In this document: positions 1 to 64,000 of the stretch, piece by piece
Position numbering within the stretch: position 1 is the first letter of the stretch
Layout of the letters: the number at the start of each line of letters is the position of its first letter
Assembly (NCBI GenBank): GCA_016185125.1
Contig: JACPOC010000021.1
Span: 62,001 to 126,000, forward strand
Origin: Bacteroidota bacterium
Lineage (GTDB): Bacteria > Bacteroidota > Bacteroidia > B-17B0 > Aurantibacillaceae
Length of the DNA stretch: 64,000 bases
Reading direction: 5' to 3'
Program-made: the position numbers and the translations under genes
Notes under the pieces: model-generated
Database searches by the model: none
What the model was told of the DNA's origin: nothing
Seen by the model: only the letters and a program-made list of their open reading frames with translations

Positions 1-654
1 TGCGTTTATCCCAAATATGTAAAAACAGCCAAACAAGCTTTAGAAGGGAGCACTGTTAAAGTGGCTTCAGTAGCTACGGCCTTTCCGAGTGGAAATTCAA
101 CCCTTGAAATAAAAATTTCTGATACAAAATTTGCTGTGGATAATGGAGCCGATGAAATTGATATGGTAATTAGCCGAGGTGAATTTTTAAAAGGCAATTA
201 TAATTTTGTGTTTGATGAAATTGCCGCTATTAAAGAAGCTTGCGGTAAAGCCCGCTTAAAAGTTATTTTAGAAACCGGCGAACTCTCCACCCTTGATAAT
301 GTGCGTTACGCAAGTGATATTGCCATTCATGCGGGAGCAGATTTTATTAAAACCTCAACAGGAAAAATTCAGCCGGCTGCCACTATGCCCGTAACTTTAG
401 TTATGCTGGAAGCCATTAAAGATTATTATTTTAAAACAGGAATAATGATTGGCATGAAACCCGCCGGAGGCATTTCTACAGCAAAAAGTTCTTTGCAATA
501 TTTAGTAATGGTTTATGAAACACTGGGTCCAAAATGGATGAGCAACCAATGGTTTCGCTTCGGAGCGAGTAGTCTTGCCAATGACATTATACTTCAGCTG
601 GCCAAAGAAAAGAACGGGGTTTATTTTAGTAAGGATTATATATCAATAGATTAA
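1..654 (+). CDS. deoC: Deoxyribose-phosphate aldolase DeoC (5' end cut by window)
   Basis: Class I aldolase that splits 2-deoxy-D-ribose 5-phosphate into glyceraldehyde 3-phosphate and acetaldehyde in the cytoplasm. The reading frame is open from base 1, so the first part of the gene (roughly the first 70-90 residues by comparison with other DeoC proteins) lies outside the window. Visible landmarks are VASVATAFPSG, GADEIDMV (active-site Asp), GADFIKTSTGK with the Schiff-base Lys at fragment residue 117, and MKPAGGIST with the second conserved Lys at 153. The next gene is an aldehyde dehydrogenase 61 bases downstream, which could oxidise the acetaldehyde product. The family assignment is firm; only the N-terminus is unseen. 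Confidence 0.95.
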   Translation, partial: CVYPKYVKTAKQALEGSTVKVASVATAFPSGNSTLEIKISDTKFAVDNGADEIDMVISRGEFLKGNYNFVFDEIAAIKEACGKARLKVILETGELSTLDNVRYASDIAIHAGADFIKTSTGKIQPAATMPVTLVMLEAIKDYYFKTGIMIGMKPAGGISTAKSSLQYLVMVYETLGPKWMSNQWFRFGASSLANDIILQLAKEKNGVYFSKDYISID

Positions 655-715
655 TTTTAGAATTATAAATTTTTAGATTGATGCAATCGTCATAAAAAAA
701 TTGTAAATAAGTAAT

Positions 716-2173
716 ATGAGTACAGAAACCGCAACAGATTTTACCTGGAATTACGCACCGGCACCGGAAGCAAAAGATCACGCCAAAATCAAAAAACAAT
801 ACGACCTTTTTATAAACGGAGAATGGGTAAAACCTTCTTCTAAAAAATATTATAATACCATCAGTCCATCCACTGAAGAGGTATTAAGCTCCGTAGCAGA
901 GGCCAATGAAAAAGATGTGGATCTGGCAGTTAAAGCAGCTCGTAACGCTTACGAAAAAGTATGGAAAAAAATGCCCGCCAAAGAGCGCGCCAAGTATATT
1001 TTTCGCATCGCGCGCATGATTCAGGAACGCTCGCGCGAACTGGCAGTTATTGAAACCATGAATGGCGGAAAATCTATTCGCGAAAGCCGTGATTTTGATG
1101 TGCCTACTGCTGCTAATCATTTTTTTTATTACGCAGGATGGGCCGATAAATTAGAGTATGCTTTTCCAAACCGTAACCCAAAAAGTTTAGGAGTAGCGGC
1201 GCAGATCATTCCATGGAATTTTCCATTGTTAATGGCCGCCTGGAAAATTGCACCCGCACTTGCAACAGGAAATACCGTGGTTTTAAAACCCGCCGAATCT
1301 ACACCTTTAACTGCGCTTAAACTCGCAGAAATTATTCAGGATTGCGATTTGCCTCCTGGTGTTGTTAACATCATTACCGGCTTTGGCAAAACAGGGGCGG
1401 CTATGGTTAATCATCCTGATGTAAATAAAATTGCTTTTACCGGAAGCACCGATGTTGGAAAAATAATTCAGAAATCAATTGCCGGTACCAATAAAAAAGT
1501 AACTCTTGAATTAGGCGGAAAAGCTGCGAACATAATTTTTGATGATGCTCCTATTAATCAGGCCGTAGAAGGCATTATCAACGGCATCTTCTTTAATCAG
1601 GGCCACGTATGCTGCGCAGGTTCACGCTTATTTGTTCAGGAAAGTGTTGCTGAAGAAGTTATTCAAAAACTAAAATCTAGAATGGAAACCCTGATTGTAG
1701 GAGACCCAATGGATAAAAATACCGATGTGGGCGCCATTAACAGCAAGGAGCAATTATTAAAAATAAACGAATATCTGCAAATTGGTACTAATGAAGGCTT
1801 GGAGCTTTTTCAGACTTCATGTAAAGTTCCTGCCAAAGGATTTTTCTGCAAACCTTCATTGTTTATAGGTGCAGCACAAAGCAACCGCGTTGTTCAGGAA
1901 GAAATATTCGGCCCTGTGCTTACCATTCAAACTTTCAGAACCATTGAAGAAGTTATTGAAAAAGCCAATAATATCCCTTATGGCTTAAGTGCCGGAGTTT
2001 GGACGGATAAAGGTTCTAAAATTTTTAACCTTACCTCTAAAATGCGTGCAGGCGTGGTGTGGGCCAATACTTACAATAAATTTGATCCTACATCACCTTT
2101 TGGTGGTTATAAAGAAAGTGGATTTGGCCGTGAAGGAGGCCTACACGGACTTATGCCCTATCTTTCATTTTAA
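716..2173 (+). CDS. NAD(P)-dependent aldehyde dehydrogenase
   Basis: A 485-residue ALDH-superfamily enzyme of usual length that oxidises an aldehyde to a carboxylic acid. It shows the cofactor-binding IPWNFPL segment, the FTGSTDVGK turn, LELGGK with the general-base Glu at residue 265, and GHVCCAGSR with the nucleophile Cys at about 299, the same 34-residue spacing as in well-studied members. The C-terminus has PFGGYKESGFGREGG. It follows deoC in the same direction, so acetaldehyde from deoxyribose phosphate is a reasonable substrate, giving acetate; this is inferred from context only. The ATG at 716 has no obvious Shine-Dalgarno site, as is normal in Bacteroidota. Confidence 0.92.
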   Translation: MSTETATDFTWNYAPAPEAKDHAKIKKQYDLFINGEWVKPSSKKYYNTISPSTEEVLSSVAEANEKDVDLAVKAARNAYEKVWKKMPAKERAKYIFRIARMIQERSRELAVIETMNGGKSIRESRDFDVPTAANHFFYYAGWADKLEYAFPNRNPKSLGVAAQIIPWNFPLLMAAWKIAPALATGNTVVLKPAESTPLTALKLAEIIQDCDLPPGVVNIITGFGKTGAAMVNHPDVNKIAFTGSTDVGKIIQKSIAGTNKKVTLELGGKAANIIFDDAPINQAVEGIINGIFFNQGHVCCAGSRLFVQESVAEEVIQKLKSRMETLIVGDPMDKNTDVGAINSKEQLLKINEYLQIGTNEGLELFQTSCKVPAKGFFCKPSLFIGAAQSNRVVQEEIFGPVLTIQTFRTIEEVIEKANNIPYGLSAGVWTDKGSKIFNLTSKMRAGVVWANTYNKFDPTSPFGGYKESGFGREGGLHGLMPYLSF

Positions 2174-2236
2174 ATAATTTTAGCAAATTTTTGGAACTAC
2201 AAACCCAAACAATTTGTTTATCTTTAAAGAGGATTT

Positions 2237-5200
2237 ATGTTTTCTTTTCGTTACAAAATCATAGCCGCAATACTGCTTTGCCACCTATTATCAAAAGGGC
2301 AGTTTAACTATGGACATCAAATGGATTTTGGAAAGAACCGAATCCAGTATCAGGATTTTGTTTGGACTTATTTTGATTACGATCGTTTCCGTGTTTACTC
2401 CTATCAAGGCGGTGGAGAAATAGCAAAGTATGTTTCTGTTTCTGTAACCAATCAATTGCCCGTATTGGAAAAGCGTTTGGATTATCAGGCGGAAGATAAA
2501 ATTAATATTATCGTTTATAATAATCAGGAAGATTTTAAACAAAGCAACCTGGGTCTTAGTTCTGAAGAACAAAGCAACACCGGTGGAATGACTAAGATCA
2601 TTGGCGACAAAGTGAGTGTTTTTTTTAACGGTTCTCATACCGATCTTGATCAGCAAATTCGCGCTGTACTTGCTGAACTTTTAATTAGTCAAATATTATA
2701 CGGCGGAAACGCGCGTGAAATGATCCGGAATTCTACACTACTTAATTTGCCGCCGTGGTATGTTCAGGGCCTTGTTAAATATTTATCGGAAGGTTGGACA
2801 AGCTACCACGATAATATACTTTACGATGCGGTAAAGAATGATCATTTCAATAATTTTAATAGGCTTACCGGAACCCAGGCCGCTAATGCTGGGCATGCCC
2901 TTTGGTATTATATTGTAGATAGTAATGGTGAAGCCATGATACCGAATTTATTGTACATGACACGCGTTACAAGAAGTCCTGACAATGCGTTGTTATTTGT
3001 ACTTGCAACTTCTTTATCTAATTTAATTTATGATTTTAATGAATCACAGAACCGAAGATTATTTATGTTTAAAGATTCCAGCAGAACTTCACCCATTAAT
3101 AATAATAGTGTATTAAAAAAATACAAAACAACAAGGCATTACTATCAATTAAAAATTAGTCCCGATGGCCAAAAAGTTGTTTATGCCGTTAACGAACTTA
3201 ATCAGTTAAAGGTTTATTTAAATATTGTTGGTGAAAAAAAACAAAAACGTATATTAAAGTTTGGGCCAAAAGTAGAACAGCTGGAGGACAATAATTATCC
3301 GCTATTAGGCTGGCATCCTAATAATAATATTGTAGCCATGATCTATGAAAAGAAAGATCAGTTAATTATCCACACCATCGATCTTGAATCAAAGGAAACT
3401 GTAAAACGTAACTTACCCGGCTTCGAAAAAATAAACAGTTTTTCATTTAGTCCCGATGGAAAAAAACTGGTAATGAGTGCTGTAAAAAAAGGAAAAGGGC
3501 AAAATGATGTATTTGTTTTTTCATTAAATACAAGCGCTATTGAACAATTAACCAATGATATTTGGGATGATAATTATCCGGTATTTGTTAAAGGAAATAA
3601 ACATGTTGTTTTTGAAAGCAACCGGGTTAATGACACGATTAAAGCAAAGGATGATGCTCAGTATTTTTATAAGCTGAATAGAAACATGGATATTTTTATG
3701 GCGCAATATCCTTTCTCCAATAAAGCTTTAGTAAGGGTAACTAATACGCCAAATGTAAATGAAACGCAAGCTCAGGCTTACGGTAAAAACTACGTATGTT
3801 ATCTGAGTGAAAAAAACGGTATATATAATCGCTACTTGGCCGAATTTGACAGTGCCATTGCATTTGTAGATACTACAGAACATTACCGTTATTTTTTTAA
3901 AACAAAAGCGGCCAGCAATTTCGATCGCAATATTATTGAACATAACATTAACACGCAAAATACGCATGTTGCCGATGTTATTTATGCAAACGGCAAAGAC
4001 ATGCTCTTGGTTTCACCCTTACCTAAATTAGAAGATCAGCAAATAAAAGAGCCGGTAAATACCTGGTTCAAATCCTCAACAAGGCCTATTCTTTCAGACC
4101 CTACAGGATATAAAGATTTAAAACAAACAGATGAAGTTAGTCCGCCAAAAAATAGCGAAATAGAGCAACAAGGCATAGATTTTGAGAATTATAAATTTTC
4201 AGGGGAGAAAAATACTGCGGTTATAAATCAAAATCCAACAAACAATGTGGGAAATAAAGATAGTACCGCTAAAAAAACTCCTTCCGATCAATTTAGATTT
4301 CCGATTCAAAAAAATTACTTTACTTCGTTCTATACAGATTATGTTGTCACTCAATTCGATAATTCATTTCTAGCTAACAATTATCAGTTTTTCGCCGGAG
4401 GAGGCTCACCTATATATCTTAATCCCGGATTTAATTTCTTAACAAAAGTAGGTATCAGCGATTTGTTTGAAGACCAACGAATCATTGGAGGATTTAGAAT
4501 TAATCCGTCATTGGATAACGAGTTTATGCTCTCTTGGGAGCAACGTAAAAAACAATGGGACCATCAGATTTTATTAGACAGGCAAACTTTTGCGCGTGTG
4601 CCCGTTTCCTTTCGCCAATTTGATAATGTATTTGCAAAAGTAAATACCCACACCGCCCGTTATTCCATAAAATATCCTTTTAATCCGGTTACGGCTCTGC
4701 GACTTTCCATTATGTACCGTAACGACAGGGCAACTTATTTATCAAATGGTGATTTAACTTTACCTCTTAAAAGATCTTTTGAAAATTTAGGAGGAGTACG
4801 CCTTGAATATATTTTTGATAATACCCGTAAAGTAATGTTGAATATATTGAACGGTTTCCGTGCTAAGGTATGGACAGAATACTGGCGTTTTTACGACGTT
4901 AAACAGCGCGATCTTTTCACTTCAGGTTTTGATGCAAGGCATTATCAAAAAGTGCACCGTCAAATTACCTGGTGCAACCGCATTGCAGGAGGAAACTCTT
5001 TAGGCACCGATCGTTTAATCTTTTACCTTGGCGGGGTTGACAGTTGGATAAACCCTTCATTTAATAACAACATTAATATTGTAAATCCTGATCAATATGG
5101 TTTTCAAACCTTAGCCACCAATATGCGCGGCTTTAAGCAAAACATTCGCAATGGAAATAATTTTTTAGTGTATAATTCCGAACTTCGTATTCCCGTGGTG

Positions 5201-5542
5201 CGCTATTTGATCAATCATCCCCTTAGGTCAGATTTTCTGAACAATTTTCAAGTGATAGGATTTACAGATATAGGAATGGCTTGGTATGGATTTAATCCTT
5301 TAAGTAAAGTTAACACCGAAAATATTATTACTTATGTTCAAAACGATCCAATAACCGGCCAGGGCGGCACCGGTGTAATTGTAACCGTTATCGATCAGAA
5401 AAATCCTTTGGTGGGCGGTGTGGGATTTGGGTTTCGTTCACGGCTTTTAGGTTATTTTGTACGAATGGATGTGGGCTGGGGCATAGATGCATGGCAAGTA
5501 CAAAAAAGAATTATAGGGTTTTCACTGGCTACTGATTTTTAA
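2237..5542 (+). CDS. Large outer-membrane protein: degenerate peptidase-MA-like head, beta-propeller, beta-barrel
   Basis: A 1101-residue protein with a signal peptide (residues 1-22). Residues about 45-250 resemble the gluzincin peptidase-MA domain, but where the HExxH zinc motif is expected the sequence reads AVLAELLIS (about 143-151), and the later Glu position reads PPWYVQGLVKYL, so the zinc ligands look lost. Residues about 290-560 hold repeated propeller blades of the PD40/TolB kind (FSFSPDGKKL, ISPDGQKVVYAV). After a polar linker, residues about 700-1101 look like an outer-membrane barrel of Omp85 style and end in Phe. It probably sits in the outer membrane with the propeller in the periplasm or outside. 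A purine-rich AAAGAGGA precedes the ATG. The substrate or partner is unknown. Confidence 0.75.
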   Translation: MFSFRYKIIAAILLCHLLSKGQFNYGHQMDFGKNRIQYQDFVWTYFDYDRFRVYSYQGGGEIAKYVSVSVTNQLPVLEKRLDYQAEDKINIIVYNNQEDFKQSNLGLSSEEQSNTGGMTKIIGDKVSVFFNGSHTDLDQQIRAVLAELLISQILYGGNAREMIRNSTLLNLPPWYVQGLVKYLSEGWTSYHDNILYDAVKNDHFNNFNRLTGTQAANAGHALWYYIVDSNGEAMIPNLLYMTRVTRSPDNALLFVLATSLSNLIYDFNESQNRRLFMFKDSSRTSPINNNSVLKKYKTTRHYYQLKISPDGQKVVYAVNELNQLKVYLNIVGEKKQKRILKFGPKVEQLEDNNYPLLGWHPNNNIVAMIYEKKDQLIIHTIDLESKETVKRNLPGFEKINSFSFSPDGKKLVMSAVKKGKGQNDVFVFSLNTSAIEQLTNDIWDDNYPVFVKGNKHVVFESNRVNDTIKAKDDAQYFYKLNRNMDIFMAQYPFSNKALVRVTNTPNVNETQAQAYGKNYVCYLSEKNGIYNRYLAEFDSAIAFVDTTEHYRYFFKTKAASNFDRNIIEHNINTQNTHVADVIYANGKDMLLVSPLPKLEDQQIKEPVNTWFKSSTRPILSDPTGYKDLKQTDEVSPPKNSEIEQQGIDFENYKFSGEKNTAVINQNPTNNVGNKDSTAKKTPSDQFRFPIQKNYFTSFYTDYVVTQFDNSFLANNYQFFAGGGSPIYLNPGFNFLTKVGISDLFEDQRIIGGFRINPSLDNEFMLSWEQRKKQWDHQILLDRQTFARVPVSFRQFDNVFAKVNTHTARYSIKYPFNPVTALRLSIMYRNDRATYLSNGDLTLPLKRSFENLGGVRLEYIFDNTRKVMLNILNGFRAKVWTEYWRFYDVKQRDLFTSGFDARHYQKVHRQITWCNRIAGGNSLGTDRLIFYLGGVDSWINPSFNNNINIVNPDQYGFQTLATNMRGFKQNIRNGNNFLVYNSELRIPVVRYLINHPLRSDFLNNFQVIGFTDIGMAWYGFNPLSKVNTENIITYVQNDPITGQGGTGVIVTVIDQKNPLVGGVGFGFRSRLLGYFVRMDVGWGIDAWQVQKRIIGFSLATDF

Positions 5543-5547
5543 TATTT

Positions 5548-5910
5548 ATGAATGAAGTTTTAATATTGCTTGTTGTTGGTTTATTGGCCGGATTTTTAAG
5601 TGGCTTAATTGGTATTGGCGGAGGAATAATTATTGTACCGGTTTTAGTTTATTTATTAAATTATGACCAAAAAACAGCGCAAGGCACTACTCTGTTCATG
5701 TTTCTTTTACCTATAGGAATTTTAGGCGTTTACAATTATTACAAAGGTGGTTTTCTTGATTATAAAACAGCTTTAATAATGGCAGCTACTTTTATTATTG
5801 GAAGTTATTTTGGCAGCAAAACGGTAATGGTAATGGATACTAAAATTGTAAAACAAATGTTTGGCGCATTTATTATTCTTATCGGCATTAAAATGCTTTT
5901 TAATAAATAA
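5548..5910 (+). CDS. Half-size TauE/SafE-family membrane permease
   Basis: A 120-residue membrane protein with about four hydrophobic segments. The N-terminal GLLAGFLSGLIGIGGG and IIVPVL stretch is the glycine-rich signature of the TauE/SafE (sulfite/organosulfonate exporter) family, followed by a QGTTLF segment. Full-length members are about twice this long and contain two copies of this unit, so this one would have to work as a dimer. The ATG lies five bases after the preceding stop, and the gene overlaps the following amidohydrolase by one base (TAATG), so the three genes probably form one operon. The substrate cannot be told from the sequence. Confidence 0.8.
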   Translation: MNEVLILLVVGLLAGFLSGLIGIGGGIIIVPVLVYLLNYDQKTAQGTTLFMFLLPIGILGVYNYYKGGFLDYKTALIMAATFIIGSYFGSKTVMVMDTKIVKQMFGAFIILIGIKMLFNK

Positions 5911-7118
5911 TGATTTCTGCTGAAACAATACGCTCGCTATCACAAAAATATTTTAATAAAGTTGTAGAAATACGACAGTATTTACATAAGCATCCCGAAC
6001 TTTCATTCCGTGAATTTGAAACCTCAAAGTTTATTCAAAAGCAACTTACCGAAGCCGGTATACCTTTTACAACCGGCCATGTTGAAACCGGAATTATAGC
6101 TCTTATTAAAGGTACTGATTCTGAAAAAAAAACCTTGTTATTAAGAGCCGACATGGATGCTTTGCCAATAAACGAAAAAAATAACGCACATTATAAATCA
6201 TGTAATGAAGGTGTGATGCATGCCTGTGGCCACGATGCGCATTCTGCAACTATTTTGGGAGCGGCCTTTATTTTAAATGATTTAAAAAGTGAGTGGGAAG
6301 GTACGGTTAAAATTATGTTTCAGCCGGGTGAAGAAGTGTTGCCTGGCGGATCCAGTTTAATGATTAAAGATGGAGTTCTTGAAAACCCGAAGGTTGAAAA
6401 GGCATTAGCTTTGCATGTTTTTCCAAGTTTAGAATCCGGTAAAGCCGGTTTTAAAAGCGGAATGTACATGGCCAGTACCGATGAATTGTATCTAACGGTT
6501 AAGGGCCGTGGCGGACACGCTGCCATGCCTGCCGAGTACATCAATCCTTTAATTATCGCTTCTGAAATTTTATTACAGATTAATGCCGAATTTATGCTTT
6601 CCAATTCTTTAAATGGATCCGCAGGGGAAAGTATTCCAACAGTTGTAGCCTTTGGTAAAATTGAAGGCAAAGGAGCTACGAATGTTATACCGGATATAGT
6701 AGAAGTAGAGGGCACCTTCCGGACTATGAATGAAGATTGGCGAAATCAGGTTCATCAGCAGCTGCATAATATTGTAAAAAACATTTCCTCAAAATATGGC
6801 GTTCAATCTCAGCTTCGTATTGAAAGAGGGTATCCCTTTTTAGTGAATGATGCGGCTTTAACAAAAACCTGTTTTGCTGCGGCGCAGGAGTATCTGGGAA
6901 TAAATAATGTTGAAGAATTGCCCTTGCGGATGACTGCCGAAGACTTTGCTTACATTACACAAAAAGTACCCAGTTGTTTTTTTAGGTTAGGCACTGCCAA
7001 TAAAGAAAAAGGAATTACTTCAGGGGTTCACACCGCCACTTTTGATATTGATGAAAATGCTTTGCAAACCGGAATGGGCTTAATGGCTTGGCTTACAGTA
7101 AATGAACTAAAAAAATAA
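5910..7118 (+). CDS. M20 family metallo-amidohydrolase (hippurate hydrolase / N-acyl amino acid hydrolase type)
   Basis: A 402-residue dinuclear metal hydrolase that removes acyl groups from N-acylated amino acids or related amides. Metal-binding landmarks are LLLRADMDALPI, MHACGHDAH (Cys106, His108), FQPGEE (catalytic Glu and metal-binding Glu), LHVFPSLESG and a C-terminal TAEDFAYI. The dimerisation/lid domain lies between about residues 185 and 300. No signal peptide is present, so it should be cytoplasmic, although some Bacteroidota relatives act on peptides. It is translationally coupled to the TauE-like gene and converges with the nuclease gene at 7130. The exact substrate is open. Confidence 0.92.
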   Translation: MISAETIRSLSQKYFNKVVEIRQYLHKHPELSFREFETSKFIQKQLTEAGIPFTTGHVETGIIALIKGTDSEKKTLLLRADMDALPINEKNNAHYKSCNEGVMHACGHDAHSATILGAAFILNDLKSEWEGTVKIMFQPGEEVLPGGSSLMIKDGVLENPKVEKALALHVFPSLESGKAGFKSGMYMASTDELYLTVKGRGGHAAMPAEYINPLIIASEILLQINAEFMLSNSLNGSAGESIPTVVAFGKIEGKGATNVIPDIVEVEGTFRTMNEDWRNQVHQQLHNIVKNISSKYGVQSQLRIERGYPFLVNDAALTKTCFAAAQEYLGINNVEELPLRMTAEDFAYITQKVPSCFFRLGTANKEKGITSGVHTATFDIDENALQTGMGLMAWLTVNELKK

Positions 7119-7129
7119 TTTTAATATTC

Positions 7130-8188
7130 TTACTTTTTTACTTTCGCTGTATTCTCCTTGGCTATAGTAATAAACACCGGGAAGTGATCGCTATAGCCGG
7201 CGGTATATGCTCCACCGCTGTAAGTTCTGAAAGGATACCCTTTAAAATTCCCAAAGTCGCTGCGCAAATAGGGTTTGTTATAAATTCGCACAGTATAATA
7301 TTGCCAGCTTTGATAATTAGAAGGAACCCAATTTTTATTAAGAATGGTTTGATCAAACAAGTTCCAACTGTCTTGCCACGCTAAGCTTCCAATACCCTCC
7401 TTATAAGGTTTTTCCATAGGATTAAAATATAAACTATCGTTACAGGATTTATAATCGGCCGTAGTTTTAAGAACATCTTTAATACAAACGTTAATAGGAT
7501 CATCGTTAAAATCGCCCATAAGCACCACTTTTGCTTTAGGATTATTTTTAGTAATACTATCTGCTATATGTCTTGCCATTTTTGCCGCAATGTTGCGGTT
7601 GGGCCTGCTCACAAGCTCACCGCCCCTGCGCGAAGGCCAGTGATTAACCAAAACCGTTAAAGGCTCTCCAACAAAAGAACCGCTTACCACTAAAATATCG
7701 CGGGTTCTTCTTGCCGAATCGTTCAAAGTTACTCTATACGCCACCGATTTACTTACTTTAAAATAAGAGGGATTATAAATGAAGGAAGGATCCACTCCTC
7801 GAAAATCGGGGCCTTCAATATGAACGATTTGATAATTACGTTTTTTAAGTTGAGGATCATTCACAAGATCCTGTACCACACTTTTATTTTCAATTTCGCA
7901 TAATCCCAAAATAGCCAATCCATCGGGCGTTGCATCTGTGGCCATCTCACTTATAACTTTTGCCAAATGGTTTATTTTAGTTCGGTAGCGGCTGCCGTTC
8001 CAGGCATTGGTTCCTGCAGGAGTAAATTCTTCATCGTTCTTCCATTGGTCGTTAAGGGTGTCGTATAAATTCTCAACATTCCAAAATCCAATTGCCGAAA
8101 TAAAATAATTTTTATCTTTTTCAAGTTTCTGAGCAGGCAATAAATAAACAGCTGTAAGTAAAAGCGCCAGAAGGGAAGTTTTTTTCAA
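7130..8188 (-). CDS. Secreted endonuclease/exonuclease/phosphatase (EEP) family protein
   Basis: A 352-residue protein with a signal peptide (first ~20 residues, ending LLPAQ). The EEP (DNase I-like) fold is recognised from GFWNVENLYD near the N-terminus, LGLCEIENKSVV (metal-binding Glu), VNHWPSRRGGE, LMGDFNDDP and a C-terminal SDHFPVF with the catalytic Asp-His. All metal and catalytic residues look intact. Secreted members of this branch often act as nucleases or phosphodiesterases. The start is a TTG at 8188, supported by the signal peptide that begins directly with MKKTS; no in-frame ATG lies nearby. A TACTTTTG -7-like box sits at 8211-8218 on this strand. It is divergent from a TonB receptor and two DUF5689 lipoproteins, suggesting a shared role. 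Confidence 0.88.
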   Translation of the reverse strand: MKKTSLLALLLTAVYLLPAQKLEKDKNYFISAIGFWNVENLYDTLNDQWKNDEEFTPAGTNAWNGSRYRTKINHLAKVISEMATDATPDGLAILGLCEIENKSVVQDLVNDPQLKKRNYQIVHIEGPDFRGVDPSFIYNPSYFKVSKSVAYRVTLNDSARRTRDILVVSGSFVGEPLTVLVNHWPSRRGGELVSRPNRNIAAKMARHIADSITKNNPKAKVVLMGDFNDDPINVCIKDVLKTTADYKSCNDSLYFNPMEKPYKEGIGSLAWQDSWNLFDQTILNKNWVPSNYQSWQYYTVRIYNKPYLRSDFGNFKGYPFRTYSGGAYTAGYSDHFPVFITIAKENTAKVKK

Positions 8189-8334
8189 GTTGATGAGTGT
8201 TTGTCTTCTTCAAAAGTACTAAATAAATGCTTTTTAAAAATTAAATTAACGTTAAACCTATGCTATATATAAGGAAAGAAAAAACATATAAAATTTGTTA
8301 ACAATTTGGTAATAAGACAAAGATCTTTAATTCT

Positions 8335-8342
8335 TATATTTG
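8335..8342 (+). promoter_or_regulatory. -7 box for the TonB receptor operon
   Basis: TATATTTG matches the Bacteroidota -7 consensus TAnnTTTG. The nearest upstream TTTG (8305-8308) is 26 bases away, longer than usual, so the -33 part is weak. It would give a leader of about 100 bases before the ATG at 8450. The 261 bases between the divergent genes hold no other structure I recognise. Confidence 0.4.
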
Positions 8343-8449
8343 AACCCTCGTTACGTCGAAGCGATTATCCTTGAAGGTTTTAAAATGATTCTCTTTTAAA
8401 AATCCGAAGCCGCTTTATAGAGTTGTAGTATGATAATAAATTTAAATAC

Positions 8450-11047
8450 ATGATTAAAAAACTATTTTTTGTTTCATTGCTAATTAATGTTTTGCCCGTT
8501 ATTTCCCAAACCGAAAAAAGCAAGGAGCCATTACAGGTTGTTAAACCATCTGACACAAACTCACCGTTAGTTCCTCCCGATTCAACTGTTGCGGTTGATA
8601 ATCAGGCAGATACAACTTCGGCCGCTAAATTCAATCTTCCTATTTTTAGTACCAGTGGCGCAGATGCGGATGCTGATATGGATAATCAGGATGTTTCCGG
8701 CTTACTTCAATCCAGCCGCGATGTTTTTACACAATTCGCAAGTTTCCAGTTTGGTGTGGCGCGTTACCGTATGCGCGGGTATGCCTCTGAAAACCAACAA
8801 GTTTTAATAAACGGGGTAAATGTAAATAACCTCGAGAATGGCACCAGTACCTGGAGCAGCTGGGGCGGGTTAAACGATGTTACCCGTTTTGTAGAATCCC
8901 GCTTTGGTAACGGACCTAACCGTCTTGCTTTTTCAGGGGCAGGCGGATACACAAACATAGATTCCAAAGCTTCCTCCTTTAGAAAAGGCACCCGCGTGTC
9001 ATACGCAAATGCCAATCGTATTTTTCGGCACCGTACCATGATTACTCACTCTACTGGCATGATGCAAAATGGTTGGGCCATAACTTTATCGGCCAGTAAT
9101 CGTGTTGGCGATCAAGTATACCTTCCCGGAACTTATATTAACGCTAATTCGTTTTACGCCTCCATTGATAAGAGGTGGAGCGATCGTCACACCACTTCGC
9201 TGGTTGCTTTTAACGCACCCACAGAACAAGGAAGAACTACTGCCGAGCAACTCGAAGCTTTTGAAATTACAGGGTCAAATTATTACAACAGTTTATGGGG
9301 TTATCAAAACGGAAAGGTGCGAAATTCATCAATTGCGCGTACCAACCGGCCTATGATGATACTCTCGCATATTTGGAACATGAAAGATGGCGCTAAATTG
9401 ACAGCGTCGGCTTCGTATAACTGGGGCGAATACAGTATTTCAGGTTTAAACTGGAACAATTCTCCTAACCCGCGGCCCGATTACTACCGTTATTTACCCA
9501 GCTACTATTACAGACAAGGCGAAACGGCCAAAGGTGACGCACAAACTCAACTATGGAATAACGATGTAAACACTCGCCAGATCAATTGGGATCGCTTAAT
9601 TGCCATGAACCAAGCTAACCTTTATACTGTTCCAGTACAAAGCGGAGGGGTAAATACAACCGAAACGCGATCACGATACATTTTGGAGAACAGGGTTGAA
9701 AATTTAAAGAATGCAGGTTTAACATTAATCTATAACAAAAGAATAGAAAAGTTATTTATTAGCGGCGGACTAAACGCCAATATGTACAAGAATAACCGTT
9801 ATAAGACAATAGAAGATTTATTGGGTGGCAGTTTTTGGCTCGACTACGATCAGTTTGCACAGAACCTTGGGGTAGACGCCACTTACCAACAAAACAACAT
9901 TACAACCCCTGACCGAAAAGTAAAACAAGGAGAAAAGTTTGGATTTGATTATACAACCAATGTAAATCACGGTGAACTATGGGGACAAGGAGAATACAGC
10001 TTTACCAACCTTGATGTTTATGCCGGTGTTTCATTAGCAAGCAGTCAAATTTACAGAACAGGAAACATTGCCAACGGAAAATTTCCAACAACCAGCAAAG
10101 GCGACAGCAAAAAATTGAACTATTTAAACTATGGCGTAAAAGGCGGAGCTACTTATAAAATTGATGGTCGCAACTTTATTACCGCCAATGGAAGTTATTT
10201 AACCCGCCCGCCGGAAGTAAATAATATTTTCGTTTCGCCGCGTACACGTAACGATATTGTGAATAATGGGGTTTCCGCTGAGAACATAGCGAGCATGGAC
10301 ATTAGTTATTTAGCGAAGTATCCGGGCTTTAAAGTGCGACTTACTTATTATAACACCGCTATTAAAAACCAGGTGTATTACCGTGTGTTTTGGAGCGATG
10401 AATATAATAATAACGTCAACTATTTAATGACCGGCGTAAATCAACAACATCAGGGTGTAGAATTAGGATTGGAAAAAACCTTATTCACGGCGCATGTTAT
10501 TCAGGGAGTATTTGGTTATGGGAATTATTATTATACCAACAGGCCAACTGCGCAGGCATGGCAGGACAATAATAACACACAGTTGTTTTCCGATAGAACG
10601 GTGTACCTAAAAAATTACCGGATTGGCGGAACTCCTCAAACAGTGGCAGGGCTAGGGTATCGTTACAACGGAATAAAACGCTGGTATGCGGGAATTACCT
10701 ATAATTATTTCGCTCAAAACTTCCTTGAACCAAATCCTGACAGAAGAACAGCTGAGGCAGTTCAGAAATATACAAGTACAGATCCTATGTACAAACAGAT
10801 TGTAGAGCAGGAACAATTGCCGGATTATTTTCTTGTTAACGCCAATGCAGGTAAATCTTTCAGGATTGCAAGCAAATACATTTTAAATGTGAGCCTAACG
10901 GTGAACAACCTTTTAAACAATAAAAACATTCGCAACTGGGGCTATGAACAAATGCGCTGGGATTACAGCGATGTAACCAAGTTTGGGGAAAAATACCAAT
11001 ACATGCCGGGCGCAACTTACATGGCTATGATCAACTTTACTTTCTAA
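8450..11047 (+). CDS. TonB-dependent outer-membrane receptor
   Basis: An 865-residue outer-membrane receptor. It has a signal peptide (1-20, ending VISQ), a low-complexity spacer, a plug domain from about residue 70 (VSGLLQSSRDVF, RYRMRGYASENQQVLINGV), and a long beta-barrel with many aromatic strands. It ends in ...YMAMINFTF, the usual terminal Phe. It lacks the N-terminal carboxypeptidase-like domain found in SusC proteins and no SusD gene follows; instead two DUF5689 lipoproteins follow 11 and 17 bases apart, so it is one operon. The imported substrate is unknown. The lipoproteins and the divergent nuclease hint at nucleic-acid fragments or phosphate compounds. Confidence 0.92.
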   Translation: MIKKLFFVSLLINVLPVISQTEKSKEPLQVVKPSDTNSPLVPPDSTVAVDNQADTTSAAKFNLPIFSTSGADADADMDNQDVSGLLQSSRDVFTQFASFQFGVARYRMRGYASENQQVLINGVNVNNLENGTSTWSSWGGLNDVTRFVESRFGNGPNRLAFSGAGGYTNIDSKASSFRKGTRVSYANANRIFRHRTMITHSTGMMQNGWAITLSASNRVGDQVYLPGTYINANSFYASIDKRWSDRHTTSLVAFNAPTEQGRTTAEQLEAFEITGSNYYNSLWGYQNGKVRNSSIARTNRPMMILSHIWNMKDGAKLTASASYNWGEYSISGLNWNNSPNPRPDYYRYLPSYYYRQGETAKGDAQTQLWNNDVNTRQINWDRLIAMNQANLYTVPVQSGGVNTTETRSRYILENRVENLKNAGLTLIYNKRIEKLFISGGLNANMYKNNRYKTIEDLLGGSFWLDYDQFAQNLGVDATYQQNNITTPDRKVKQGEKFGFDYTTNVNHGELWGQGEYSFTNLDVYAGVSLASSQIYRTGNIANGKFPTTSKGDSKKLNYLNYGVKGGATYKIDGRNFITANGSYLTRPPEVNNIFVSPRTRNDIVNNGVSAENIASMDISYLAKYPGFKVRLTYYNTAIKNQVYYRVFWSDEYNNNVNYLMTGVNQQHQGVELGLEKTLFTAHVIQGVFGYGNYYYTNRPTAQAWQDNNNTQLFSDRTVYLKNYRIGGTPQTVAGLGYRYNGIKRWYAGITYNYFAQNFLEPNPDRRTAEAVQKYTSTDPMYKQIVEQEQLPDYFLVNANAGKSFRIASKYILNVSLTVNNLLNNKNIRNWGYEQMRWDYSDVTKFGEKYQYMPGATYMAMINFTF

Positions 11048-11058
11048 TTGAAAAAACA

Positions 11059-12321
11059 ATGAAAAAATTAATTTACATAAATACCTTGCTTTTCTCCATT
11101 CTGTTATTTAACGGTTGTAAGAAAAAAGCAGACACCCCGCCAACCCGCGATCTGGCAGACGGCACTACCTATTCAACAAGCGATTTAAAAACCATTGCCA
11201 CCTGCTCAAATGCCTGCAACCACAGGTTTATCAATGAAGCTTATTTTAAAGGCGTTGTTATTGCCGATGAAGTGAGCGGTAATTTTTATAAGGAAATTTA
11301 TGTAAGGGATGCCCAAAACACCGGTGGTATTCATATGACTTTTACCGTTTCCAGAAGCAATCTTTTTATTGGCGATTCTATTCGTTTAAATTTAAAAGGG
11401 TACGATGTTAATTTGAATGCTTCTTCCGGAATGCTGGAGATTGACTCTGTAAACTTTGAAAGAAACATAGTAAAATTTGCATCCGGCGCCAATCCACAAC
11501 CGCGCATCCTTTCACTTTCTGCGTTAAGCGGAACAAATTCTTACTCGAGTTATTTTTGCGACCTTGTAACAATCACCGGCGTTTCTTTTATACCAGCCGA
11601 TACAAATAAAATATTCGCTGATGCTATATATCAACAATCTATTAACCGTACTATACAGGATTGCGGGGGTAACCCTATAGTAGTAAGAACCAGTAATTAT
11701 GCTGCTTTCGCGCAGCAAAAAACGCCAAAGGGGTATGGCTCCATTACAGGAATTGCCACTGCGTATGGCACAACCAATCAGATGCAGATTAGAACCCCCA
11801 CAGAACTTAACATGAATGGCGCATCGCCTTGTTTCACTTACATTAAAAAAGATTTTAACGATAACTCCATCACAAGCGGCGGCTGGAATCAGGTTTCGGT
11901 AACAGGTTCGGTGGTTATATGGAGTACGGCCACATTTGGGGGAGCTACATTTGCAAAAATTTCAGGCTTTGTAGGCACAAACCAACTTTCTGAAAACTGG
12001 TTAATTTCTCCGGCTATTAATTTAGCGGCAGCAAGTAATCCAATTTTAACCTTTCAGAGCGCGGCTAAATTTGCAGGTAATCCCTTAGAAGTATGGGCTT
12101 CTACCAATTATGTTTCCGGCTTACCTTCAACCGCAACATGGACGCAGTTAAGCGGCTTTAATCTTGGCGCCACCTCTCCCGGGTATCAATGGGCAGCTTC
12201 AGGAGTTACTTCCCTTAACGCTTTTAAAAATACCAATGCAAGAATTGCATTTAAATATACCAGTACTACCTCCGGAGCAACAACATACGAAGTGGATGAT
12301 GTTGTTGTAAGAGAAAATTAA
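11059..12321 (+). CDS. DUF5689 lipoprotein with choice-of-anchor-J-like C-terminal domain (copy 1)
   Basis: A 420-residue surface lipoprotein. The N-terminus carries a lipobox (LLFNGC, Cys at about residue 20) followed by KKK. Residues about 50-240 form the DUF5689 region, with OB-fold-like features (FKGVVIADEVSGNFYKEIYV, FIGDSIRLNL). Residues about 255-420 resemble the choice-of-anchor J / cleaved-adhesin type domain (SENWLISPAINL, ending TYEVDDVVV). It is 11 bases after the TonB receptor and 17 bases before a paralogue of identical length, so it probably works on the cell surface as a capture partner of the receptor. The function is inferred from position. Confidence 0.82.
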   Translation: MKKLIYINTLLFSILLFNGCKKKADTPPTRDLADGTTYSTSDLKTIATCSNACNHRFINEAYFKGVVIADEVSGNFYKEIYVRDAQNTGGIHMTFTVSRSNLFIGDSIRLNLKGYDVNLNASSGMLEIDSVNFERNIVKFASGANPQPRILSLSALSGTNSYSSYFCDLVTITGVSFIPADTNKIFADAIYQQSINRTIQDCGGNPIVVRTSNYAAFAQQKTPKGYGSITGIATAYGTTNQMQIRTPTELNMNGASPCFTYIKKDFNDNSITSGGWNQVSVTGSVVIWSTATFGGATFAKISGFVGTNQLSENWLISPAINLAAASNPILTFQSAAKFAGNPLEVWASTNYVSGLPSTATWTQLSGFNLGATSPGYQWAASGVTSLNAFKNTNARIAFKYTSTTSGATTYEVDDVVVREN

Positions 12322-12338
12322 TTTTAAAGATATTTATT

Positions 12339-13601
12339 ATGAAAAAAATAAGTTTAACAATTGTGATTTTAAGCAGCCTTTTACTGGCTCTGAATTCTTG
12401 TAAAAAGAAGTATGAACTTCCCCCTCAAAAGGAACCGCCCCCAAACAGTGGAACGATAACTATCGATTCCATTTATAAAAAATACATTTCGTATTATGTT
12501 ACTTCAACTGTAACCCCTACAAAATTATTTAAATTCAGTAACGATGCAAGTGTTATCGGCACTGTAACTGCCGATGAAATAAGCGGAAACATTTATAAAT
12601 CAGTTTACATTCAGGACGCAACCGGCACATTACAGGTTAAATTGCTTAACAGCGGAGGATTGTTTGTGGGTGATTTAATAAGGATTAATCTTAAAAATAT
12701 AATCCTTAACGATTACGGTAAAATGGTACAGCTGGATTCAGTTGATATTGAAAAAAGTGCCGTAAAAATAAGCAGCGGAAATGTTGTAACTCCTACCAAA
12801 GCAACTTTTAATCAACTTACCATACTTAACGGAGCAGGCTTAAGTAATTTTCAAGGCAAGCTTGTTATTTTAGATTCAGTGGAATTTAACCTTGCAAGTA
12901 AAAATCAAATGTTTTCTGACCCTATTAACAAAGTTAGTGTTGATCGGATTTTAGAAAATTCAGCCAAATCCACAATTACAGTAAGAACATCGGGGTATGC
13001 TAATTTTGCAGGTAATATAATACCATGCGGTAATGGTTCTATCGTTGGCATAGTAAGTCAGTTTAACGGAACTATTCAGTTATTAATCAGAGATGCTAAG
13101 GAAGTAAAATTAAGTTCGGGCACTTGCCCTTATTTATCAAAAGCATTTGATGCAGACGGACTCTTAGGCGGAGGCTGGTCTACCTATAACGTAACAGGAA
13201 ATATTAACTGGACTATTGGAACAATAGGCGGTGGCTCTTATGCCAACATCAGTAATTATGTCGGTTCTAACATTGCCTGCGAAACCTGGCTTATCTCCCC
13301 ACCGGTAAATCTTTCAACATCTATTAATCCGGTTTTAAACTTTTTATCTGCTTATAAGTATAGCGGACCCGCTTTACAGGTGTATGTGTCAACAAACTAT
13401 TCATCCGGCGACCCAACTCTGGCAACATGGACGGCGCTTAATCCTACATTGTCTGCGGGATCTTTTGTCTGGACCTCTTCGGGAAATGTTTCCTTAGGCG
13501 CTTTTAAGACTTCGAATGTGCGCATAGGGTTTAAGTATACCGGAACCTCTACTTCAGGCAGCACCTGGGAATTAGATAATGTAGGTATTATAGAATTATA
13601 G
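12339..13601 (+). CDS. DUF5689 lipoprotein with choice-of-anchor-J-like C-terminal domain (copy 2)
   Basis: A second 420-residue lipoprotein in tandem with copy 1 and built the same way. It has a lipobox (LALNSC, then KKK), a DUF5689 region with IGTVTADEISGNIYKSVYI and LFVGDLIRINLKN, and a C-terminal domain with ETWLISPPVNL and a final WELDNVGII. The two proteins share architecture and many motif positions but differ clearly in sequence, which indicates an old duplication with specialised copies. It is the last gene of the receptor operon; mutS starts 66 bases later. Confidence 0.82.
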   Translation: MKKISLTIVILSSLLLALNSCKKKYELPPQKEPPPNSGTITIDSIYKKYISYYVTSTVTPTKLFKFSNDASVIGTVTADEISGNIYKSVYIQDATGTLQVKLLNSGGLFVGDLIRINLKNIILNDYGKMVQLDSVDIEKSAVKISSGNVVTPTKATFNQLTILNGAGLSNFQGKLVILDSVEFNLASKNQMFSDPINKVSVDRILENSAKSTITVRTSGYANFAGNIIPCGNGSIVGIVSQFNGTIQLLIRDAKEVKLSSGTCPYLSKAFDADGLLGGGWSTYNVTGNINWTIGTIGGGSYANISNYVGSNIACETWLISPPVNLSTSINPVLNFLSAYKYSGPALQVYVSTNYSSGDPTLATWTALNPTLSAGSFVWTSSGNVSLGAFKTSNVRIGFKYTGTSTSGSTWELDNVGIIEL

Positions 13602-13667
13602 TTCGCTTTTTTAAATCTTGTTTATAAATTGCTTTTATAAAGCCACTTTGACTTTGTAACTTGCAGT

Positions 13668-16301
13668 ATGAGCAAAGTGGCAGAGAAGGAAACTCCTTTA
13701 ATGAAACAGTATAACGGAATCAAAGTAAAATATCCGGATGCTATTTTATTATTTCGTGTCGGAGATTTTTATGAAACGTTTGGGGAAGACGCCGTTAAAG
13801 CTTCTAAGATATTAGGAATTATTTTAACCAAACGGGCTAACGGTTCCGCTTCTCATATTGAACTCGCAGGATTTCCGCATCACTCTTTAGATTCTTATTT
13901 ACCAAAGTTAGTGCGCGCGGGTTATAGGGTAGCCATTTGCGATCAACTAGAAGATCCGAAAATGGTTAAAGGCATTGTGAAGCGGGGGATTACCGAATTG
14001 GTTACTCCCGGCGTTTGCTTTAACGATAAAATACTTCACCACCAGCAGAATAATTTTTTAGCTTCCATTCATTTAGATAAAGAATTTGCCGGACTTGCTC
14101 TTTGCGATGTTTCTACCGGAGAGTTTTTGGTGGCGCAGGGTTCTATCAGTTATATTGATAAGCTGATTCAAAATTTTAAGCCTAACGAATTACTTTACGA
14201 AAAAAACAAACGCACACAACTTACCGATCTTGTAGGAGACCGCTTTTATTCTTTTGGGCTTGATGACTGGGCTTTTTCATTTGATTATGGCTATGAAAGT
14301 CTTGTGAAACACTTTGAAACTAAATCATTAAAAGGATTTGGAATTGAAGAATCCAATCACGCTATTTCGGCCTGTGGCGCCATCCTTCATTATCTTAACG
14401 AAACCAAGCACGACCGCTTAAAACATATTACCAGCATCAGCCGAATTGATGAGGAGCAGTTTGTTTGGCTGGATAAATTTACCATTCGTAATTTAGAATT
14501 GTACACCACCAACCATGAAAATGGTAAAGCACTGGTTGACGTCATAGACAAAACCGTTAGTCCTATGGGCTCGCGATTATTGAAACGCTGGCTTGCCCTT
14601 CCTTTAAAAAACATGGAAGCCATTAATGAAAGACTAGCGGCAGTAAACTATTATTATAACAGTGCCGAAGAACGTGAAATAATAACAGGTCTTCTTAAAG
14701 AAGTGGGAGATTTAGAACGGCTGATCTCAAAAATTGCGGCCATTCGTGTAAATCCCCGCGAGTTAACTCAACTGAAAAAATCTTTGGATATTATTGAGCA
14801 GATTCAGAATAAAATAATGCTTTCAAAAAACGAAAGCCTTAATAAAATTGCCGAACAATTAAATCCTTGCTTAATTATTAATGAACGTTTAACGAATGAA
14901 TTAAACGAAGAAGCGCCAGTAAATATTTTTAAAGGAAATGTTATTAATAAGGGAATAAACGCCGAGCTTGATGAGTTAAGGAGTATTGCTTATAATGGGA
15001 AAGAGCATTTATTGCAAATTCAGCAGCGCGAGGTTGAGAAAACAGGAATATCTTCGCTGAAAGTAGCCTATAACAGTGTTTTTGGTTATTATCTGGAAGT
15101 AACACATTTGCATAAAGATAAAGTTCCACCTGATTGGATCCGCAAACAAACGCTCACCAACGCCGAACGTTATATTACGCCTGAACTTAAAACATACGAA
15201 GAGAAAATATTGGGAGCCGAAGAAAAAATAGTTGCTCTTGAACAGCAGCTCTTTGAAAATATCGTATTGAGTTTAAGTGAGTATATTGTCCCCATTCAGC
15301 TAAATGCCTCCCTTCTGGCCCGGCTCGATGTTTATTGCGGTTTCGCCACTTTGGCACTTGAAAATAATTATTACCAACCCCAACTGAATATGGGCTTTGC
15401 CATTAACATAGAGGAAGGGCGGCATCCGGTAATAGAAAAACAATTACCTCCGGGCACTGATTACGTGAGTAATTCAATTTTTTTAGATAGCGAGGATACA
15501 CAAATAATGATGATCACCGGACCCAACATGAGCGGTAAATCAGCATTACTTCGCCAAACAGCCTTAATTGTTTTACTAGCGCAGATAGGAAGTTTTGTGC
15601 CTGCTAAAACAGCAAAAATTGGAATTGTAGATAAAATATTTACTCGCGTAGGCGCAACTGATAATATCAGTTCAGGCGAATCTACTTTTATGGTAGAGAT
15701 GAATGAAACCGCGAGCATTTTAAATAATTTAAGTAACCGTAGTTTAGTTTTATTAGATGAAATAGGCAGGGGCACTTCTACGTACGACGGAATTAGCATT
15801 GCCTGGAGCATTGCCGAATACATTCACGCGCAGCCTGTGGCCAAAGCAAAAACTTTATTTGCCACGCATTATCATGAATTGAATGAAATGTGTAATTTTT
15901 TCCCTCGCATAAAAAACTTTAATGTTTCAGTAAAAGAAAGTGAAAATAAAATAATTTTTCTTCGCAAATTGGCCGAAGGCGGAAGTGAGCACAGTTTTGG
16001 AATACATGTGGCGCGCATGGCCGGAATGCCAAAAAGTGTAGTAGAGCGCGCTAATGAGATTTTAAAAAAATTGGAGAAAGAACATGAGTTGGAAATGTTT
16101 GGCGATGAAGGAATCAAAGTAGAAGGTGCTACTAAAATAAAAACAAAGAAAGAAAAAGATGTTCAAATGAGTTTTTTTCAGTTAAACGATCCGGTGTTAG
16201 AACAGATAAAATTGGATGTTTTAAAAATAGACATTAACACCTTAACGCCTGTGGAGGCTCTGTTAAAGCTGAATGAAATTAAAAAACTGGTTGGAGGCTA
16301 A
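13668..16301 (+). CDS. mutS: DNA mismatch repair ATPase MutS
   Basis: An 877-residue mismatch-recognition protein of normal length. The N-terminal domain has the mismatch-reading DFYETF motif (Phe-Tyr-Glu, about residues 35-40), then the connector, lever and clamp domains. The ATPase domain carries the Walker [19 protein letters not shown] (about 618-635), the [12 protein letters not shown] signature, Walker [17 protein letters not shown] and the conserved ATHYHEL. The C-terminal tail ends in a leucine-rich segment ([15 protein letters not shown]) typical of MutS1. It acts in the cytoplasm with MutL. There is a separate 66-base upstream region, so it need not be transcribed with the lipoproteins. 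Confidence 0.98.
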
Positions 16302-16318
16302 ATTTTCAATAAAAACTT

Positions 16319-16347
16319 TTGTGTAATCAAAAAAACCGCTACATTTG
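16319..16347 (+). promoter_or_regulatory. Promoter of the tRNA-Gly/tRNA-Leu transcript
   Basis: TTG at 16319-16321, an 18-base spacer and TACATTTG at 16340-16347 form a near-ideal Bacteroidota promoter. Transcription would start at about 16354, some 16 bases before tRNA-Gly. Confidence 0.8.
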
Positions 16348-16369
16348 CACTCCCCAATTAAGGTAAAAA

Positions 16370-16442
16370 GCGGAAATAGCTCAGTTGGTAGAGCGCAACC
16401 TTGCCAAGGTTGAGGTCGCGAGTTCGAGCCTCGTTTTCCGCT
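16370..16442 (+). tRNA. tRNA-Gly (anticodon GCC)
   Basis: A 73-base cloverleaf: acceptor GCGGAAA pairs with TTTCCGC, D-arm GCTCAGTTGGTAGAGC, anticodon stem CAACC/GGTTG around TTGCCAA (anticodon GCC), T-arm with GTTCGAG, discriminator T. CCA is not encoded. A promoter lies just upstream and a hairpin terminator follows at once. Confidence 0.97.
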
Positions 16443-16443
16443 C

Positions 16444-16471
16444 AAAAACCCTCTCTTCGGAGAGGTTTTTT
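16444..16471 (+). terminator. Intrinsic terminator between the two tRNAs
   Basis: Stem CCTCTC / GAGAGG with a TTCG tetraloop, flanked by an A run and followed by six Ts. It lies two bases after tRNA-Gly, so either tRNA-Leu is made by read-through or it has its own weak promoter in the short gap. Confidence 0.75.
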
Positions 16472-16489
16472 ATGATTAGTCGCCAAAAT

Positions 16490-16573
16490 GCCTGGGTGGT
16501 GGAACTGGTAGACACGCAGGACTTAAAATCCTGTGCTTTCACGAGCGTACGGGTTCAAGTCCCGTCCCGGGTA
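16490..16573 (+). tRNA. tRNA-Leu (anticodon UAA)
   Basis: An 84-base class II tRNA: acceptor GCCTGGG pairs with CCCGGGT (two G-U pairs), anticodon stem CAGGA/TCCTG around CTTAAAA (anticodon TAA), an extra long variable arm, T-arm GGGTTCAAGTCCC, discriminator A. CCA is not encoded. Its 3' end borders a mobile-element relic on the other strand, suggesting it served as an integration site. Confidence 0.96.
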
Positions 16574-16576
16574 CAT

Positions 16577-16617
16577 AGCCGGACTTCTCTTTCATAAAAA
16601 GAGAGTCCGGCTTTTTT
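16577..16617 (+). terminator. Intrinsic terminator after tRNA-Leu
   Basis: A long stem AGCCGGACT-TCTCTTT / AAAGAGAG-TCCGGCT with one bulged T, a short AT-rich loop and a run of six Ts. It also closes any convergent transcript from the island. Confidence 0.8.
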
Positions 16618-16850
16618 ATTTGTTCTAATTCCTTTGATAATTGGGCGGTGTAGCCAATCACTTCATTTATTTCAGAGGTTCGATAATGCTCAATTTTTGA
16701 ATCATAACCCAAACCGGCAGGGAATATGGCATTTTGGAAAATTTGCTTTTCGTAATAATCGCCAGAGTCCCAAACTGGCGCGAGATTGGCGGTTAATTTG
16801 GTTGTAAAATGTATCAATTCTTTAGGGTTCGATAATTTTTGGTTGAGCTT
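16618..16850 (-). pseudogene. Relic: C-terminal end of a serine recombinase
   Basis: Reading the minus strand from 16850, the frame gives about 75 residues with ANLAPVWDSGDYYEKQ, IFPAGLGYDSK and YRTSEINEVIG. I recognise this as the C-terminal end of Bacteroidota resolvase/invertase-type serine recombinases (pattern W..GD...KQ..Q..IFP.G..Y......RT..IN). Nothing of the catalytic N-terminal domain is present. The frame starts directly after the stop codon of the 16851-17879 gene, in the same phase, and then runs into the tRNA-Leu terminator, so both ends look like junctions. There is no ATG; the only possible start is a TTG. It is most likely the debris of an older mobile element next to tRNA-Leu. 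Confidence 0.65.
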
Positions 16851-17879
16851 TTAAAATTCCTCTAAAAGTTTCTTTTTTCGAACCTTCATTTCTTCCGAAA
16901 TAAAATACTCTTGTTCTACTTCCGTTTGAAGATAGTTATCCGAAATGATTTCAGATAGTTGAATAACTGGTTTGTTTTCAGTTTTAAACTTCCTAATGGC
17001 TTTATCTATAATATCCCGTCCCTCATCCGTTTGCAGATAGTCGATTGACAACTTGGTTGAGAATTGCAATTTATTTGAAAAGAGCAAGGCGTTATTATTT
17101 ATTAGAATAGCTTCAAAATTTGTTTTAGATTTTAATTCAAACATATCTCTCAAATACTTTACCTGCTTTACCTTATCAAGTAATTGAGTTTTATGTTTTG
17201 TTTGATTGATGTATTCAATAATTTGATTGTGGGTTTCACTTATATTATGTCGAGCATCCGCCAACTGTAATCTAAGTTTATTTACAATTTGATTTAATTC
17301 AATATCTGAAGCAGTTTTAAAAAAAGTTAATTCGTCATTAGTAATTAAATCGTCTGTTTGCTCAATTAAATCTTTGATTTGCGTTCTCTTCACATCAAAA
17401 TTTTCAAGTCTGTCTATTTTGATTTTATAATTTGATTCATATTTAAACGTGTTGTCAATATTTCTATTTAGGTCAATAATACTTCTGTTGATTATTCTCC
17501 CGATTTTTTGTAAAGCTGATTTTGTTTGTTTTAGATATGAAAATTGTTTGTCTGAATTGTTTTCCTTCAAGTAGAAATTTATACTGTCTTTTACAAGCTG
17601 AATACTCTCTTGAATAAACGCTGTGCTTATTTGTTCGTTTACCTCAAGTACAAGTTCAAAAAAATCTAAATATTGCTCATCAATTTCAAGATAAGCACCA
17701 TTTTTCCTAATAACTTCAGTTTCTATAAGCTTTTCAACTCTCTCAACATCTCCCAAAACTTGAATTGCCATATCATACTTATAGGAAAAGCTATTTCGCT
17801 TCTCAAACATTTCTGATAGCAATTCTTTAGACCAGTCAAGAGTCTTAATAAGTTCCTTTATGTTTTTAAAAACGGTCAT
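16851..17879 (-). CDS. Unrecognised helical, coiled-coil-rich protein; third gene of AbiE-like operon
   Basis: A 342-residue soluble protein that I do not recognise. It is rich in Lys, Glu, Asn and Ile and is predicted by eye to be almost all helical. Residues 1-75 look like a small winged-helix-type module (SYKYDMAIQVLGDVERVEKLI, then ...NGAYLEIDEQYLDFF), followed by long amphipathic helices (about 80-235) and a compact C-terminal part. This layout loosely recalls kleisin-type subunits of SMC complexes such as MksF/JetA, but no SMC ATPase gene is nearby, so this is only a thought. No signal peptide, membrane segment or catalytic motif is visible. It starts 65 bases after the NTase gene on the same strand, so it is probably co-transcribed with the AbiEi/AbiEii-like pair. 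Confidence 0.7.
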   Translation of the reverse strand: MTVFKNIKELIKTLDWSKELLSEMFEKRNSFSYKYDMAIQVLGDVERVEKLIETEVIRKNGAYLEIDEQYLDFFELVLEVNEQISTAFIQESIQLVKDSINFYLKENNSDKQFSYLKQTKSALQKIGRIINRSIIDLNRNIDNTFKYESNYKIKIDRLENFDVKRTQIKDLIEQTDDLITNDELTFFKTASDIELNQIVNKLRLQLADARHNISETHNQIIEYINQTKHKTQLLDKVKQVKYLRDMFELKSKTNFEAILINNNALLFSNKLQFSTKLSIDYLQTDEGRDIIDKAIRKFKTENKPVIQLSEIISDNYLQTEVEQEYFISEEMKVRKKKLLEEF

Positions 17880-17944
17880 TTATAAGTATGAAATTTAGTT
17901 AAAAAATAGTCTCTTTGACAGCTTCTTTTTTTAAATAATATTGT

Positions 17945-18772
17945 TTAATCGTTCAGTCCTTTTATTACTTCACTAACTAATTTAAATCGCTCAACCAACG
18001 TATCGCCACTATCTCTTACTTGATACATTGAATCAATTTCTAATTCTGAAAAGCCCTTTAAACGGCTTACTAAAATTTGGTTTAATTTAATTGATAATTC
18101 CTGACTGCCCGATGCGATGTTTTTAATTTGTCTGCCAAGTAATCGTGCAGATGCAAGGGTTAATTCAAAATCGTCTTTTATTAAATCTTCGTGTTCAACG
18201 CCTTCAAACAATTGGTCTCCAGCTATTTCTCCGTAATTCTCTAACAGAAAATAAAAGTCTTCTAAATCCTTCGCCCTTCTATCAGGCTTTTCGTAAAATG
18301 CAATTAATTTTAACACGCATAAGCCCGGCAGAGTAACAACTTTAAATGCTCCTTCCACAATTTCGGCATACGCCACCGCTTCTTTTGTCCCATAGACAGA
18401 AAGTTCGGTAGGCGGGTTTTCTAACAACACTTCTCCATCTTTTTCTATGCCACCAAATGGAATTAAATCAATTGTTCCGTTAAAGTAAAAACGATAAGGT
18501 TCTTCCTCATCTCTTGTGAATCCATAGGTTTCAACTAAATCTTTTACAAGGGCTTTGTATTGCTCGTGTTCATTTATGTAAATACAAAAATCAACATCTT
18601 CGGTAGTTCGTTTCTCGCCAAGTGCAATATGGTCTGTCCATAAATCTCTTGCTCGTGCGCCAATTAAATAATAGTCGATGCCGTACTTTTTAAAAGCCAG
18701 TTCCAACACTTCAAAAGTCTCTTTAAGACCTTCTTTTTTTAAGCGCTCAAAATTTTTCTTTAAAAAACTCAT
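17945..18772 (-). CDS. AbiEii-like nucleotidyltransferase (type IV toxin-antitoxin toxin)
   Basis: A 275-residue protein of the nucleotidyltransferase fold. YLIGARARDLW (Gly38-Ala-Arg) followed by RTTEDVDF (Asp59-x-Asp61) is the active-site pattern of the AbiEii/AbiGii and related toxin NTases, and a Lys-containing LPGLCVLKLIAFYEK helix with RAKDLEDFYFLL follows, as in that family. Such toxins transfer nucleotides to tRNA or other targets. The ATG at 18772 is preferred; a TTG at 18796 would add eight residues. The start lies 26 bases inside the upstream antitoxin-like gene, which is typical of a toxin-antitoxin pair. Family placement is by motif only; another Bacteroidota NTase subfamily is possible. 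Confidence 0.8.
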   Translation of the reverse strand: MSFLKKNFERLKKEGLKETFEVLELAFKKYGIDYYLIGARARDLWTDHIALGEKRTTEDVDFCIYINEHEQYKALVKDLVETYGFTRDEEEPYRFYFNGTIDLIPFGGIEKDGEVLLENPPTELSVYGTKEAVAYAEIVEGAFKVVTLPGLCVLKLIAFYEKPDRRAKDLEDFYFLLENYGEIAGDQLFEGVEHEDLIKDDFELTLASARLLGRQIKNIASGSQELSIKLNQILVSRLKGFSELEIDSMYQVRDSGDTLVERFKLVSEVIKGLND

Positions 18773-19757
18773 TGTATATTTTTTGTGCTGTTTCAATACA
18801 GCGATGGTCGCCTGTATTCATTAAATCGGTATAAATTAATAAAGGAGGAACTGTATTGTCGTTAACTTCATCATACTTCCAAAACTTTTTATACACCCTA
18901 ACATTTCCTTTCGGGTCAGGAATTAATCTGTAATGCTTTATCAATTCGTTTCTTGTTTCGAGCGTATAAAGTGTAAGTACAGCAGGTTTTAAATAATCGG
19001 TAAATAAATTTCCGGCTGGTTCGCCACCCCACCAAGTTTTACCTTGTTTTATCGGCAACCTTTTCCAGTTTGCAAAATCTTCTTCTTTTAAAAATCGGAA
19101 TGTCCCTATTTCTAATTCGGGCTTTAATTTTTCTGCATACTTTATCATCCATGTATTCAGCAAGTCTTTTTTATTGATTAGTTTATATTCGTCTTTATTC
19201 ATTTTTAAGATAAAGCCTTTTTCTTTTAACCCATTTAAAATGTAATTAACATTGCCTAAAGCTATTTCTGCACGGTGTGCAATTTCACGATACGGAACAT
19301 TAATCAATGTTTCATCACGTAAAAAATCGAACAAAACTTTTAATCCTGTTTTTGTAAAAGCACGGTTAATTTTTTCTTTTTCTTCGGGGAGTGTTTTATT
19401 TGCATCAATCCACAACAAATTTTTTTCAAATTTCAACCAAATATTTCCGTTGGCTTCCAAATATGCAATGTTGTTATTTCGTAATTCTTCTTTTATTTTA
19501 GGAAAAATGTGGTCAGCAATAATAATGAGTGGAGCTTGGTCTTTTGCCAATTTATAGATTAAGGGTAAATGAATAGTACGTAAGTTGTTTTTAACTTCTG
19601 CATTTAGTTTTATAAGGTTCTCGTTATAGGCAAGTTCTATTTGCCCATCCAATCCATTATCTGCCTTCTTTGGGTCAATAGGCTTCCACTTGCCCTTTAT
19701 TTGGGCAGTTCTTTGGAGGTTTTCTAAAGCTGTTGTTACTATATTGTGTTCTTTCAT
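18747..19757 (-). CDS. AbiEi-like antitoxin / transcriptional autoregulator
   Basis: A 336-residue protein upstream of, and overlapping, the NTase toxin. Residues about 130-205 form a winged helix (FDFLRDETLINVPYREIAHR, then EIALGNVNYILNGLKEKGFI). The C-terminal half (KTWWGGEPAGNLFTDYLKP, ending in a VPPLLIYTDLMNTG segment) resembles the conserved domain of type IV TA AbiEi-family antitoxins. The ATG at 19757 is chosen because a 10-base-arm palindrome lies at 19774-19795 just upstream; the frame is open to a TTG at 19799 but that would place the operator inside the gene. Known AbiEi proteins repress their own operon through two inverted repeats, and two matching repeats are present here. Confidence 0.8.
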   Translation of the reverse strand: MKEHNIVTTALENLQRTAQIKGKWKPIDPKKADNGLDGQIELAYNENLIKLNAEVKNNLRTIHLPLIYKLAKDQAPLIIIADHIFPKIKEELRNNNIAYLEANGNIWLKFEKNLLWIDANKTLPEEKEKINRAFTKTGLKVLFDFLRDETLINVPYREIAHRAEIALGNVNYILNGLKEKGFILKMNKDEYKLINKKDLLNTWMIKYAEKLKPELEIGTFRFLKEEDFANWKRLPIKQGKTWWGGEPAGNLFTDYLKPAVLTLYTLETRNELIKHYRLIPDPKGNVRVYKKFWKYDEVNDNTVPPLLIYTDLMNTGDHRCIETAQKIYNEFFKEKF

Positions 19758-19773
19758 TTTCGCTTTGTTAATC

Positions 19774-19795
19774 CCGTTCACGAAATCGTGAACGG
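19774..19795. promoter_or_regulatory. Operator palindrome 1 of the AbiE-like operon
   Basis: A perfect inverted repeat with 10-base arms, CCGTTCACGA and TCGTGAACGG, separated by AA. It lies directly downstream of the -7 box, over the expected transcription start, and 16 bases before the AbiEi-like ATG. Confidence 0.8.
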
Positions 19796-19796
19796 T

Positions 19797-19828
19797 CAAA
19801 TATAATGAACAATGATTGAAATTCCAAA
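19797..19828 (-). promoter_or_regulatory. Promoter of the AbiE-like operon
   Basis: On the minus strand TTTG (19828-19825), a 20-base spacer and TATATTTG (19804-19797) match the Bacteroidota consensus. The two palindromes lie one on each side of it, a layout expected for strong repression. Confidence 0.8.
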
Positions 19829-19848
19829 TTCGTACACTATTTAGCCTT

Positions 19849-19866
19849 GTTCACGTTTTCGTGGAC
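19849..19866. promoter_or_regulatory. Operator palindrome 2 of the AbiE-like operon
   Basis: GTTCACG-TTTT-CGTGGAC, the same half-site as palindrome 1 with one mismatch, located just upstream of the -33 element. The two centres are about 73 bases apart, close to seven helical turns, so bound proteins could face the same side of the DNA. Confidence 0.65.
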
Positions 19867-20075
19867 GAATAATACTCAACGCTAATCTCCCAATTAGGAT
19901 GACGAAAAGCGTGGAACTTCAAAGAGATTAAGCGGTCGTTTTTTGAATTAAAACACCGATTTCCAATTACGAGAATTCATCAGGTTTCTAAGTGATTGAA
20001 AATCATCAATTAAGTTCGATAATCCCAATCCGTAGGGTACGAGAATGTGAGTGTAAGCTGACTAATCATTAGAGA
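19867..20075. other. Gene-free stretch of the island
   Basis: About 210 bases without a convincing coding frame on either strand. I see no repeat, tRNA or known RNA motif. Because a good terminator follows on the plus strand, a lost or unrecognised small RNA gene is possible, but nothing in the sequence proves it. Confidence 0.3.
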
Positions 20076-20105
20076 AAGCCCGACTTGTTAACAGTCGGGC
20101 TTTTA
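20076..20105 (+). terminator. Orphan intrinsic terminator
   Basis: AAGCCCGACT / AGTCGGGCTT with a seven-base loop, followed by TTATT on the plus strand. There is no annotated plus-strand gene upstream; on the minus strand it could stop read-through from the M23 peptidase gene. Confidence 0.65.
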
Positions 20106-20128
20106 TTGTTTCAGGCACTTTATTAACA

Positions 20129-20150
20129 ATTCGGTTACACATTCGGTTAC
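20129..20150 (+). repeat. Tandem direct repeat ATTCGGTTAC x2
   Basis: Two exact copies of ATTCGGTTAC at 20129-20138 and 20141-20150, 12 bases apart, about 45 bases before the integrase relic. Their place fits arm-type integrase binding sites, but two short copies could also be chance. Confidence 0.5.
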
Positions 20151-20194
20151 CTTACAACTGAAACCCCCTGTGTAGCTCTTATATGATCATTAAA

Positions 20195-20402
20195 ATGAAA
20201 GTACTTTTTTGATAAGAAGAAACAAAACCAATCTTTTCAGGAGAATGCCCTGTATATTGCCGAATAACCGTAAACGGCACTAGGGCTAGAGAGTTTAGCA
20301 CCGGGTTTATATTGAAGTAAAAAAATGGAATTCAAAAAAACAAACTGTTAGTGGAAATCACACCAAGCAGGTACTTTTAAACAAAATTAAAAGATGTATG
20401 TA
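20195..20402 (+). pseudogene. Relic of a tyrosine integrase (N-terminal arm-binding domain)
   Basis: From an ATG at 20195 the translation shows MKVLF, two stops, then SGECPVYCRITVNG and REFSTGF in the same frame, then another stop; shifting frame gives KWNSKK and, after a further shift, KQTVSGNHTKQVLLNKIK. In order, these match the N-terminal arm-DNA-binding domain of Bacteroidota tyrosine recombinases (..CPVYCRITVNGKR.EFSTG....KWN...). At least three in-frame stops and two frameshifts show that it is dead. The catalytic domain is absent; the M23 peptidase gene ends at 20498. It marks the outer edge of the island between tRNA-Leu and the M23 gene. Confidence 0.7.
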
Positions 20403-20497
20403 GTCAAACTAATTCGCACTTTTTATAAACAGTAATTAACTGATTATTAGTTATTTACGGTTTTTTAAATATATAGTCCGTCGCCGCCAAAGCCTTG

Positions 20498-21370
20498 TTA
20501 AAACGCTACACATTCTTGAGGATTTATAGGAATTCCGTTGTACCAAAGTTCAAAATGTAAATGCGGGCCATTACTTTTTTCACCGGTGTTTCCTACAATA
20601 GCAATGGCTTCCCCCGACTTAATACGTTCGCCCGTTTTTTTAAGTATTTCAGAATTATGCTTGTATATGCTTGTTAAATTATTGGAGTGCTGAATATGAA
20701 TTACATAACCGTCTTCCGAAGAATATCCGGTAAACACCACAGTACCTTCTAGGGTAGATTTTACCGGCTCCTCTGCTTTGGATACAATATCCACACCAAA
20801 ATGATCTTCAGATAAATTATACGACGCAATAATCATTCCCTTAATAGGCGTGTAAAAAACCAGTTCACTTAATCCTTTTAATTTTGAATTACTAATAGCC
20901 ACCACCAAATTATTTCTGGTATTTTCAAAATCTTTTCTAAACTCCATATCTATTTTACTGGCATTAGTATTAGTTCCGGCATACTTACCTGTAGTATCTT
21001 TTTTAGGTTTTTCAGGTTTAGTTTCGAGTTTATCGTTAAATACATTTAAAACATTATTCATATATACATCTCGCGCTTCAAGAACTTGTTCAATAGAATC
21101 AGCTTTTGCGGTAAGGCCTAAAATTTGCTTACGTTCGGCAATAGTACCGTACCCCGGTATGTATTCACGCAAGGGAGTAAAAGCTACAAGGCTGATAACA
21201 AGGCTTGTCATAACAATAGTTATTGCAAAAAGACCCACTATAATGCTGCCCGGAGATAATCGCAGTGAAAATTTCTCTCCAAACGTACTGTCATTTAATA
21301 TAACGAGACGGTATTTATTTCTTAAATACATACCCAACCTTCGCCATTTCTTTGGTTTTTCTAAAGCCAT
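20498..21370 (-). CDS. Membrane-anchored M23 family metallopeptidase
   Basis: A 290-residue peptidoglycan endopeptidase. It has a short cytoplasmic N-terminus, one membrane helix (about residues 41-64), a periplasmic helical stretch and a C-terminal LytM/M23 domain. Zinc-site motifs are HFGVD (His and Asp), an internal HS....YKH segment and NGPHLHFELW (HLH). The ATG at 21370 is chosen over an in-frame TTG at 21388. The neighbouring tetR gene is divergent with about 80 bases between. Such proteins cut cell-wall crosslinks or activate other hydrolases during growth and division; all expected catalytic residues are present, so it should be active. Confidence 0.9.
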   Translation of the reverse strand: MALEKPKKWRRLGMYLRNKYRLVILNDSTFGEKFSLRLSPGSIIVGLFAITIVMTSLVISLVAFTPLREYIPGYGTIAERKQILGLTAKADSIEQVLEARDVYMNNVLNVFNDKLETKPEKPKKDTTGKYAGTNTNASKIDMEFRKDFENTRNNLVVAISNSKLKGLSELVFYTPIKGMIIASYNLSEDHFGVDIVSKAEEPVKSTLEGTVVFTGYSSEDGYVIHIQHSNNLTSIYKHNSEILKKTGERIKSGEAIAIVGNTGEKSNGPHLHFELWYNGIPINPQECVAF

Positions 21371-21403
21371 CAGGTTGTAAATATGCAAAAAATTTAATTT
21401 AAC

Positions 21404-21433
21404 AGGAAACTTGCAAGTCGAAAATAGTTTCCT
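21404..21433. promoter_or_regulatory. Candidate TetR operator
   Basis: An exact inverted repeat with 8-base arms, AGGAAACT (21404-21411) and AGTTTCCT (21426-21433), separated by 14 bases. It covers the gap between the -33 and -7 boxes of the tetR-efflux promoter, an ideal place for repression by the TetR-family product. Confidence 0.65.
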
Positions 21434-21441
21434 TAGTTTTG
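21411..21441 (+). promoter_or_regulatory. Promoter of the tetR-RND efflux operon
   Basis: TTG at 21411-21413, a 20-base spacer and TAGTTTTG at 21434-21441. The start point would be about 21448, giving a very short leader before the tetR ATG at 21453. Confidence 0.7.
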
Positions 21442-21452
21442 CGCCGCATTAA

Positions 21453-22064
21453 ATGGAAATAAAAGAAAAAATATTAAAGGGCGCTGAAGAACTGTTCTTT
21501 AAATACGGAATAAAAAACATTACCATGGATGAAGTTGCCCGGCATCTTGGCATGAGTAAAAAAACATTATACCAGTATTTTAAAGATAAAGATGAAATGG
21601 TGCACTGTTTAATTCTCGATAAAATTGAAGAGGATAAACGCATTTTCGGCAAAACTCATAAAGAGTCCGAAAACATTGTGGTAGAAGCCTTTGCCATTAT
21701 GAAGAATATAAGAGAAATAATGGGCCATGTTAATCCAATATTATTTTATGAATTAGCAAAATTTTATCCTAAGACTTGGGAAAAATTCAATGAATTTAAA
21801 CGAGACTTTATCCGGATTAATCTCGAAGAAAGTTTAAGAATGGGACAAGCGCAAGGTTTTGTTAGAAGCGACATAAACATAAATATCCTGTCCACCATGC
21901 GTTTAGAAAGCATTGATATGAGTTTCAACACACAAATATTTCCTTCCGATAAATTTAATCTGGTGGAGGTTCATGTGGCATTAACCGAACATTTTCTTTA
22001 TGGCATCTGCACCTTAAAAGGGCATAAACTGATAAATAAATATAAAAATATAATTGAAGAATAA
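21453..22064 (+). CDS. TetR/AcrR-family transcriptional regulator
   Basis: A 203-residue regulator. The N-terminal helix-turn-helix is clear (ITMDEVARHLGMSKKTLYQYFKDKDEMV, residues about 22-49, quoted here as two parts: ITMDEVARHLGMS and KKTLYQYFKDKDEMV), followed by an all-helical ligand/dimer domain. It is the first gene of a four-gene operon with TolC, adaptor and RND pump genes, and its stop overlaps the TolC start by one base (TAATG). It most likely represses this operon and is released by a pump substrate; a 30-base palindrome in the promoter fits this. Confidence 0.93.
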   Translation: MEIKEKILKGAEELFFKYGIKNITMDEVARHLGMSKKTLYQYFKDKDEMVHCLILDKIEEDKRIFGKTHKESENIVVEAFAIMKNIREIMGHVNPILFYELAKFYPKTWEKFNEFKRDFIRINLEESLRMGQAQGFVRSDININILSTMRLESIDMSFNTQIFPSDKFNLVEVHVALTEHFLYGICTLKGHKLINKYKNIIEE

Positions 22065-23398
22065 TGAAATCATTTTATCTTTTAATTGCACTCAACTGCA
22101 TAGGTATTTTAAAGGGCCAAAATAAAGGTGCTTCCTTTAGTTTACCACAAGCGATTGAATACGCTGTAAAAAATAGCCCCACTTATCTGAATGCCGAGCT
22201 CGATCAACAATCAGCCGAATATAAACGCAAAGAAATAACGGGTTTAGGATTGCCTCAAATAAATGGCAGCATTGATGTTAAAGATTATCTTGAACTTCCC
22301 ACATCATTGCTGCCCGGCGAATTTTTTGGCGCACCACCCGGCACTTATGTTCCGGTTAAATTTGGCACAAAATACAATGCTACTGCAGGTGTTAGTGCTT
22401 CTCAATTGCTGTTTAGCAGCGATTATATTTTTGGATTAAAAGCTTCTAAAGAATTTATAAATCTTTCACGCATAAGTTTAACAAGAAGTAAAACTGACTT
22501 AGCGGCACAGGTATCAAAAGCCTATTACAATGTAATAATTAATAAAGACCGGATAAAATTACTAGATGCCAATATTGTTAAACTAAAGAAAATATTTGAA
22601 GATACTAAAGCTTTCAATCAGCAAGGTTTTGCTGAGTTAATTGATGTGCAAAGGCTGGAAGTACAATACAATAACCTTGTTAGCGAAAAAGATAAGACAT
22701 TAAAATTAATTGGCCTTTCAGAAACATTGCTCAAATTTCAAATGGGATATAAATTGAGTGAACCGATTAGCCTAGCCGATAGTTTAAATGCAGAGATCAA
22801 ACAGTTTGAAGAACTCAACATCAATAAAATAGACATTACCCAAAGGCCGGATTATCAGTTAATGCAATCTCAGCAAAAATTACTGGATATGGATACCAAA
22901 CGTTTAAAATGGGGCTATTTGCCCACGATTGCTGCTTACGGAGCTTATCAGTATAATGCCCAAAGACAGAAATTTGACCTTTTAGATCCAGACAAAAAAT
23001 GGTTTAAGATTGCGCTTATCGGGCTTACTTTAAACGTAAATATTTTCGACGGCTTTCAGCGTTATAATAAAATACAACAGGCAAAAATTACTTCCGCAAA
23101 AAATACTAATACTATTAAAACCATTGAACTGGCCGCAGAAATGGAAGCGACCGTTGCCAGCGTTCAATACAGCAACGCGTATGCCAGTTTGCAAATTCAA
23201 AAGAAAAACATGGAACTCGCACAGAATGTATACGATGTTACTCAAAAAAAGCAACAGGGTGGCGTTGGAAGCAATCTTGAAATTGTAACTGCGGAAACAT
23301 CACTAAAAGAAGCTCAAACTAATTACTACAACGCGGTGTATGATATGCTTGTGGCAAAAATAGATTATCAAAAAGCAACAGGTACACTAATTAAATAA
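22064..23398 (+). CDS. TolC-family outer-membrane efflux protein
   Basis: A 444-residue outer-membrane channel with a signal peptide (1-18, ending LKGQ). It shows the two-fold repeat of the TolC family: SLPQAIEYAVKNSP near the N-terminus, long coiled-coil helices (about 140-220 and 330-420), and VGSNLEIVTAETSLKEAQ in the second repeat. It forms the outer-membrane exit duct of the tripartite pump with the next two genes. It is coupled to tetR by a one-base overlap and followed by the adaptor after 22 bases. Confidence 0.93.
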   Translation: MKSFYLLIALNCIGILKGQNKGASFSLPQAIEYAVKNSPTYLNAELDQQSAEYKRKEITGLGLPQINGSIDVKDYLELPTSLLPGEFFGAPPGTYVPVKFGTKYNATAGVSASQLLFSSDYIFGLKASKEFINLSRISLTRSKTDLAAQVSKAYYNVIINKDRIKLLDANIVKLKKIFEDTKAFNQQGFAELIDVQRLEVQYNNLVSEKDKTLKLIGLSETLLKFQMGYKLSEPISLADSLNAEIKQFEELNINKIDITQRPDYQLMQSQQKLLDMDTKRLKWGYLPTIAAYGAYQYNAQRQKFDLLDPDKKWFKIALIGLTLNVNIFDGFQRYNKIQQAKITSAKNTNTIKTIELAAEMEATVASVQYSNAYASLQIQKKNMELAQNVYDVTQKKQQGGVGSNLEIVTAETSLKEAQTNYYNAVYDMLVAKIDYQKATGTLIK

Positions 23399-23420
23399 CA
23401 ATAAAATTAAAAAGCATAAT

Positions 23421-24575
23421 ATGTTACAGTTTAAAATTAAAAATTACATTCAATCGTCTTGTGGAAGAATGGCACAATTAGTTGTAATTCTTATTGGGGG
23501 ATCCATTTTGCTAAGTGCCTGTTCAAACGAAAAAACGGAAAGCCTTTCCGATTTAAAAGAAAAGCAAGCTGAACTAAAAACTCAACTATCAGAAATATCA
23601 GCAAAAATATCAAAGCTCGAAGGAGATTCAGGTAAAAAGTTTGTTTTGGTAGAAGCAGCTCCTGTTACGCCTTCAATTTTTAAAACGTATGTTACTGCTC
23701 AAGGAAGAATTGATGCAGAAGAAAGTGTTTCTCTTTCATCGGAAATGCCCGGAACAATAACAAAAATAAATGTGAAGACCGGCGATCTCGTACATAAAGG
23801 CCAAGTGCTTGCAGAAACAGACGCACGCGCTTTACAACAGAGTATTTCCGATTTGCAAACTAACACAGAACTGGTAAATCAGCTTTACGATAAACAAAAA
23901 AATTTATGGGATCAAAAAATAGGAACCGAAGTGCAATTTCTTCAGGCTAAAACTCAAAAAGAAAGCATGGAGAAAAAAATGGGGACTTTGCAAGAGCAAG
24001 TGCGAATGACAAAAATCATTTCTCCTATAGACGGTACTGTAGATGCGGTAGACATTAAATTGGGTCAACTAACGGCTCCCGGCATGCCTGCCATCAGAGT
24101 AATTAATTTAAATAATCTTAAAGTAAAAGCAGAATTAGCCGAAAGCTATGCTTCCAAAGTTCATAAAGGCGATGAAGTAATAATAAAATTTCCTGATACC
24201 AACGACACCATTTCTTCTAAAGTCAGTTATTCTGCCCGTTCTATCAATCCCATGAACAGAACTTTTGGAGTAGAGATTTTATTAGATAATAAAAAAGAAT
24301 ATCATCCCAATCAAATAGCAATACTTAATATTAACGATTACCGTTCCCAGAAACCTGTCATTTCAGTACCCTTAAATTATATACAAAAAGATTTAAAAGG
24401 ACAAGGCTTTGTGTTAGTTGCTGAAAACAACAAAGCCGTACGGCGTAATGTTTCGCTTGGTAAAGAATATAACGGCAAAGTTGAAATTAAAAACGGTTTA
24501 AACGAGCAGGACTTTTTAATAACCTCCGGCTACGACGGTTTGAACGAAGGCGATGCGATAAAATTGATAAAATAA
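23421..24575 (+). CDS. RND efflux periplasmic adaptor lipoprotein (HlyD/MFP family)
   Basis: A 384-residue membrane-fusion protein. It has a hydrophobic N-terminal stretch and lipobox (ILLSAC), a coiled coil (about 40-62, then 130-190), a lipoyl/barrel-sandwich core (LSSEMPGTITKINVKTGDLVHKGQ, in two parts LSSEMPGTITKI and NVKTGDLVHKGQVL; second half IISPIDGTVDAVDI) and a beta-barrel/MP domain. A start at the later ATG (23469) would place the lipobox nearer the N-terminus and is equally possible. It links the inner-membrane pump with the TolC protein. Confidence 0.92.
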   Translation: MLQFKIKNYIQSSCGRMAQLVVILIGGSILLSACSNEKTESLSDLKEKQAELKTQLSEISAKISKLEGDSGKKFVLVEAAPVTPSIFKTYVTAQGRIDAEESVSLSSEMPGTITKINVKTGDLVHKGQVLAETDARALQQSISDLQTNTELVNQLYDKQKNLWDQKIGTEVQFLQAKTQKESMEKKMGTLQEQVRMTKIISPIDGTVDAVDIKLGQLTAPGMPAIRVINLNNLKVKAELAESYASKVHKGDEVIIKFPDTNDTISSKVSYSARSINPMNRTFGVEILLDNKKEYHPNQIAILNINDYRSQKPVISVPLNYIQKDLKGQGFVLVAENNKAVRRNVSLGKEYNGKVEIKNGLNEQDFLITSGYDGLNEGDAIKLIK

Positions 24576-24599
24576 TTCATCAACATTATTAAATAAATT

Positions 24600-27500
24600 A
24601 TGGACTTTAAACAGTTTAAACCCAGTAGCTGGGCTATCGATAATAAAACTGCCGTATACATCGGCATGATTATTATTACCTTAATGGGCATAAGTGCTTA
24701 TAAAAATTTGCCAAAAGAAAGTTTTCCGGATATTGTGGTGCCTAAGTTTTATATCAGCACTGTTTACGCCGGAAATTCACCAAGCAACATTGAGAATACC
24801 GTTACCAAACCGTTAGAGAAAAAATTAAAATCAATTCCGGGAGTAAAAAAATTAACGAGTAATTCCATGCAGGATGTATCGTTAATAACTGTGGAATTTA
24901 ACACCAGTGTAAGCATTGATAAAGCGCGCCAGCAAATAAAAGATAAGGTAGATGAAGCAAAATCAGACTTGCCTGCCTCCCTTACCCGCCAGCCTTTTGT
25001 AAAAGAACTCGCTTTTTCTGAATTACCCATTATGTATGTAAATATTGCCGGCGATATGGAACTGAGCAAACTAAAAAAATATGCAGACGCTCTTAAAGAT
25101 AGAATTGAAGGCCTAAAAGAAATTACAGAAGTGAAAATGGTGGGTGCGCCCGACCGTGAAATTCAGGTAAATCTGGATATGTATAAAATGCAGTCTCTTC
25201 AATTAGGCATGGGCGATCTTGAAAGAGCCATTGGCAGCGAGAATGTAACTATCAGCGGCGGACAAATTCCTATGGGCGGAACCAAAAGAACATTGAGTGT
25301 AAAAAATGAATTCAAATCCATTGAAGAATTAAAAAATCTGGTGATCTCCTCACAATCCGGCGCTCGCCTTTATTTAAAAGATTTTGCACAGGTAATAGAT
25401 ACTGCACGCGAATCGGAAAGTTACGCACGTTTAAGCGGCAAAAATGTAATTACTTTAAATATTATTAAGCGTGCCGGCGAAAACCTTATTTCGGCTTCAG
25501 ATAAAATTAAAGTTACAATAGACGAGTTGAAAAAAACTGAATTTCCTCCCGGTATTGATATTAAAATTACTGCCGATCAATCTGATAAAACAAAAATAAC
25601 GTTGCACGATCTTATCAATACAATTATTATTGGTTTCATTTTAGTAACACTTATTCTCATGTTTTTTATGGGAGTAACCAATGCTTTATTTGTCGCGCTC
25701 TCTGTTCCTCTTTCCATGTTTATTGCTTTTATGTTCATGCCGAGCATTGGCTTTACCATGAACATGATTGTTCTCTTTGCCTTTCTTCTTGCTTTAGGAA
25801 TTGTGGTTGATGACGCCATTGTGGTAATTGAAAACACACATCGGTTATTTGACAACGGTAAAAAAGATATAAAAGTAGCAGCTAAAATGGCCGCCGGCGA
25901 AGTGTTTCTTCCTGTATTAAGCGGCACCGTTACCACGCTCGCGCCTTTTATTCCTCTGGCATTTTGGCCCGGTATGATAGGTAAATTCATGTTCTACCTT
26001 CCCATTACTTTAATCATTACTTTATTAGCTTCTTTATTTGTTGCCTATATAATTAACCCTGTTTTTGCTGTTGATTTTATGAAACCTCATCATGAAGAAG
26101 CAAAAGAATACGGACGGATTACACGTAAAGGATGGTTGCGAGTAGTAGTGTATGCATTAGGGGCAGTTTGTTGTTATGCGGCCGGAAGTATTGCAATTGG
26201 CAACCTCATGATTTTCTTCGCCTTGTTTATGATTATCCACCGTTTGTTCCTTTACAAAGTAATTGAAAGATTTCAAACAAGAACCTGGCCCGCATTTCAA
26301 AGAGGTTACACGCGCGTTTTAATCTGGAGCTTAAAGAGTCCCTATAAATTATTATTTATAACGCTTGGGCTCTTTATCTTTTCAATTTTTTTAATGAAAG
26401 TGCGTTCGCCCAATGTTGTGTTTTTCCCGCAGGGCGATCCTAATAACGCTTTTGTGTATGTGAAACTTCCTGAAGGCACCGATCCCTCCAAAACAAACGA
26501 AGTAATGAAACTGGTGGAGAAAAAAGTGAATGCGGTTATCGGTGAAAATAATCCGATAGTGTCTTCTATCATTACCAACGTAACCATTGGTGTAACAGAT
26601 CCGCAGGATGAAGATCAAAGTTCTTACCCTAACCGCGGAAAAATTGCTATCAACTTTGTACAATTCAGCGAACGCAATGGTATCAGTACAATGACTTATC
26701 TCAAACAACTTCAATCTTTAAACTGGAATATTCCCGGTGCTGAAATAACCGCTAACAAAGAACAGGCCGGCCCTCCGGTGGGCAAACCCATAAACATTGA
26801 AATAAAGGGAGATAAATTTGAGGAACTTGTTGAAAACGCTCGTAACCTTAAACGCTTTTTAGAAGCTTCGGAAGTGCCGGGCGTGGCCGAATTAAAAACA
26901 GATTTTGTTTCTAATAAACCTGAAATTGTTTTTGATATAGACAGAGAGCGCGCTAATCGCGAAGGTGTTTCATCTGTTCAATTAGCTATGGAAATTAGAA
27001 AAGCAGTTTTTGGAATTGATAACCCAAGTAAATTCAGAGATGCAAATGATGAATACCCGATTCAATTACGTTATAATTATGATCAGCGTACTAATGTAGA
27101 GCAACTCAAAAATATTAAAATAACTTTTCGCGATATGAACATGGGTGGGCAATTACGTTCCGTTCCTTTATCCGCCTTTTGCGATATCCGTTATGAAAAT
27201 ACTTATGGCGGAATTAAACGTAAACAAAATAAACGTGTAATCACTTTATCATCGGATGTTCTGGAAGGCTTTAATGCCAACAAAGTAGTGGCGCAATTAC
27301 AGGAAGTTGCTAAAGAATATAAACCAAGCGGCTCAACAGAAGTTAAGTTTACCGGTCAGCAGGAAGAACAAGCGGAAACCGGCGCTTTTTTAGGAAGTGC
27401 TTTGCAAACTTCCATTGGCATAATATTGCTTGTTCTTGTCATTCAATTTAACTCCATAGGCAAGCCAGTTATAATTTTGTCGGAGATTGTTCTTAGTGTA

Positions 27501-28061
27501 ATTGGTGTGCTATTAGGAACAGCAATTTTTAAAATGGATATGAGTATTGTAATGACAGGCATTGGTATTGTAGCTTTGGCCGGAATTGTCGTCAGAAACG
27601 GAATTTTGTTAGTAGAATTTGCAGAAGAGGCAAGGCTCAAAGGCGTTAGTTTGTATGAAGCCACCGTAGATGCCGGAAGAACTCGTATGACACCTGTTAT
27701 TTTAACTGCCTTTGCAGCGATTCTGGGATTAATCCCTTTGGCCGTTGGTTTAAATATTGATTTCGAGGGCTTGTTGGCTCATGGCGCACCGCATATTCAT
27801 TTTGGCGGAGATAATGTTGTGTTTTGGGGCCCTTTAAGCTGGACAATGATATTTGGTTTAGGATTTGCCACTGTGTTAACCTTGCTTTTAGTTCCGGCTA
27901 TGTATTTAATTGCCGAACGTTTAAAACGAAAGGCAGAAGTTATTTTAGAGCATTATGATCTTCCAAAAGTAACCATGTATATTCCGTTTTTTGTGTTGAT
28001 TTGCCGCGGAGTTTTGGCACTTCAAAGAAAAAAATTGGATTTCGGTAATCTCGATCGTTGA
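24600..28061 (+). CDS. RND family efflux pump, inner-membrane permease
   Basis: A 1153-residue proton-driven transporter. It shows FPDIVVPKFYISTVYAGNSP near the first membrane helix, the TM4 proton-relay motif GIVVDDAIVVIENTHR, GVTTLAPF-like GTVTTLAPFIPLAF, and GIVVRNGILLVEF in the second half. The pattern fits the HAE-type drug pumps rather than heavy-metal CusA types. It is about 100 residues longer than usual: an extra hydrophobic hairpin (RVVVYALGAVCCYAAGSIAI and a second helix) lies between TM6 and TM7, and one more hydrophobic helix (VTMYIPFFVLICRGVLAL) follows TM12. It is the last gene of the tetR operon. Confidence 0.95.
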   Translation: MDFKQFKPSSWAIDNKTAVYIGMIIITLMGISAYKNLPKESFPDIVVPKFYISTVYAGNSPSNIENTVTKPLEKKLKSIPGVKKLTSNSMQDVSLITVEFNTSVSIDKARQQIKDKVDEAKSDLPASLTRQPFVKELAFSELPIMYVNIAGDMELSKLKKYADALKDRIEGLKEITEVKMVGAPDREIQVNLDMYKMQSLQLGMGDLERAIGSENVTISGGQIPMGGTKRTLSVKNEFKSIEELKNLVISSQSGARLYLKDFAQVIDTARESESYARLSGKNVITLNIIKRAGENLISASDKIKVTIDELKKTEFPPGIDIKITADQSDKTKITLHDLINTIIIGFILVTLILMFFMGVTNALFVALSVPLSMFIAFMFMPSIGFTMNMIVLFAFLLALGIVVDDAIVVIENTHRLFDNGKKDIKVAAKMAAGEVFLPVLSGTVTTLAPFIPLAFWPGMIGKFMFYLPITLIITLLASLFVAYIINPVFAVDFMKPHHEEAKEYGRITRKGWLRVVVYALGAVCCYAAGSIAIGNLMIFFALFMIIHRLFLYKVIERFQTRTWPAFQRGYTRVLIWSLKSPYKLLFITLGLFIFSIFLMKVRSPNVVFFPQGDPNNAFVYVKLPEGTDPSKTNEVMKLVEKKVNAVIGENNPIVSSIITNVTIGVTDPQDEDQSSYPNRGKIAINFVQFSERNGISTMTYLKQLQSLNWNIPGAEITANKEQAGPPVGKPINIEIKGDKFEELVENARNLKRFLEASEVPGVAELKTDFVSNKPEIVFDIDRERANREGVSSVQLAMEIRKAVFGIDNPSKFRDANDEYPIQLRYNYDQRTNVEQLKNIKITFRDMNMGGQLRSVPLSAFCDIRYENTYGGIKRKQNKRVITLSSDVLEGFNANKVVAQLQEVAKEYKPSGSTEVKFTGQQEEQAETGAFLGSALQTSIGIILLVLVIQFNSIGKPVIILSEIVLSVIGVLLGTAIFKMDMSIVMTGIGIVALAGIVVRNGILLVEFAEEARLKGVSLYEATVDAGRTRMTPVILTAFAAILGLIPLAVGLNIDFEGLLAHGAPHIHFGGDNVVFWGPLSWTMIFGLGFATVLTLLLVPAMYLIAERLKRKAEVILEHYDLPKVTMYIPFFVLICRGVLALQRKKLDFGNLDR

Positions 28062-28111
28062 TTCAAAAAATTATATAACTTGGGGTGTTTTATACCCAAA
28101 GTGGCTATTAA

Positions 28112-28130
28112 ATTAGCTTTTTGAGCTAAT
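28112..28130. repeat. Hairpin in the gap after the RND operon
   Basis: Perfect stem ATTAGCT / AGCTAAT with a five-base loop. No T run follows, so it is a weak terminator candidate or a regulatory site for the CotH gene that starts at 28215. The rest of the 153-base gap shows nothing else. Confidence 0.35.
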
Positions 28131-28214
28131 AATTTGCTGTGCATAATTTTTGTATTAAACTAATAACCATCTTACCACCACGTAAGAGTTGTTTTACTAA
28201 CCATAAATAATTAA

Positions 28215-30281
28215 TTGATGAAAAAAATATTTATTTTTTTATTAGCGAGCGTTTATATTAACTCCCAGAGCCAAACATTTACCGGCGCCGGTGGAAGTGT
28301 TTTAAATAATGGTGGGCAAGAAACCCCTTTTAATATTGCCGTTTCGGGCTTATCACCAACATTAATTGATAGTGTGTTTGGCATTGAAGAAGTTTTTATA
28401 AATCTTATTCATCCTGCAGTGGAAGAAGTACAAATTTATCTAAAATCCCCATCAGGTATAATTGTAGATTTAAGCGGAGTATTAAGTTGCAGCGGTACTA
28501 ACTTTGCGAACACTACTTTTAATAATAGTGCCCCGTTATCCATTACAACCGGTTCGGCTCCCTACAACGGTATTTATAGTCCGGTTGGCAATTTAGGCCG
28601 TTTTAACACGCAAAAAGCAGGAAATGGCAATTGGACTCTTTATATAAAAGATTTTATTTCAGGTCCTAATACAGGGTCGCTCACTAGTTGGAGCATCAAA
28701 TTTTCAAACGCTCCGGCCAAACCCGTAGTATTAAATTCATCAAATCTGCCATTAGTTTTTTTAACCACCAGTAATAATCAGGATTTAACTTCAACTTCTA
28801 TACTTTCAGATTTTGGAATTATTAATAATAATGGAGGGCGCAATTATATAACTGATCCTAAAAACGATTTTAGCGGGAAAGCAATGTGCCACTTACGCGG
28901 AAGCAGTTCAAAAAGATATGAAAAAAAGAACATTAAAGTTGAATTAACAGATGCCAGCGGTGCGGTAGAAACCCCGGCCTCATTACTGGGCATGCCTATT
29001 GAGAGTGATTGGGTTTTAACTCCCGGATACAGCGATAAAACCTTAATGCGCAACGCCTTAACCCAATATTTATATACTTCCATGGGACATTATAGCCCGC
29101 GATATCGTTTGGTAGAACTTTTTATTAACGGTGAATACTTTGGGGTTTATACACTAATGGAACAAATTAAACGCGACAAAAACAGAGTGGATATCGCAAA
29201 ATTAACTGCAGCCGATAACTCATTCCCCTATATTACCGGGGGATATATTATTCAAATAGATAGAACCGATAATCCGGGATGGTACAGCCTTAATCCCGGA
29301 TTATCAGCTACCAACGCTAAATTTTATTACCAATATAACTATCCCAATGAAAGTGAAATTACTGTTCAACAAAAGAATTACATTAAAAGTGTAACAGATA
29401 GTTTTGAAACTGTCATGCAATCTTCCAACTTTGCGGATCCTGTTACCGGATATAAAAAATTTATTGAGGATAATTCCTTTATCGACTTTTTTATTATTAA
29501 TGAGATTAGCAAAAATCCTGACGCTTATCGTTTAAGTACTTACCTCTATAAGGATAATATTATGGATGGCGGCAAAATGCACATTGGTCCCGTTTGGGAT
29601 TACGATATTTCCTGGCACAACTCTAATTATGGCAATTCGTTTAACGAATCGGCTTGGCAGTTTGATATTCCTAATGATGATTCTCCCATTCCAACCTGGT
29701 GGACTAAGTTGATGACGGATGCAAATTTTAAAAACAAACTGTATTGCCGCTATCATACCTTACGCTTAGGTATTTTAAGTAACGCACAGATAAATCAGTT
29801 CATTGATCAAACAGCAACGCTTTTAAGTGAATCTCAAAGCAGAAATTTCAAGCAATTTCCTATTATGGGTGCCTATATATTTCCTAATCCGCAAATACAG
29901 TCCGGGGCAACATACAGTGGCGAGGTAGATGATCTTAAACAATGGGTAGCTAAGCGCGGCGCTTGGTTAGACGCCAATATCCCCGGTTTTTGCAGTAACG
30001 TTGGAGTTAATGAAATTACTAAGGGACAGAACAATGTTGAGGTGTTTCCAAATCCTTTTTCTAATTCATGTACTATTATGCTTAATAGGGAAAGCCCCTC
30101 AGAAGTTAGTATTGAGGTAATTGATATAACCGGACAAACAGTTATTTCGGTTAAAAGTGAGGAAAAAATAAAAGGAATTTTTACACAAGAAATATCAACC
30201 GAAAAACTGAGCGCGGGAGTGTATTTTGTAAAAGTGAACACTAATAACAATTCCGCTTATAAAAAGATAATTAAACTTTAA
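28215..30281 (+). CDS. Secreted CotH-kinase-domain protein with P-domain and T9SS kind-A signal
   Basis: A 688-residue secreted protein. After a signal peptide (1-19) comes a proprotein-convertase P-like domain (about 25-155; HPAVEEVQIYLKSPSG, NGNWTLYIKD, SWSIKFS). Residues about 210-520 are a CotH-type atypical protein kinase (LRGSSSKRYEKKN, GEYFGVYTLMEQIKRD, GPVWDYDISW with the DxD-like metal site). Residues about 610-688 are a T9SS kind-A sorting domain (VEVFPNPFSN, GVYFVKV, YKKIIKL). It should be exported across the outer membrane and attached or released. The kinase target is unknown; a calcium-binding P-domain may hold it on a surface partner. Confidence 0.88.
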   Translation: MMKKIFIFLLASVYINSQSQTFTGAGGSVLNNGGQETPFNIAVSGLSPTLIDSVFGIEEVFINLIHPAVEEVQIYLKSPSGIIVDLSGVLSCSGTNFANTTFNNSAPLSITTGSAPYNGIYSPVGNLGRFNTQKAGNGNWTLYIKDFISGPNTGSLTSWSIKFSNAPAKPVVLNSSNLPLVFLTTSNNQDLTSTSILSDFGIINNNGGRNYITDPKNDFSGKAMCHLRGSSSKRYEKKNIKVELTDASGAVETPASLLGMPIESDWVLTPGYSDKTLMRNALTQYLYTSMGHYSPRYRLVELFINGEYFGVYTLMEQIKRDKNRVDIAKLTAADNSFPYITGGYIIQIDRTDNPGWYSLNPGLSATNAKFYYQYNYPNESEITVQQKNYIKSVTDSFETVMQSSNFADPVTGYKKFIEDNSFIDFFIINEISKNPDAYRLSTYLYKDNIMDGGKMHIGPVWDYDISWHNSNYGNSFNESAWQFDIPNDDSPIPTWWTKLMTDANFKNKLYCRYHTLRLGILSNAQINQFIDQTATLLSESQSRNFKQFPIMGAYIFPNPQIQSGATYSGEVDDLKQWVAKRGAWLDANIPGFCSNVGVNEITKGQNNVEVFPNPFSNSCTIMLNRESPSEVSIEVIDITGQTVISVKSEEKIKGIFTQEISTEKLSAGVYFVKVNTNNNSAYKKIIKL

Positions 30282-30302
30282 TAGCTAAACTTTTATAAAA
30301 GA

Positions 30303-30335
30303 AAAAAAGACCGGAAAATTAACTCCGGTCTTTTT
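30303..30335. terminator. Bidirectional terminator
   Basis: AAAAAGACCGGA / TCCGGTCTTTTT with an eight-base loop, placed between the converging CotH and helicase genes. A and T runs on both sides let it work in both directions. Confidence 0.85.
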
Positions 30336-30348
30336 GTATTATGTGTAG

Positions 30349-32208
30349 TTAAAACCTGCTTTTACCAAAGCTTTTCTTCTTTGCGACCTCATCTTTGCCA
30401 AACGATCTTTCTTTAGAACCGAAAGACTTTTCTTTGTTAAAGGTTGGTTTATCGGAGCTGCTTGTGCGCGGACGTTTAAATCCGCCTTCACGCTTTCCTT
30501 CGCCACCGCGATATCCGCCGCCACTGCTGCTGCCGCCTTTGTAACTGCTTCCGCCGCCACTATAACTACTGCCGCTGCGTTTGCCTTCGTTGCTTCCGCC
30601 GCCCTCGCCCATTCTGCGTTTACTAACTTCTAATGAAACTTTACGGTTATTAAAATCAACATCTGCTGAATTAATTGCTAAAAAAGTATCCACTAATTTA
30701 CTTTCTGTTTCAAAGAAAGAAAAACTGTTTTTAATATCAAGGTTAAAAATCATTCGGGGCTGAACTTTTGCAGTATCCGCCAAAAAGTCTTTTAAACTGC
30801 TGCGGTTAAAACCGTCCATAATTCCCATATTTATAAAGAAACGGGTACTGCGGCTGTTTCCAAACGCTCCATCCACACTTCCCTTTACCATGTTAAGATC
30901 CGGAGCATCCTGATAATATTCATGAAAACGGTTAAACTCTTCGCTTATAAAACGCTTTATCAATTCTTCTTTGCTAAGGTCTTTTAGCTCTTCGTAAATA
31001 GCAGGTAAATAGCTTTCAATTTCAGTGTCCTTCACCTCAACATCGTGTAATTTATGAACCAAATTAAACAATTGTTTTTCGCAAACGTCAACACCGTTAG
31101 GCACATCTTTTTTCTCAAACTTCTTTTTAATGATGCGCTCAATATCTTTTATTTTACCACTGTCTTTTGGAGTAATAATAGCTATTGCAATTCCAGATTT
31201 TCCTGCACGGGCCGTACGACCGGTTCTGTGCGTGTAATTTTCAACATCTTCGGGTAAATTATAATTTATAACGTGCGTTACATCGTTCACGTCTAATCCG
31301 CGAGCCGCTACATCGGTAGCAACCAACATTTGCAACGAACGGCTGCGGAAACGTTTCATTACAAAATCACGTTGAGATTGCGAAAGATCTCCGTGTAAAG
31401 CATCGGCGCTGTAACCATCTTTTATCAATTGATCCGCTACTTCCTGAGTTTCAGCTTTAGTTCTGCAAAATACAATTCCAAATATTTCAGGATAATAATC
31501 CGCTACACGCTTTAAAGCTAAATAACGATCGCGTGATTGAACCTGATAATAAATATGCTCCAGATTATCGGCACCTTCATTTTTCTTACCCGTGCTTATT
31601 TCGGTTGGCGTGGTCATGTAAGTACGCGCAATACGCTCAACTTCCTTGGGCATGGTAGCACTAAATAACCAGGTATTTTTTTCTTTTGGAGTTTCTTTAA
31701 GAATAATATCCAGATCATCTTTAAAGCCCATGTTCAGCATCTCATCCGCCTCATCAAGAATAACTATTTTAACGGTAGCTAAACTAATTGCACGGCGCTC
31801 AATCATGTCTATCAAACGGCCCGGAGTGGCAACAACTACCTGAACACCGCGTTTAATATCTTTTATCTGGCCATCAATTCGGGCACCGCCATATATTGCA
31901 GTTACACCAAATCCCTTAATAAATTTTCCGTAGTTTTTAATATCGTTGGTAATCTGAACACATAACTCGCGTGTTGGTGCAAGAATCAATGATTGAACGG
32001 TTCTGTTATCACAATCAATCATGTTAAGCATTGGCAAACCAAATGCTGCAGTTTTTCCGGTACCTGTTTGCGCAAGGGCAACTAAGTCGGTTTTTTTGCT
32101 TGATAATAATGGAATGGTTTGTTGCTGAATTGGAGTTGCAGAAGTGAACCCAAGTTCGGATACAGCCTTTAAGAGGTCGCTGTTAAGACCTAATTCTTCA
32201 AAAGTCAT
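30349..32208 (-). CDS. DEAD-box ATP-dependent RNA helicase (DeaD/CsdA-like)
   Basis: A 619-residue RNA helicase. Core motifs in order are the Q motif (TSATPIQQQTIPLL), AQTGTGKTAAFGLP, PTRELCVQ, DEAD, SAT, VATDVAARGLD and HRTGRTARAG. A DbpA-type RNA-binding domain follows at about 480-555, then a Gly/Ser/Arg-rich disordered tail (about 560-600) and a basic end with repeated KSFG. It remodels structured RNA in ribosome assembly, mRNA decay and cold adaptation. A TATATTTG -7 box lies at 32307-32314 on this strand, giving a leader of nearly 100 bases, as often seen for cold-induced helicases. Confidence 0.95.
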   Translation of the reverse strand: MTFEELGLNSDLLKAVSELGFTSATPIQQQTIPLLSSKKTDLVALAQTGTGKTAAFGLPMLNMIDCDNRTVQSLILAPTRELCVQITNDIKNYGKFIKGFGVTAIYGGARIDGQIKDIKRGVQVVVATPGRLIDMIERRAISLATVKIVILDEADEMLNMGFKDDLDIILKETPKEKNTWLFSATMPKEVERIARTYMTTPTEISTGKKNEGADNLEHIYYQVQSRDRYLALKRVADYYPEIFGIVFCRTKAETQEVADQLIKDGYSADALHGDLSQSQRDFVMKRFRSRSLQMLVATDVAARGLDVNDVTHVINYNLPEDVENYTHRTGRTARAGKSGIAIAIITPKDSGKIKDIERIIKKKFEKKDVPNGVDVCEKQLFNLVHKLHDVEVKDTEIESYLPAIYEELKDLSKEELIKRFISEEFNRFHEYYQDAPDLNMVKGSVDGAFGNSRSTRFFINMGIMDGFNRSSLKDFLADTAKVQPRMIFNLDIKNSFSFFETESKLVDTFLAINSADVDFNNRKVSLEVSKRRMGEGGGSNEGKRSGSSYSGGGSSYKGGSSSGGGYRGGEGKREGGFKRPRTSSSDKPTFNKEKSFGSKERSFGKDEVAKKKSFGKSRF

Positions 32209-32306
32209 TTTTTAATTTTTAAGTTAATACATTAAAGCTAAGAAATACCTGCTTTAATGCTTTCATGCCGACAAAAATAGGCGAGGTAATTTTTACTTAT
32301 CGGGTG

Positions 32307-32314
32307 CAAATATA
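32307..32314 (-). promoter_or_regulatory. -7 box of the helicase gene
   Basis: TATATTTG on the minus strand, about 99 bases before the start codon. No good TTG lies at -33, so only half of the promoter is convincing. Confidence 0.4.
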
Positions 32315-32394
32315 CGATTATTTCTTTTAATTAATTGTTTTTAAACATTTTATAACATATCCACTTCATTATTTTCCTATTTTTGTAGCGATTT

Positions 32395-33483
32395 ATGCAA
32401 AATCATTATGCGATAATAATGGCCGGAGGCGTTGGTACAAGGTTCTGGCCAATGAGTACAACCAAACATCCAAAACAGTTTTTAGATATTCTTGGCAGTG
32501 GACGAACCTTATTACAACAAACTTACGACAGACTATTAAAAGTTTGTCCGTTAGAAAACATTTATGTAGTAACCAGTCAGGCCTACTCAAAATTAGTGGA
32601 AACACAACTGCCCGATTTGCCTTTTAAAAATATTTTGTGCGAACCTGCGCGTAAAAACACTGCGCCTTGCATTGCCTACGCATCGTATAAAATACATAAG
32701 CTAAACCCTAAAGCCATAACGGTTGTTGCCCCCAGCGATCATCTGATAAAAAAAGAAGATACGTTTGTAAAAGCCATTAACTCTTGTTTTGAAAAGGCCG
32801 AGCAGGGGGATAATTTGATTACGTTAGGAATAAAGCCAAACAGACCCGATACAGGTTATGGTTACATTCAGTTTATAGATAAGCCTGCGGATGAAAAGGA
32901 TAAACGCATTTTTAAAGTGAAAACCTTTACCGAAAAACCCGATCATGAAATGGCTCAATTCTTTATGAAAAGCGGCGATTTTTTATGGAACTCAGGCATT
33001 TTTGTTTGGAAAACTGCCAGCATTCTAAGAGCTCTTGAAACTCACGATCCTGAATTGGCGTATGTTTTTAAAGAAGGTTGGGACGAATATAATACCTCCA
33101 AAGAACAAGAATTTATAAATAAAGCCTATAACATTTGTAAGAATATTTCAATTGATTACAGCGTAATGGAAAAAGCTGAAAACGTGTTCGTGCGTTCAAG
33201 CATTATAGGATGGAGCGATTTGGGCACCTGGGGCAGCCTTTATACGCATTTAAAAAAAGATAAAAAACACAATGCTTCGGTAGGCAAAAATATAATGCTT
33301 TACGATTCTAAAAATTGCATTATTCAGGTACCTAACGATAAATTAGTGGTATTACAGGGTTTGGAAGATTATATTGTTGTAGAAAGTGAAGGAGTTTTAA
33401 TGATCTGTAAAAAACAGGATGAACAAATGATTCGCAATTTTGTTAACGACGTTAAAGTTAACAAAGGTGAAAAATTTGTTTAA
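32395..33483 (+). CDS. manC: Mannose-1-phosphate guanylyltransferase
   Basis: A 362-residue nucleotidyltransferase that makes GDP-mannose from mannose 1-phosphate and GTP for glycan synthesis. The N-terminal AIIMAGGVGTRFWPMS with HPKQFL is the family signature, followed by EPARKNTAPC, VAPSDH, FTEKPD and WNSGIF. It lacks the phosphomannose isomerase domain of long AlgA-type proteins, so it is a one-function form. A TATTTTTG -7-like box at 32378-32385 lies 9 bases before the ATG, which suggests a very short leader. Position gives no operon partner. Confidence 0.95.
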   Translation: MQNHYAIIMAGGVGTRFWPMSTTKHPKQFLDILGSGRTLLQQTYDRLLKVCPLENIYVVTSQAYSKLVETQLPDLPFKNILCEPARKNTAPCIAYASYKIHKLNPKAITVVAPSDHLIKKEDTFVKAINSCFEKAEQGDNLITLGIKPNRPDTGYGYIQFIDKPADEKDKRIFKVKTFTEKPDHEMAQFFMKSGDFLWNSGIFVWKTASILRALETHDPELAYVFKEGWDEYNTSKEQEFINKAYNICKNISIDYSVMEKAENVFVRSSIIGWSDLGTWGSLYTHLKKDKKHNASVGKNIMLYDSKNCIIQVPNDKLVVLQGLEDYIVVESEGVLMICKKQDEQMIRNFVNDVKVNKGEKFV

Positions 33484-33560
33484 GTTTTAACATCCCTTAA
33501 CTAAGCGGTTATTTTTTGGCATGGCACTTGTAAAAGATAATTAACATTAACTCTTATAAA

Positions 33561-34703
33561 ATGAAAAAAGCATTACTTTTTGTTTCGCTGATACTTTCAG
33601 GATTATACAGCGGCGCGCAAAATAATTATAACCTCGTTATTTTTTCGGAAGATGGTGAAGGTTTTTACGCGTATGTAAATGGTATACGCCAAAACGATAA
33701 GCCTGAAACTAATATTAAAGTAATTGACTTAAATGCGCAGGCTTTAAGCTTACGCATTCAGTTCGAAAATAAATCATTACCTATATTAAAGCAAAACATG
33801 ATGCCTGAAATGGGCTATGAGCATACTCTTAAAATCAAAAAAAACACCAAGCTTGCAATGAAATTACAATACTTTGGTAAAGTTGAACTGGTAAACGCGC
33901 CACGCACCAACGCGCCAACAGTTCAGTATCACACGGCCGAAAATCCTTTAACCAATGCCGGCCAAGAAGTTATAGATGAGAACGCCACTATTTCAACAGG
34001 CACTTCGTCTACAGCCTCACCATCGGTAAACATTACTGTGAATGTTGAAGAAAGCGGAAACACAATAGTTACAAGCACTTCTGCAGCACCCACTAACGTA
34101 GTGGTTACCACCGCTACTGTAACTCCTAAAAAAAATCCGTCAAAAACTACTAAAAAACCCAATCCCACCGCTACAGATAATATAACTTTGGCAAATCCCG
34201 CTTCCATCGCCGTCAATCCTGTTTCGCCTAAAAATCCAAAAAAAGCAAATTTAGCTGAAACAACAAACACTTTAACCTCCGCCTCATCAACCATCATTAC
34301 TACTACTACCATAACAAATTCCTCCTTTTCATCACCAAACGCGCCGGGAAAACCGGGCTCAGATGCAAGCATTCAACCGGTAATTATACCCGCTCCGGCT
34401 AACACCTCGTGTAACGCTCCTATGGCTGAAGATTCCTTCGAAAAGCTTCGTTCCAGAATTGATGATACTCCTTTTTCTTCCGCAAAACTTAGCACTGCGA
34501 AACTTGCAGTAAAAAACGCCTGCATGACCTCTCAACAGATAAAAGGGATTTGCTCTTTACTTGGCATGGATGATGATAAATTAGACTATGCTAAATTCGC
34601 GTATTCTTATTGCTATGATAAGGCTAACTTTTATCAAGTAAGTGAAGCATTTTCCTTTAGCGGAACAACCGATAAATTAAATAAGTTTTTGCTGGAAAAA
34701 TAA
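33561..34703 (+). CDS. Secreted DUF4476 protein with Thr/Pro/Asn-rich linker
   Basis: A 380-residue exported protein. It has a signal peptide (1-19), an N-terminal beta-rich domain (about 20-115), a long low-complexity linker rich in Thr, Ser, Pro, Lys and Asn (about 120-285), and a C-terminal helical domain (about 290-380; EDSFEKLRSRIDDTPFSSAK, ICSLLGMDDDKLDYAKFAY) that matches DUF4476. The function is unknown. The linker suggests that the two ends act at a distance, for example across the periplasm. It follows manC by 77 bases. Confidence 0.85.
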   Translation: MKKALLFVSLILSGLYSGAQNNYNLVIFSEDGEGFYAYVNGIRQNDKPETNIKVIDLNAQALSLRIQFENKSLPILKQNMMPEMGYEHTLKIKKNTKLAMKLQYFGKVELVNAPRTNAPTVQYHTAENPLTNAGQEVIDENATISTGTSSTASPSVNITVNVEESGNTIVTSTSAAPTNVVVTTATVTPKKNPSKTTKKPNPTATDNITLANPASIAVNPVSPKNPKKANLAETTNTLTSASSTIITTTTITNSSFSSPNAPGKPGSDASIQPVIIPAPANTSCNAPMAEDSFEKLRSRIDDTPFSSAKLSTAKLAVKNACMTSQQIKGICSLLGMDDDKLDYAKFAYSYCYDKANFYQVSEAFSFSGTTDKLNKFLLEK

Positions 34704-34972
34704 TCCTTACAAGATATTTTTGATGCTAAATATTTTTTGCAGGTATAATTATTTTCACTAATATTGTAATGTATTACTGACAAGCGCATTTTCTTGCGTT
34801 TTATTAATCCGGCAAAAAAATCAAATTTTATAATAATTTACGGTTAGAACTTATAAGTCAAGCAAATCTTTTTTAAGGAAATTTTATTTCAGTACCTTAA
34901 CTTCTTCCTACTATAAACCTCATCCCAATTACAATTAAAAAATAATTTCAGAAATTCTCTAAGAAATAAAAC
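34704..34972 (+). other. Long leader region of rho
   Basis: A 269-base gap with no gene. It is AT-rich with a weak GCGCA-TTTTC-TTGCG hairpin near 34785-34799 that may end the DUF4476 transcript. Long untranslated leaders before rho are common where Rho controls its own synthesis; here that is only an inference. Confidence 0.4.
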
Positions 34973-36421
34973 ATGGCAAAAGATAAAGACACTAAAGATC
35001 AAAAAGACAAAGAGCAAAAAGAAAAACGTCCACGTAAAGTAAAGCTTGATCCTATTGTGGAACATTCGGTAACCGAATCCACCGATTCTTCTTCAGATGA
35101 AGAGCATTCCGTTCAGCCTGTTCAGGAAGTAAAAAATGATACTACTGAAAATACCAACGAAACTTCAGATCAGGGTTCAGTTGAAAATCATGAAGTGCCT
35201 GTTCAAAATGCAGAAACCGAAGAAACACATCAAGCTCCTGAAAACTCACATCACGAGGCGGAAGTTGTTCCCGTAAAAAAGCCCGAAAAAGTTTATTATA
35301 ATTTTGATAATATTGTTTTTGCCGCCGGTGTGCTTGAAATTATGCCCGACGGTTATGGTTTTTTAAGAAGCCCTGATTACAATTATTTAAATTCACCCGA
35401 TGATGTTTACGTTTCTCAATCGCAAATTAAATTATTTGGATTAAGAACCGGAGATGTTGTTAAAGGTGGCGTTCGTCCTCCAAAAGAAGGCGAAAAATAT
35501 TTTCCATTAATAAAGGTTGATAAAATTAATGGCCGCGATCCGGGTTTTGTAAGAGATCGTGTGATGTTTGAATATTTAACGCCTTTGTTCCCCTATGAAA
35601 AAATAAAATTAACCGGTCATCCTCAGGAAAACATGAGCACCCGTGTGATGGATCTTTTTTCGCCTATTGGTAAAGGCCAACGCGGACTCATTGTTGCGCA
35701 ACCAAAAACCGGTAAAACAGTTTTACTAAAAGACGTGGCCAATGCCATTGCGCATAATCATCCTGAAATTTATTTAATTATTTTATTAATTGATGAACGT
35801 CCGGAAGAGGTTACCGATATGGCACGCAGCGTTAAAGCTGAAGTGGTATCCAGCACATTTGATGAGCCCGCCGAAAAGCATGTTAAAATAGCCAATATTG
35901 TTTTGGAAAAAGCAAAACGTATGGTAGAGTGCGGACATGATGTTGTTATTTTATTAGACAGTATCACACGTTTAGCGCGTGCTTATAATACGGTTTCTCC
36001 TGCCAGCGGTAAAGTTTTAACCGGGGGTGTAGATGCAAATGCGTTACACAAACCAAAACGCTTTTTTGGTGCCGCACGTAAAGTGGAGAATGGCGGCTCT
36101 TTAACTATCCTCGCTACTGCTTTAACTGAAACAGGTTCTAAAATGGATGAGGTTATTTTTGAAGAATTTAAAGGGACCGGTAATATGGAATTACAGTTGG
36201 ACAGAAAATTATCTAACCGTCGTATTTATCCCGCTATTGATCTTTTAGCCTCTTCAACCCGTCGCGACGATCTTTTAATTGATAAGGAATCGTTATCACG
36301 CCTTTGGGTTTTACGTAAACATTTAGGAGACATGAACCCACAGGAAGCGATGGAGTTTTTACTGGAAAGATTACGCCGTTCGCAAACCAACGAAGAATTT
36401 TTAATAAGCATGAATGGTTAA
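34973..36421 (+). CDS. rho: Transcription termination factor Rho with disordered N-terminal region
   Basis: A 482-residue hexameric RNA helicase that ends transcription. Residues 1-105 are charged and disordered (many Lys, Glu, Asp, Ser, Asn) in place of the usual helical Rho N-terminal domain. The RNA-binding cold-shock-like domain follows (about 110-185; [19 protein letters not shown]). The ATPase has Walker [14 protein letters not shown] (about 242-254), [16 protein letters not shown], Walker [17 protein letters not shown], and the Q/R-loop region [20 protein letters not shown]. All catalytic residues are present. A DUF4199 gene follows after two bases. Confidence 0.97.
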
Positions 36422-36423
36422 GC

Positions 36424-36963
36424 ATGAACAAACGCGCGCTTAACATTGGACTTCTTTACTGCATTGTTGTAATTATATACAAGCTTATTATTTTATTGGG
36501 AGGATTTACCCTTACACGTTTCGGATTTTATTATTCCAATATTGTAGCCATATTTATGATCATTCCTTTTTTTGTGCTTGCCATACGTGAAGTGCGTGAA
36601 AAAGATTTTGGAGGAATTATCAGCGGTAAAGATGCGGTGAGAATGGCACTAACGGTTTTGGCTGTTGCCGCAGTGGTGTTAAGCCTTTACAATTACATTG
36701 AATTTAACTGGAAGTTCAGAGACATTGCTGTTCAATACTATAATAGCCCCGAGTATTTAAAAATTTTAAACGACTGGCAAGTAAAATCGCCGGATAAAGT
36801 AAAGATCGAAAACTTTTCGACCATCATTAACGAACAGATCACCGCCCTTTCAGCAGGCAAAGCCACAACGGGTAAATTATTTCCATTAATTTTAATAGGC
36901 TTAAGCGGGGCTTTTATCACCGCCATGATCATGAAGCGCGGCCCCAAGCATCATTTGAATTAA
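36424..36963 (+). CDS. DUF4199 membrane protein
   Basis: A 179-residue membrane protein with about four hydrophobic helices (residues about 8-30, 38-56, 76-97, 155-172) and a short soluble loop. The layout and the FVLAIREVREKDFGG segment fit the DUF4199 family, widespread in Bacteroidota, without known function. The ATG lies two bases after the rho stop, so it is translated from the rho mRNA and could share its control. Confidence 0.85.
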   Translation: MNKRALNIGLLYCIVVIIYKLIILLGGFTLTRFGFYYSNIVAIFMIIPFFVLAIREVREKDFGGIISGKDAVRMALTVLAVAAVVLSLYNYIEFNWKFRDIAVQYYNSPEYLKILNDWQVKSPDKVKIENFSTIINEQITALSAGKATTGKLFPLILIGLSGAFITAMIMKRGPKHHLN

Positions 36964-37075
36964 AATTATAATACTGCTATTCCGAAACCTTTCCGTCATT
37001 GCAAGGCACAAGTAGTATAGGGAGCCGTATAAATGTATAGCAATATGTAAGTTGAATTCTAAGGTATAAATTGTT

Positions 37076-37383
37076 TTAAAAAATTTGATCAATTTCAAAA
37101 GCCATGTAAACTCCTTTCATTTCCTCTACGTTAATACCTAATATGTCACCATTACTTTTATGATATACAATTGGCCCGCCCCCTAGGTCAATTCTAAAAT
37201 TATTAAAACCGTGAAAATATCCAAGTACAAGGTAAGTATTTCCAGAACTGAGTATATCATCCGCTATACATTTTGTAGCATTAAGGTAAATTGCATTGCG
37301 TTTCAAAGTATCGTTATTTGCAAATGTTTTAAGATGTGTTATAACAATAATTATGCTTAAAAATATTTTATTTATTTTTTCAT
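37076..37383 (-). pseudogene. Small exported protein, frameshifted in a poly-A tract
   Basis: The long open frame on the minus strand reads KINKIFLSIIIVITHLKTFA, a good signal peptide, then a short mature part ending ...GVYMAFEIDQIF. The only ATG (37383) is out of frame by one base: after ATG there are six As (37375-37380) where seven would give MKKINKIF. Either one base is lost (mutation, slippage-based switching or an assembly error) or a non-ATG start is used. With one extra A the product would be about 103 residues. I do not recognise the mature domain. It lies 13 bases after the lipoprotein gene on the same strand. Confidence 0.6.
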
Positions 37384-37396
37384 AATAAATATGTTT

Positions 37397-38341
37397 TTAA
37401 TTTATTTTATAACCTGTAAAAAAATCTTTTACAAGGGTGTTTGTTAATGTATCCGGAAAACTGTAATTGATGTATACCTTTTTTGAATTGTAAAGATCAG
37501 TCCATGCAATGCCGTTGTAACCAATAAAATATTTAGAACTATAACAAGGCGGATTAAAAACCGCACATGTATACCCATCGCCTAAAACGATACCTGATGC
37601 CCCTTTAGCATAAAAGTTATTGCCATTTGCTAAAGATGTATTTTCGGTACTGTAATTATTATAAGCCAAATTACGAATTAAATTACATTGAGTTTTTGTT
37701 TGTATTGGAACGCCGCTTTCACAAGGTTTAAAATATTGGGGTTGAATAACGGTGTCAAAAAGTGTGACGTAAACCTGTTGGCTCGGGTTGCTGTTTTTAT
37801 AACCCTTATAAGTGCCATAGATTGGTAGATATTTATAGGTATTTATGCCATTAATAACGTAATCATCGTTTGGGAATTGCTTTGGCCATATGTAAAATAT
37901 TTTACTTAGAGAATCAACACTTTTTAAATTTGTACAAGCCCCTATATTTTTTGTAATGGTACAGGTAACGGTATAAAAAGATGCGGCGGGAAGCATATTC
38001 CAATAATTAAATTTCACTAGTGTATCCGAATAAGTTTGATTAAAACCTAAGCTTGACTTAACGCGCCAATTTATAGATAACTCTTTGTAATCGTTTTTAT
38101 GGTTTTGTACCCAAAGCATTAAGGTGCTATTAAACCAAATTGTATCTGCTTCTACCAACATGCCAATACTACCCACGTTTTCATAAATTTTAAAATCTGC
38201 ACTTACTGCTGCTCTGCCATGGCAGGCGTCGTAATTTTTACACCTTGGGTTGGCGGGATCATTACATATAGTATCCTTTTTGCAGGCGTTAAAAAATAAG
38301 CCTAAAGTCAAAAGACTCAGAATAAAATATGTTGTTTTCAT
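37397..38341 (-). CDS. Uncharacterised lipoprotein
   Basis: A 314-residue lipoprotein: signal peptide, lipobox FFNAC, then KKD. The mature part starts with a small Cys-rich segment (ICNDPANPRCKNYDACHG) and has several further Cys residues, so disulfides are likely in the periplasm or outside. I recognise no domain. A good promoter lies at 38485-38515 and a short exported protein follows, so it may form a two-gene unit. Confidence 0.8.
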   Translation of the reverse strand: MKTTYFILSLLTLGLFFNACKKDTICNDPANPRCKNYDACHGRAAVSADFKIYENVGSIGMLVEADTIWFNSTLMLWVQNHKNDYKELSINWRVKSSLGFNQTYSDTLVKFNYWNMLPAASFYTVTCTITKNIGACTNLKSVDSLSKIFYIWPKQFPNDDYVINGINTYKYLPIYGTYKGYKNSNPSQQVYVTLFDTVIQPQYFKPCESGVPIQTKTQCNLIRNLAYNNYSTENTSLANGNNFYAKGASGIVLGDGYTCAVFNPPCYSSKYFIGYNGIAWTDLYNSKKVYINYSFPDTLTNTLVKDFFTGYKIN

Positions 38342-38372
38342 ATTATTAGAAAGTTAATGCGTTAAGCATTGG

Positions 38373-38468
38373 TTATTTCGCTTTCTTTAAAGCCTCAACC
38401 TGCTTTTGCAATTCAATTAAAAGTGCTTCTTGCGCTTCGGTTTTTTTGTTTGCTCAACGGCGTAATCT
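38373..38468 (-). pseudogene. Relic of a coiled-coil tail (endosialidase-chaperone-like C-terminus)
   Basis: On the minus strand IDYAVEQTK and, after a one-base shift at an A7 tract (38441-38447), TEAQEALLIELQKQVEALKK followed by AK and a stop. This resembles the last coiled-coil segment of intramolecular-chaperone (peptidase S74) proteins of Bacteroidota. Nothing else of such a gene is present. It lies in the leader of the lipoprotein gene. Short length makes the call tentative. Confidence 0.35.
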
Positions 38469-38484
38469 ATAATGTTTTATAGGA

Positions 38485-38515
38485 CAAATATATAGATTAG
38501 TTTTTAATTTGCAAA
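38485..38515 (-). promoter_or_regulatory. Promoter of the lipoprotein gene
   Basis: TTTG (38515-38512), a 19-base spacer and TATATTTG (38492-38485) on the minus strand. Start would be near 38478, leaving a leader of about 137 bases before the ATG at 38341. Confidence 0.65.
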
Positions 38516-38634
38516 TAAATGTTAAATTTTTTATAGAATAAGCCTTTTACCGCTTAAAATTTCTTTGTGGGTTGGTGTCGTAAATTGAAGGATGATTTTA
38601 AGGGTTAAATTTTTTCATTACAAAATAAAAAACC

Positions 38635-39402
38635 TTACCATCTTCCGCCCGAACCGCCGCCGCCCGAGCTTCCGCCCCCAAAACCACCGAAACCGCCGCC
38701 ACCGCCGCCTCCAAAGCCGCCGCTGCCAAAACCGCTGCCTCCCCAAAACATCATGCCGCTACGGCCAAAAGTGCGCCCGCCGCCGCCGCCAAACATACTT
38801 TTAATGATGAGAATAATGATAATAACAATAAAAATCCACGGAAAACCTTTACCCGACCGATTGCCTTTTTGAGAAGATTTTCGCGTGTAATTCACCACAT
38901 CAATTTCGCCCTTTGCCAATTGCATCAGCTTATCGGTAGCTCTATCCAGGGCCGTAAAATTATCTCCCGTTTTTAAATAAGGGTACATTTCTTCGTCGCG
39001 TATGCGCTTGGTGGCTAAATCGGGAATAGCTCCTTCTAATCCGTAACCCACGGCAATAAAAAGGTCTCTTCCGCCCGAGCCGCCCGTAGGTTTTACCAAT
39101 ATCACTACGCCATTATTTTTGCTTTTTTGCCCTATGCCCCACTCGTTAATTATTTTTGTAGCGTAATCCGCCGCTTCCATGTTGTTAAGGTCATCCAGCA
39201 CCACCACACAAATTTGGTTGGAAGTTTGGTTACTGAATACTTCTAGTTTTTCTTCTAGCTGAGCAGCCTGCGCGCTGTTTAAAAATTGAGGAAATTCCTT
39301 TGACAGATTATTGTATAATTTAAGCGGACTTGGCCTTGAGGCAATTTGAGCAAGGCTAACATTAAAAATAAAAAATAAACAAAGCGCGATGATCTTTCTC
39401 AT
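38635..39402 (-). CDS. TPM-domain membrane protein with Gly-rich tail
   Basis: A 255-residue exported protein. It has a signal peptide, a TPM domain (about 25-150; EKLEVFSNQTSNQICVVVLD, GQKSKNNGVVILV, GLEGAIPD), one membrane helix (about 185-203; FPWIFIVIIIILIIKSMFG) and a C-terminal tail of Gly, Ser and Phe repeats ending GGSGGRW. The domain then lies in the periplasm and the tail in the cytoplasm. The ATG at 39402 is preferred to a TTG at 39408. It is the last gene of a lemA-TPM-TPM unit; TPM proteins are thought to work with LemA in envelope or photosystem quality control, but the biochemical role is not settled. Confidence 0.88.
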   Translation of the reverse strand: MRKIIALCLFFIFNVSLAQIASRPSPLKLYNNLSKEFPQFLNSAQAAQLEEKLEVFSNQTSNQICVVVLDDLNNMEAADYATKIINEWGIGQKSKNNGVVILVKPTGGSGGRDLFIAVGYGLEGAIPDLATKRIRDEEMYPYLKTGDNFTALDRATDKLMQLAKGEIDVVNYTRKSSQKGNRSGKGFPWIFIVIIIILIIKSMFGGGGGRTFGRSGMMFWGGSGFGSGGFGGGGGGGFGGFGGGSSGGGGSGGRW

Positions 39403-39404
39403 AA

Positions 39405-39839
39405 TCAATAAGAAATTGTATTTGTGAGTTCGTTTTTATCATCCTGCGCGCGCGGAAAATATTTTCCTAACTGCTCACCGCATTCAATGATGCACGCGGC
39501 CAAAGCGGGTGCTTTTTTATCTGCTTTAAATTGCGCAATTAATTTAGCAACTAAGGTTTGCCAAAACTCATTTCCCAATTTTTGATGAATGCCTTCATCG
39601 CCAATCACCGCAATTTTATGACTGAGCGCAGCAATGTAAATTAACACGCCATTTCGCTCGGCGGTTTCATGCATTTTTAATTTCTTAAAAACCTCAGCCG
39701 CTCTTTTTAATTCGTTACCCAAACAAAAATTTTCAATATGCAAACGAATTTCTCCGGAGGTTTGAAGTTCGCCTTTGGCAATTGCTTCAACAATAAGCTC
39801 TTGCTCCTTTGCATTAAAAAATTTACGCGCGGTAGGCAT
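39405..39839 (-). CDS. TPM-domain protein (short, cytosolic form)
   Basis: A 144-residue protein that consists mostly of one TPM domain (ELQTSGEIRLHIENFC, ERNGVLIYIAALSHKIAVIG, DEGIHQKLG). It has no signal peptide or tail, unlike the next gene. The two TPM genes lie two bases apart and follow lemA by 19 bases. The two forms, one soluble and one membrane-bound, probably act together. Confidence 0.87.
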   Translation of the reverse strand: MPTARKFFNAKEQELIVEAIAKGELQTSGEIRLHIENFCLGNELKRAAEVFKKLKMHETAERNGVLIYIAALSHKIAVIGDEGIHQKLGNEFWQTLVAKLIAQFKADKKAPALAACIIECGEQLGKYFPRAQDDKNELTNTISY

Positions 39840-39858
39840 TCAATAAAAATTTAAAAAA

Positions 39859-40443
39859 TTAAAACTCAACTTTGGGTGCTTTTTCAGAACCCGGCTCTGA
39901 TTCAAAATAAGGCATCGGAATCATGCTTCCGGCTAAAATGTTTCCAGGAAAATATTGAATGGCTTTATTGTAGTCGCGAGAAATATCATTGTATTTCATG
40001 CGCTCTACGGCAATTCTGTTTTCTGTTCCTTCAAGCACCACCCTTAAATCAGCAAAGGCGGCGTTGGCCTTTAGGTTAGGGTAATTTTCGCTTACAACCA
40101 ATAAACGCGAAAGTGCTCCGCTTAATTCGCCTTGAGCCGCCTTAAATTTTGTCATCGAATTTTCATCCAGATTCTCCGGATTAATATTTACCGAAGTTGC
40201 TTTTGCACGCGCGTTAATTACCGCTTCTAAAGTTGATTTTTCAAAATTAGCTTCTCCCTTAACGGTTGCCACAATGTTTGGAATAAGGTCCGAACGACGT
40301 TGATACTGACTTTCAACCTGCTGCCACTGTGCCTTTGCGTTTTCGCGTAAGCCCACAAAACTATTGCGCTTATTACAGGCCCAAACTCCGCCAAATAAAA
40401 CTATTACTCCGAATACTAAAACAATAATTAATCCTTTGCTCAT
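39859..40443 (-). CDS. lemA: LemA family protein
   Basis: A 194-residue protein with one N-terminal membrane helix (about 4-22) and a long helical bundle. Family landmarks are the early NAKAQWQQVESQYQRRSDLIPN, here LVATVKG-like NIVATVKGEANFE, LLVVSENYPNLKAN and a late Tyr-Asn-rich NDISRDYNKAIQYFPGN. It heads the lemA-TPM-TPM operon. Its function is not well defined. Confidence 0.93.
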   Translation of the reverse strand: MSKGLIIVLVFGVIVLFGGVWACNKRNSFVGLRENAKAQWQQVESQYQRRSDLIPNIVATVKGEANFEKSTLEAVINARAKATSVNINPENLDENSMTKFKAAQGELSGALSRLLVVSENYPNLKANAAFADLRVVLEGTENRIAVERMKYNDISRDYNKAIQYFPGNILAGSMIPMPYFESEPGSEKAPKVEF

Positions 40444-40580
40444 AAAATATTTTTTTTTAAAGATACATAAAAACGTTATGCCGATTATAATTACATAACT
40501 GCTTTTAAATTAACTCTATTTAAAAGGGGTGGGCAAATGCTTCATGTCGTATTTTTCTTAAAAAAGTTTAAAAATGGGGT

Positions 40581-40607
40581 AAAAAAATCCCAGTTTAAAC
40601 GGGAATT
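40581..40607 (-). terminator. Terminator of the DUF4136-like lipoprotein gene
   Basis: On the minus strand AATTCCC-GTTTAAACT-GGGATT followed by a run of seven Ts, beginning directly at the stop codon of the gene. Confidence 0.6.
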
Positions 40608-41235
40608 ATTTTAAAATGCCATCTGCTTTTAATTTATCACCTATTAGTTTACTAAACTCTTTAGAATGATCTGTTAAGCCGCTGAAACTATAGGTTTGCG
40701 ACTGGGCTGACCATACTAATTCTTCAGTAGCACTGTCGTAAAGATTAGTTTCCAAATAATAAATTTCGTCTTTCGTATAATAAGAATCGTTATAGGCATA
40801 TGGGTACCAATTATTATAGTAGCTGCCAAAATTACCATAATACCCAAAGTGACCCATTGGTGCGTAGGCACCCCTGGTATAGCGAGATTCGGTTTCCTTT
40901 TTAAGCAAGGATACTGTTAAAATTGCCTCACTGCCTTTTCTTTTAACCCGGCTCATTAATGCGTCTTTATTCACACTATCGCTTTTAAAATTGGGAGGAA
41001 ATTCATCAATACTTTTTGCGGCATTTACTCCGTATTTACTTAATACCTGCGCCAGATCGTTTTCAATGGTTGATTTGGCAACGGTGTTGCCGGTAAGCGC
41101 GGCTATAAAAATAGTTTTATAAATTTTATCGCTCTGCTTAGGGCTCTTCCACGAGCCTGTTATTTTGCTGGTAGAAGTGCAGGAATCCATTATTAAACCG
41201 CATAAAACGCTTAATGTTATAATTACTTTTTTCAT
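40606..41235 (-). CDS. DUF4136-like lipoprotein
   Basis: A 209-residue lipoprotein with a signal peptide and a Cys at about residue 19 (MDSC). TGSWKSPKQSDKIYKTIFIA, a middle stretch rich in Tyr and Gly (GHFGYYGNFGSYYNNWYPY) and the ATEELVWSAQSQTYSF end are like DUF4136 lipoproteins. The function is unknown. It is transcribed alone and ends in an overlapping terminator. Confidence 0.72.
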   Translation of the reverse strand: MKKVIITLSVLCGLIMDSCTSTSKITGSWKSPKQSDKIYKTIFIAALTGNTVAKSTIENDLAQVLSKYGVNAAKSIDEFPPNFKSDSVNKDALMSRVKRKGSEAILTVSLLKKETESRYTRGAYAPMGHFGYYGNFGSYYNNWYPYAYNDSYYTKDEIYYLETNLYDSATEELVWSAQSQTYSFSGLTDHSKEFSKLIGDKLKADGILK

Positions 41236-41288
41236 TTTTGAATAGTTTAAGGTTAAAAAATCAATCCATACTTAAAGCCATAAAAAGC

Positions 41289-41317
41289 TTGTGCCAGAGA
41301 AGATTTTAATATCTTTA
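41289..41317 (+). promoter_or_regulatory. Promoter-like element upstream of the NYN gene
   Basis: TTG (41289-41291), 18 bases, TATCTTTA (41310-41317). The -7 box has A in place of the last G. The leader would be about 54 bases. Confidence 0.4.
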
Positions 41318-41377
41318 GGCTCTATAACAGAAATGCCATTTTTAGCGGAAAACAAAAATTGATGGCTTAAAACAACC

Positions 41378-42154
41378 ATGGATACAATAAAAGATTTAAG
41401 ATTTGCCGTGTTGATTGATGCCGATAATGTGCCTTACTCAAATGTAAAAGAAATGTTTGAAGAAATTGCCAAATACGGAACGCCAACGTTTAAACGTATT
41501 TATGCCGATTGGACAAAGCCCACAGTTTCGGGATGGAAAAACGTTTTGTTGGAAAACGCCATTACACCCATTCAGCAATACAGTTACTCGAGCGGAAAAA
41601 ATTCAAGCGATAGCGCCATGATTATTGACGCGATGGATATTTTATATTCAGGCAAAGTGGATGGATTTTGCATCGTTTCCAGTGATAGCGATTTTACGCG
41701 ACTGGCCACCCGCTTAAGAGAAGCAGGAATGAAAGTGATCGGCATCGGCGAAAAGAAAACATTGAAACCTTTTATAACGGCCTGCGACAAGTTTATTTAT
41801 ATAGAGATTTTAAAAGTTAGAAAAACTAATGTAAAAGAAGTACAGGCCGAAAATAATCAGCGTTCTACCAATAAAATCAGTCCGCCAAAAGCGCCTCCCA
41901 TAACTAAAATTGATGAAGAATTAACTAAGTTATTAAGTGCTACTATTTCAGATGTAGCAGATGAGAACGGCTGGGCATTTTTGGGCGAATTGGGCAGTTT
42001 AATTTTAAAGAAAAAACCTGATTTTGATTCGCGCAATTATGGATTTGAAAAAATGTTGCCTTTGATAAAAAGTCTGGGTCATTTTGAAGTGGATGAACGC
42101 GAAACGGGTAAAAAAAACATTAAACATGTTTATATAAAAACAAAGTCGCTATAA
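41378..42154 (+). CDS. NYN-domain RNase-like protein with C-terminal OST-HTH/LOTUS domain
   Basis: A 258-residue protein. Residues about 8-145 form a NYN (PIN-like) nuclease domain: FAVLIDADNVPY, SSDSAMIIDAMDILYSG and VSSDSDFTRLATRLREAG hold the conserved Asp residues. Residues about 185-258 form a LOTUS-type winged helix (ENGWAFLGELGSLILKK, YGFEKMLPLIKSLGHFEV). This pairing is known in bacteria as a likely RNA-processing or RNA-decay enzyme. The partner RNA is unknown. It has its own promoter-like element and is followed by two acetyltransferase genes. Confidence 0.93.
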   Translation: MDTIKDLRFAVLIDADNVPYSNVKEMFEEIAKYGTPTFKRIYADWTKPTVSGWKNVLLENAITPIQQYSYSSGKNSSDSAMIIDAMDILYSGKVDGFCIVSSDSDFTRLATRLREAGMKVIGIGEKKTLKPFITACDKFIYIEILKVRKTNVKEVQAENNQRSTNKISPPKAPPITKIDEELTKLLSATISDVADENGWAFLGELGSLILKKKPDFDSRNYGFEKMLPLIKSLGHFEVDERETGKKNIKHVYIKTKSL

Positions 42155-42206
42155 AATCATGTTTTATGGTTTGTAGGTAACAGGTTCGTACTAAAATAAA
42201 AATAAA

Positions 42207-42731
42207 ATGGATGCTTTAAAGATTGTTACTGTTACAGAAAAAGATTTAAATGCGCTTAAAGACATTTGTGTTCAGACGTTTTCTGAAACATACAGGCATT
42301 TGAATACAGAAGCCAACTTCAACAAATACATTCAGACGAATTTCAATAAAGAAAAATTATTGAATGAGATCAATGACGAAAATTCGCTTATTTATTTTAT
42401 TAAAGAAAAAGATAATAATATTGGGTATTTAAAATTAAATATTAACGAAGCGCAATCTGAAAATTTTGGAAATAACGCGATGGAAATTGAACGTGTTTAT
42501 ACTCTGAAAGAACACTTTGGTAAAAACGCGGGGAAGAGGATGATTGAATTTACAATAGAAAAAGGCAAAGAATTAAAAAAAGAATTTGTTTGGCTTGGTG
42601 TATGGGAAAACAACGCACGCGCCATTGCCTTTTATGAGAAGCATGGTTTCACTAAATTTGATACACATGTTTTTAATTTGGGCAATGATGAACAAGTGGA
42701 TCATTTATACAAACTTGAGATAACGAAATAA
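42207..42731 (+). CDS. GNAT family N-acetyltransferase
   Basis: A 174-residue enzyme that uses acetyl-CoA. The acetyl-CoA-binding region is VYTLKEHFGKNAGKRMIEF, followed by the typical VWENNARAIAFYEKHGF. The substrate is unknown. The next gene, seven bases later, is a second GNAT of a different branch. Confidence 0.92.
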   Translation: MDALKIVTVTEKDLNALKDICVQTFSETYRHLNTEANFNKYIQTNFNKEKLLNEINDENSLIYFIKEKDNNIGYLKLNINEAQSENFGNNAMEIERVYTLKEHFGKNAGKRMIEFTIEKGKELKKEFVWLGVWENNARAIAFYEKHGFTKFDTHVFNLGNDEQVDHLYKLEITK

Positions 42732-42738
42732 ATTATAA

Positions 42739-43293
42739 ATGCTGCAAATAAACTTTACCCCCTTTCCGGAACTTGAAACTGAACGGCTTCATTTAAAACA
42801 GATTGTAAAAACGGATGCCGCCGATATTTTTAAATTCAGGTCAGACGAAGAAGTGATGCGCTTTATACCACGGCCTGTAGCCAAAACTATTGAGGATGCT
42901 GAAAAAGTTGTGGAGATGATTGCAGAAAATATTGCTAATCTATCTGGTATTAATTGGGGAATACATCTTAAAGAAAAACCGGAACTCATTGGCATTATCG
43001 GCTATGTGAAGCTACATAAAGATAATGCCCGCGCCGAAGTTGGATATGCGCTACATCGCGATCACCACAGTAAAGGCATTATTCACGAAGCCCTTCAAGA
43101 GGTTTTAAATTATGAATTTAACGAAATGAAATTGAATTCAGTTGAAGCTCTTATTAACCCGCAAAACAGCCGATCCATTAACGCGATTGAAAAATTAAAT
43201 TTTAAACACGAAGGGCATCTCCGTGAATACACGTTTTACAACAATAAATTTTCTGACGCTTTAATTTATTCAAAACTGAAATACGACAAATAA
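42739..43293 (+). CDS. GNAT family N-acetyltransferase, RimJ/RimL type
   Basis: A 184-residue acetyltransferase. ETERLHLKQIVKTDAADIF and VGYALHRDHHSKGIIHEALQ with the final INPQNSRSINAIEKLNFKHEG fit the RimJ/RimL branch, which acts on N-termini of ribosomal or other proteins. It follows the previous GNAT gene closely and converges with the cyclase gene with one base between the stops. Confidence 0.92.
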   Translation: MLQINFTPFPELETERLHLKQIVKTDAADIFKFRSDEEVMRFIPRPVAKTIEDAEKVVEMIAENIANLSGINWGIHLKEKPELIGIIGYVKLHKDNARAEVGYALHRDHHSKGIIHEALQEVLNYEFNEMKLNSVEALINPQNSRSINAIEKLNFKHEGHLREYTFYNNKFSDALIYSKLKYDK

Positions 43294-43294
43294 A

Positions 43295-44047
43295 CTAATA
43301 CACTTTATACAAAAGAGGCTTGCTTGGCGTGGCATCATTTTCAAAAGGCGCAATTTGAAAATTTAAAATGTAAGCCCCGTCAAGTACTTCGTTGGGCACA
43401 TAAATTAATTCAGTAATTGTTTTGTTAAGGTAGGGAGCTTCAGGATAGTTCCAAAATGCGTGATGCGCTTCCAATTGTCCATCATCTTTTTCTTTATCAA
43501 TGCTTGGCATATCAATTAAAAGATGTTCTACTTTTAATTCATTTAAAAATAAAATTGCCTCCTTTTGAATATATGGCGGGTTAGTATTGCTGTACTGATG
43601 CGTGAGCTTATTTAACCCATTGCTAAGTGTGCGAATTATAACGGCTTCGGGCTTGTCTGTATCTTTTAAATGTTCTTGGAGCATTTTCTTAGTAATCACA
43701 AAATCGCCATTATCCAATTCCTGAGGAAGAACTGTAATAAGTTCAGCCAAAAACATATATCTTAAAAATGTTTTGTTAATGGAATAAAATTCTTTGCTGA
43801 TATGGCCAAGGCATTCGGTATGCGTACCATTTCCATGCGGATTAAACGTAATGTTTCTGAAATTTACGCTTCCTCCTTTATTCACATCACCCACCCAATT
43901 GCCGTTAACTACAGGTTCAATTTTTACAGGCTCAACGTGCCATGCGCTCACCCGGCCCTTTGCGCTATCAAGTGGAATAGAAATATCAATGGGTTTAAAA
44001 AAATCGATCTGGTAACTTTTGCCTCGGTGAAATAAATTCGCGATCAT
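43295..44047 (-). CDS. Cyclase family protein (kynurenine-formamidase-like metal hydrolase)
   Basis: A 250-residue enzyme of the Cyclase/KynB fold. The metal motif HGNGTHTECLGH (residues about 72-83) is a variant of the usual HxGTHxDxPxH: the Asp is replaced by Glu and the Pro by Leu-Gly spacing. IDISIPLD near the start and LLIDMPSIDKEKDDGQLEAH with HHAFWNYPEAPYLN near the end fit the family. It may hydrolyse N-formylkynurenine or a related amide; the substrate is not certain because of the altered motif. Confidence 0.85.
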   Translation of the reverse strand: MIANLFHRGKSYQIDFFKPIDISIPLDSAKGRVSAWHVEPVKIEPVVNGNWVGDVNKGGSVNFRNITFNPHGNGTHTECLGHISKEFYSINKTFLRYMFLAELITVLPQELDNGDFVITKKMLQEHLKDTDKPEAVIIRTLSNGLNKLTHQYSNTNPPYIQKEAILFLNELKVEHLLIDMPSIDKEKDDGQLEAHHAFWNYPEAPYLNKTITELIYVPNEVLDGAYILNFQIAPFENDATPSKPLLYKVY

Positions 44048-44077
44048 GAAATAATTTAATAAAAAGTATGAATGTAT

Positions 44078-44872
44078 TTAAACAGCCACAGCTGCTTTTA
44101 TGTGCGGATGCGGATCGTAATTCAATAACTCAAAATCTGCAAATTTAAAATCAAAAATATTTTTTACATCTTTATTAATTTTCATCTGTGGCAAAGGCCT
44201 TAATTGCCTTGTGAGTTGCAGCTTCGCCTGATCGATGTGATTTGAATATAAATGAGCGTCGCCCAAAGTATGTATAAATTCGCCCGGCTGCAAATTACAA
44301 ACCTGAGCAACCATTAAAGTTAGCAAAGCATAAGAAGCGATGTTAAACGGTACTCCTAAAAAAATATCGGCGCTGCGTTGGTAAAGCTGGCAACTTAATT
44401 TTCCGTTTGCTACATAAAACTGAAAAAAGGCGTGGCATGGCGGCAACTTCATATTATTAATATCGGCCACATTCCAGGCACTCACAATAAGACGCCGGGA
44501 ATCGGGCGTGTTTTTTATCATGTCAATTACCTGCGTAATCTGATCAATATGCCCTCCTGAAGGCGTTGGCCAGTTACGCCATTGATATCCGTAAACGGGA
44601 CCTAGATTTCCTTGTGCATCGGCCCAGTCATCCCAAATGCTTACACCATTATCTTTTAAATATTTAATATTTGTATCTCCTTTTAAAAACCAAAGCAATT
44701 CATGAATAATACTTTTGGTATGCAGTTTTTTAGTAGTCACCAATGGAAAACCTTCAGCCAGATCATAACGCATCTGATATCCGAACACACTAACTGTGCC
44801 CGTTCCGGTTCTGTCAGTTTTTGCAGCCCCTGTATTTAAAACATGCTGCATCAAATCATGGTACTGTTTCAT
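44078..44872 (-). CDS. thyA: Thymidylate synthase
   Basis: A 264-residue enzyme, the same length as E. coli ThyA, that makes dTMP from dUMP and methylene-tetrahydrofolate. Landmarks are [16 protein letters not shown] near the start, the nucleophile Cys in [13 protein letters not shown] (about residue 146), and [19 protein letters not shown]. The C-terminus reads [10 protein letters not shown]. No dihydrofolate reductase gene follows in the window. Confidence 0.98.
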
Positions 44873-44951
44873 CTTTAGTAAAATATTTAGTAAAAATAAA
44901 AATCCCCCTGTATTTTGTAAGGAGCATTTATTAAAAGTTTTAAGGGAAAAT

Positions 44952-47900
44952 TTAGCGGAGAAGCGTTACATGGCCCAGATATTCTTTTTTACCCTCGCCG
45001 TTTGCACCAATTATTTTTACTTTATAAATAAATACCCCCTCAGTGGCCATTGCGCCTTTTATGCTGCCATCCCAACCTTTGGTAATATCTTTTGTAAAGT
45101 AAACCGAAGTGCCCCAGCGATCGAATATTTCCATACTGAATCCTTCGATTTTTAATCCCACACCTTTAATATTAAATACATCGTTTAAGTTATCAGAATT
45201 AGGCGTAAATGTGTTAGGTATAAAAACCGACATTTCATCGCGTATATCCAGCAATTTAAACACCGTATCCTTACAGCCCTTATCTGTTGTAGAAATCAAT
45301 ATTACCGGATATTTTCCTACATTATCAAATACTCGAACAGGATTTTTAAGAGTATCCGAATCGTCACTTCCTGCCCCGCTTGCCCCTTGAAAACTCCAAT
45401 CATAATTAACTACCGGGCCAAATAAATGCGAAGGATTAAAGGTTACCACATTGTTGTTGGATGATGGAACTTCAGGATTAAACGAAACCTGTGTTTGAGG
45501 TATAGGATAAACTACAATGGGCGTTGGATAATTGTAAACCCCGTTACATCCATTCTTTCCTTTTGAAAGTATTCGTAAATTATATGTGCCGGGTTCGGTT
45601 AAACAATAAGTAAAGCTATCCGATTGCATTTTAATATCCCTGCCAAAATCATAAGTAGTAATTAAAGCTTCCTGTTTGGTTTTTGAATCATAAAAAAGGC
45701 ATAGTGGCTGACAACCATTGTCTCTCTCCAACGATAAATTTGGTTTAGGAGGCAAGTTAACCTCTACAGTAAAGGTGTGCATTAAACTGAACTGAGGACA
45801 AGCAATATCATAAGCGGTTACATTATAAATGGTTGTTCCCAGCGGTATTCCCGAAGCAACACTTCCCGTAGGTGAGCCAAGAAAAACCTGAGGATTCCAT
45901 TGGTAAGCATAATTCTCGCTTCCACCTGTTGCACCCATTGCCATCTTAATAGTATCGCCCTGGCAAATGGTTTTGCTGTTAGGCGTTAATGTTAATTGCA
46001 TAGGGCTTAATACTTCAATTTGAGTTGCCGCCGAAGTAATACAAGGGCCAAGATTTAGAGTTAAAACATAGTTTCCGGCTTGATTGGGCAAAACAGCGGG
46101 TATATAAAGATCCTGTGTATTGGAAGTAAATCCATTAGAACTTGTCCAGGTATAAGAAGTAGCGCCGGCAGGACCGTTTACTGTAAGGGGAGAATTATAA
46201 CAAGCCCGTGTAAATGGCGTTAATGTAAATACCAATATAGGGTTAACGGTTATCTGCGTTGTATTGCTGTTATAACAAGTTAAGTTGCCATTATTAAAAG
46301 AGGCCGTAACAGTATAAATACCCGAAGTAGAGGGTTGCGGCTGAGATAAAACCGGATTAGAAAGACCCGAGGAATAACTTGCGGGACCTGCCCATAAATA
46401 GGTAACTGCGCCCGGAGCATTGGCCATTAACGAAAAACTGGAAGGATAACAAACCGAAACCGGTGGATTCACCGTAATGGTATTCACAGGCACAACATTT
46501 AAGCTTCCGCTGTTAGAAGTGGAGCAACTCACAGTTCCTATTACAAATATAGCGTTAACACTATAAATTCCAGAGGATATGGGCTGAATATTTGTAAGTG
46601 TATTGCTTGCCGCAGAAGAAAAATAATTGTTCGGGCCCGACCAAACATACCCTACAGCCCCGGTAGCATTGGCCGATAAAGTAGCCATCGTGTTTTGACA
46701 GGTATTTTGGGTGATAGCAACAGCTACCGCATTGCGGGGAACTACCGATAAATTAGAAACAGCGGTGCTGGTACACACCAAAGTTGTACTTGGACTTGTA
46801 TAAAAGGCTGTAACTGAATAGTTTCCGGAGTTTAGGGGCGATACATTTGTAATTTGCGGGGTTTGAAGGGTAGAAGTAAAGGCCGGCCCCGTCCAACTAT
46901 AAGAGGTAGAACCTACAGCAGTTGCAGTTAATGAATAATTTGAATTTTGGCAAATAGTGGCCGTTGCGGGGCTTATAACCACCGGAGCCACTGCCACCAC
47001 TGCGGCAGAGGTTGTTCCTGCAGAGATACATACTCCTCCATTGGTAAAGGTATTGGTTACTGTAACGGTATAATTTCCGGTATTGGCAACCGCCGCCGAA
47101 GGTATTGTGGGATTTGCCAGATTAGATGAAAACGAAGGGCCTGACCATGAATAAGTAGTAGCCCCTGCTACTGTGGAGTTAACCGAAAACGATAAAGGAG
47201 AACCTAAACAAACAGGCCCGGTATTTGAAACTGTAGAAATGGTTGGAGTAGGGTTTACCACAACAGCAACCGTTTTGGTAACCGGACAAGATCCCGGATT
47301 TAGAGTTACACTATAAACACCCGCCATCAGCGAACTTACATTTGCCACTGTAGGATTTTGAACACTGCTGGCAAAACCGTTTGGCCCTGCCCAAGTATAA
47401 AGCATAGGAATGGTAGAAGATGCTGAACTTAATACGCTTAAGCTTAAAGTTGCGCTGCTACATAAAGGTGAATTTGCCGAAGCAGTTGCGGTAAAAACCC
47501 CGGCCGGACTACCCGGTGTTACATAAAGATTATAATCTTCCGTTTCTCCAAATCCATAACTTATACAAGGATCAATTGAAGATCCGGTAGTGGCATAAGC
47601 GCATCTAACCCTCATGCGATAAGCTCCGCCCGCTTGCCCCGCCGGAACTGTAAAATTTGCAGCATTAAAAGTTGCTGCCCCGGGCACTCCGGGAACTGAA
47701 GTTACGCGCTCACCGGGTAAATTAAAAACGCCATTCTGATTCCAGTCAACAAACACAGTAAAACCTTGAGCATAAACGTTACCCGACTGAAAATTACAGG
47801 TCACTACCTGCCCGGGATTTACTATCAAATATTGCGTACAACCAAAATAAAAGTAATTTCTTATGCCTACACCGGCAAAATTCTGAGCATTACACCCCGA

Positions 47901-48128
47901 ATTGTTATTAGTTATATTAGTAACTGCGCCTGTTGTGTTAAAACTGTTCATAAAGTCATTCACAAAATTACCGCCAGCGTTAGAAGGCCCTGGCTGATTA
48001 CATGGTATTTGACTATACATAGGCATACAATAAGGTGCCGGCCCTACGCCTGCCTGAGCCAAAACATTAACATTAAGGCTCATTAAAAAGATAGTGAGAA
48101 TAAGTATCTTCTTTAAAAATTTATTCAT
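44952..48128 (-). CDS. Large Ig-repeat surface protein with GEVED domain and T9SS kind-B (gliding-type) C-terminus
   Basis: About 1058 residues. After a signal peptide (ending NVLAQ) comes a GEVED domain (about 80-185; [39 protein letters not shown]). Six Ig/PKD-like repeats of about 80-95 residues follow, each with a core like YxWxGP...F and a closing GxYxVT. Then two more beta domains and the C-terminal kind-B sorting domain ([39 protein letters not shown]). It should be secreted by the T9SS and attached to the surface, probably as an adhesin. ATG codons at 48137 and 48128 are both possible; 48128 fits the signal peptide best. Confidence 0.9.
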
Positions 48129-48193
48129 GTAATTCATTAGTTTTCTAAAGTATAAAAACAAATCATAGCCGGAATTAGCATTAAAACTATAAA

Positions 48194-48201
48194 CAAATAT
48201 A
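48194..48201 (-). promoter_or_regulatory. -7 box of the Ig-repeat protein gene
   Basis: TATATTTG on the minus strand, about 65 bases before the start codon. No TTG lies at a normal distance for -33. Confidence 0.4.
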
Positions 48202-48336
48202 AAGAAAAATTGTCGACGAAAAGCCTCTTTTCAATAACCAAAGAGGCCTGCTCACTCATTAATTCACAAATTTGATGGCTTTTAGGCAATTTATGCCCCT
48301 TCAAAAGCGAATGCCAAAGCATTAAAAGTATTTTAT

Positions 48337-48344
48337 TAGATTTG
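48337..48344 (+). promoter_or_regulatory. -7 box of rfbA
   Basis: TAGATTTG fits TAnnTTTG; the -33 part is poor. A start near 48351 would make the leader contain the folded region at 48371-48457. Confidence 0.4.
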
Positions 48345-48370
48345 CATCATACAAACAAATTATGAAATAG

Positions 48371-48457
48371 CCATGTGCCAAAGCGCACAAGCACAAAAGA
48401 AATACAGGCAGGGCAAACAGCCAGTAACTGTTTGAGCCGGCAAGTGCGAAGGCATGG
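48371..48457 (+). ncRNA. Possible structured leader RNA of rfbA
   Basis: Four nested helices fit together by eye: CCATG (48371-48375) with CATGG (48453-48457), CGCAC (48384-48388) with GTGCG (48444-48448), GGC (48407-48409) with GCC (48436-48438), and AAACAG (48415-48420) with CTGTTT (48428-48433). The region lies between a -7 box and the rfbA start, has no coding frame that makes sense and is richer in G+C than nearby gaps. I do not recognise a known riboswitch. It could be a cis-regulator or only chance pairing. Confidence 0.35.
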
Positions 48458-48483
48458 TAATTAAAAAAAAATAATATCTACAG

Positions 48484-49350
48484 ATGAAAGGAATTATACT
48501 GGCAGGAGGCTCAGGAACGCGTTTACATCCGCTTACTTTGGCAATGAGTAAGCAAATGATGCCCATTTACGATAAGCCGATGATCTATTACCCCTTATCC
48601 GTGCTAATGATGGCAGGCATCAATGAGATACTCATTATATCAACTCCGCACGATCTTCCTCATTTTGAAAGATTACTCGGCAACGGCCAAAATATGGGCT
48701 GTAAATTCTCTTACCAGGTCCAGGAAACTCCTAACGGTTTGGCTCAGGCTTTTGTAATAGGCGAAAAATTTGTAGGAAAAGAAAAAGTTGCTTTAATATT
48801 AGGTGATAATATTTTTTACGGTGTTGGTTTAGGAAGAATGCTTCAGCAAATTAATGATCCGGATGGTGGGGTTGTATTTGCCTATCATGTAAGCGACCCT
48901 GAACGTTACGGTGTAGTGGAATTTGATAAAAACAATCACGCGCTTTCCATTGAAGAAAAACCCAAAGAACCAAAATCACACTATGCGGTTCCGGGATTGT
49001 ATTTTTATGATAACGATGTGATAGAAATTGCAAAAAATTTAAAGCCAAGTCCGCGTGGCGAGTATGAAATTACCGATGTAAATAAGGAATATCTTAAACG
49101 CGGAAAGTTAAAAGTTTCTATTATGGACAGAGGCACCGCCTGGCTGGATACGGGAACTTTTCCTTCCTTAATGCAGGCCGGGCAATTTGTACAGGTTATT
49201 GAGGAGCGCCAAGGATTAAAAATTGGCTGTATTGAAGAGGTAGCTTATAAAATGGGCTACATCACCAAAGAGCAATTAATAGCAATAGCCCAGCCACTTA
49301 CCAAAAGTGGTTACGGCACTTATTTACTTGAAGTAGCCAAACACTTTTAG
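48484..49350 (+). CDS. rfbA: Glucose-1-phosphate thymidylyltransferase
   Basis: A 288-residue enzyme that forms dTDP-glucose from dTTP and glucose 1-phosphate, the first step towards dTDP-rhamnose and other deoxysugars. [20 protein letters not shown] is the nucleotide-binding signature, followed by [28 protein letters not shown] and [15 protein letters not shown]. The usual partners rfbB, C and D are not in the window. A prenyl synthase gene follows after 22 bases. Confidence 0.96.
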
Positions 49351-49372
49351 GGCAGCTTTATTTTTTTAAATT

Positions 49373-50356
49373 TTGAAACAGTACGAGCATTTATTCCGGT
49401 TATTTTTTACGCACCTTGAACACTATAGGACAGGATTAAATAATCTTAATCCTAAGGAACTTTACGAGCCCGAGAATTACATATTGTCTTTAGGCGGAAA
49501 AAGACTGCGCCCAATACTCGCCCTTATTGCCTGCGATTTGTTTGACAAAGCCCCTGATTACGCGCTGAATTCGGCTCTTTGCGTGGAATTGTTTCATAAT
49601 TTTTCACTCATTCACGATGATATTCTGGATCAGGCTCCGCTAAGAAGAAATCAAGCAACCGTTCATCAAAAATGGAACAGCAACATAGCCATTTTAAGCG
49701 GTGATGTAATGTTGGTAAAAGCCTTTAAGGTACTTGAAAATTATCCTGCGGAAGAATTCAAACAACTGGTTTCACTTTTTACACAAACAGCCATTAAAGT
49801 TTGCGAAGGTCAGCAGATGGATATGAATTTTGAAACCGCCGACAATGTTACTGTTGATGATTATTTAAAAATGATCTCTTTTAAAACTGCTGTTCTTTTA
49901 GGCTGCAGTTTACAAATGGGTGCTATCCATGCCGGGGCGGGCAAAAAAGATCAACAGAATATTTATGAATTTGGCCGGCATCTTGGTATTGCTTTTCAAT
50001 TACTCGATGATGTTTTAGACGCTTACGCAGAAGGTTTTGATTTCGGAAAAATGCCCGGGGGAGATATATTGGCAAATAAAAAAACATTTCTTCTTCTTAA
50101 AGCCTTAGAGCTGGCAAGCAGCAGGCAACAAAAAGAACTCCATAAATTATTGGCGCTGGATAAGACTTCTTCCGGCGATAAAATAAGCGGAATTAAACTC
50201 ATTTTTGATGAACTTGAAATTAAAAAACTTTGCCTTGAAAAAGCAGATGAACATACCCAAAAAGCAATTGAACACTTAAACACTTTGCAGGTTAACCAAA
50301 ATAAAAAACAACAACTAAAAAACTTAGCTTTAGAGCTTTTACACCGCAACATATAA
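49373..50356 (+). CDS. Polyprenyl synthetase (trans-isoprenyl diphosphate synthase)
   Basis: A 327-residue enzyme that lengthens prenyl diphosphates by adding isopentenyl units. It has both Asp-rich motifs: LIHDDILDQAPLRR (first, DDxxD) and FQLLDDVLDAYAE (second, DDxxD), and GGKRLRP near the start. The product length (geranyl, farnesyl or longer) cannot be told reliably. The start is TTG at 49373, the only usable one because a stop lies two codons before it. It overlaps the thioesterase by one base. Confidence 0.92.
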   Translation: MKQYEHLFRLFFTHLEHYRTGLNNLNPKELYEPENYILSLGGKRLRPILALIACDLFDKAPDYALNSALCVELFHNFSLIHDDILDQAPLRRNQATVHQKWNSNIAILSGDVMLVKAFKVLENYPAEEFKQLVSLFTQTAIKVCEGQQMDMNFETADNVTVDDYLKMISFKTAVLLGCSLQMGAIHAGAGKKDQQNIYEFGRHLGIAFQLLDDVLDAYAEGFDFGKMPGGDILANKKTFLLLKALELASSRQQKELHKLLALDKTSSGDKISGIKLIFDELEIKKLCLEKADEHTQKAIEHLNTLQVNQNKKQQLKNLALELLHRNI

Positions 50357-50799
50357 TGCTTTTTAAAGATTACAAACACATAACGCCAATTCAGGTAAGG
50401 TTTAGCGATATTGACAGGCTTGGCCACGTAAACAATGCCTGCTATCTGAGCTATTCGGAATTAGGGCGCATAAGCTATTTTAACGATGTGTATAAAGAAA
50501 ATATTAATTGGGATGAAAAAGGCTTTGTTCTTGCACGCATTGAATTAGATTATATTTTACCGCTTTTTTTAAGAGATGAAATATATTGTTTTTCGAAAGT
50601 GATAAAAACAGGCACAAAAAGCATCACTCTAAAAAATAGCATTGCAAAAAAAATAAACAATGAATTTATTGAGTGTGCAGCCGGAATTTGTGTTTTAGTA
50701 GCAATGGATTATTTAACCGATAAAAGTATTGTTCTTCCTCAAAAATGGGTAGAATTAACTTTGAACTTTGAAGAAGCCGAAAAGCCCCGGACAAATTAA
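50356..50799 (+). CDS. Acyl-CoA thioesterase (4HBT / YbgC-FadM type)
   Basis: A 147-residue hotdog-fold enzyme. IQVRFSDIDRLGHVNNACYL carries the catalytic-loop pattern (Asp and the His-Val-Asn-Asn stretch) of 4-hydroxybenzoyl-CoA thioesterase-like proteins. It releases CoA from short or aryl acyl-CoA. It is coupled to the prenyl synthase by a TAATG overlap, which is unusual company but may reflect shared isoprenoid or lipid metabolism. Confidence 0.9.
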   Translation: MLFKDYKHITPIQVRFSDIDRLGHVNNACYLSYSELGRISYFNDVYKENINWDEKGFVLARIELDYILPLFLRDEIYCFSKVIKTGTKSITLKNSIAKKINNEFIECAAGICVLVAMDYLTDKSIVLPQKWVELTLNFEEAEKPRTN

Positions 50800-50827
50800 A
50801 TTTTACACCCATCACTAAAACACTATG

Positions 50828-50850
50828 CCGAAGAATTGCAAATCCTTCGG
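50828..50850. terminator. Weak hairpin between converging genes
   Basis: CCGAAG / CTTCGG with an 11-base loop in the 59-base gap between the thioesterase gene and the propeller gene. The T run begins eight bases after the stem, so it is a poor terminator. Confidence 0.35.
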
Positions 50851-50858
50851 AGCGGGTT

Positions 50859-52385
50859 TTAGTTTATACTGTTAAGATCTATAATGTGCAAAAGAGAACC
50901 GTCGGCAAAATAGATTTTATTTTTTATTACAAGGGCATTTTCACCGCAATTAAATGTTTGTAAAATACGTGAATCTGGGTTAATAAGCAACGATTTGTTT
51001 TTTTGAGAAATCAGTTTTTTATCTCCTATCGTTTTGTTCAGTTTATACAACTCGGTAAAGTGATACTCATATTCAATATTGCTTTTATTCATTCCAAATA
51101 CTTTTCCATGATCTGTTTTAAAATAAATAACCTGCTCGTTTATCCGATTAAGAGGCATATAAATACCTTTTTGTTCAACAAAATAATCGTTGCCATTTAT
51201 AAACTCAATAAATTTTCCAAATTTTGCTTCAATAATATCTGCCACTATCTTCGGTTGAAGATCTTCACTAAACTCAATTACTTTGTTTTTATCGGCTAAA
51301 AGAATAGCATCTTTTTTAAAATCAACATCAAGTAAACCGTTTAGGTTATCGGGTATATTTTGCGCTAATAAATTTCCAATATGCTTATCAAAAGCCGCTA
51401 TAAAAGGCCTGCCATATAAAACAGTATTATCTTTATATTTTGCCAAACCTAAATTGATTAAAAGTAAACGGTTACCACTTTCTTTTAAAATACATTTTGA
51501 TACCGGATAGGAAGATAAATCAACTTGCCATTTAATGTTTCCCGTTTTATAAAATGCAAATAAGCCGTTTTTTGAAGCAAAATAAATAAGACTATCGCTA
51601 ACCAAGATATTAGATGCAATTTCGTTTACCTGCGCTTCCTCGCGCGAAGTGGTAATGCCGGTGCTTAAATTATTGCATGTTGCGGTATTAAAGGAAGAAT
51701 AAATAAATGGTTTTTCACTTTTTTCGGAGGTAATAAAAGAATGGCTCCACAACGAGCCCCGGTTAATATTAATGGCGTGCAAGCCTCCTGCCGCAATTAG
51801 CAACACACTGTCGTTAAGATGAGAAACTGAGTTCCAATTGTATTTGTATGGAATTTTTGCCGTCCAAATAATGTTCCCATCTATTAAGCGAATGCATTTT
51901 AAAACTTTATCGTTGTCATTTATCAAACCTAACCCGTAAGATAATCCTGAATTATTTTCAGGCAAATAGGAAATAATTTTTGAAGTATATTCAAATTGCT
52001 CGTATCCAAAACTGGCGTTATACTTTCCTGATTTTGTTTCACTTGAATAAATTAAATTATCACCGCTTAGTTTAATTTCTAATTTACTATCTTCTAGTAT
52101 ACAACACGCAGAGTCGTTTTTATTTATCGTTAAATGATATCCTTTGTTAGTGAAGCCTTTGCCGTTTGCATCTTTTTGGCGCGTGGTAATAAATAAGTTA
52201 CCCGATACCGTATCTTCTAAAACCTGATACAAAGGCAGGGTAAAACTAAAAGATTGGGCAGAGAAGGTATTGTTTGTAACAGCATTAATTCCTATAGTAC
52301 TTTTAAAATTTTTATAATGGGTATGATTTTGCTGAAATAGAAATATTGGAAAAAATATGAAAAAGTAAAAAGTGACTACACGCAT
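50859..52385 (-). CDS. Exported beta-propeller (PQQ-like) protein, last gene of the YfiR/SpoIIE operon
   Basis: A 508-residue exported protein with a signal peptide (ending FLFQQN). The body shows repeated blade-like elements of about 45-60 residues (CIRLIDGNIIWTAKIPY, LLIAAGGLHAININRGSLW, GLFAFYKTGNIKWQVDL, NKSLLINPDSRILQTFN) as in PQQ/quinoprotein-type propellers. No Cys cluster or other cofactor site is evident. It begins 17 bases after the SpoIIE-phosphatase gene on the same strand, so it is part of this operon and is a candidate ligand-binding or scaffold partner of the sensor. The exact family is not known to me. Confidence 0.75.
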   Translation of the reverse strand: MRVVTFYFFIFFPIFLFQQNHTHYKNFKSTIGINAVTNNTFSAQSFSFTLPLYQVLEDTVSGNLFITTRQKDANGKGFTNKGYHLTINKNDSACCILEDSKLEIKLSGDNLIYSSETKSGKYNASFGYEQFEYTSKIISYLPENNSGLSYGLGLINDNDKVLKCIRLIDGNIIWTAKIPYKYNWNSVSHLNDSVLLIAAGGLHAININRGSLWSHSFITSEKSEKPFIYSSFNTATCNNLSTGITTSREEAQVNEIASNILVSDSLIYFASKNGLFAFYKTGNIKWQVDLSSYPVSKCILKESGNRLLLINLGLAKYKDNTVLYGRPFIAAFDKHIGNLLAQNIPDNLNGLLDVDFKKDAILLADKNKVIEFSEDLQPKIVADIIEAKFGKFIEFINGNDYFVEQKGIYMPLNRINEQVIYFKTDHGKVFGMNKSNIEYEYHFTELYKLNKTIGDKKLISQKNKSLLINPDSRILQTFNCGENALVIKNKIYFADGSLLHIIDLNSIN

Positions 52386-52402
52386 AGAATGAAAATAAAG
52401 AC

Positions 52403-54187
52403 TTAAATTTTTACACCTATCACCAAAACATCATCTACCTGCTCCTGATCGCCCTGCCATTCTGTTAATATTGAATCTAGCTGCTGTTTTTGTGCGGCCG
52501 GTTGCAACTCTGTTATTTGAATTAAAAGTTTTCTGAAATTGCCTATCATAAACTTTTTTCCTTTTGGCCCTCCAAACTGGTCGGCATAGCCATCACTAAA
52601 AATAAATACCTGATCGCCTTTTTGCAATTGAATAGTATTGTTATCAAAATTCGTTTTCTCGCCAATAAAAGCTCCAATAGGAAATTTATTTGCCTTATGT
52701 TCAACAAGCATTCCGTTTCGTACAATATATAAAGGGTTAAAAGCCGCCGCAAATTGCAGTTCAAGTGTTTGGTAATTAATACAACAAAGTGTCATATCCA
52801 TGCCGTCTTTGGTTTCTTGGCCGGCTTTATCAGCGTGTAACGTGTTAACAACTCCTTCGCGTAACCTATCCATAATTTCCGAAGGCTTAATAATAGCGGT
52901 ATTATTAATAATGTCTTTTAAAATGTTATGCCCCACCAAACTCATAAAAGCCCCCGGAACTCCATGGCCGGTGCAATCTACTGCCGCAAAATAAACCAGT
53001 TTGTGCTTTTTTTCAATCCAGTAAAAATCACCGCTTACAATATCTTTAGGTTTATACAGCACAAATGATTGCGGTAAAACTTTTTCAATAAAATGATTGG
53101 GAGGCAAAATAGCTTCCTGAATTCTTTTAGCGTAATGAATGCTATCGGTAACCTGTTTGTAAAGTATTTCAAGCTCCTCGTTCTTATTTTCAATTTCTTC
53201 TTTTTGCCTTACAACCTGCTCGGTTCGCTCAATTACTTTTTGCTCTAAAAAACGTTCGTTCTCGGCAAGGTCGTCACGCATTTTTATTAACGCTAAACCC
53301 AAACTATCGTCTTTGCTTAAAGGCGTGTAAGAAGCATTAAAATTTCCGGAACCTGTTTGCTTAGCAAAATCTGTTGTTTGGCGCATGGACTGAATCAATT
53401 CATTCAATGCGGTGCCCATCTCACCAATTTCATCATGTGTAGCTCTGATGCGCTCCTTGGGCAAAATGCCCTGCCCCATTGACAAAAGCATTTTTTTTAG
53501 TTTTTGAATTGGTTTTGTAATGGAGTTAGTGGTAAATAAGGCAATAAATATTCCGCCTACTAAAAGTGCAACGCCTAATAATTCAACAAACCAGTTTAGG
53601 AAATTAAACTTTTTAAACATTTCTTCCTGAACGGTTGCGGCTGAGGCTTGTTTGGCTGCAATTAAAATATTAAGATTTTTGTAAATTGTTTTGATGTTTA
53701 CTTCAGAGTCTTCGTAAGGAAGCCTGGCAAGCATATAAATATTTGCATCCTCGTAGGCTTCCGTACTGTTAAGCTGACTGATAATTTCGTTTTGATACAC
53801 CTTGAATAATGTTTCCACTCTTCCAAAAATAACTCTCAATTGCCTTTTTTCTTCGTCATTCCAGTTCTTTGAAAGTTTTGATAAAGAAGCCTTTTGTTTG
53901 GGATATTCTTTTTGAATAATATTTTTAAGCTCTTCCCTAAATTCAACATCGTTAAAGCTCTTATTATAAAACCATTTTGAAATATCGGTATGGCTACGTT
54001 GTAGTAAAAGATTTAATTCCTTTAACTCAGCAACACTGGGTGTAACCTGACCCACCACCGTTTCGGTTCTGCGTTTACTGTCTTTAACTGTAAATACCGT
54101 TAAAATAAAAGCAATGGAAGTAAGCAAAATAAATACTCCAAAACCTAAACCAATTCGTCTGCCTATTGTAAATCTAAAGGCCATCAT
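52403..54187 (-). CDS. Membrane sensor with HAMP domain and SpoIIE/PP2C-type serine phosphatase
   Basis: A 594-residue signalling protein. It has TM1 (about 12-34), a periplasmic four-helix sensor (35-195), TM2 (about 197-218), a HAMP domain (about 219-275; TNSITKPIQKL, HDEIGEMGTALNEL), a coiled coil (about 310-345), and a SpoIIE/PP2C phosphatase (about 360-594). The metal-binding Asp motifs are present: VSGDFYW, AAVDCTGHGVPGAFMS and FIFSDGYADQFGG. It should remove phosphate from a Ser/Thr of an anti-sigma antagonist or similar switch protein. Its start overlaps the TPR-like gene's stop by one base, so both are made together. ATG codons at 54187 and 54184 are both possible. Confidence 0.92.
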   Translation of the reverse strand: MMAFRFTIGRRIGLGFGVFILLTSIAFILTVFTVKDSKRRTETVVGQVTPSVAELKELNLLLQRSHTDISKWFYNKSFNDVEFREELKNIIQKEYPKQKASLSKLSKNWNDEEKRQLRVIFGRVETLFKVYQNEIISQLNSTEAYEDANIYMLARLPYEDSEVNIKTIYKNLNILIAAKQASAATVQEEMFKKFNFLNWFVELLGVALLVGGIFIALFTTNSITKPIQKLKKMLLSMGQGILPKERIRATHDEIGEMGTALNELIQSMRQTTDFAKQTGSGNFNASYTPLSKDDSLGLALIKMRDDLAENERFLEQKVIERTEQVVRQKEEIENKNEELEILYKQVTDSIHYAKRIQEAILPPNHFIEKVLPQSFVLYKPKDIVSGDFYWIEKKHKLVYFAAVDCTGHGVPGAFMSLVGHNILKDIINNTAIIKPSEIMDRLREGVVNTLHADKAGQETKDGMDMTLCCINYQTLELQFAAAFNPLYIVRNGMLVEHKANKFPIGAFIGEKTNFDNNTIQLQKGDQVFIFSDGYADQFGGPKGKKFMIGNFRKLLIQITELQPAAQKQQLDSILTEWQGDQEQVDDVLVIGVKI

Positions 54188-55089
54188 TAATCTAATTTAA
54201 TGTTTAAATCTTTAGCCTTTTTTTGATACTCCGCTTGTTTTGCGGCGTCATTCAACATCCTGTAGATATAATAGAGTGCCTGAACAGCTTTTGGATTTTT
54301 ATTGTCTTTCTTATATACCTTTAAAATAAACTGTTCAGATTGTTTGGCAAGCTTTACAATGTTTTCCTGAATGGCATCTATTTGGCTTAGATCAGCTCCA
54401 TAATCTAATGATTTTACAAGATTGATTCCCTGATTAAGATACATTAATCCCATGTTCATATTAGCCGGAGCGTTGTCAGGATCAATATCAAATACCTTAA
54501 GATGGGCTAATTTCGCAATATCATGCGCCTTTGTGTTTTTATTATCGTTGTTAAAAATATTTGAAAACACGCTTCCTACCGCCACATAATATTCTACATC
54601 ACGCATGGCAAAATTAGTATCCGGTTTAGCTATTAACGACAGCTCTTTGCACTTATTGTATGCTTTGGCGCTTCGGGTATCGTTAAGCGAATCTTGCAAT
54701 AAAACCTTGGCGATGTTGTAATATTGATTTGCTAAACCTGATAAAAGCCGCTTGTTATTAGCCAGTGAAACCTCATCGGGCTTTAATGAATTTGATTTTT
54801 TTATGGAAGAAATAATAGTATCGCGCAGGGAAGAGTTTAGTCTGAACTTATCGGTTTTTTTATAAATCTCATAATAAATATAGCCACGGGTGGTCCAGCT
54901 TACAAAATCGTTTTTTGTTTCAGGGTGTAAAACTACACTATCAATTACGGGCACAGCCAAATCTGGGGTACGCGCCTGCAATAATTGCGTAGCTCTGTTT
55001 AATTTATCTATCTGCGCAAAACCGCATAATCCGCATGCCGAAAAAAGGCAGAGGAAGAGGTTTCTTGTTATGGTGCGCAATTCTTTCAT
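54187..55089 (-). CDS. Exported TPR-like helical repeat protein in the YfiR/SpoIIE operon
   Basis: A 300-residue exported protein with a signal peptide (FLCLFSACGLCGFAQ). Helical hairpin repeats are visible (AVPVIDSVVLHPETKNDFVS, DPDNAPANMNMGLMYLNQG, NPKAVQALYYIYRMLNDAAK), like a TPR array. The ATG at 55089 is used; a TTG at 55098 is less likely. The gene starts 15 bases after the YfiR-like gene and is coupled to the phosphatase gene. It probably docks another periplasmic protein near the sensor. Confidence 0.8.
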   Translation of the reverse strand: MKELRTITRNLFLCLFSACGLCGFAQIDKLNRATQLLQARTPDLAVPVIDSVVLHPETKNDFVSWTTRGYIYYEIYKKTDKFRLNSSLRDTIISSIKKSNSLKPDEVSLANNKRLLSGLANQYYNIAKVLLQDSLNDTRSAKAYNKCKELSLIAKPDTNFAMRDVEYYVAVGSVFSNIFNNDNKNTKAHDIAKLAHLKVFDIDPDNAPANMNMGLMYLNQGINLVKSLDYGADLSQIDAIQENIVKLAKQSEQFILKVYKKDNKNPKAVQALYYIYRMLNDAAKQAEYQKKAKDLNIKLD

Positions 55090-55104
55090 TTTTTCCAATA
55101 TTTT

Positions 55105-55632
55105 TTAATCTACATTTATGGCCAGTGCTTTAAAATCATCGTTTGTTTTTAATCCTGCTTTTACCGCGTTATTTTTACTGTACTCAAACTTGAGCTTGCT
55201 TTCAATAATAAGGAAGCTAATGCTGGAACCTAATTTACAGGATCCGGAATTTTCTGCCACAACCAAAGTGCCTTTATTTTTATTTTTTGCTACCGCATCC
55301 TTAATCGCAGAGGAAACATCTGATAATAAATAAATAATTTGAGAGCTTATTGCCGGATCAAAAGCAGAGGTATTTTTAACTTCAATATCCTGTGCGGCCA
55401 CCTTTTTCTTGGAAGCAAGATTTTTTAATTCGGTAATAAGATTGTCGTTTTTACCAACAATATATACCACAAAATTTCCTGTTTTTTTGTTTTCAGGCCA
55501 TTCAAAATACCGTGTAAAGTTATACAAAAAGATCGCCTTCATTTTGGCGTTAGTATCAAAATTAGAAGGCTGTTGAAATCTGAGCGAGATCAAACAAAAG
55601 AAGAAAAGTAAATATTTATATCCCTTAAACAG
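55105..55632 (-). CDS. YfiR-like (DUF4154) periplasmic protein, first gene of the signalling operon
   Basis: Residues with KAIFLYNFTRYFEWP, VVYIVGKND and the SAISFLIIESKLKFEYSKNNA-like end (SSISFLIIESKLKFEYSKNN) match the YfiR/DUF4154 family, which in Pseudomonas holds the inner-membrane signalling protein YfiN in check in the periplasm. Here the next genes encode a TPR-like protein and a HAMP-SpoIIE sensor, not a cyclase. The frame is open to 55649; no ATG is available. A CTG at 55632 gives the signal peptide MFKGYKYLLFFFCLISLRFQ, while a TTG at 55593 would give none. The start is therefore uncertain. Confidence 0.8.
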   Translation of the reverse strand: MFKGYKYLLFFFCLISLRFQQPSNFDTNAKMKAIFLYNFTRYFEWPENKKTGNFVVYIVGKNDNLITELKNLASKKKVAAQDIEVKNTSAFDPAISSQIIYLLSDVSSAIKDAVAKNKNKGTLVVAENSGSCKLGSSISFLIIESKLKFEYSKNNAVKAGLKTNDDFKALAINVD

Positions 55633-55651
55633 TTTTAATTTTTCTTAATTA

Positions 55652-55680
55652 CAAATATAGTATTTGCTTTTAAATGACAA
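55652..55680 (-). promoter_or_regulatory. Promoter of the YfiR/SpoIIE operon
   Basis: On the minus strand TTG (55680-55678), an 18-base spacer and TATATTTG (55659-55652). The start of transcription would be near 55645, only about a dozen bases before the CTG at 55632. Confidence 0.65.
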
Positions 55681-55720
55681 TTATAGTTTATTTGGTAAAT
55701 TAGCGGTAAAATAGCTTTAA

Positions 55721-56311
55721 TTGCTTGTTAATATTAAATACAAAGATTATTCCGATAGCGATTTGATTAACAAATTTTTGGAAACTGGGGATAATTCCTT
55801 TGTGGGCTTGCTATATGAAAGATACGGGCATTTAGTGCTGGGTTTATGCATTAAATACCTGAAAAACAAGGATGAAGCTCAAGATTCGGTTATTCAGATA
55901 TTCAGTAAACTAATGACCGACCTAAAAAAACACAAAATAGAGTTTTTTAAAAGCTGGTTATACGTGTACAGCAAGAATTTTTGCCTGATGGAACTTAGAA
56001 AGCGCCAAAGCGCGTTAAAAAAAGAACTGGAACTTAAAGAAAACATTCATTTGGTTATGGATTTTTCAAGTGCCGAACATCTCAAAGAAAAGGAAGAACA
56101 GATTACGCTTATGGAAAGAGCCCTTGAGCTGTTAAATAATGAGCAAAAAGTGTGTATTGAATTGTTTTATTTAAAGAATAAATCGTATAACGATATTATA
56201 AACCAAACAGGCTATTCGAATAATGAAGTAAAAAGCCATATTCAAAACGGAAAAAGAAATTTAAAATTAAAAATGGAAGCCCTGCTTAATGAAAGACCAG
56301 CCTCATCATAA
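55721..56311 (+). CDS. ECF-type RNA polymerase sigma factor
   Basis: A 196-residue sigma-70 family protein of ECF type. Region 2 lies at about 15-85 (SDLINKFLETGDNSFVGLLY, KYLKNKDEAQDSVIQIF) and region 4 at about 130-185 (QKVCIELFYLKNKSYNDIIN, then TGYSNNEVKSHIQNGKRNL). Start is TTG at 55721, the only usable one because stops precede it. The next gene, which overlaps by 23 bases, encodes a membrane protein likely to hold it. It is divergent from the YfiR/SpoIIE operon by about 90 bases. Confidence 0.92.
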   Translation: MLVNIKYKDYSDSDLINKFLETGDNSFVGLLYERYGHLVLGLCIKYLKNKDEAQDSVIQIFSKLMTDLKKHKIEFFKSWLYVYSKNFCLMELRKRQSALKKELELKENIHLVMDFSSAEHLKEKEEQITLMERALELLNNEQKVCIELFYLKNKSYNDIINQTGYSNNEVKSHIQNGKRNLKLKMEALLNERPASS

Positions 56312-57527
56312 AGATTTAAAAGATCTGTTAAATAGCATTAAAAACAAGTCTTCCCAAGATCTTGATGATTTTGACCGTGAGGCTATAGAAGGTTTTGAAT
56401 CGTTGGAATCAAATCAGGAAGCTCTTGATTTAAAAAATGAATTGGATACAAAAATTCATGATCAGCTTTTCACGCCAAAAAAGAAAAACGAAAAAGTATA
56501 TTGGTTTGCGGCTGCCGGATTGTTTATGGTAATAAGCTTAAGCGTATTTTTTATTTTAAACGGCAATTCTCATCTGCAGGAAAAAGATGTTGCGCAGATA
56601 CCTGAAAAAATAATAAACATAGAAAAAGAAAAAGCTTTATCCGCTCCAACTTCGGAAGCTGTGGAGCCTGTGGTGCGAAAAGTGCCCGATGCGGAAAAAA
56701 GTAAATCGAAAAACATTGAACCCTCTGATAAGGATAAGCGTGTAAGTTTAAGGGCTCTTCTAAAACCCTCGGAAGCAGGGAGCGGCCAGGGAGAAGTAAG
56801 TTCTGTTCTTCAAGAAAAAGCTGACGATGCAGAAGCAGCCGCTATAAAAGAAAGCGATAAGCCAATTTCTAAATCGAGTTCTGAAGAGGTTAACTTTTCA
56901 GGCAAATTAAAAAATACTGACGAAAAGGAACAGAATGATCTAAACGCAGATAAGCAAACATCGAGTTCTGCCAACGGTGAATTGAATGAATTTAAAAAGA
57001 GCGAAAATGACGAGTTTAAAAAAGAGTCGGTCTATAAAGGAAGGCTTGCAAGAAAAAAACAAAACGCTTCTAAAAATAAATCTAAGAACGATCCATCTCA
57101 AGATCCCAAAACTCTGAATCCTTCAACAGTCTTAAACAGCACCGACTCCCGAGCCAAAGAAAACAAGGAAGGAGACGGAATCACACAGCCTAAATCTGCC
57201 CCTGCCCAAAGTGAGCCGGGTAAATCGAAGACCGAGTACTTTAATTCGCCTTCTAATACAATTTATTTTGCCGGTGGCGAAGATGCGTTGGCTAAAGAAA
57301 TCCGGGTTAAACTGATTGAAAAAAAGGTAGATAAAAGATTCGACGCAATCCTTATAATTAATGAGAATAAAAAAATTGAAGAAGTAACTTATATTAATCC
57401 TTACGAGCTTTCAACAGAGGAAAAAAACAAAGTAACTGAAGTTTTAAAAACGTTAACCAACTTCAATTTTTATATTCAGCCCAATACAAAAGGCTTGTTT
57501 GAATACAAGGTAAATTACAGGCCGTAA
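56289..57527 (+). CDS. Membrane anti-sigma-like protein with long charged linker and TonB-C-like end
   Basis: A 412-residue protein. A cytoplasmic N-terminal part (1-65; acidic, helical) could bind the sigma factor; one membrane helix follows at about 67-90 (FAAAGLFMVISLSVFFIL). Then comes a long, charged, low-complexity region (about 95-315, rich in Lys, Glu, Ser, Asp) and a compact C-terminal domain (about 320-412; YFAGGEDALAKEIRVKLIEK, FDAILIINENKKIEEVTYIN). That domain recalls, by eye, the TonB C-terminal fold (GG...L...I, then a beta-hairpin), with low certainty. The overlap with the sigma gene supports an anti-sigma role. Confidence 0.75.
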   Translation: MKDQPHHKDLKDLLNSIKNKSSQDLDDFDREAIEGFESLESNQEALDLKNELDTKIHDQLFTPKKKNEKVYWFAAAGLFMVISLSVFFILNGNSHLQEKDVAQIPEKIINIEKEKALSAPTSEAVEPVVRKVPDAEKSKSKNIEPSDKDKRVSLRALLKPSEAGSGQGEVSSVLQEKADDAEAAAIKESDKPISKSSSEEVNFSGKLKNTDEKEQNDLNADKQTSSSANGELNEFKKSENDEFKKESVYKGRLARKKQNASKNKSKNDPSQDPKTLNPSTVLNSTDSRAKENKEGDGITQPKSAPAQSEPGKSKTEYFNSPSNTIYFAGGEDALAKEIRVKLIEKKVDKRFDAILIINENKKIEEVTYINPYELSTEEKNKVTEVLKTLTNFNFYIQPNTKGLFEYKVNYRP

Positions 57528-57536
57528 AAATTTAAT

Positions 57537-58427
57537 TTACTCTTTTTCAAGGCTTCCCCAAACTCCTAAAGGAAGTTTAATTTCGCTCTTTGCTTTTAAA
57601 AATAACTCGCCAACCTTTAAATCACTTTTGTGTTTTTTTGCAAAAGGTTGTAACAAATTTTCAGGAACCATTGCAGAAAACCCTAAAGAGTAAGCGTTAA
57701 GAATTAATAAATGTTGCTCCGGGTTTAAGATTTGAAGAACGCTTGTTATCATTTCCAGAATATTATCTTCGAGTTTCCATTTTTCGCCATTAGGGCCGTG
57801 GCCAAAAGCGGGAGGATCTAAAATAATTCCATCGTAAAAATTTCCGCGACGAACTTCTTTTCTCACAAATTTTAAAGCATCATCCACCATCCATCTGATA
57901 TTATCAAGTTTGCTCTTTTGCATATTTTCATTAGCCCAGCTTACCACTTGCTTAATACTATCTACATGCGTAACGTCTGCTCCTGCTGCTTTTGCGGCAA
58001 TGCTTGCGCCGCCGGTATAAGCAAAAAGATTTAAAAATTTAGCGTTTTGTTTTCCATTTAAAAAACTATAAATCTTTTCCCAGTTAACAGCCTGCTCCGG
58101 AAAAATCCCTACATGTTTAAAAGAAGTTAAGCCTAATCGAAATATTAACTCCACTTCTCCTTTTAACTTTAAACTTTTAACCTTATAACTTATTGTCCAT
58201 TGCTCGGGCATTTGTTTTAGCTTTTTCCACTCACCACTTGAACTCGACTTTGGCACAAATTTCACATGAGCTGTTTTTTCCCACTCGCATTCTGAATATA
58301 CTTTTTTCCACACCGCTTGTGGTTCGGGTCGTATAGTAATGTATTTACCAAAGCGTTCCATTTTTTCAAAATCACCGCAATCCAACAATTCGTAATCAAT
58401 CCAGTTTTTAGGGCTTAATAATTCCAT
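57537..58427 (-). CDS. Class I SAM-dependent methyltransferase (RlmI/RlmK-like, 23S rRNA)
   Basis: A 296-residue methyltransferase. The SAM-binding core shows LNLFAYTGGASIAAKAAGADVTHVDSI (quoted in parts: LNLFAYTGGASIAAKAAG and ADVTHVDS), SWANENMQKSKLDNIRWMV and the catalytic DPPAFGHGP. The Cys-type PUA domain of RlmI is not evident at the N-terminus. It is probably an rRNA base methyltransferase acting in the cytoplasm. The ATG at 58427 is chosen over a TTG at 58454. It converges with the anti-sigma-like gene nine bases apart. Confidence 0.87.
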   Translation of the reverse strand: MELLSPKNWIDYELLDCGDFEKMERFGKYITIRPEPQAVWKKVYSECEWEKTAHVKFVPKSSSSGEWKKLKQMPEQWTISYKVKSLKLKGEVELIFRLGLTSFKHVGIFPEQAVNWEKIYSFLNGKQNAKFLNLFAYTGGASIAAKAAGADVTHVDSIKQVVSWANENMQKSKLDNIRWMVDDALKFVRKEVRRGNFYDGIILDPPAFGHGPNGEKWKLEDNILEMITSVLQILNPEQHLLILNAYSLGFSAMVPENLLQPFAKKHKSDLKVGELFLKAKSEIKLPLGVWGSLEKE

Positions 58428-58561
58428 GCCTAAAATTAGTTTAATTATTTTCAATTTAAATATTGTGATAAATTTATATGGTAATTACTATGTTAAAAAC
58501 TTATTGAGTGTAAAATTTTATCAAGCTGCAAAACCTATACTTTAGAGTAAATTATTATTTC

Positions 58562-59989
58562 ATGAAAAAAACAAGTTCTTCATTTCTGATTCTTATCTCT
58601 GTTTTTTTCTTTTGGGGCTTTGTAGCAGCCAGTAATGATATTCTCATCCCCGTATTTAAAGAAAAACTGAACCTTGAACAGTGGCAGGGTCAAATGATCT
58701 CCTTCGCGTTTTACGTGGCTTATACAGTAGGCTCCATTATTTATGTAATGTTATCTAAATTTAACGGAAGCGATATTTTAAATAAAATAGGTTATAAAAA
58801 TGGTATTGCCTTAGGATTAATTATATCTGCGAGCGGAACACTTTTGTTTTATCCTGCCGCCCAAACTTCTTCATTTGGTTTAATGATTACCGGTTTGTTT
58901 ATAGTAGGCTTGGGCTTTTCGCTTCAGCAAACAGCCGCTAACCCTCTTGCAATAACCATTGGCGATTCAAGGTTTGGCTCCCAACGTTTAAGTTTAGCGG
59001 GAGGAATCAATAATGTAGGAACAACCATTGGCCCGGTGCTTGTAAGTTTTGTCATATTTGGCTCAATAGCCAACGGCGCTAAATTAGATAATATCGAATC
59101 GGTCAAAATTCCTTATCTCATTTTAGGCGCTGCGTTTATAGTAGTAGCTGTTTTTTTTAAATTCTCTTCACTTCCTAATAAGATAGAACACCAAGAAGAA
59201 ATTGCTTCATCATTAGCTGCTCCACGCAAAAACGCGCTGGCTTATCCGCAGTTAGTAATGGGTATGATTGCTATTTTTTTATATGTGGGTGTAGAAGTTT
59301 CTACTGCTTCCAACCTTCCTGAGTTTATGAAACAGCATTTACACACTTCCACCAATAACATTGCTCCATATGTTTCATTGTTTTGGGCAAGTTTAATGAT
59401 TGGCCGATGGACCGGTGCTGTAGGGGCTTTCAACCTTAAGGAAGGTATTAAACCTTTTATGAGATTTATAATGCCCTACCTTGCTTTCGGGGTTTTTTTA
59501 TTCGTGAATAAACTAGCAAATAATGATCTTACTCCTTTTTATTTATATGCATTTGTAATTGTTGCCATGATCATAGGAGACGTTTTAAGTAAAGGTAATC
59601 CGGCGCGACAATTATTAATCTTTTCTTTAATGGGAATTACAGCCTTAATGGTAGGAATTCTTGCTGATAAAATGATAAGTGTGTACGCCTTTATCAGCGT
59701 GGGTTTATTCTGCTCGACGTTATGGCCATGTATATTTACATTAGCCATTTCCGGTTTAGGAAAGTACACCAACCAAGGCTCAAGTTATCTGATTATGATG
59801 ATCATGGGCGGCGGATTTATCAGCCTGCTTCAGGGATGGCTTGCCGGCGATCATTTACTTGGCATTCAATGGAGTTATATTGTGGGTGTTGTGTGTTTTG
59901 TTTACTTGGCCTTTTACGGATGGAAAGCGTCCGTTATTTTGAGGCGACAGGGAATTGATTTTGATGTACCCCAAGTGATCTCGCATTAA
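58562..59989 (+). CDS. MFS sugar transporter, FucP (L-fucose/glucose/galactose:H+ symporter) type
   Basis: A 475-residue membrane protein with about 12 helices. The FFFWGFVAASNDILIPVFKE start, the GLGFSLQQTAANPLAI motif in TM4-5, and NNVGTTIGPVLVSF are typical of the FucP branch of the major facilitator family in Bacteroidota. It imports a hexose or deoxyhexose with a proton. It is translationally coupled to the next gene (TAATG overlap), which encodes a cytochrome c, and a GH92 mannosidase gene follows, suggesting mannose or a related sugar. Confidence 0.92.
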   Translation: MKKTSSSFLILISVFFFWGFVAASNDILIPVFKEKLNLEQWQGQMISFAFYVAYTVGSIIYVMLSKFNGSDILNKIGYKNGIALGLIISASGTLLFYPAAQTSSFGLMITGLFIVGLGFSLQQTAANPLAITIGDSRFGSQRLSLAGGINNVGTTIGPVLVSFVIFGSIANGAKLDNIESVKIPYLILGAAFIVVAVFFKFSSLPNKIEHQEEIASSLAAPRKNALAYPQLVMGMIAIFLYVGVEVSTASNLPEFMKQHLHTSTNNIAPYVSLFWASLMIGRWTGAVGAFNLKEGIKPFMRFIMPYLAFGVFLFVNKLANNDLTPFYLYAFVIVAMIIGDVLSKGNPARQLLIFSLMGITALMVGILADKMISVYAFISVGLFCSTLWPCIFTLAISGLGKYTNQGSSYLIMMIMGGGFISLLQGWLAGDHLLGIQWSYIVGVVCFVYLAFYGWKASVILRRQGIDFDVPQVISH

Positions 59990-61248
59990 TGAATGGGTTT
60001 AAACATAATTCCGAAGAAAATTATATCGAAATTATTCAACGATTGGTTAAAACCGTTGTCTTATTACTTCTGCTTGTTGTAGCGCTTATTATTCTAAACA
60101 TCGTTGATCTTTCTTCACCTAAAATACCAAAAAAAGAGGTTATAGCACTAGCGACTGAAAAAAAAGATTCTAACCCTATTAATACAGATACCCTACACGC
60201 CGTGGCACCGGACACAGCCTTATTAGCCGATGAGCCAAATAGTTTTCAAATCAAATATGGAAGATTACTCATTAGCAACACTTCGTTTTATTTTGGGCCA
60301 AAAGGAACAATTGCACATTTAAGTAACGGAATGAATTGTCAGAATTGTCATATAGAGGCCGGCACCAAACCATTTGGAAATAACTATGTGGCCGTGGCAT
60401 CTACTTATCCAAAATTTCGTGAACGATCGGGAAGTATTGAAACTATTTTTAAACGTGTTAACGATTGTTTTGAACGTAGCCTGAATGGAAAATCACTTGA
60501 TACAACAAGTAAAGAAATGGTGGCGATCAGAGAATATATTAAATGGGTGGGCAAAAATATCTCAAAAAGAGAAAAACCAAAAGGCACTGGTATTAAAGAC
60601 TTGTTATACCTTGATCGGGCTGCCGATGCCGAAAAAGGAAAAATAACATACACCTTAAAATGTAAAAGTTGCCATGCTGAAAACGGAGAAGGAAAATTAA
60701 ACCCCGACGGCTTGGGTTACCAATATCCTCCTTTATGGGGAAAGCATAGTTATAATAAAGGAGCCGGACTGTATCGATTATCGCGCTTTGCAGGTTTTGT
60801 GAAATATAACATGCCACAAGGTGCCTCATTTTCCAACATTCAGTTAAGCGATGAAGAGGCTTGGGATCTTGCTGCGTTCGTAAATTCACAACCAAGACCT
60901 GATAAAGATCTTTCAAAAGACTGGCCAAAAATTTCCGGTAAGCCTGTTGATCATCCTTTCGGACCCTATGAAGATAATTTCACTGAACAACAACACAAAT
61001 ACGGACCTTTTGAACCCATAGCCACAATGGCGGCTTGTGAAAGGGAAGGAGATCCCGACAATATGTTATGCCGAATGCCAAACGTACATAACGCGGTTAG
61101 GCAAGGAGTAATGCTTCACGACGTTCTAGAAGAATATTTAGTTGAATTTTCACCTGTATCACCAAAAATAGAAGGCCGAGTCATAGCCACAGATGCTCCT
61201 TCCACGCTCTTAACATCAGTTAAGGGAGTTAATTATCAATTCAGATAA
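59989..61248 (+). CDS. Membrane-anchored dihaem cytochrome c, TsdA-like
   Basis: A 419-residue protein with one N-terminal membrane anchor (about 21-41) and two haem c sites: MNCQNCH (Cys117, Cys120, His121) and CKSCH (Cys225, Cys228, His229). The segment after the first haem (YPKFRERSGSIETIFKRVND, CFERSLNGKSL with Cys160, REYIKWVG) follows the pattern of thiosulfate dehydrogenase TsdA, in which a Cys at that place is a haem ligand. The C-terminal extension of about 100 residues is less familiar. It lies between a sugar transporter gene and a mannosidase gene, so an electron-transfer role in sugar or sulfur metabolism is only a guess. Confidence 0.85.
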   Translation: MNGFKHNSEENYIEIIQRLVKTVVLLLLLVVALIILNIVDLSSPKIPKKEVIALATEKKDSNPINTDTLHAVAPDTALLADEPNSFQIKYGRLLISNTSFYFGPKGTIAHLSNGMNCQNCHIEAGTKPFGNNYVAVASTYPKFRERSGSIETIFKRVNDCFERSLNGKSLDTTSKEMVAIREYIKWVGKNISKREKPKGTGIKDLLYLDRAADAEKGKITYTLKCKSCHAENGEGKLNPDGLGYQYPPLWGKHSYNKGAGLYRLSRFAGFVKYNMPQGASFSNIQLSDEEAWDLAAFVNSQPRPDKDLSKDWPKISGKPVDHPFGPYEDNFTEQQHKYGPFEPIATMAACEREGDPDNMLCRMPNVHNAVRQGVMLHDVLEEYLVEFSPVSPKIEGRVIATDAPSTLLTSVKGVNYQFR

Positions 61249-61254
61249 AATAAT

Positions 61255-64000
61255 ATGAGCTGCTTATTTAATATTAATAGTTTTAAGAAAAGGAGGAACT
61301 ATTTTTGCTTTGCTTTATTGAAATTTTACTTGCCGTTTAGCTTATTTGCTCAAGGTAAACTCACCAATCATGTCAATCCTTTTATAGGCACCGGCGGACA
61401 TGGGCACACTTTTCCGGGGGCTGTGCTTCCCTTCGGAATGGTTCAGTTAAGCCCCGATACAAGAATTGATGGAAGTTGGGACGGAGCGAGTGGATATCAT
61501 TATTCAGATAATACGATCTATGGTTTTACGCATACACATTTGAGCGGAACAGGAGTGAGTGATTGGGGAGATATTTTACTGATGCCAATGAGTACCAAAT
61601 CTTCATTCGACAAAAAGATATATTCATCAAAATTTTCCCATGCCAAAGAAAAAGCTAGTCCCGGATTTTATGAAGTCTTTTTAGAAGACGAGAAAACCAA
61701 AGTGGAACTAACAGTAACGCCCCGAACAGGTATTCACCGATACACTTTTCCCACTAATAGTGAAGCAAGCATAGTACTTGATCTTTTACACCGTGATAAA
61801 CTTTTGGAAGGAAATATTAAAATTATCGATAGTGTTACCATTGCCGGTTACAGAATCAGCGAAGCCTGGGTTAAAGAGCAACACTGCTATTTCGCTATTA
61901 AATTTTCAAAACCGTTTACAAAAATTCAATATTCTAAAAATAAAAAAAACACTTCTCCGGCCGATAGCTCTATGAAAATAATTTCGGAGGCATGTGTTTT
62001 ACAATTTGGAAAATCTGACAAACCTCTATTAGTTAAAGTGGGCATATCCTCGGTTAGCTCTGAAGGAGCTTTATATAACCTTATTATGGAGGCCGATCAT
62101 TGGGATTTTGAAAAGTATAAAAAAGAAGCGGAAGATGTGTGGGAAAAGCAACTGCAAAAAATAAATGTATTTTCTACGGAGAAAGAAAAATTAACGAGTT
62201 TTTATACCTCGCTTTATCATTGCTGCATTCATCCATCGTTAAATATGGACTATGATAACAATTACAGAGGACGTGATAATAAAATTCATACTGCGAAAGG
62301 ATTTGTAAACTATACTGTTTTTTCATTATGGGATACTTACCGCGCCTTGCATCCTTTATTCACCATCATTGAGCAGAAGCGCACATCTGATTTTATAAAT
62401 ACATTTTTAGCGCAATATAAACAAAGCAAACGATTGCCGGTTTGGGAACTTTCAAGTAACGAAACCGATTGTATGATCGGCTATCATTCGGTTTCTGTTA
62501 TTGCCGATGCTATAGTGAAAAATATAAAAGGTTTTGATTCTCTTTTAGTGTATGAAGCTGTAAAGGCTGCTGCAACTTATTCCGGTTCCGGAATTCCTGC
62601 ATATATTAAAAAAGGATATTTAAGCGCGGACGATGAATCGGAAAGTGTTTCAAAAACATTGGAATATGCTTATGATGATTGGTGCATTTCGCAGATCATG
62701 CAGAAACTTAATAAAAAAGATGATTATGAAACATTTATTAAGAGGGCACAGGGTTATAAAAATGTCTTTGATCCTTCTATCGGTTTTATGCGTTCAAGGA
62801 AGAATGGGGGTTGGTTATCTCCCTTTGATCCGAAGGAAGTAAATAATCATTATACTGAAGGAAATAGCTGGCAATATTCATTTTATGTGCCACATGATAT
62901 AGACGGACTTATTACTTTACTGGGAGGAGAAAAAAAGTTTGAACAGAAACTTGACAGTCTTTTTATTACCGGAAATAAAACTACCGGCCGAACTCAATCG
63001 GATATTACCGGTTTAATAGGCCAATACGCTCATGGCAACGAACCAAGTCATCACATGGCATACCTTTATAACTTTGCCGGTGTCCCCTATAAATCGCAGG
63101 ACAAAATTTCAGAAATACAACAAAAATTTTATAAAAATTCGCCGGATGGACTTATCGGTAATGAAGATTGCGGGCAAATGAGCGCCTGGTATGTTTTCAG
63201 CGCGTTAGGATTTTATCCTGTTTGTCCGGGAAATAATCAATATGTAATCGGAAAACCATTATTTGATTCCTGCGCAATTAATTTAGAAAATCAAAAAACA
63301 TTTTTAATTTCAAATGCTGTTAATAATGTGCATGCAAAATACATCACTTCTTTTATCATTAATAAGAGCGCTAGCCGAAAGCCCATTATTAATCATTATC
63401 AAATTATAAACGGCGGTGCTATAACCTTTTCTTATCAATCAAAATTTGATTCAACAAATAAATTCGGGATCGGAAAATTTCATCGCGCCGGAACAAAAAT
63501 ACGAGTTACTCAGGAGGTTATTACGCCACCTGTTATACAAAGTAATTCCGCTTCTTTTCAAAATAGTCAGCAAATTAGTATTTCATCCTTATTAACCAAT
63601 ACGAATGTAATAGTATATACACTCAACGGCTCTGCACCGGTTAAAAATTCCACCAAATACTCGGGGCCTTTTCAAATTGATAAATCATGCATAGTAAAAT
63701 CCAAAATATATTCAGACAAAGACAGTAGTAAAATTACAGAAGCTGTTTTTTATAAAAAACCTAACGACTGGAGTATAAAATTAAAATCAGCATACAATAA
63801 ACAATACACTGCAGGAGGTCCGGAAGGGCTTATTGACGGCATTAAGGGAGATATAAATTGGCGCAAAGGAGAATGGCAAGGGTATCAATATCAGGATTTT
63901 GAATGCGTGATAGATTTAATTAAGAATCAAGATATCCGCTACGTCAGCTTAAATTTATTGCAAGATACCAGATCGTGGATCGTTTATCCAACGGAAGTAA
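61255..64000 (+). CDS. GH92 family alpha-1,2-mannosidase (3' end cut by window)
   Basis: An uninterrupted frame from ATG 61255 to the window end, 915 codons so far. After a signal peptide (ending LFAQ) the two-domain GH92 fold begins with NPFIGTGGHGHTFPGAVLPF, and the catalytic domain shows WELSSNETDCMIGYHSVSV (catalytic Glu at about 403), GNEPSHHMAYLYNFAG and NEDCGQMSAWYVFSALGFYP. After about residue 755 it gains a chitobiase-C-like module (IQSNSASFQ, VIVYTLNGSAPVKNS) and the start of an F5/8-type (discoidin) module (YTAGGPEGLIDGIKGDINWR). It trims alpha-mannose from glycans with calcium. It follows the cytochrome gene after six bases. Confidence 0.95.
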   Translation, partial: MSCLFNINSFKKRRNYFCFALLKFYLPFSLFAQGKLTNHVNPFIGTGGHGHTFPGAVLPFGMVQLSPDTRIDGSWDGASGYHYSDNTIYGFTHTHLSGTGVSDWGDILLMPMSTKSSFDKKIYSSKFSHAKEKASPGFYEVFLEDEKTKVELTVTPRTGIHRYTFPTNSEASIVLDLLHRDKLLEGNIKIIDSVTIAGYRISEAWVKEQHCYFAIKFSKPFTKIQYSKNKKNTSPADSSMKIISEACVLQFGKSDKPLLVKVGISSVSSEGALYNLIMEADHWDFEKYKKEAEDVWEKQLQKINVFSTEKEKLTSFYTSLYHCCIHPSLNMDYDNNYRGRDNKIHTAKGFVNYTVFSLWDTYRALHPLFTIIEQKRTSDFINTFLAQYKQSKRLPVWELSSNETDCMIGYHSVSVIADAIVKNIKGFDSLLVYEAVKAAATYSGSGIPAYIKKGYLSADDESESVSKTLEYAYDDWCISQIMQKLNKKDDYETFIKRAQGYKNVFDPSIGFMRSRKNGGWLSPFDPKEVNNHYTEGNSWQYSFYVPHDIDGLITLLGGEKKFEQKLDSLFITGNKTTGRTQSDITGLIGQYAHGNEPSHHMAYLYNFAGVPYKSQDKISEIQQKFYKNSPDGLIGNEDCGQMSAWYVFSALGFYPVCPGNNQYVIGKPLFDSCAINLENQKTFLISNAVNNVHAKYITSFIINKSASRKPIINHYQIINGGAITFSYQSKFDSTNKFGIGKFHRAGTKIRVTQEVITPPVIQSNSASFQNSQQISISSLLTNTNVIVYTLNGSAPVKNSTKYSGPFQIDKSCIVKSKIYSDKDSSKITEAVFYKKPNDWSIKLKSAYNKQYTAGGPEGLIDGIKGDINWRKGEWQGYQYQDFECVIDLIKNQDIRYVSLNLLQDTRSWIVYPTEV

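Follow-up and report, generated by a model that had tools for sequence, protein, structure and literature searches.

Among the described systems closest to the locus studied here is AbiE of Streptococcus agalactiae (AbiEi COG5340, AbiEii COG2253; PMC3985639), a bicistronic system in which an antitoxin that also serves as a repressor is paired with a nucleotidyltransferase of the DUF1814 type. According to the available text of the reports, this repressor is a winged-helix protein and its repeats overlap the promoter, and the operator comprises two 23-bp arms of the type TGTTGC..., placed 3 bp apart and bound by two AbiEi monomers (PMC3985639; PMC7319586). The pair Rv2827c-Rv2826c (MenAT4), in the available portion of PMC7319586, likewise has two upstream pairs of repeats, multiple binding sites and autorepression. 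In MosAT of SXT the antitoxin of a toxin-antitoxin pair represses its own promoter, and the available portion of PMC2654960 gives no binding site for it. Autorepression is known, as far as the available text of these papers goes, for other AbiEi proteins (PMC3985639; PMC7319586) and for MosA (PMC2654960). The available text of PMC3985639 also names pairs of COG4861 and COG4849, probably the branch to which the pair described below belongs, and describes no operator for them. Literature searches, with subscription papers largely outside their scope, returned no description of a four-box operator or of phage-borne AbiEi sites.

We analysed a stretch of 64,000 nucleotides from the genome of a Bacteroidota bacterium (hereafter the window), in which an earlier note, made from the sequence alone, had recognized two palindromes flanking the promoter of an AbiE-like operon. 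The features discussed in this work are as follows.

17945..18772, minus strand: AbiEii-like nucleotidyltransferase toxin gene, 275 aa, PF08843 E 1.7e-06
18747..19757, minus strand: AbiEi_2-type antitoxin/repressor gene, 336 aa, start ATG 19757, PF09952 E 5.5e-29
19758..19763, minus strand: half-site 4 of the promoter array, degenerate (GCGAAA), immediately ahead of the ATG; most homologues have an intact TGAAC
19774..19795: CCGTTCACGA-AA-TCGTGAACGG, start-proximal palindrome that supplies half-sites 2 and 3 of the promoter array, kept in homologues
19797..19804, minus strand: -7 box TATATTTG of the Bacteroidota type, read by eye
19806..19810, minus strand: GTTCA, serving as half-site 1 of the promoter array, just upstream of the -7 box and at a 17-bp step from half-site 2, kept in homologues
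19824..19828, minus strand: -33-like TTTGG, 19 bp from the -7 box, read by eye
19832..19836, minus strand: TGTAC with one mismatch, inner half-site belonging to the upstream array, at a 17-bp step from the upstream palindrome
19849..19866: upstream palindrome, a second, partial array, GTTCACG-TTTT-CGTGGAC, at the same place in close homologues

The antitoxin gene comes first in the pair (101.8 bits to PF09952, AbiEi_2, against a cut-off of 21 in the profile search) and the toxin gene second (28.6 bits to PF08843, above the curated cut-off of 22.5), and the two overlap by 26 bp. The 336-residue protein matched only AbiEi_2 and generic winged-helix models, and no domain of the AbiEi_4, AbiEi_3 or AbiEi_1 type was found in it at E<=1. 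We take PF09952 to be equivalent to COG4861. In the toxin, motifs II (DVD), III (KLIAFYEK) and IV (KDLED) can be recognized by eye, with motif I reading G-A and not G-G/S; motif III resembles the COG4849 motif KLxAaxxR as given in the available text of PMC3985639. The antitoxin belongs to a different family from AbiEi of S. agalactiae and carries an added N-terminal domain. The start codon favoured by the earlier note, ATG 19757, fits the data: the alternative upstream TTG at 19799 lies inside the -7 box, upstream of the expected start point, and the last half-site in relatives is mostly located directly before the ATG or at most about 20 bp away from it.

The arms of the start-proximal palindrome (19774-19783 and 19786-19795) are 10 nt long, 100% complementary and separated by 2 nt, and those of the upstream palindrome are 7 bases long with one mismatch, the second copy being GTTCACGTTTTCGTGGACG at 19849-19867; the start-to-start spacing is 73. 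Between the palindromes, TATATTTG and TTTGG presumably represent a promoter of the Bacteroidota consensus. The pair described earlier, with perfect 10-base arms and a one-mismatch copy 73 bp apart on the two sides of the promoter, is therefore real, but an additional half-site 17 bp inside each palindrome and a degenerate one by the ATG had been overlooked. Three of the four half-sites of the promoter array are exact in the window, the fourth showing two mismatches and an 18-bp step, and the boxes of the upstream array read GTCCA, TGAAC and TGTAC. By itself the inner motif GTTCA-N6-8-TGAAC is no great rarity, with 8 occurrences in the 3.34-Mb genome against 2 for a backward control; the part above chance is the recurrence of the pair at 72-75 bp in close homologues. 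One match to the inner palindrome elsewhere in the genome (contig C5 14106-14122, L099) has no outer boxes, is apparently coding when inspected by eye, and looks like chance.

Homologues were found in 10 of the 100 genomes searched, with the window's own genome counted, and a scan of the species-genome collection yielded 51 loci. When upstream regions were compared for the same half-site, as had been proposed, the repeats proved to be kept: both palindromes recur at the same place and with the same spacing in close homologues, including one from another family of the class (L010). The conserved unit near the abiEi start is GTTCA-N12-GTTCA-N7/8-TGAAC-N12-TGAAC, of which the palindrome forms only the middle. 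The best array within 250 bp upstream was perfect (20/20) in 34 of 50 close-relative regions and had one mismatch in 5, two in 4, three in 4, five in 1 and eight in 2, whereas among 1000 dinucleotide shuffles five mismatches were reached 3 times and fewer never. The three worst regions turned out to have wrong boundaries, and rescanning gave two perfect arrays and one with 2 mismatches; in L022 and L026 the perfect array found is the upstream one. This set comprises 47 of the 51 loci together with the window, L005 and L010, the loci left out being L024, L035 and L037, whose genes start off the contig, and the weak match L064; both members of the near-identical pairs L018/L040 and L060/L061 were kept.

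The array keeps its form while the promoter and the start codon move. The -7 box, as read by eye, is placed between box 1 and box 2 in the window's clade and ends at box 1 in Flavobacteriaceae, which amounts to a shift of about 13 bp relative to the array. In close relatives the fourth box is mostly placed directly before the ATG or at most 17 bp from it, and in one family of the phylum (L071-L079 and relatives) box 3 is itself the start codon, ATGAAC, with box 4 in the next codons of the antitoxin gene. Because the -7 box shifts and some genes start inside the array, the array looks like an operator and not like promoter sequence.

Of the 50 close-relative regions, 14 have a second array upstream, full or partial; a script found it in 10, and inspection by eye added 4, including the window. 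Its distance is 72-75 bp in the window's clade and in L050, 84 in L027 and 183 in L026; outside this set it is 54 in L082, 83 in L308 and 70 bp in L143. Such minority presence and varied distance mark the second array as an added, not an essential, part, and paired palindromes do not hold as a rule of the family. Helical phasing of the two arrays was also considered and rejected, as not every one of the distances (54, 70, 72-75, 83, 84 and 183 bp) is a whole number of turns.

Across the phylum, PF09952 was detected in 46 of 395 genomes (51 matches). With steps of 16-18 allowed, 25 of 46 regions have a perfect array, 4 have one mismatch, 1 has two and 16 have at least three, while all 92 shuffles have at least four; the five matches not included are the duplicates L092 and L094 and the partial or broken L087, L108 and L120. 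The 16 poor regions comprise five with N24 pairs, two with GTACA arrays and nine without a convincing array, five of which were placed from a C-terminal match with no frame picked out, so that the start was possibly missed. L095 and L097 use the word GTACA within the same grammar (20 and 19 of 20). L085, L086, L089 and L090 carry two GTTCA-N24-TGAAC pairs exactly 70 bp apart, and L083 two GTCCA-N24-TGGAC pairs, again exactly 70 bp apart. As N24 equals the distance from box 1 to box 3 and from box 2 to box 4, the array may be regarded as two interleaved inverted pairs.

From 33 matching plasmid records, 15 loci were sampled. With the grammar kept and the word left free, 11 of them reach 19 or 20 of 20, and for nine of these 11 the score was never reached in 60 shuffles each. 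L417 (Actinomycetota) displays a weaker array by eye. The array is absent from L131, L135 and L138, and the loci without it include two on cyanobacterial plasmids and one from Hymenobacter in which the gene is split. A search of a second phylum, presumed to be Pseudomonadota, found PF09952 in 6 of 398 genomes: L145 is perfect, L143 carries a mirror-image pair of partial arrays at a distance of 70 bp, a variant can be made out by eye in L142, and L141 and the truncated L144 are without an array. L140 is also perfect, yet it is the same locus as L031 and perhaps a contaminant of that assembly.

The AlphaFold2 model of the 336-aa protein (38 sequences, mean pLDDT 88.5, pTM 0.66) comprises three domains. 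The middle one is modelled as a MarR-like winged helix (Z 8.1) with the recognition helix at residues 167-179, the N-terminal one resembles PD-(D/E)XK nucleases (PaqCI, EndoMS; Z ~7), and the C-terminal one resembles the nucleotidyltransferase ANT(2'')-Ia (Z 7.7); the Z scores of the two terminal domains fall in a range in which a common arrangement is possible. No AbiEi structure appeared among the structure-comparison matches listed. In the N-terminal domain (residues 1-118) D37-G38 and K56, the latter in an ExK motif, are nearly invariant. The AbiEi_2 domain (residues 225-336) aligns over its length with ANT(2'')-Ia, and the antitoxin and the toxin may perhaps share an ancestral fold.

The first residue of the predicted recognition helix varies together with the box word. 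His167 is present in all four loci where base 3 of the box is A or C (GTACA/GTCCA; L095, L097, L418 and L083) and in none of the 72 other array loci, in 71 of which base 3 is T as scored and in the remaining one, L139, T after a one-base frame move (this locus was scored as TTCAC and reads TTTCA by eye). In this comparison GTTCA words were given a bonus of 0.5, and the 18 loci without an array scoring at least 18.5 were left out, except L083, which was added by hand. As the covariation comes from four loci, belonging to about three lineages, the evidence for a reading of the box by the recognition helix is good but small.

The exact array is present in 34 of the 395 phylum genomes (backward control: 0), 25 of which also contain PF09952 and nine of which do not. 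Other AbiEi-type genes lie near the array in four of these nine, namely AbiEi_3/AbiEi_4 in L301, AbiEi_3 in L303, DUF6088 with AbiEii in L300, and AbiEi_4, below the cut-off, in L304. In three Bacteroidota loci (L296, L297 and L298) a second array is found downstream of abiEii, in L297 about 1 kb away, so that both sides of the operon are occupied; in L298 the two arrays share, by eye, an inverted half.

The exact four-box array also occurs in at least 120 stretches of viral contigs, in 71 flank groups among the matches listed, whereas the reversed word, N10 in place of the N12 spacers and the permuted word GTCTA gave 0 each; one single-mismatch variant was found 16 times and the GTACA array 14 times. 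Phage arrays are mostly intergenic: 18 of the 120 listed fall within ORFs of 100 aa or longer, compared to 72% of random points, and for the GTACA arrays the figures are 2 of 14 and 77%. Spacer base preferences of phage arrays and AbiEi_2 promoters correlate with r 0.87, with AT-richness partly shared, and in the same comparison a pyrimidine precedes the inner box in 94% and 98%. For 80 viral loci, which had been selected by exact match, a one-strand script returned 77 perfect arrays; no array had one or two mismatches, a single one had three and another 4 had four, against 1 with four mismatches in the shuffled counterpart. The phage arrays are real and non-random. Arrays of the word TTTCA (72) were not counted, as 45 of 72 lie in ORFs of at least 100 aa compared to 76% of random points, and several look like one coding sequence repeated.

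L208 is Gordonia phage Bantam. In Bantam, SpeedDemon, DatBoi and Mollymur the four boxes occupy the gap that separates the MuF-like head protease gene from the following gene, which encodes a scaffolding protein or, in DatBoi, a hypothetical one; the boxes persist and the spacers differ, the first spacer being 11 in the close relatives Bantam, SpeedDemon and DatBoi and 12 in Mollymur. Daredevil has, by eye, a hairpin at the place of the array. In mycobacteriophage Alvin the array lies between two tail genes, and one box is altered in BPBiebs31, which is 98.5% identical to Alvin; in two Streptomyces relatives of L209 the array is absent. An RNA-structure reading of the phage arrays was set aside because the boxes stay the same instead of compensating. 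The array adjoins a tRNA gene in 9 of 20 viral loci scanned, which had been partly picked for that look.

In whole records, PF09952 was detected in 0 of 50, 1 of 50 (L262) and 0 of 34, which makes 1 of the 120 GTTCA viral records listed and 0 of the 14 GTACA records; many records are fragments. A protein-level search for close homologues in viral contigs covered 65 pattern stretches and returned no relative, and one in annotated phages returned none. A winged-helix profile run on the viral loci picked out no convincing reader protein (best E 0.09), and Blast of the phage flanks yielded, among the matches listed, nothing, unannotated metagenomic phages, or short matches to tRNA genes.

The array with its fixed spacing, independent of promoter and start codon, and the covariation of its word with residue 167 lead us to regard the palindromes as part of the autoregulatory operator of an AbiEi_2-type type IV toxin-antitoxin operon, with a probability of roughly 0.87. 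By analogy with the described systems, the best-supported reading is that AbiEi_2 would bind and repress at its own promoter; we infer its binding, oligomeric state, repression and antitoxin activity. The AbiEi_2 winged helix (recognition helix 167-179) would read the half-site GTTCA, and the basic operator would be the 51/52-bp array of four half-sites, i.e. two direct pairs (17 bp) turned towards one another, which would lie over the promoter and the transcription start. The same array could be viewed as two interleaved inverted pairs with a register of 29-30 bp, to which two dimers or four monomers would bind, and it is the variants with GTTCA-N24-TGAAC only that argue for this view. Binding over the -7 box and the start point would block RNA polymerase, and the second array of the window's clade, about 73 bp (roughly seven helical turns) upstream and beyond the -33 box, would probably tighten repression by bridging or blocking. 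Against the operator reading stand the degenerate half-site 4 of the window itself and the nine phylum regions without a convincing array.

The earlier note had seen here two independent palindromes equivalent to the IR1/IR2 pair of classical AbiE, matching known AbiEi in number, place and half-site. Its AbiE-like reading is supported inasmuch as homologues keep the repeats and the AbiEi_2 domain is accompanied by an AbiEii partner, but the classical two-repeat operator is not supported. Two repeats do flank the promoter at 72-75 bp, in close relatives as well; however, the S. agalactiae operator in the available text of PMC3985639 is TGTTGCTTTTATACCACAAATAT-N3-AAAATTGTAGTGTAAAAGCAACA, with 23-bp arms 3 bp apart and another word, whereas here there are four GTTCA half-sites with 17-12/13-17 spacing, and most homologues have the start-proximal array only, with extra half-sites 17 bp further out, which makes this version improbable. 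MenAT4 is no closer a match, with four 23-bp repeats, gaps of 13 bp and 4 bp and a COG5340 antitoxin (available portion of PMC7319586). That the boxes are merely conserved promoter or 5'-UTR sequence, with no repressor site, is hardly credible: half-site 1 does adjoin the -7 box in the window's clade, but between clades that box shifts by about 13 bp against the array (by eye), in one family half-sites fall inside codons, and phages of Gordonia and Mycobacterium carry the same array.

The arrays found away from AbiEi_2, both in the nine of 34 genomes and in phages, indicate that another protein may use the same sites, and a different widespread DNA-binding protein could even be the actual reader, with AbiEi_2 promoters and phages both carrying its sites. 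We consider this less likely than not: nine of the 34 array-bearing phylum genomes and 119 of the 120 listed array-bearing viral records (many of them fragments) are without PF09952, but box word and AbiEi_2 recognition helix vary together, and in four of the nine exceptions AbiEi-type genes of other kinds lie nearby, the one in L304 scoring below the curated cut-off. A recombination or cassette-boundary site spread with defence genes would agree with the second arrays downstream of some abiE operons, one pair of which shares an inverted half (by eye), and with arrays at the ends of other defence-like genes. Yet half-sharing between arrays is dominated by T-rich spacers, arrays mostly lie within about 20 bp of abiEi starts, and no recombinase was recognized by eye among the recurring neighbour proteins of phage arrays listed, and we judge such a role very improbable.

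If the arrays are AbiEi_2 operators, phages of unrelated hosts might carry copies of them, matched to AbiEi_2 specificity, that compete for the host's AbiEi repressor-antitoxin; we offer this tentatively, as somewhat short of an even chance. The match of specificity on the phage side, i.e. GTTCA and also GTACA as for the His167 type, is judged jointly with this link to AbiE and is just as tentative. The phage arrays may be decoys for AbiEi, or a signal by which AbiE senses the phage. Decoys would represent a DNA-only counter-defence, with the operon derepressed and the antitoxin raised or sheltered, while as a signal the array would report a replicating phage to AbiE; either would be a DNA-level answer to the question of how an AbiE system and a phage meet. 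Should phage arrays bind AbiEi, short non-coding DNA would be a decoy or trigger for a toxin-antitoxin defence, and the arrays offer a direct way to test how phage infection is linked to AbiE activation or evasion. For a branch of AbiEi without an operator in the literature searched, the analysis provides an exact operator grammar and a one-residue specificity rule, both testable.

Two minor observations concern the surroundings of the operon. Positions ~19880-20060 of the window, the ~200 bp upstream of the operator, resemble by eye positions 1200-1380 of L010, whose genome belongs to another family, and the operon and its upstream DNA look as if they had moved together. Genes for tRNA-Gly and tRNA-Leu are located at 16370-16574, about 1.4 kb beyond the toxin gene; tRNA genes nearby are a common setting of mobile defence genes.
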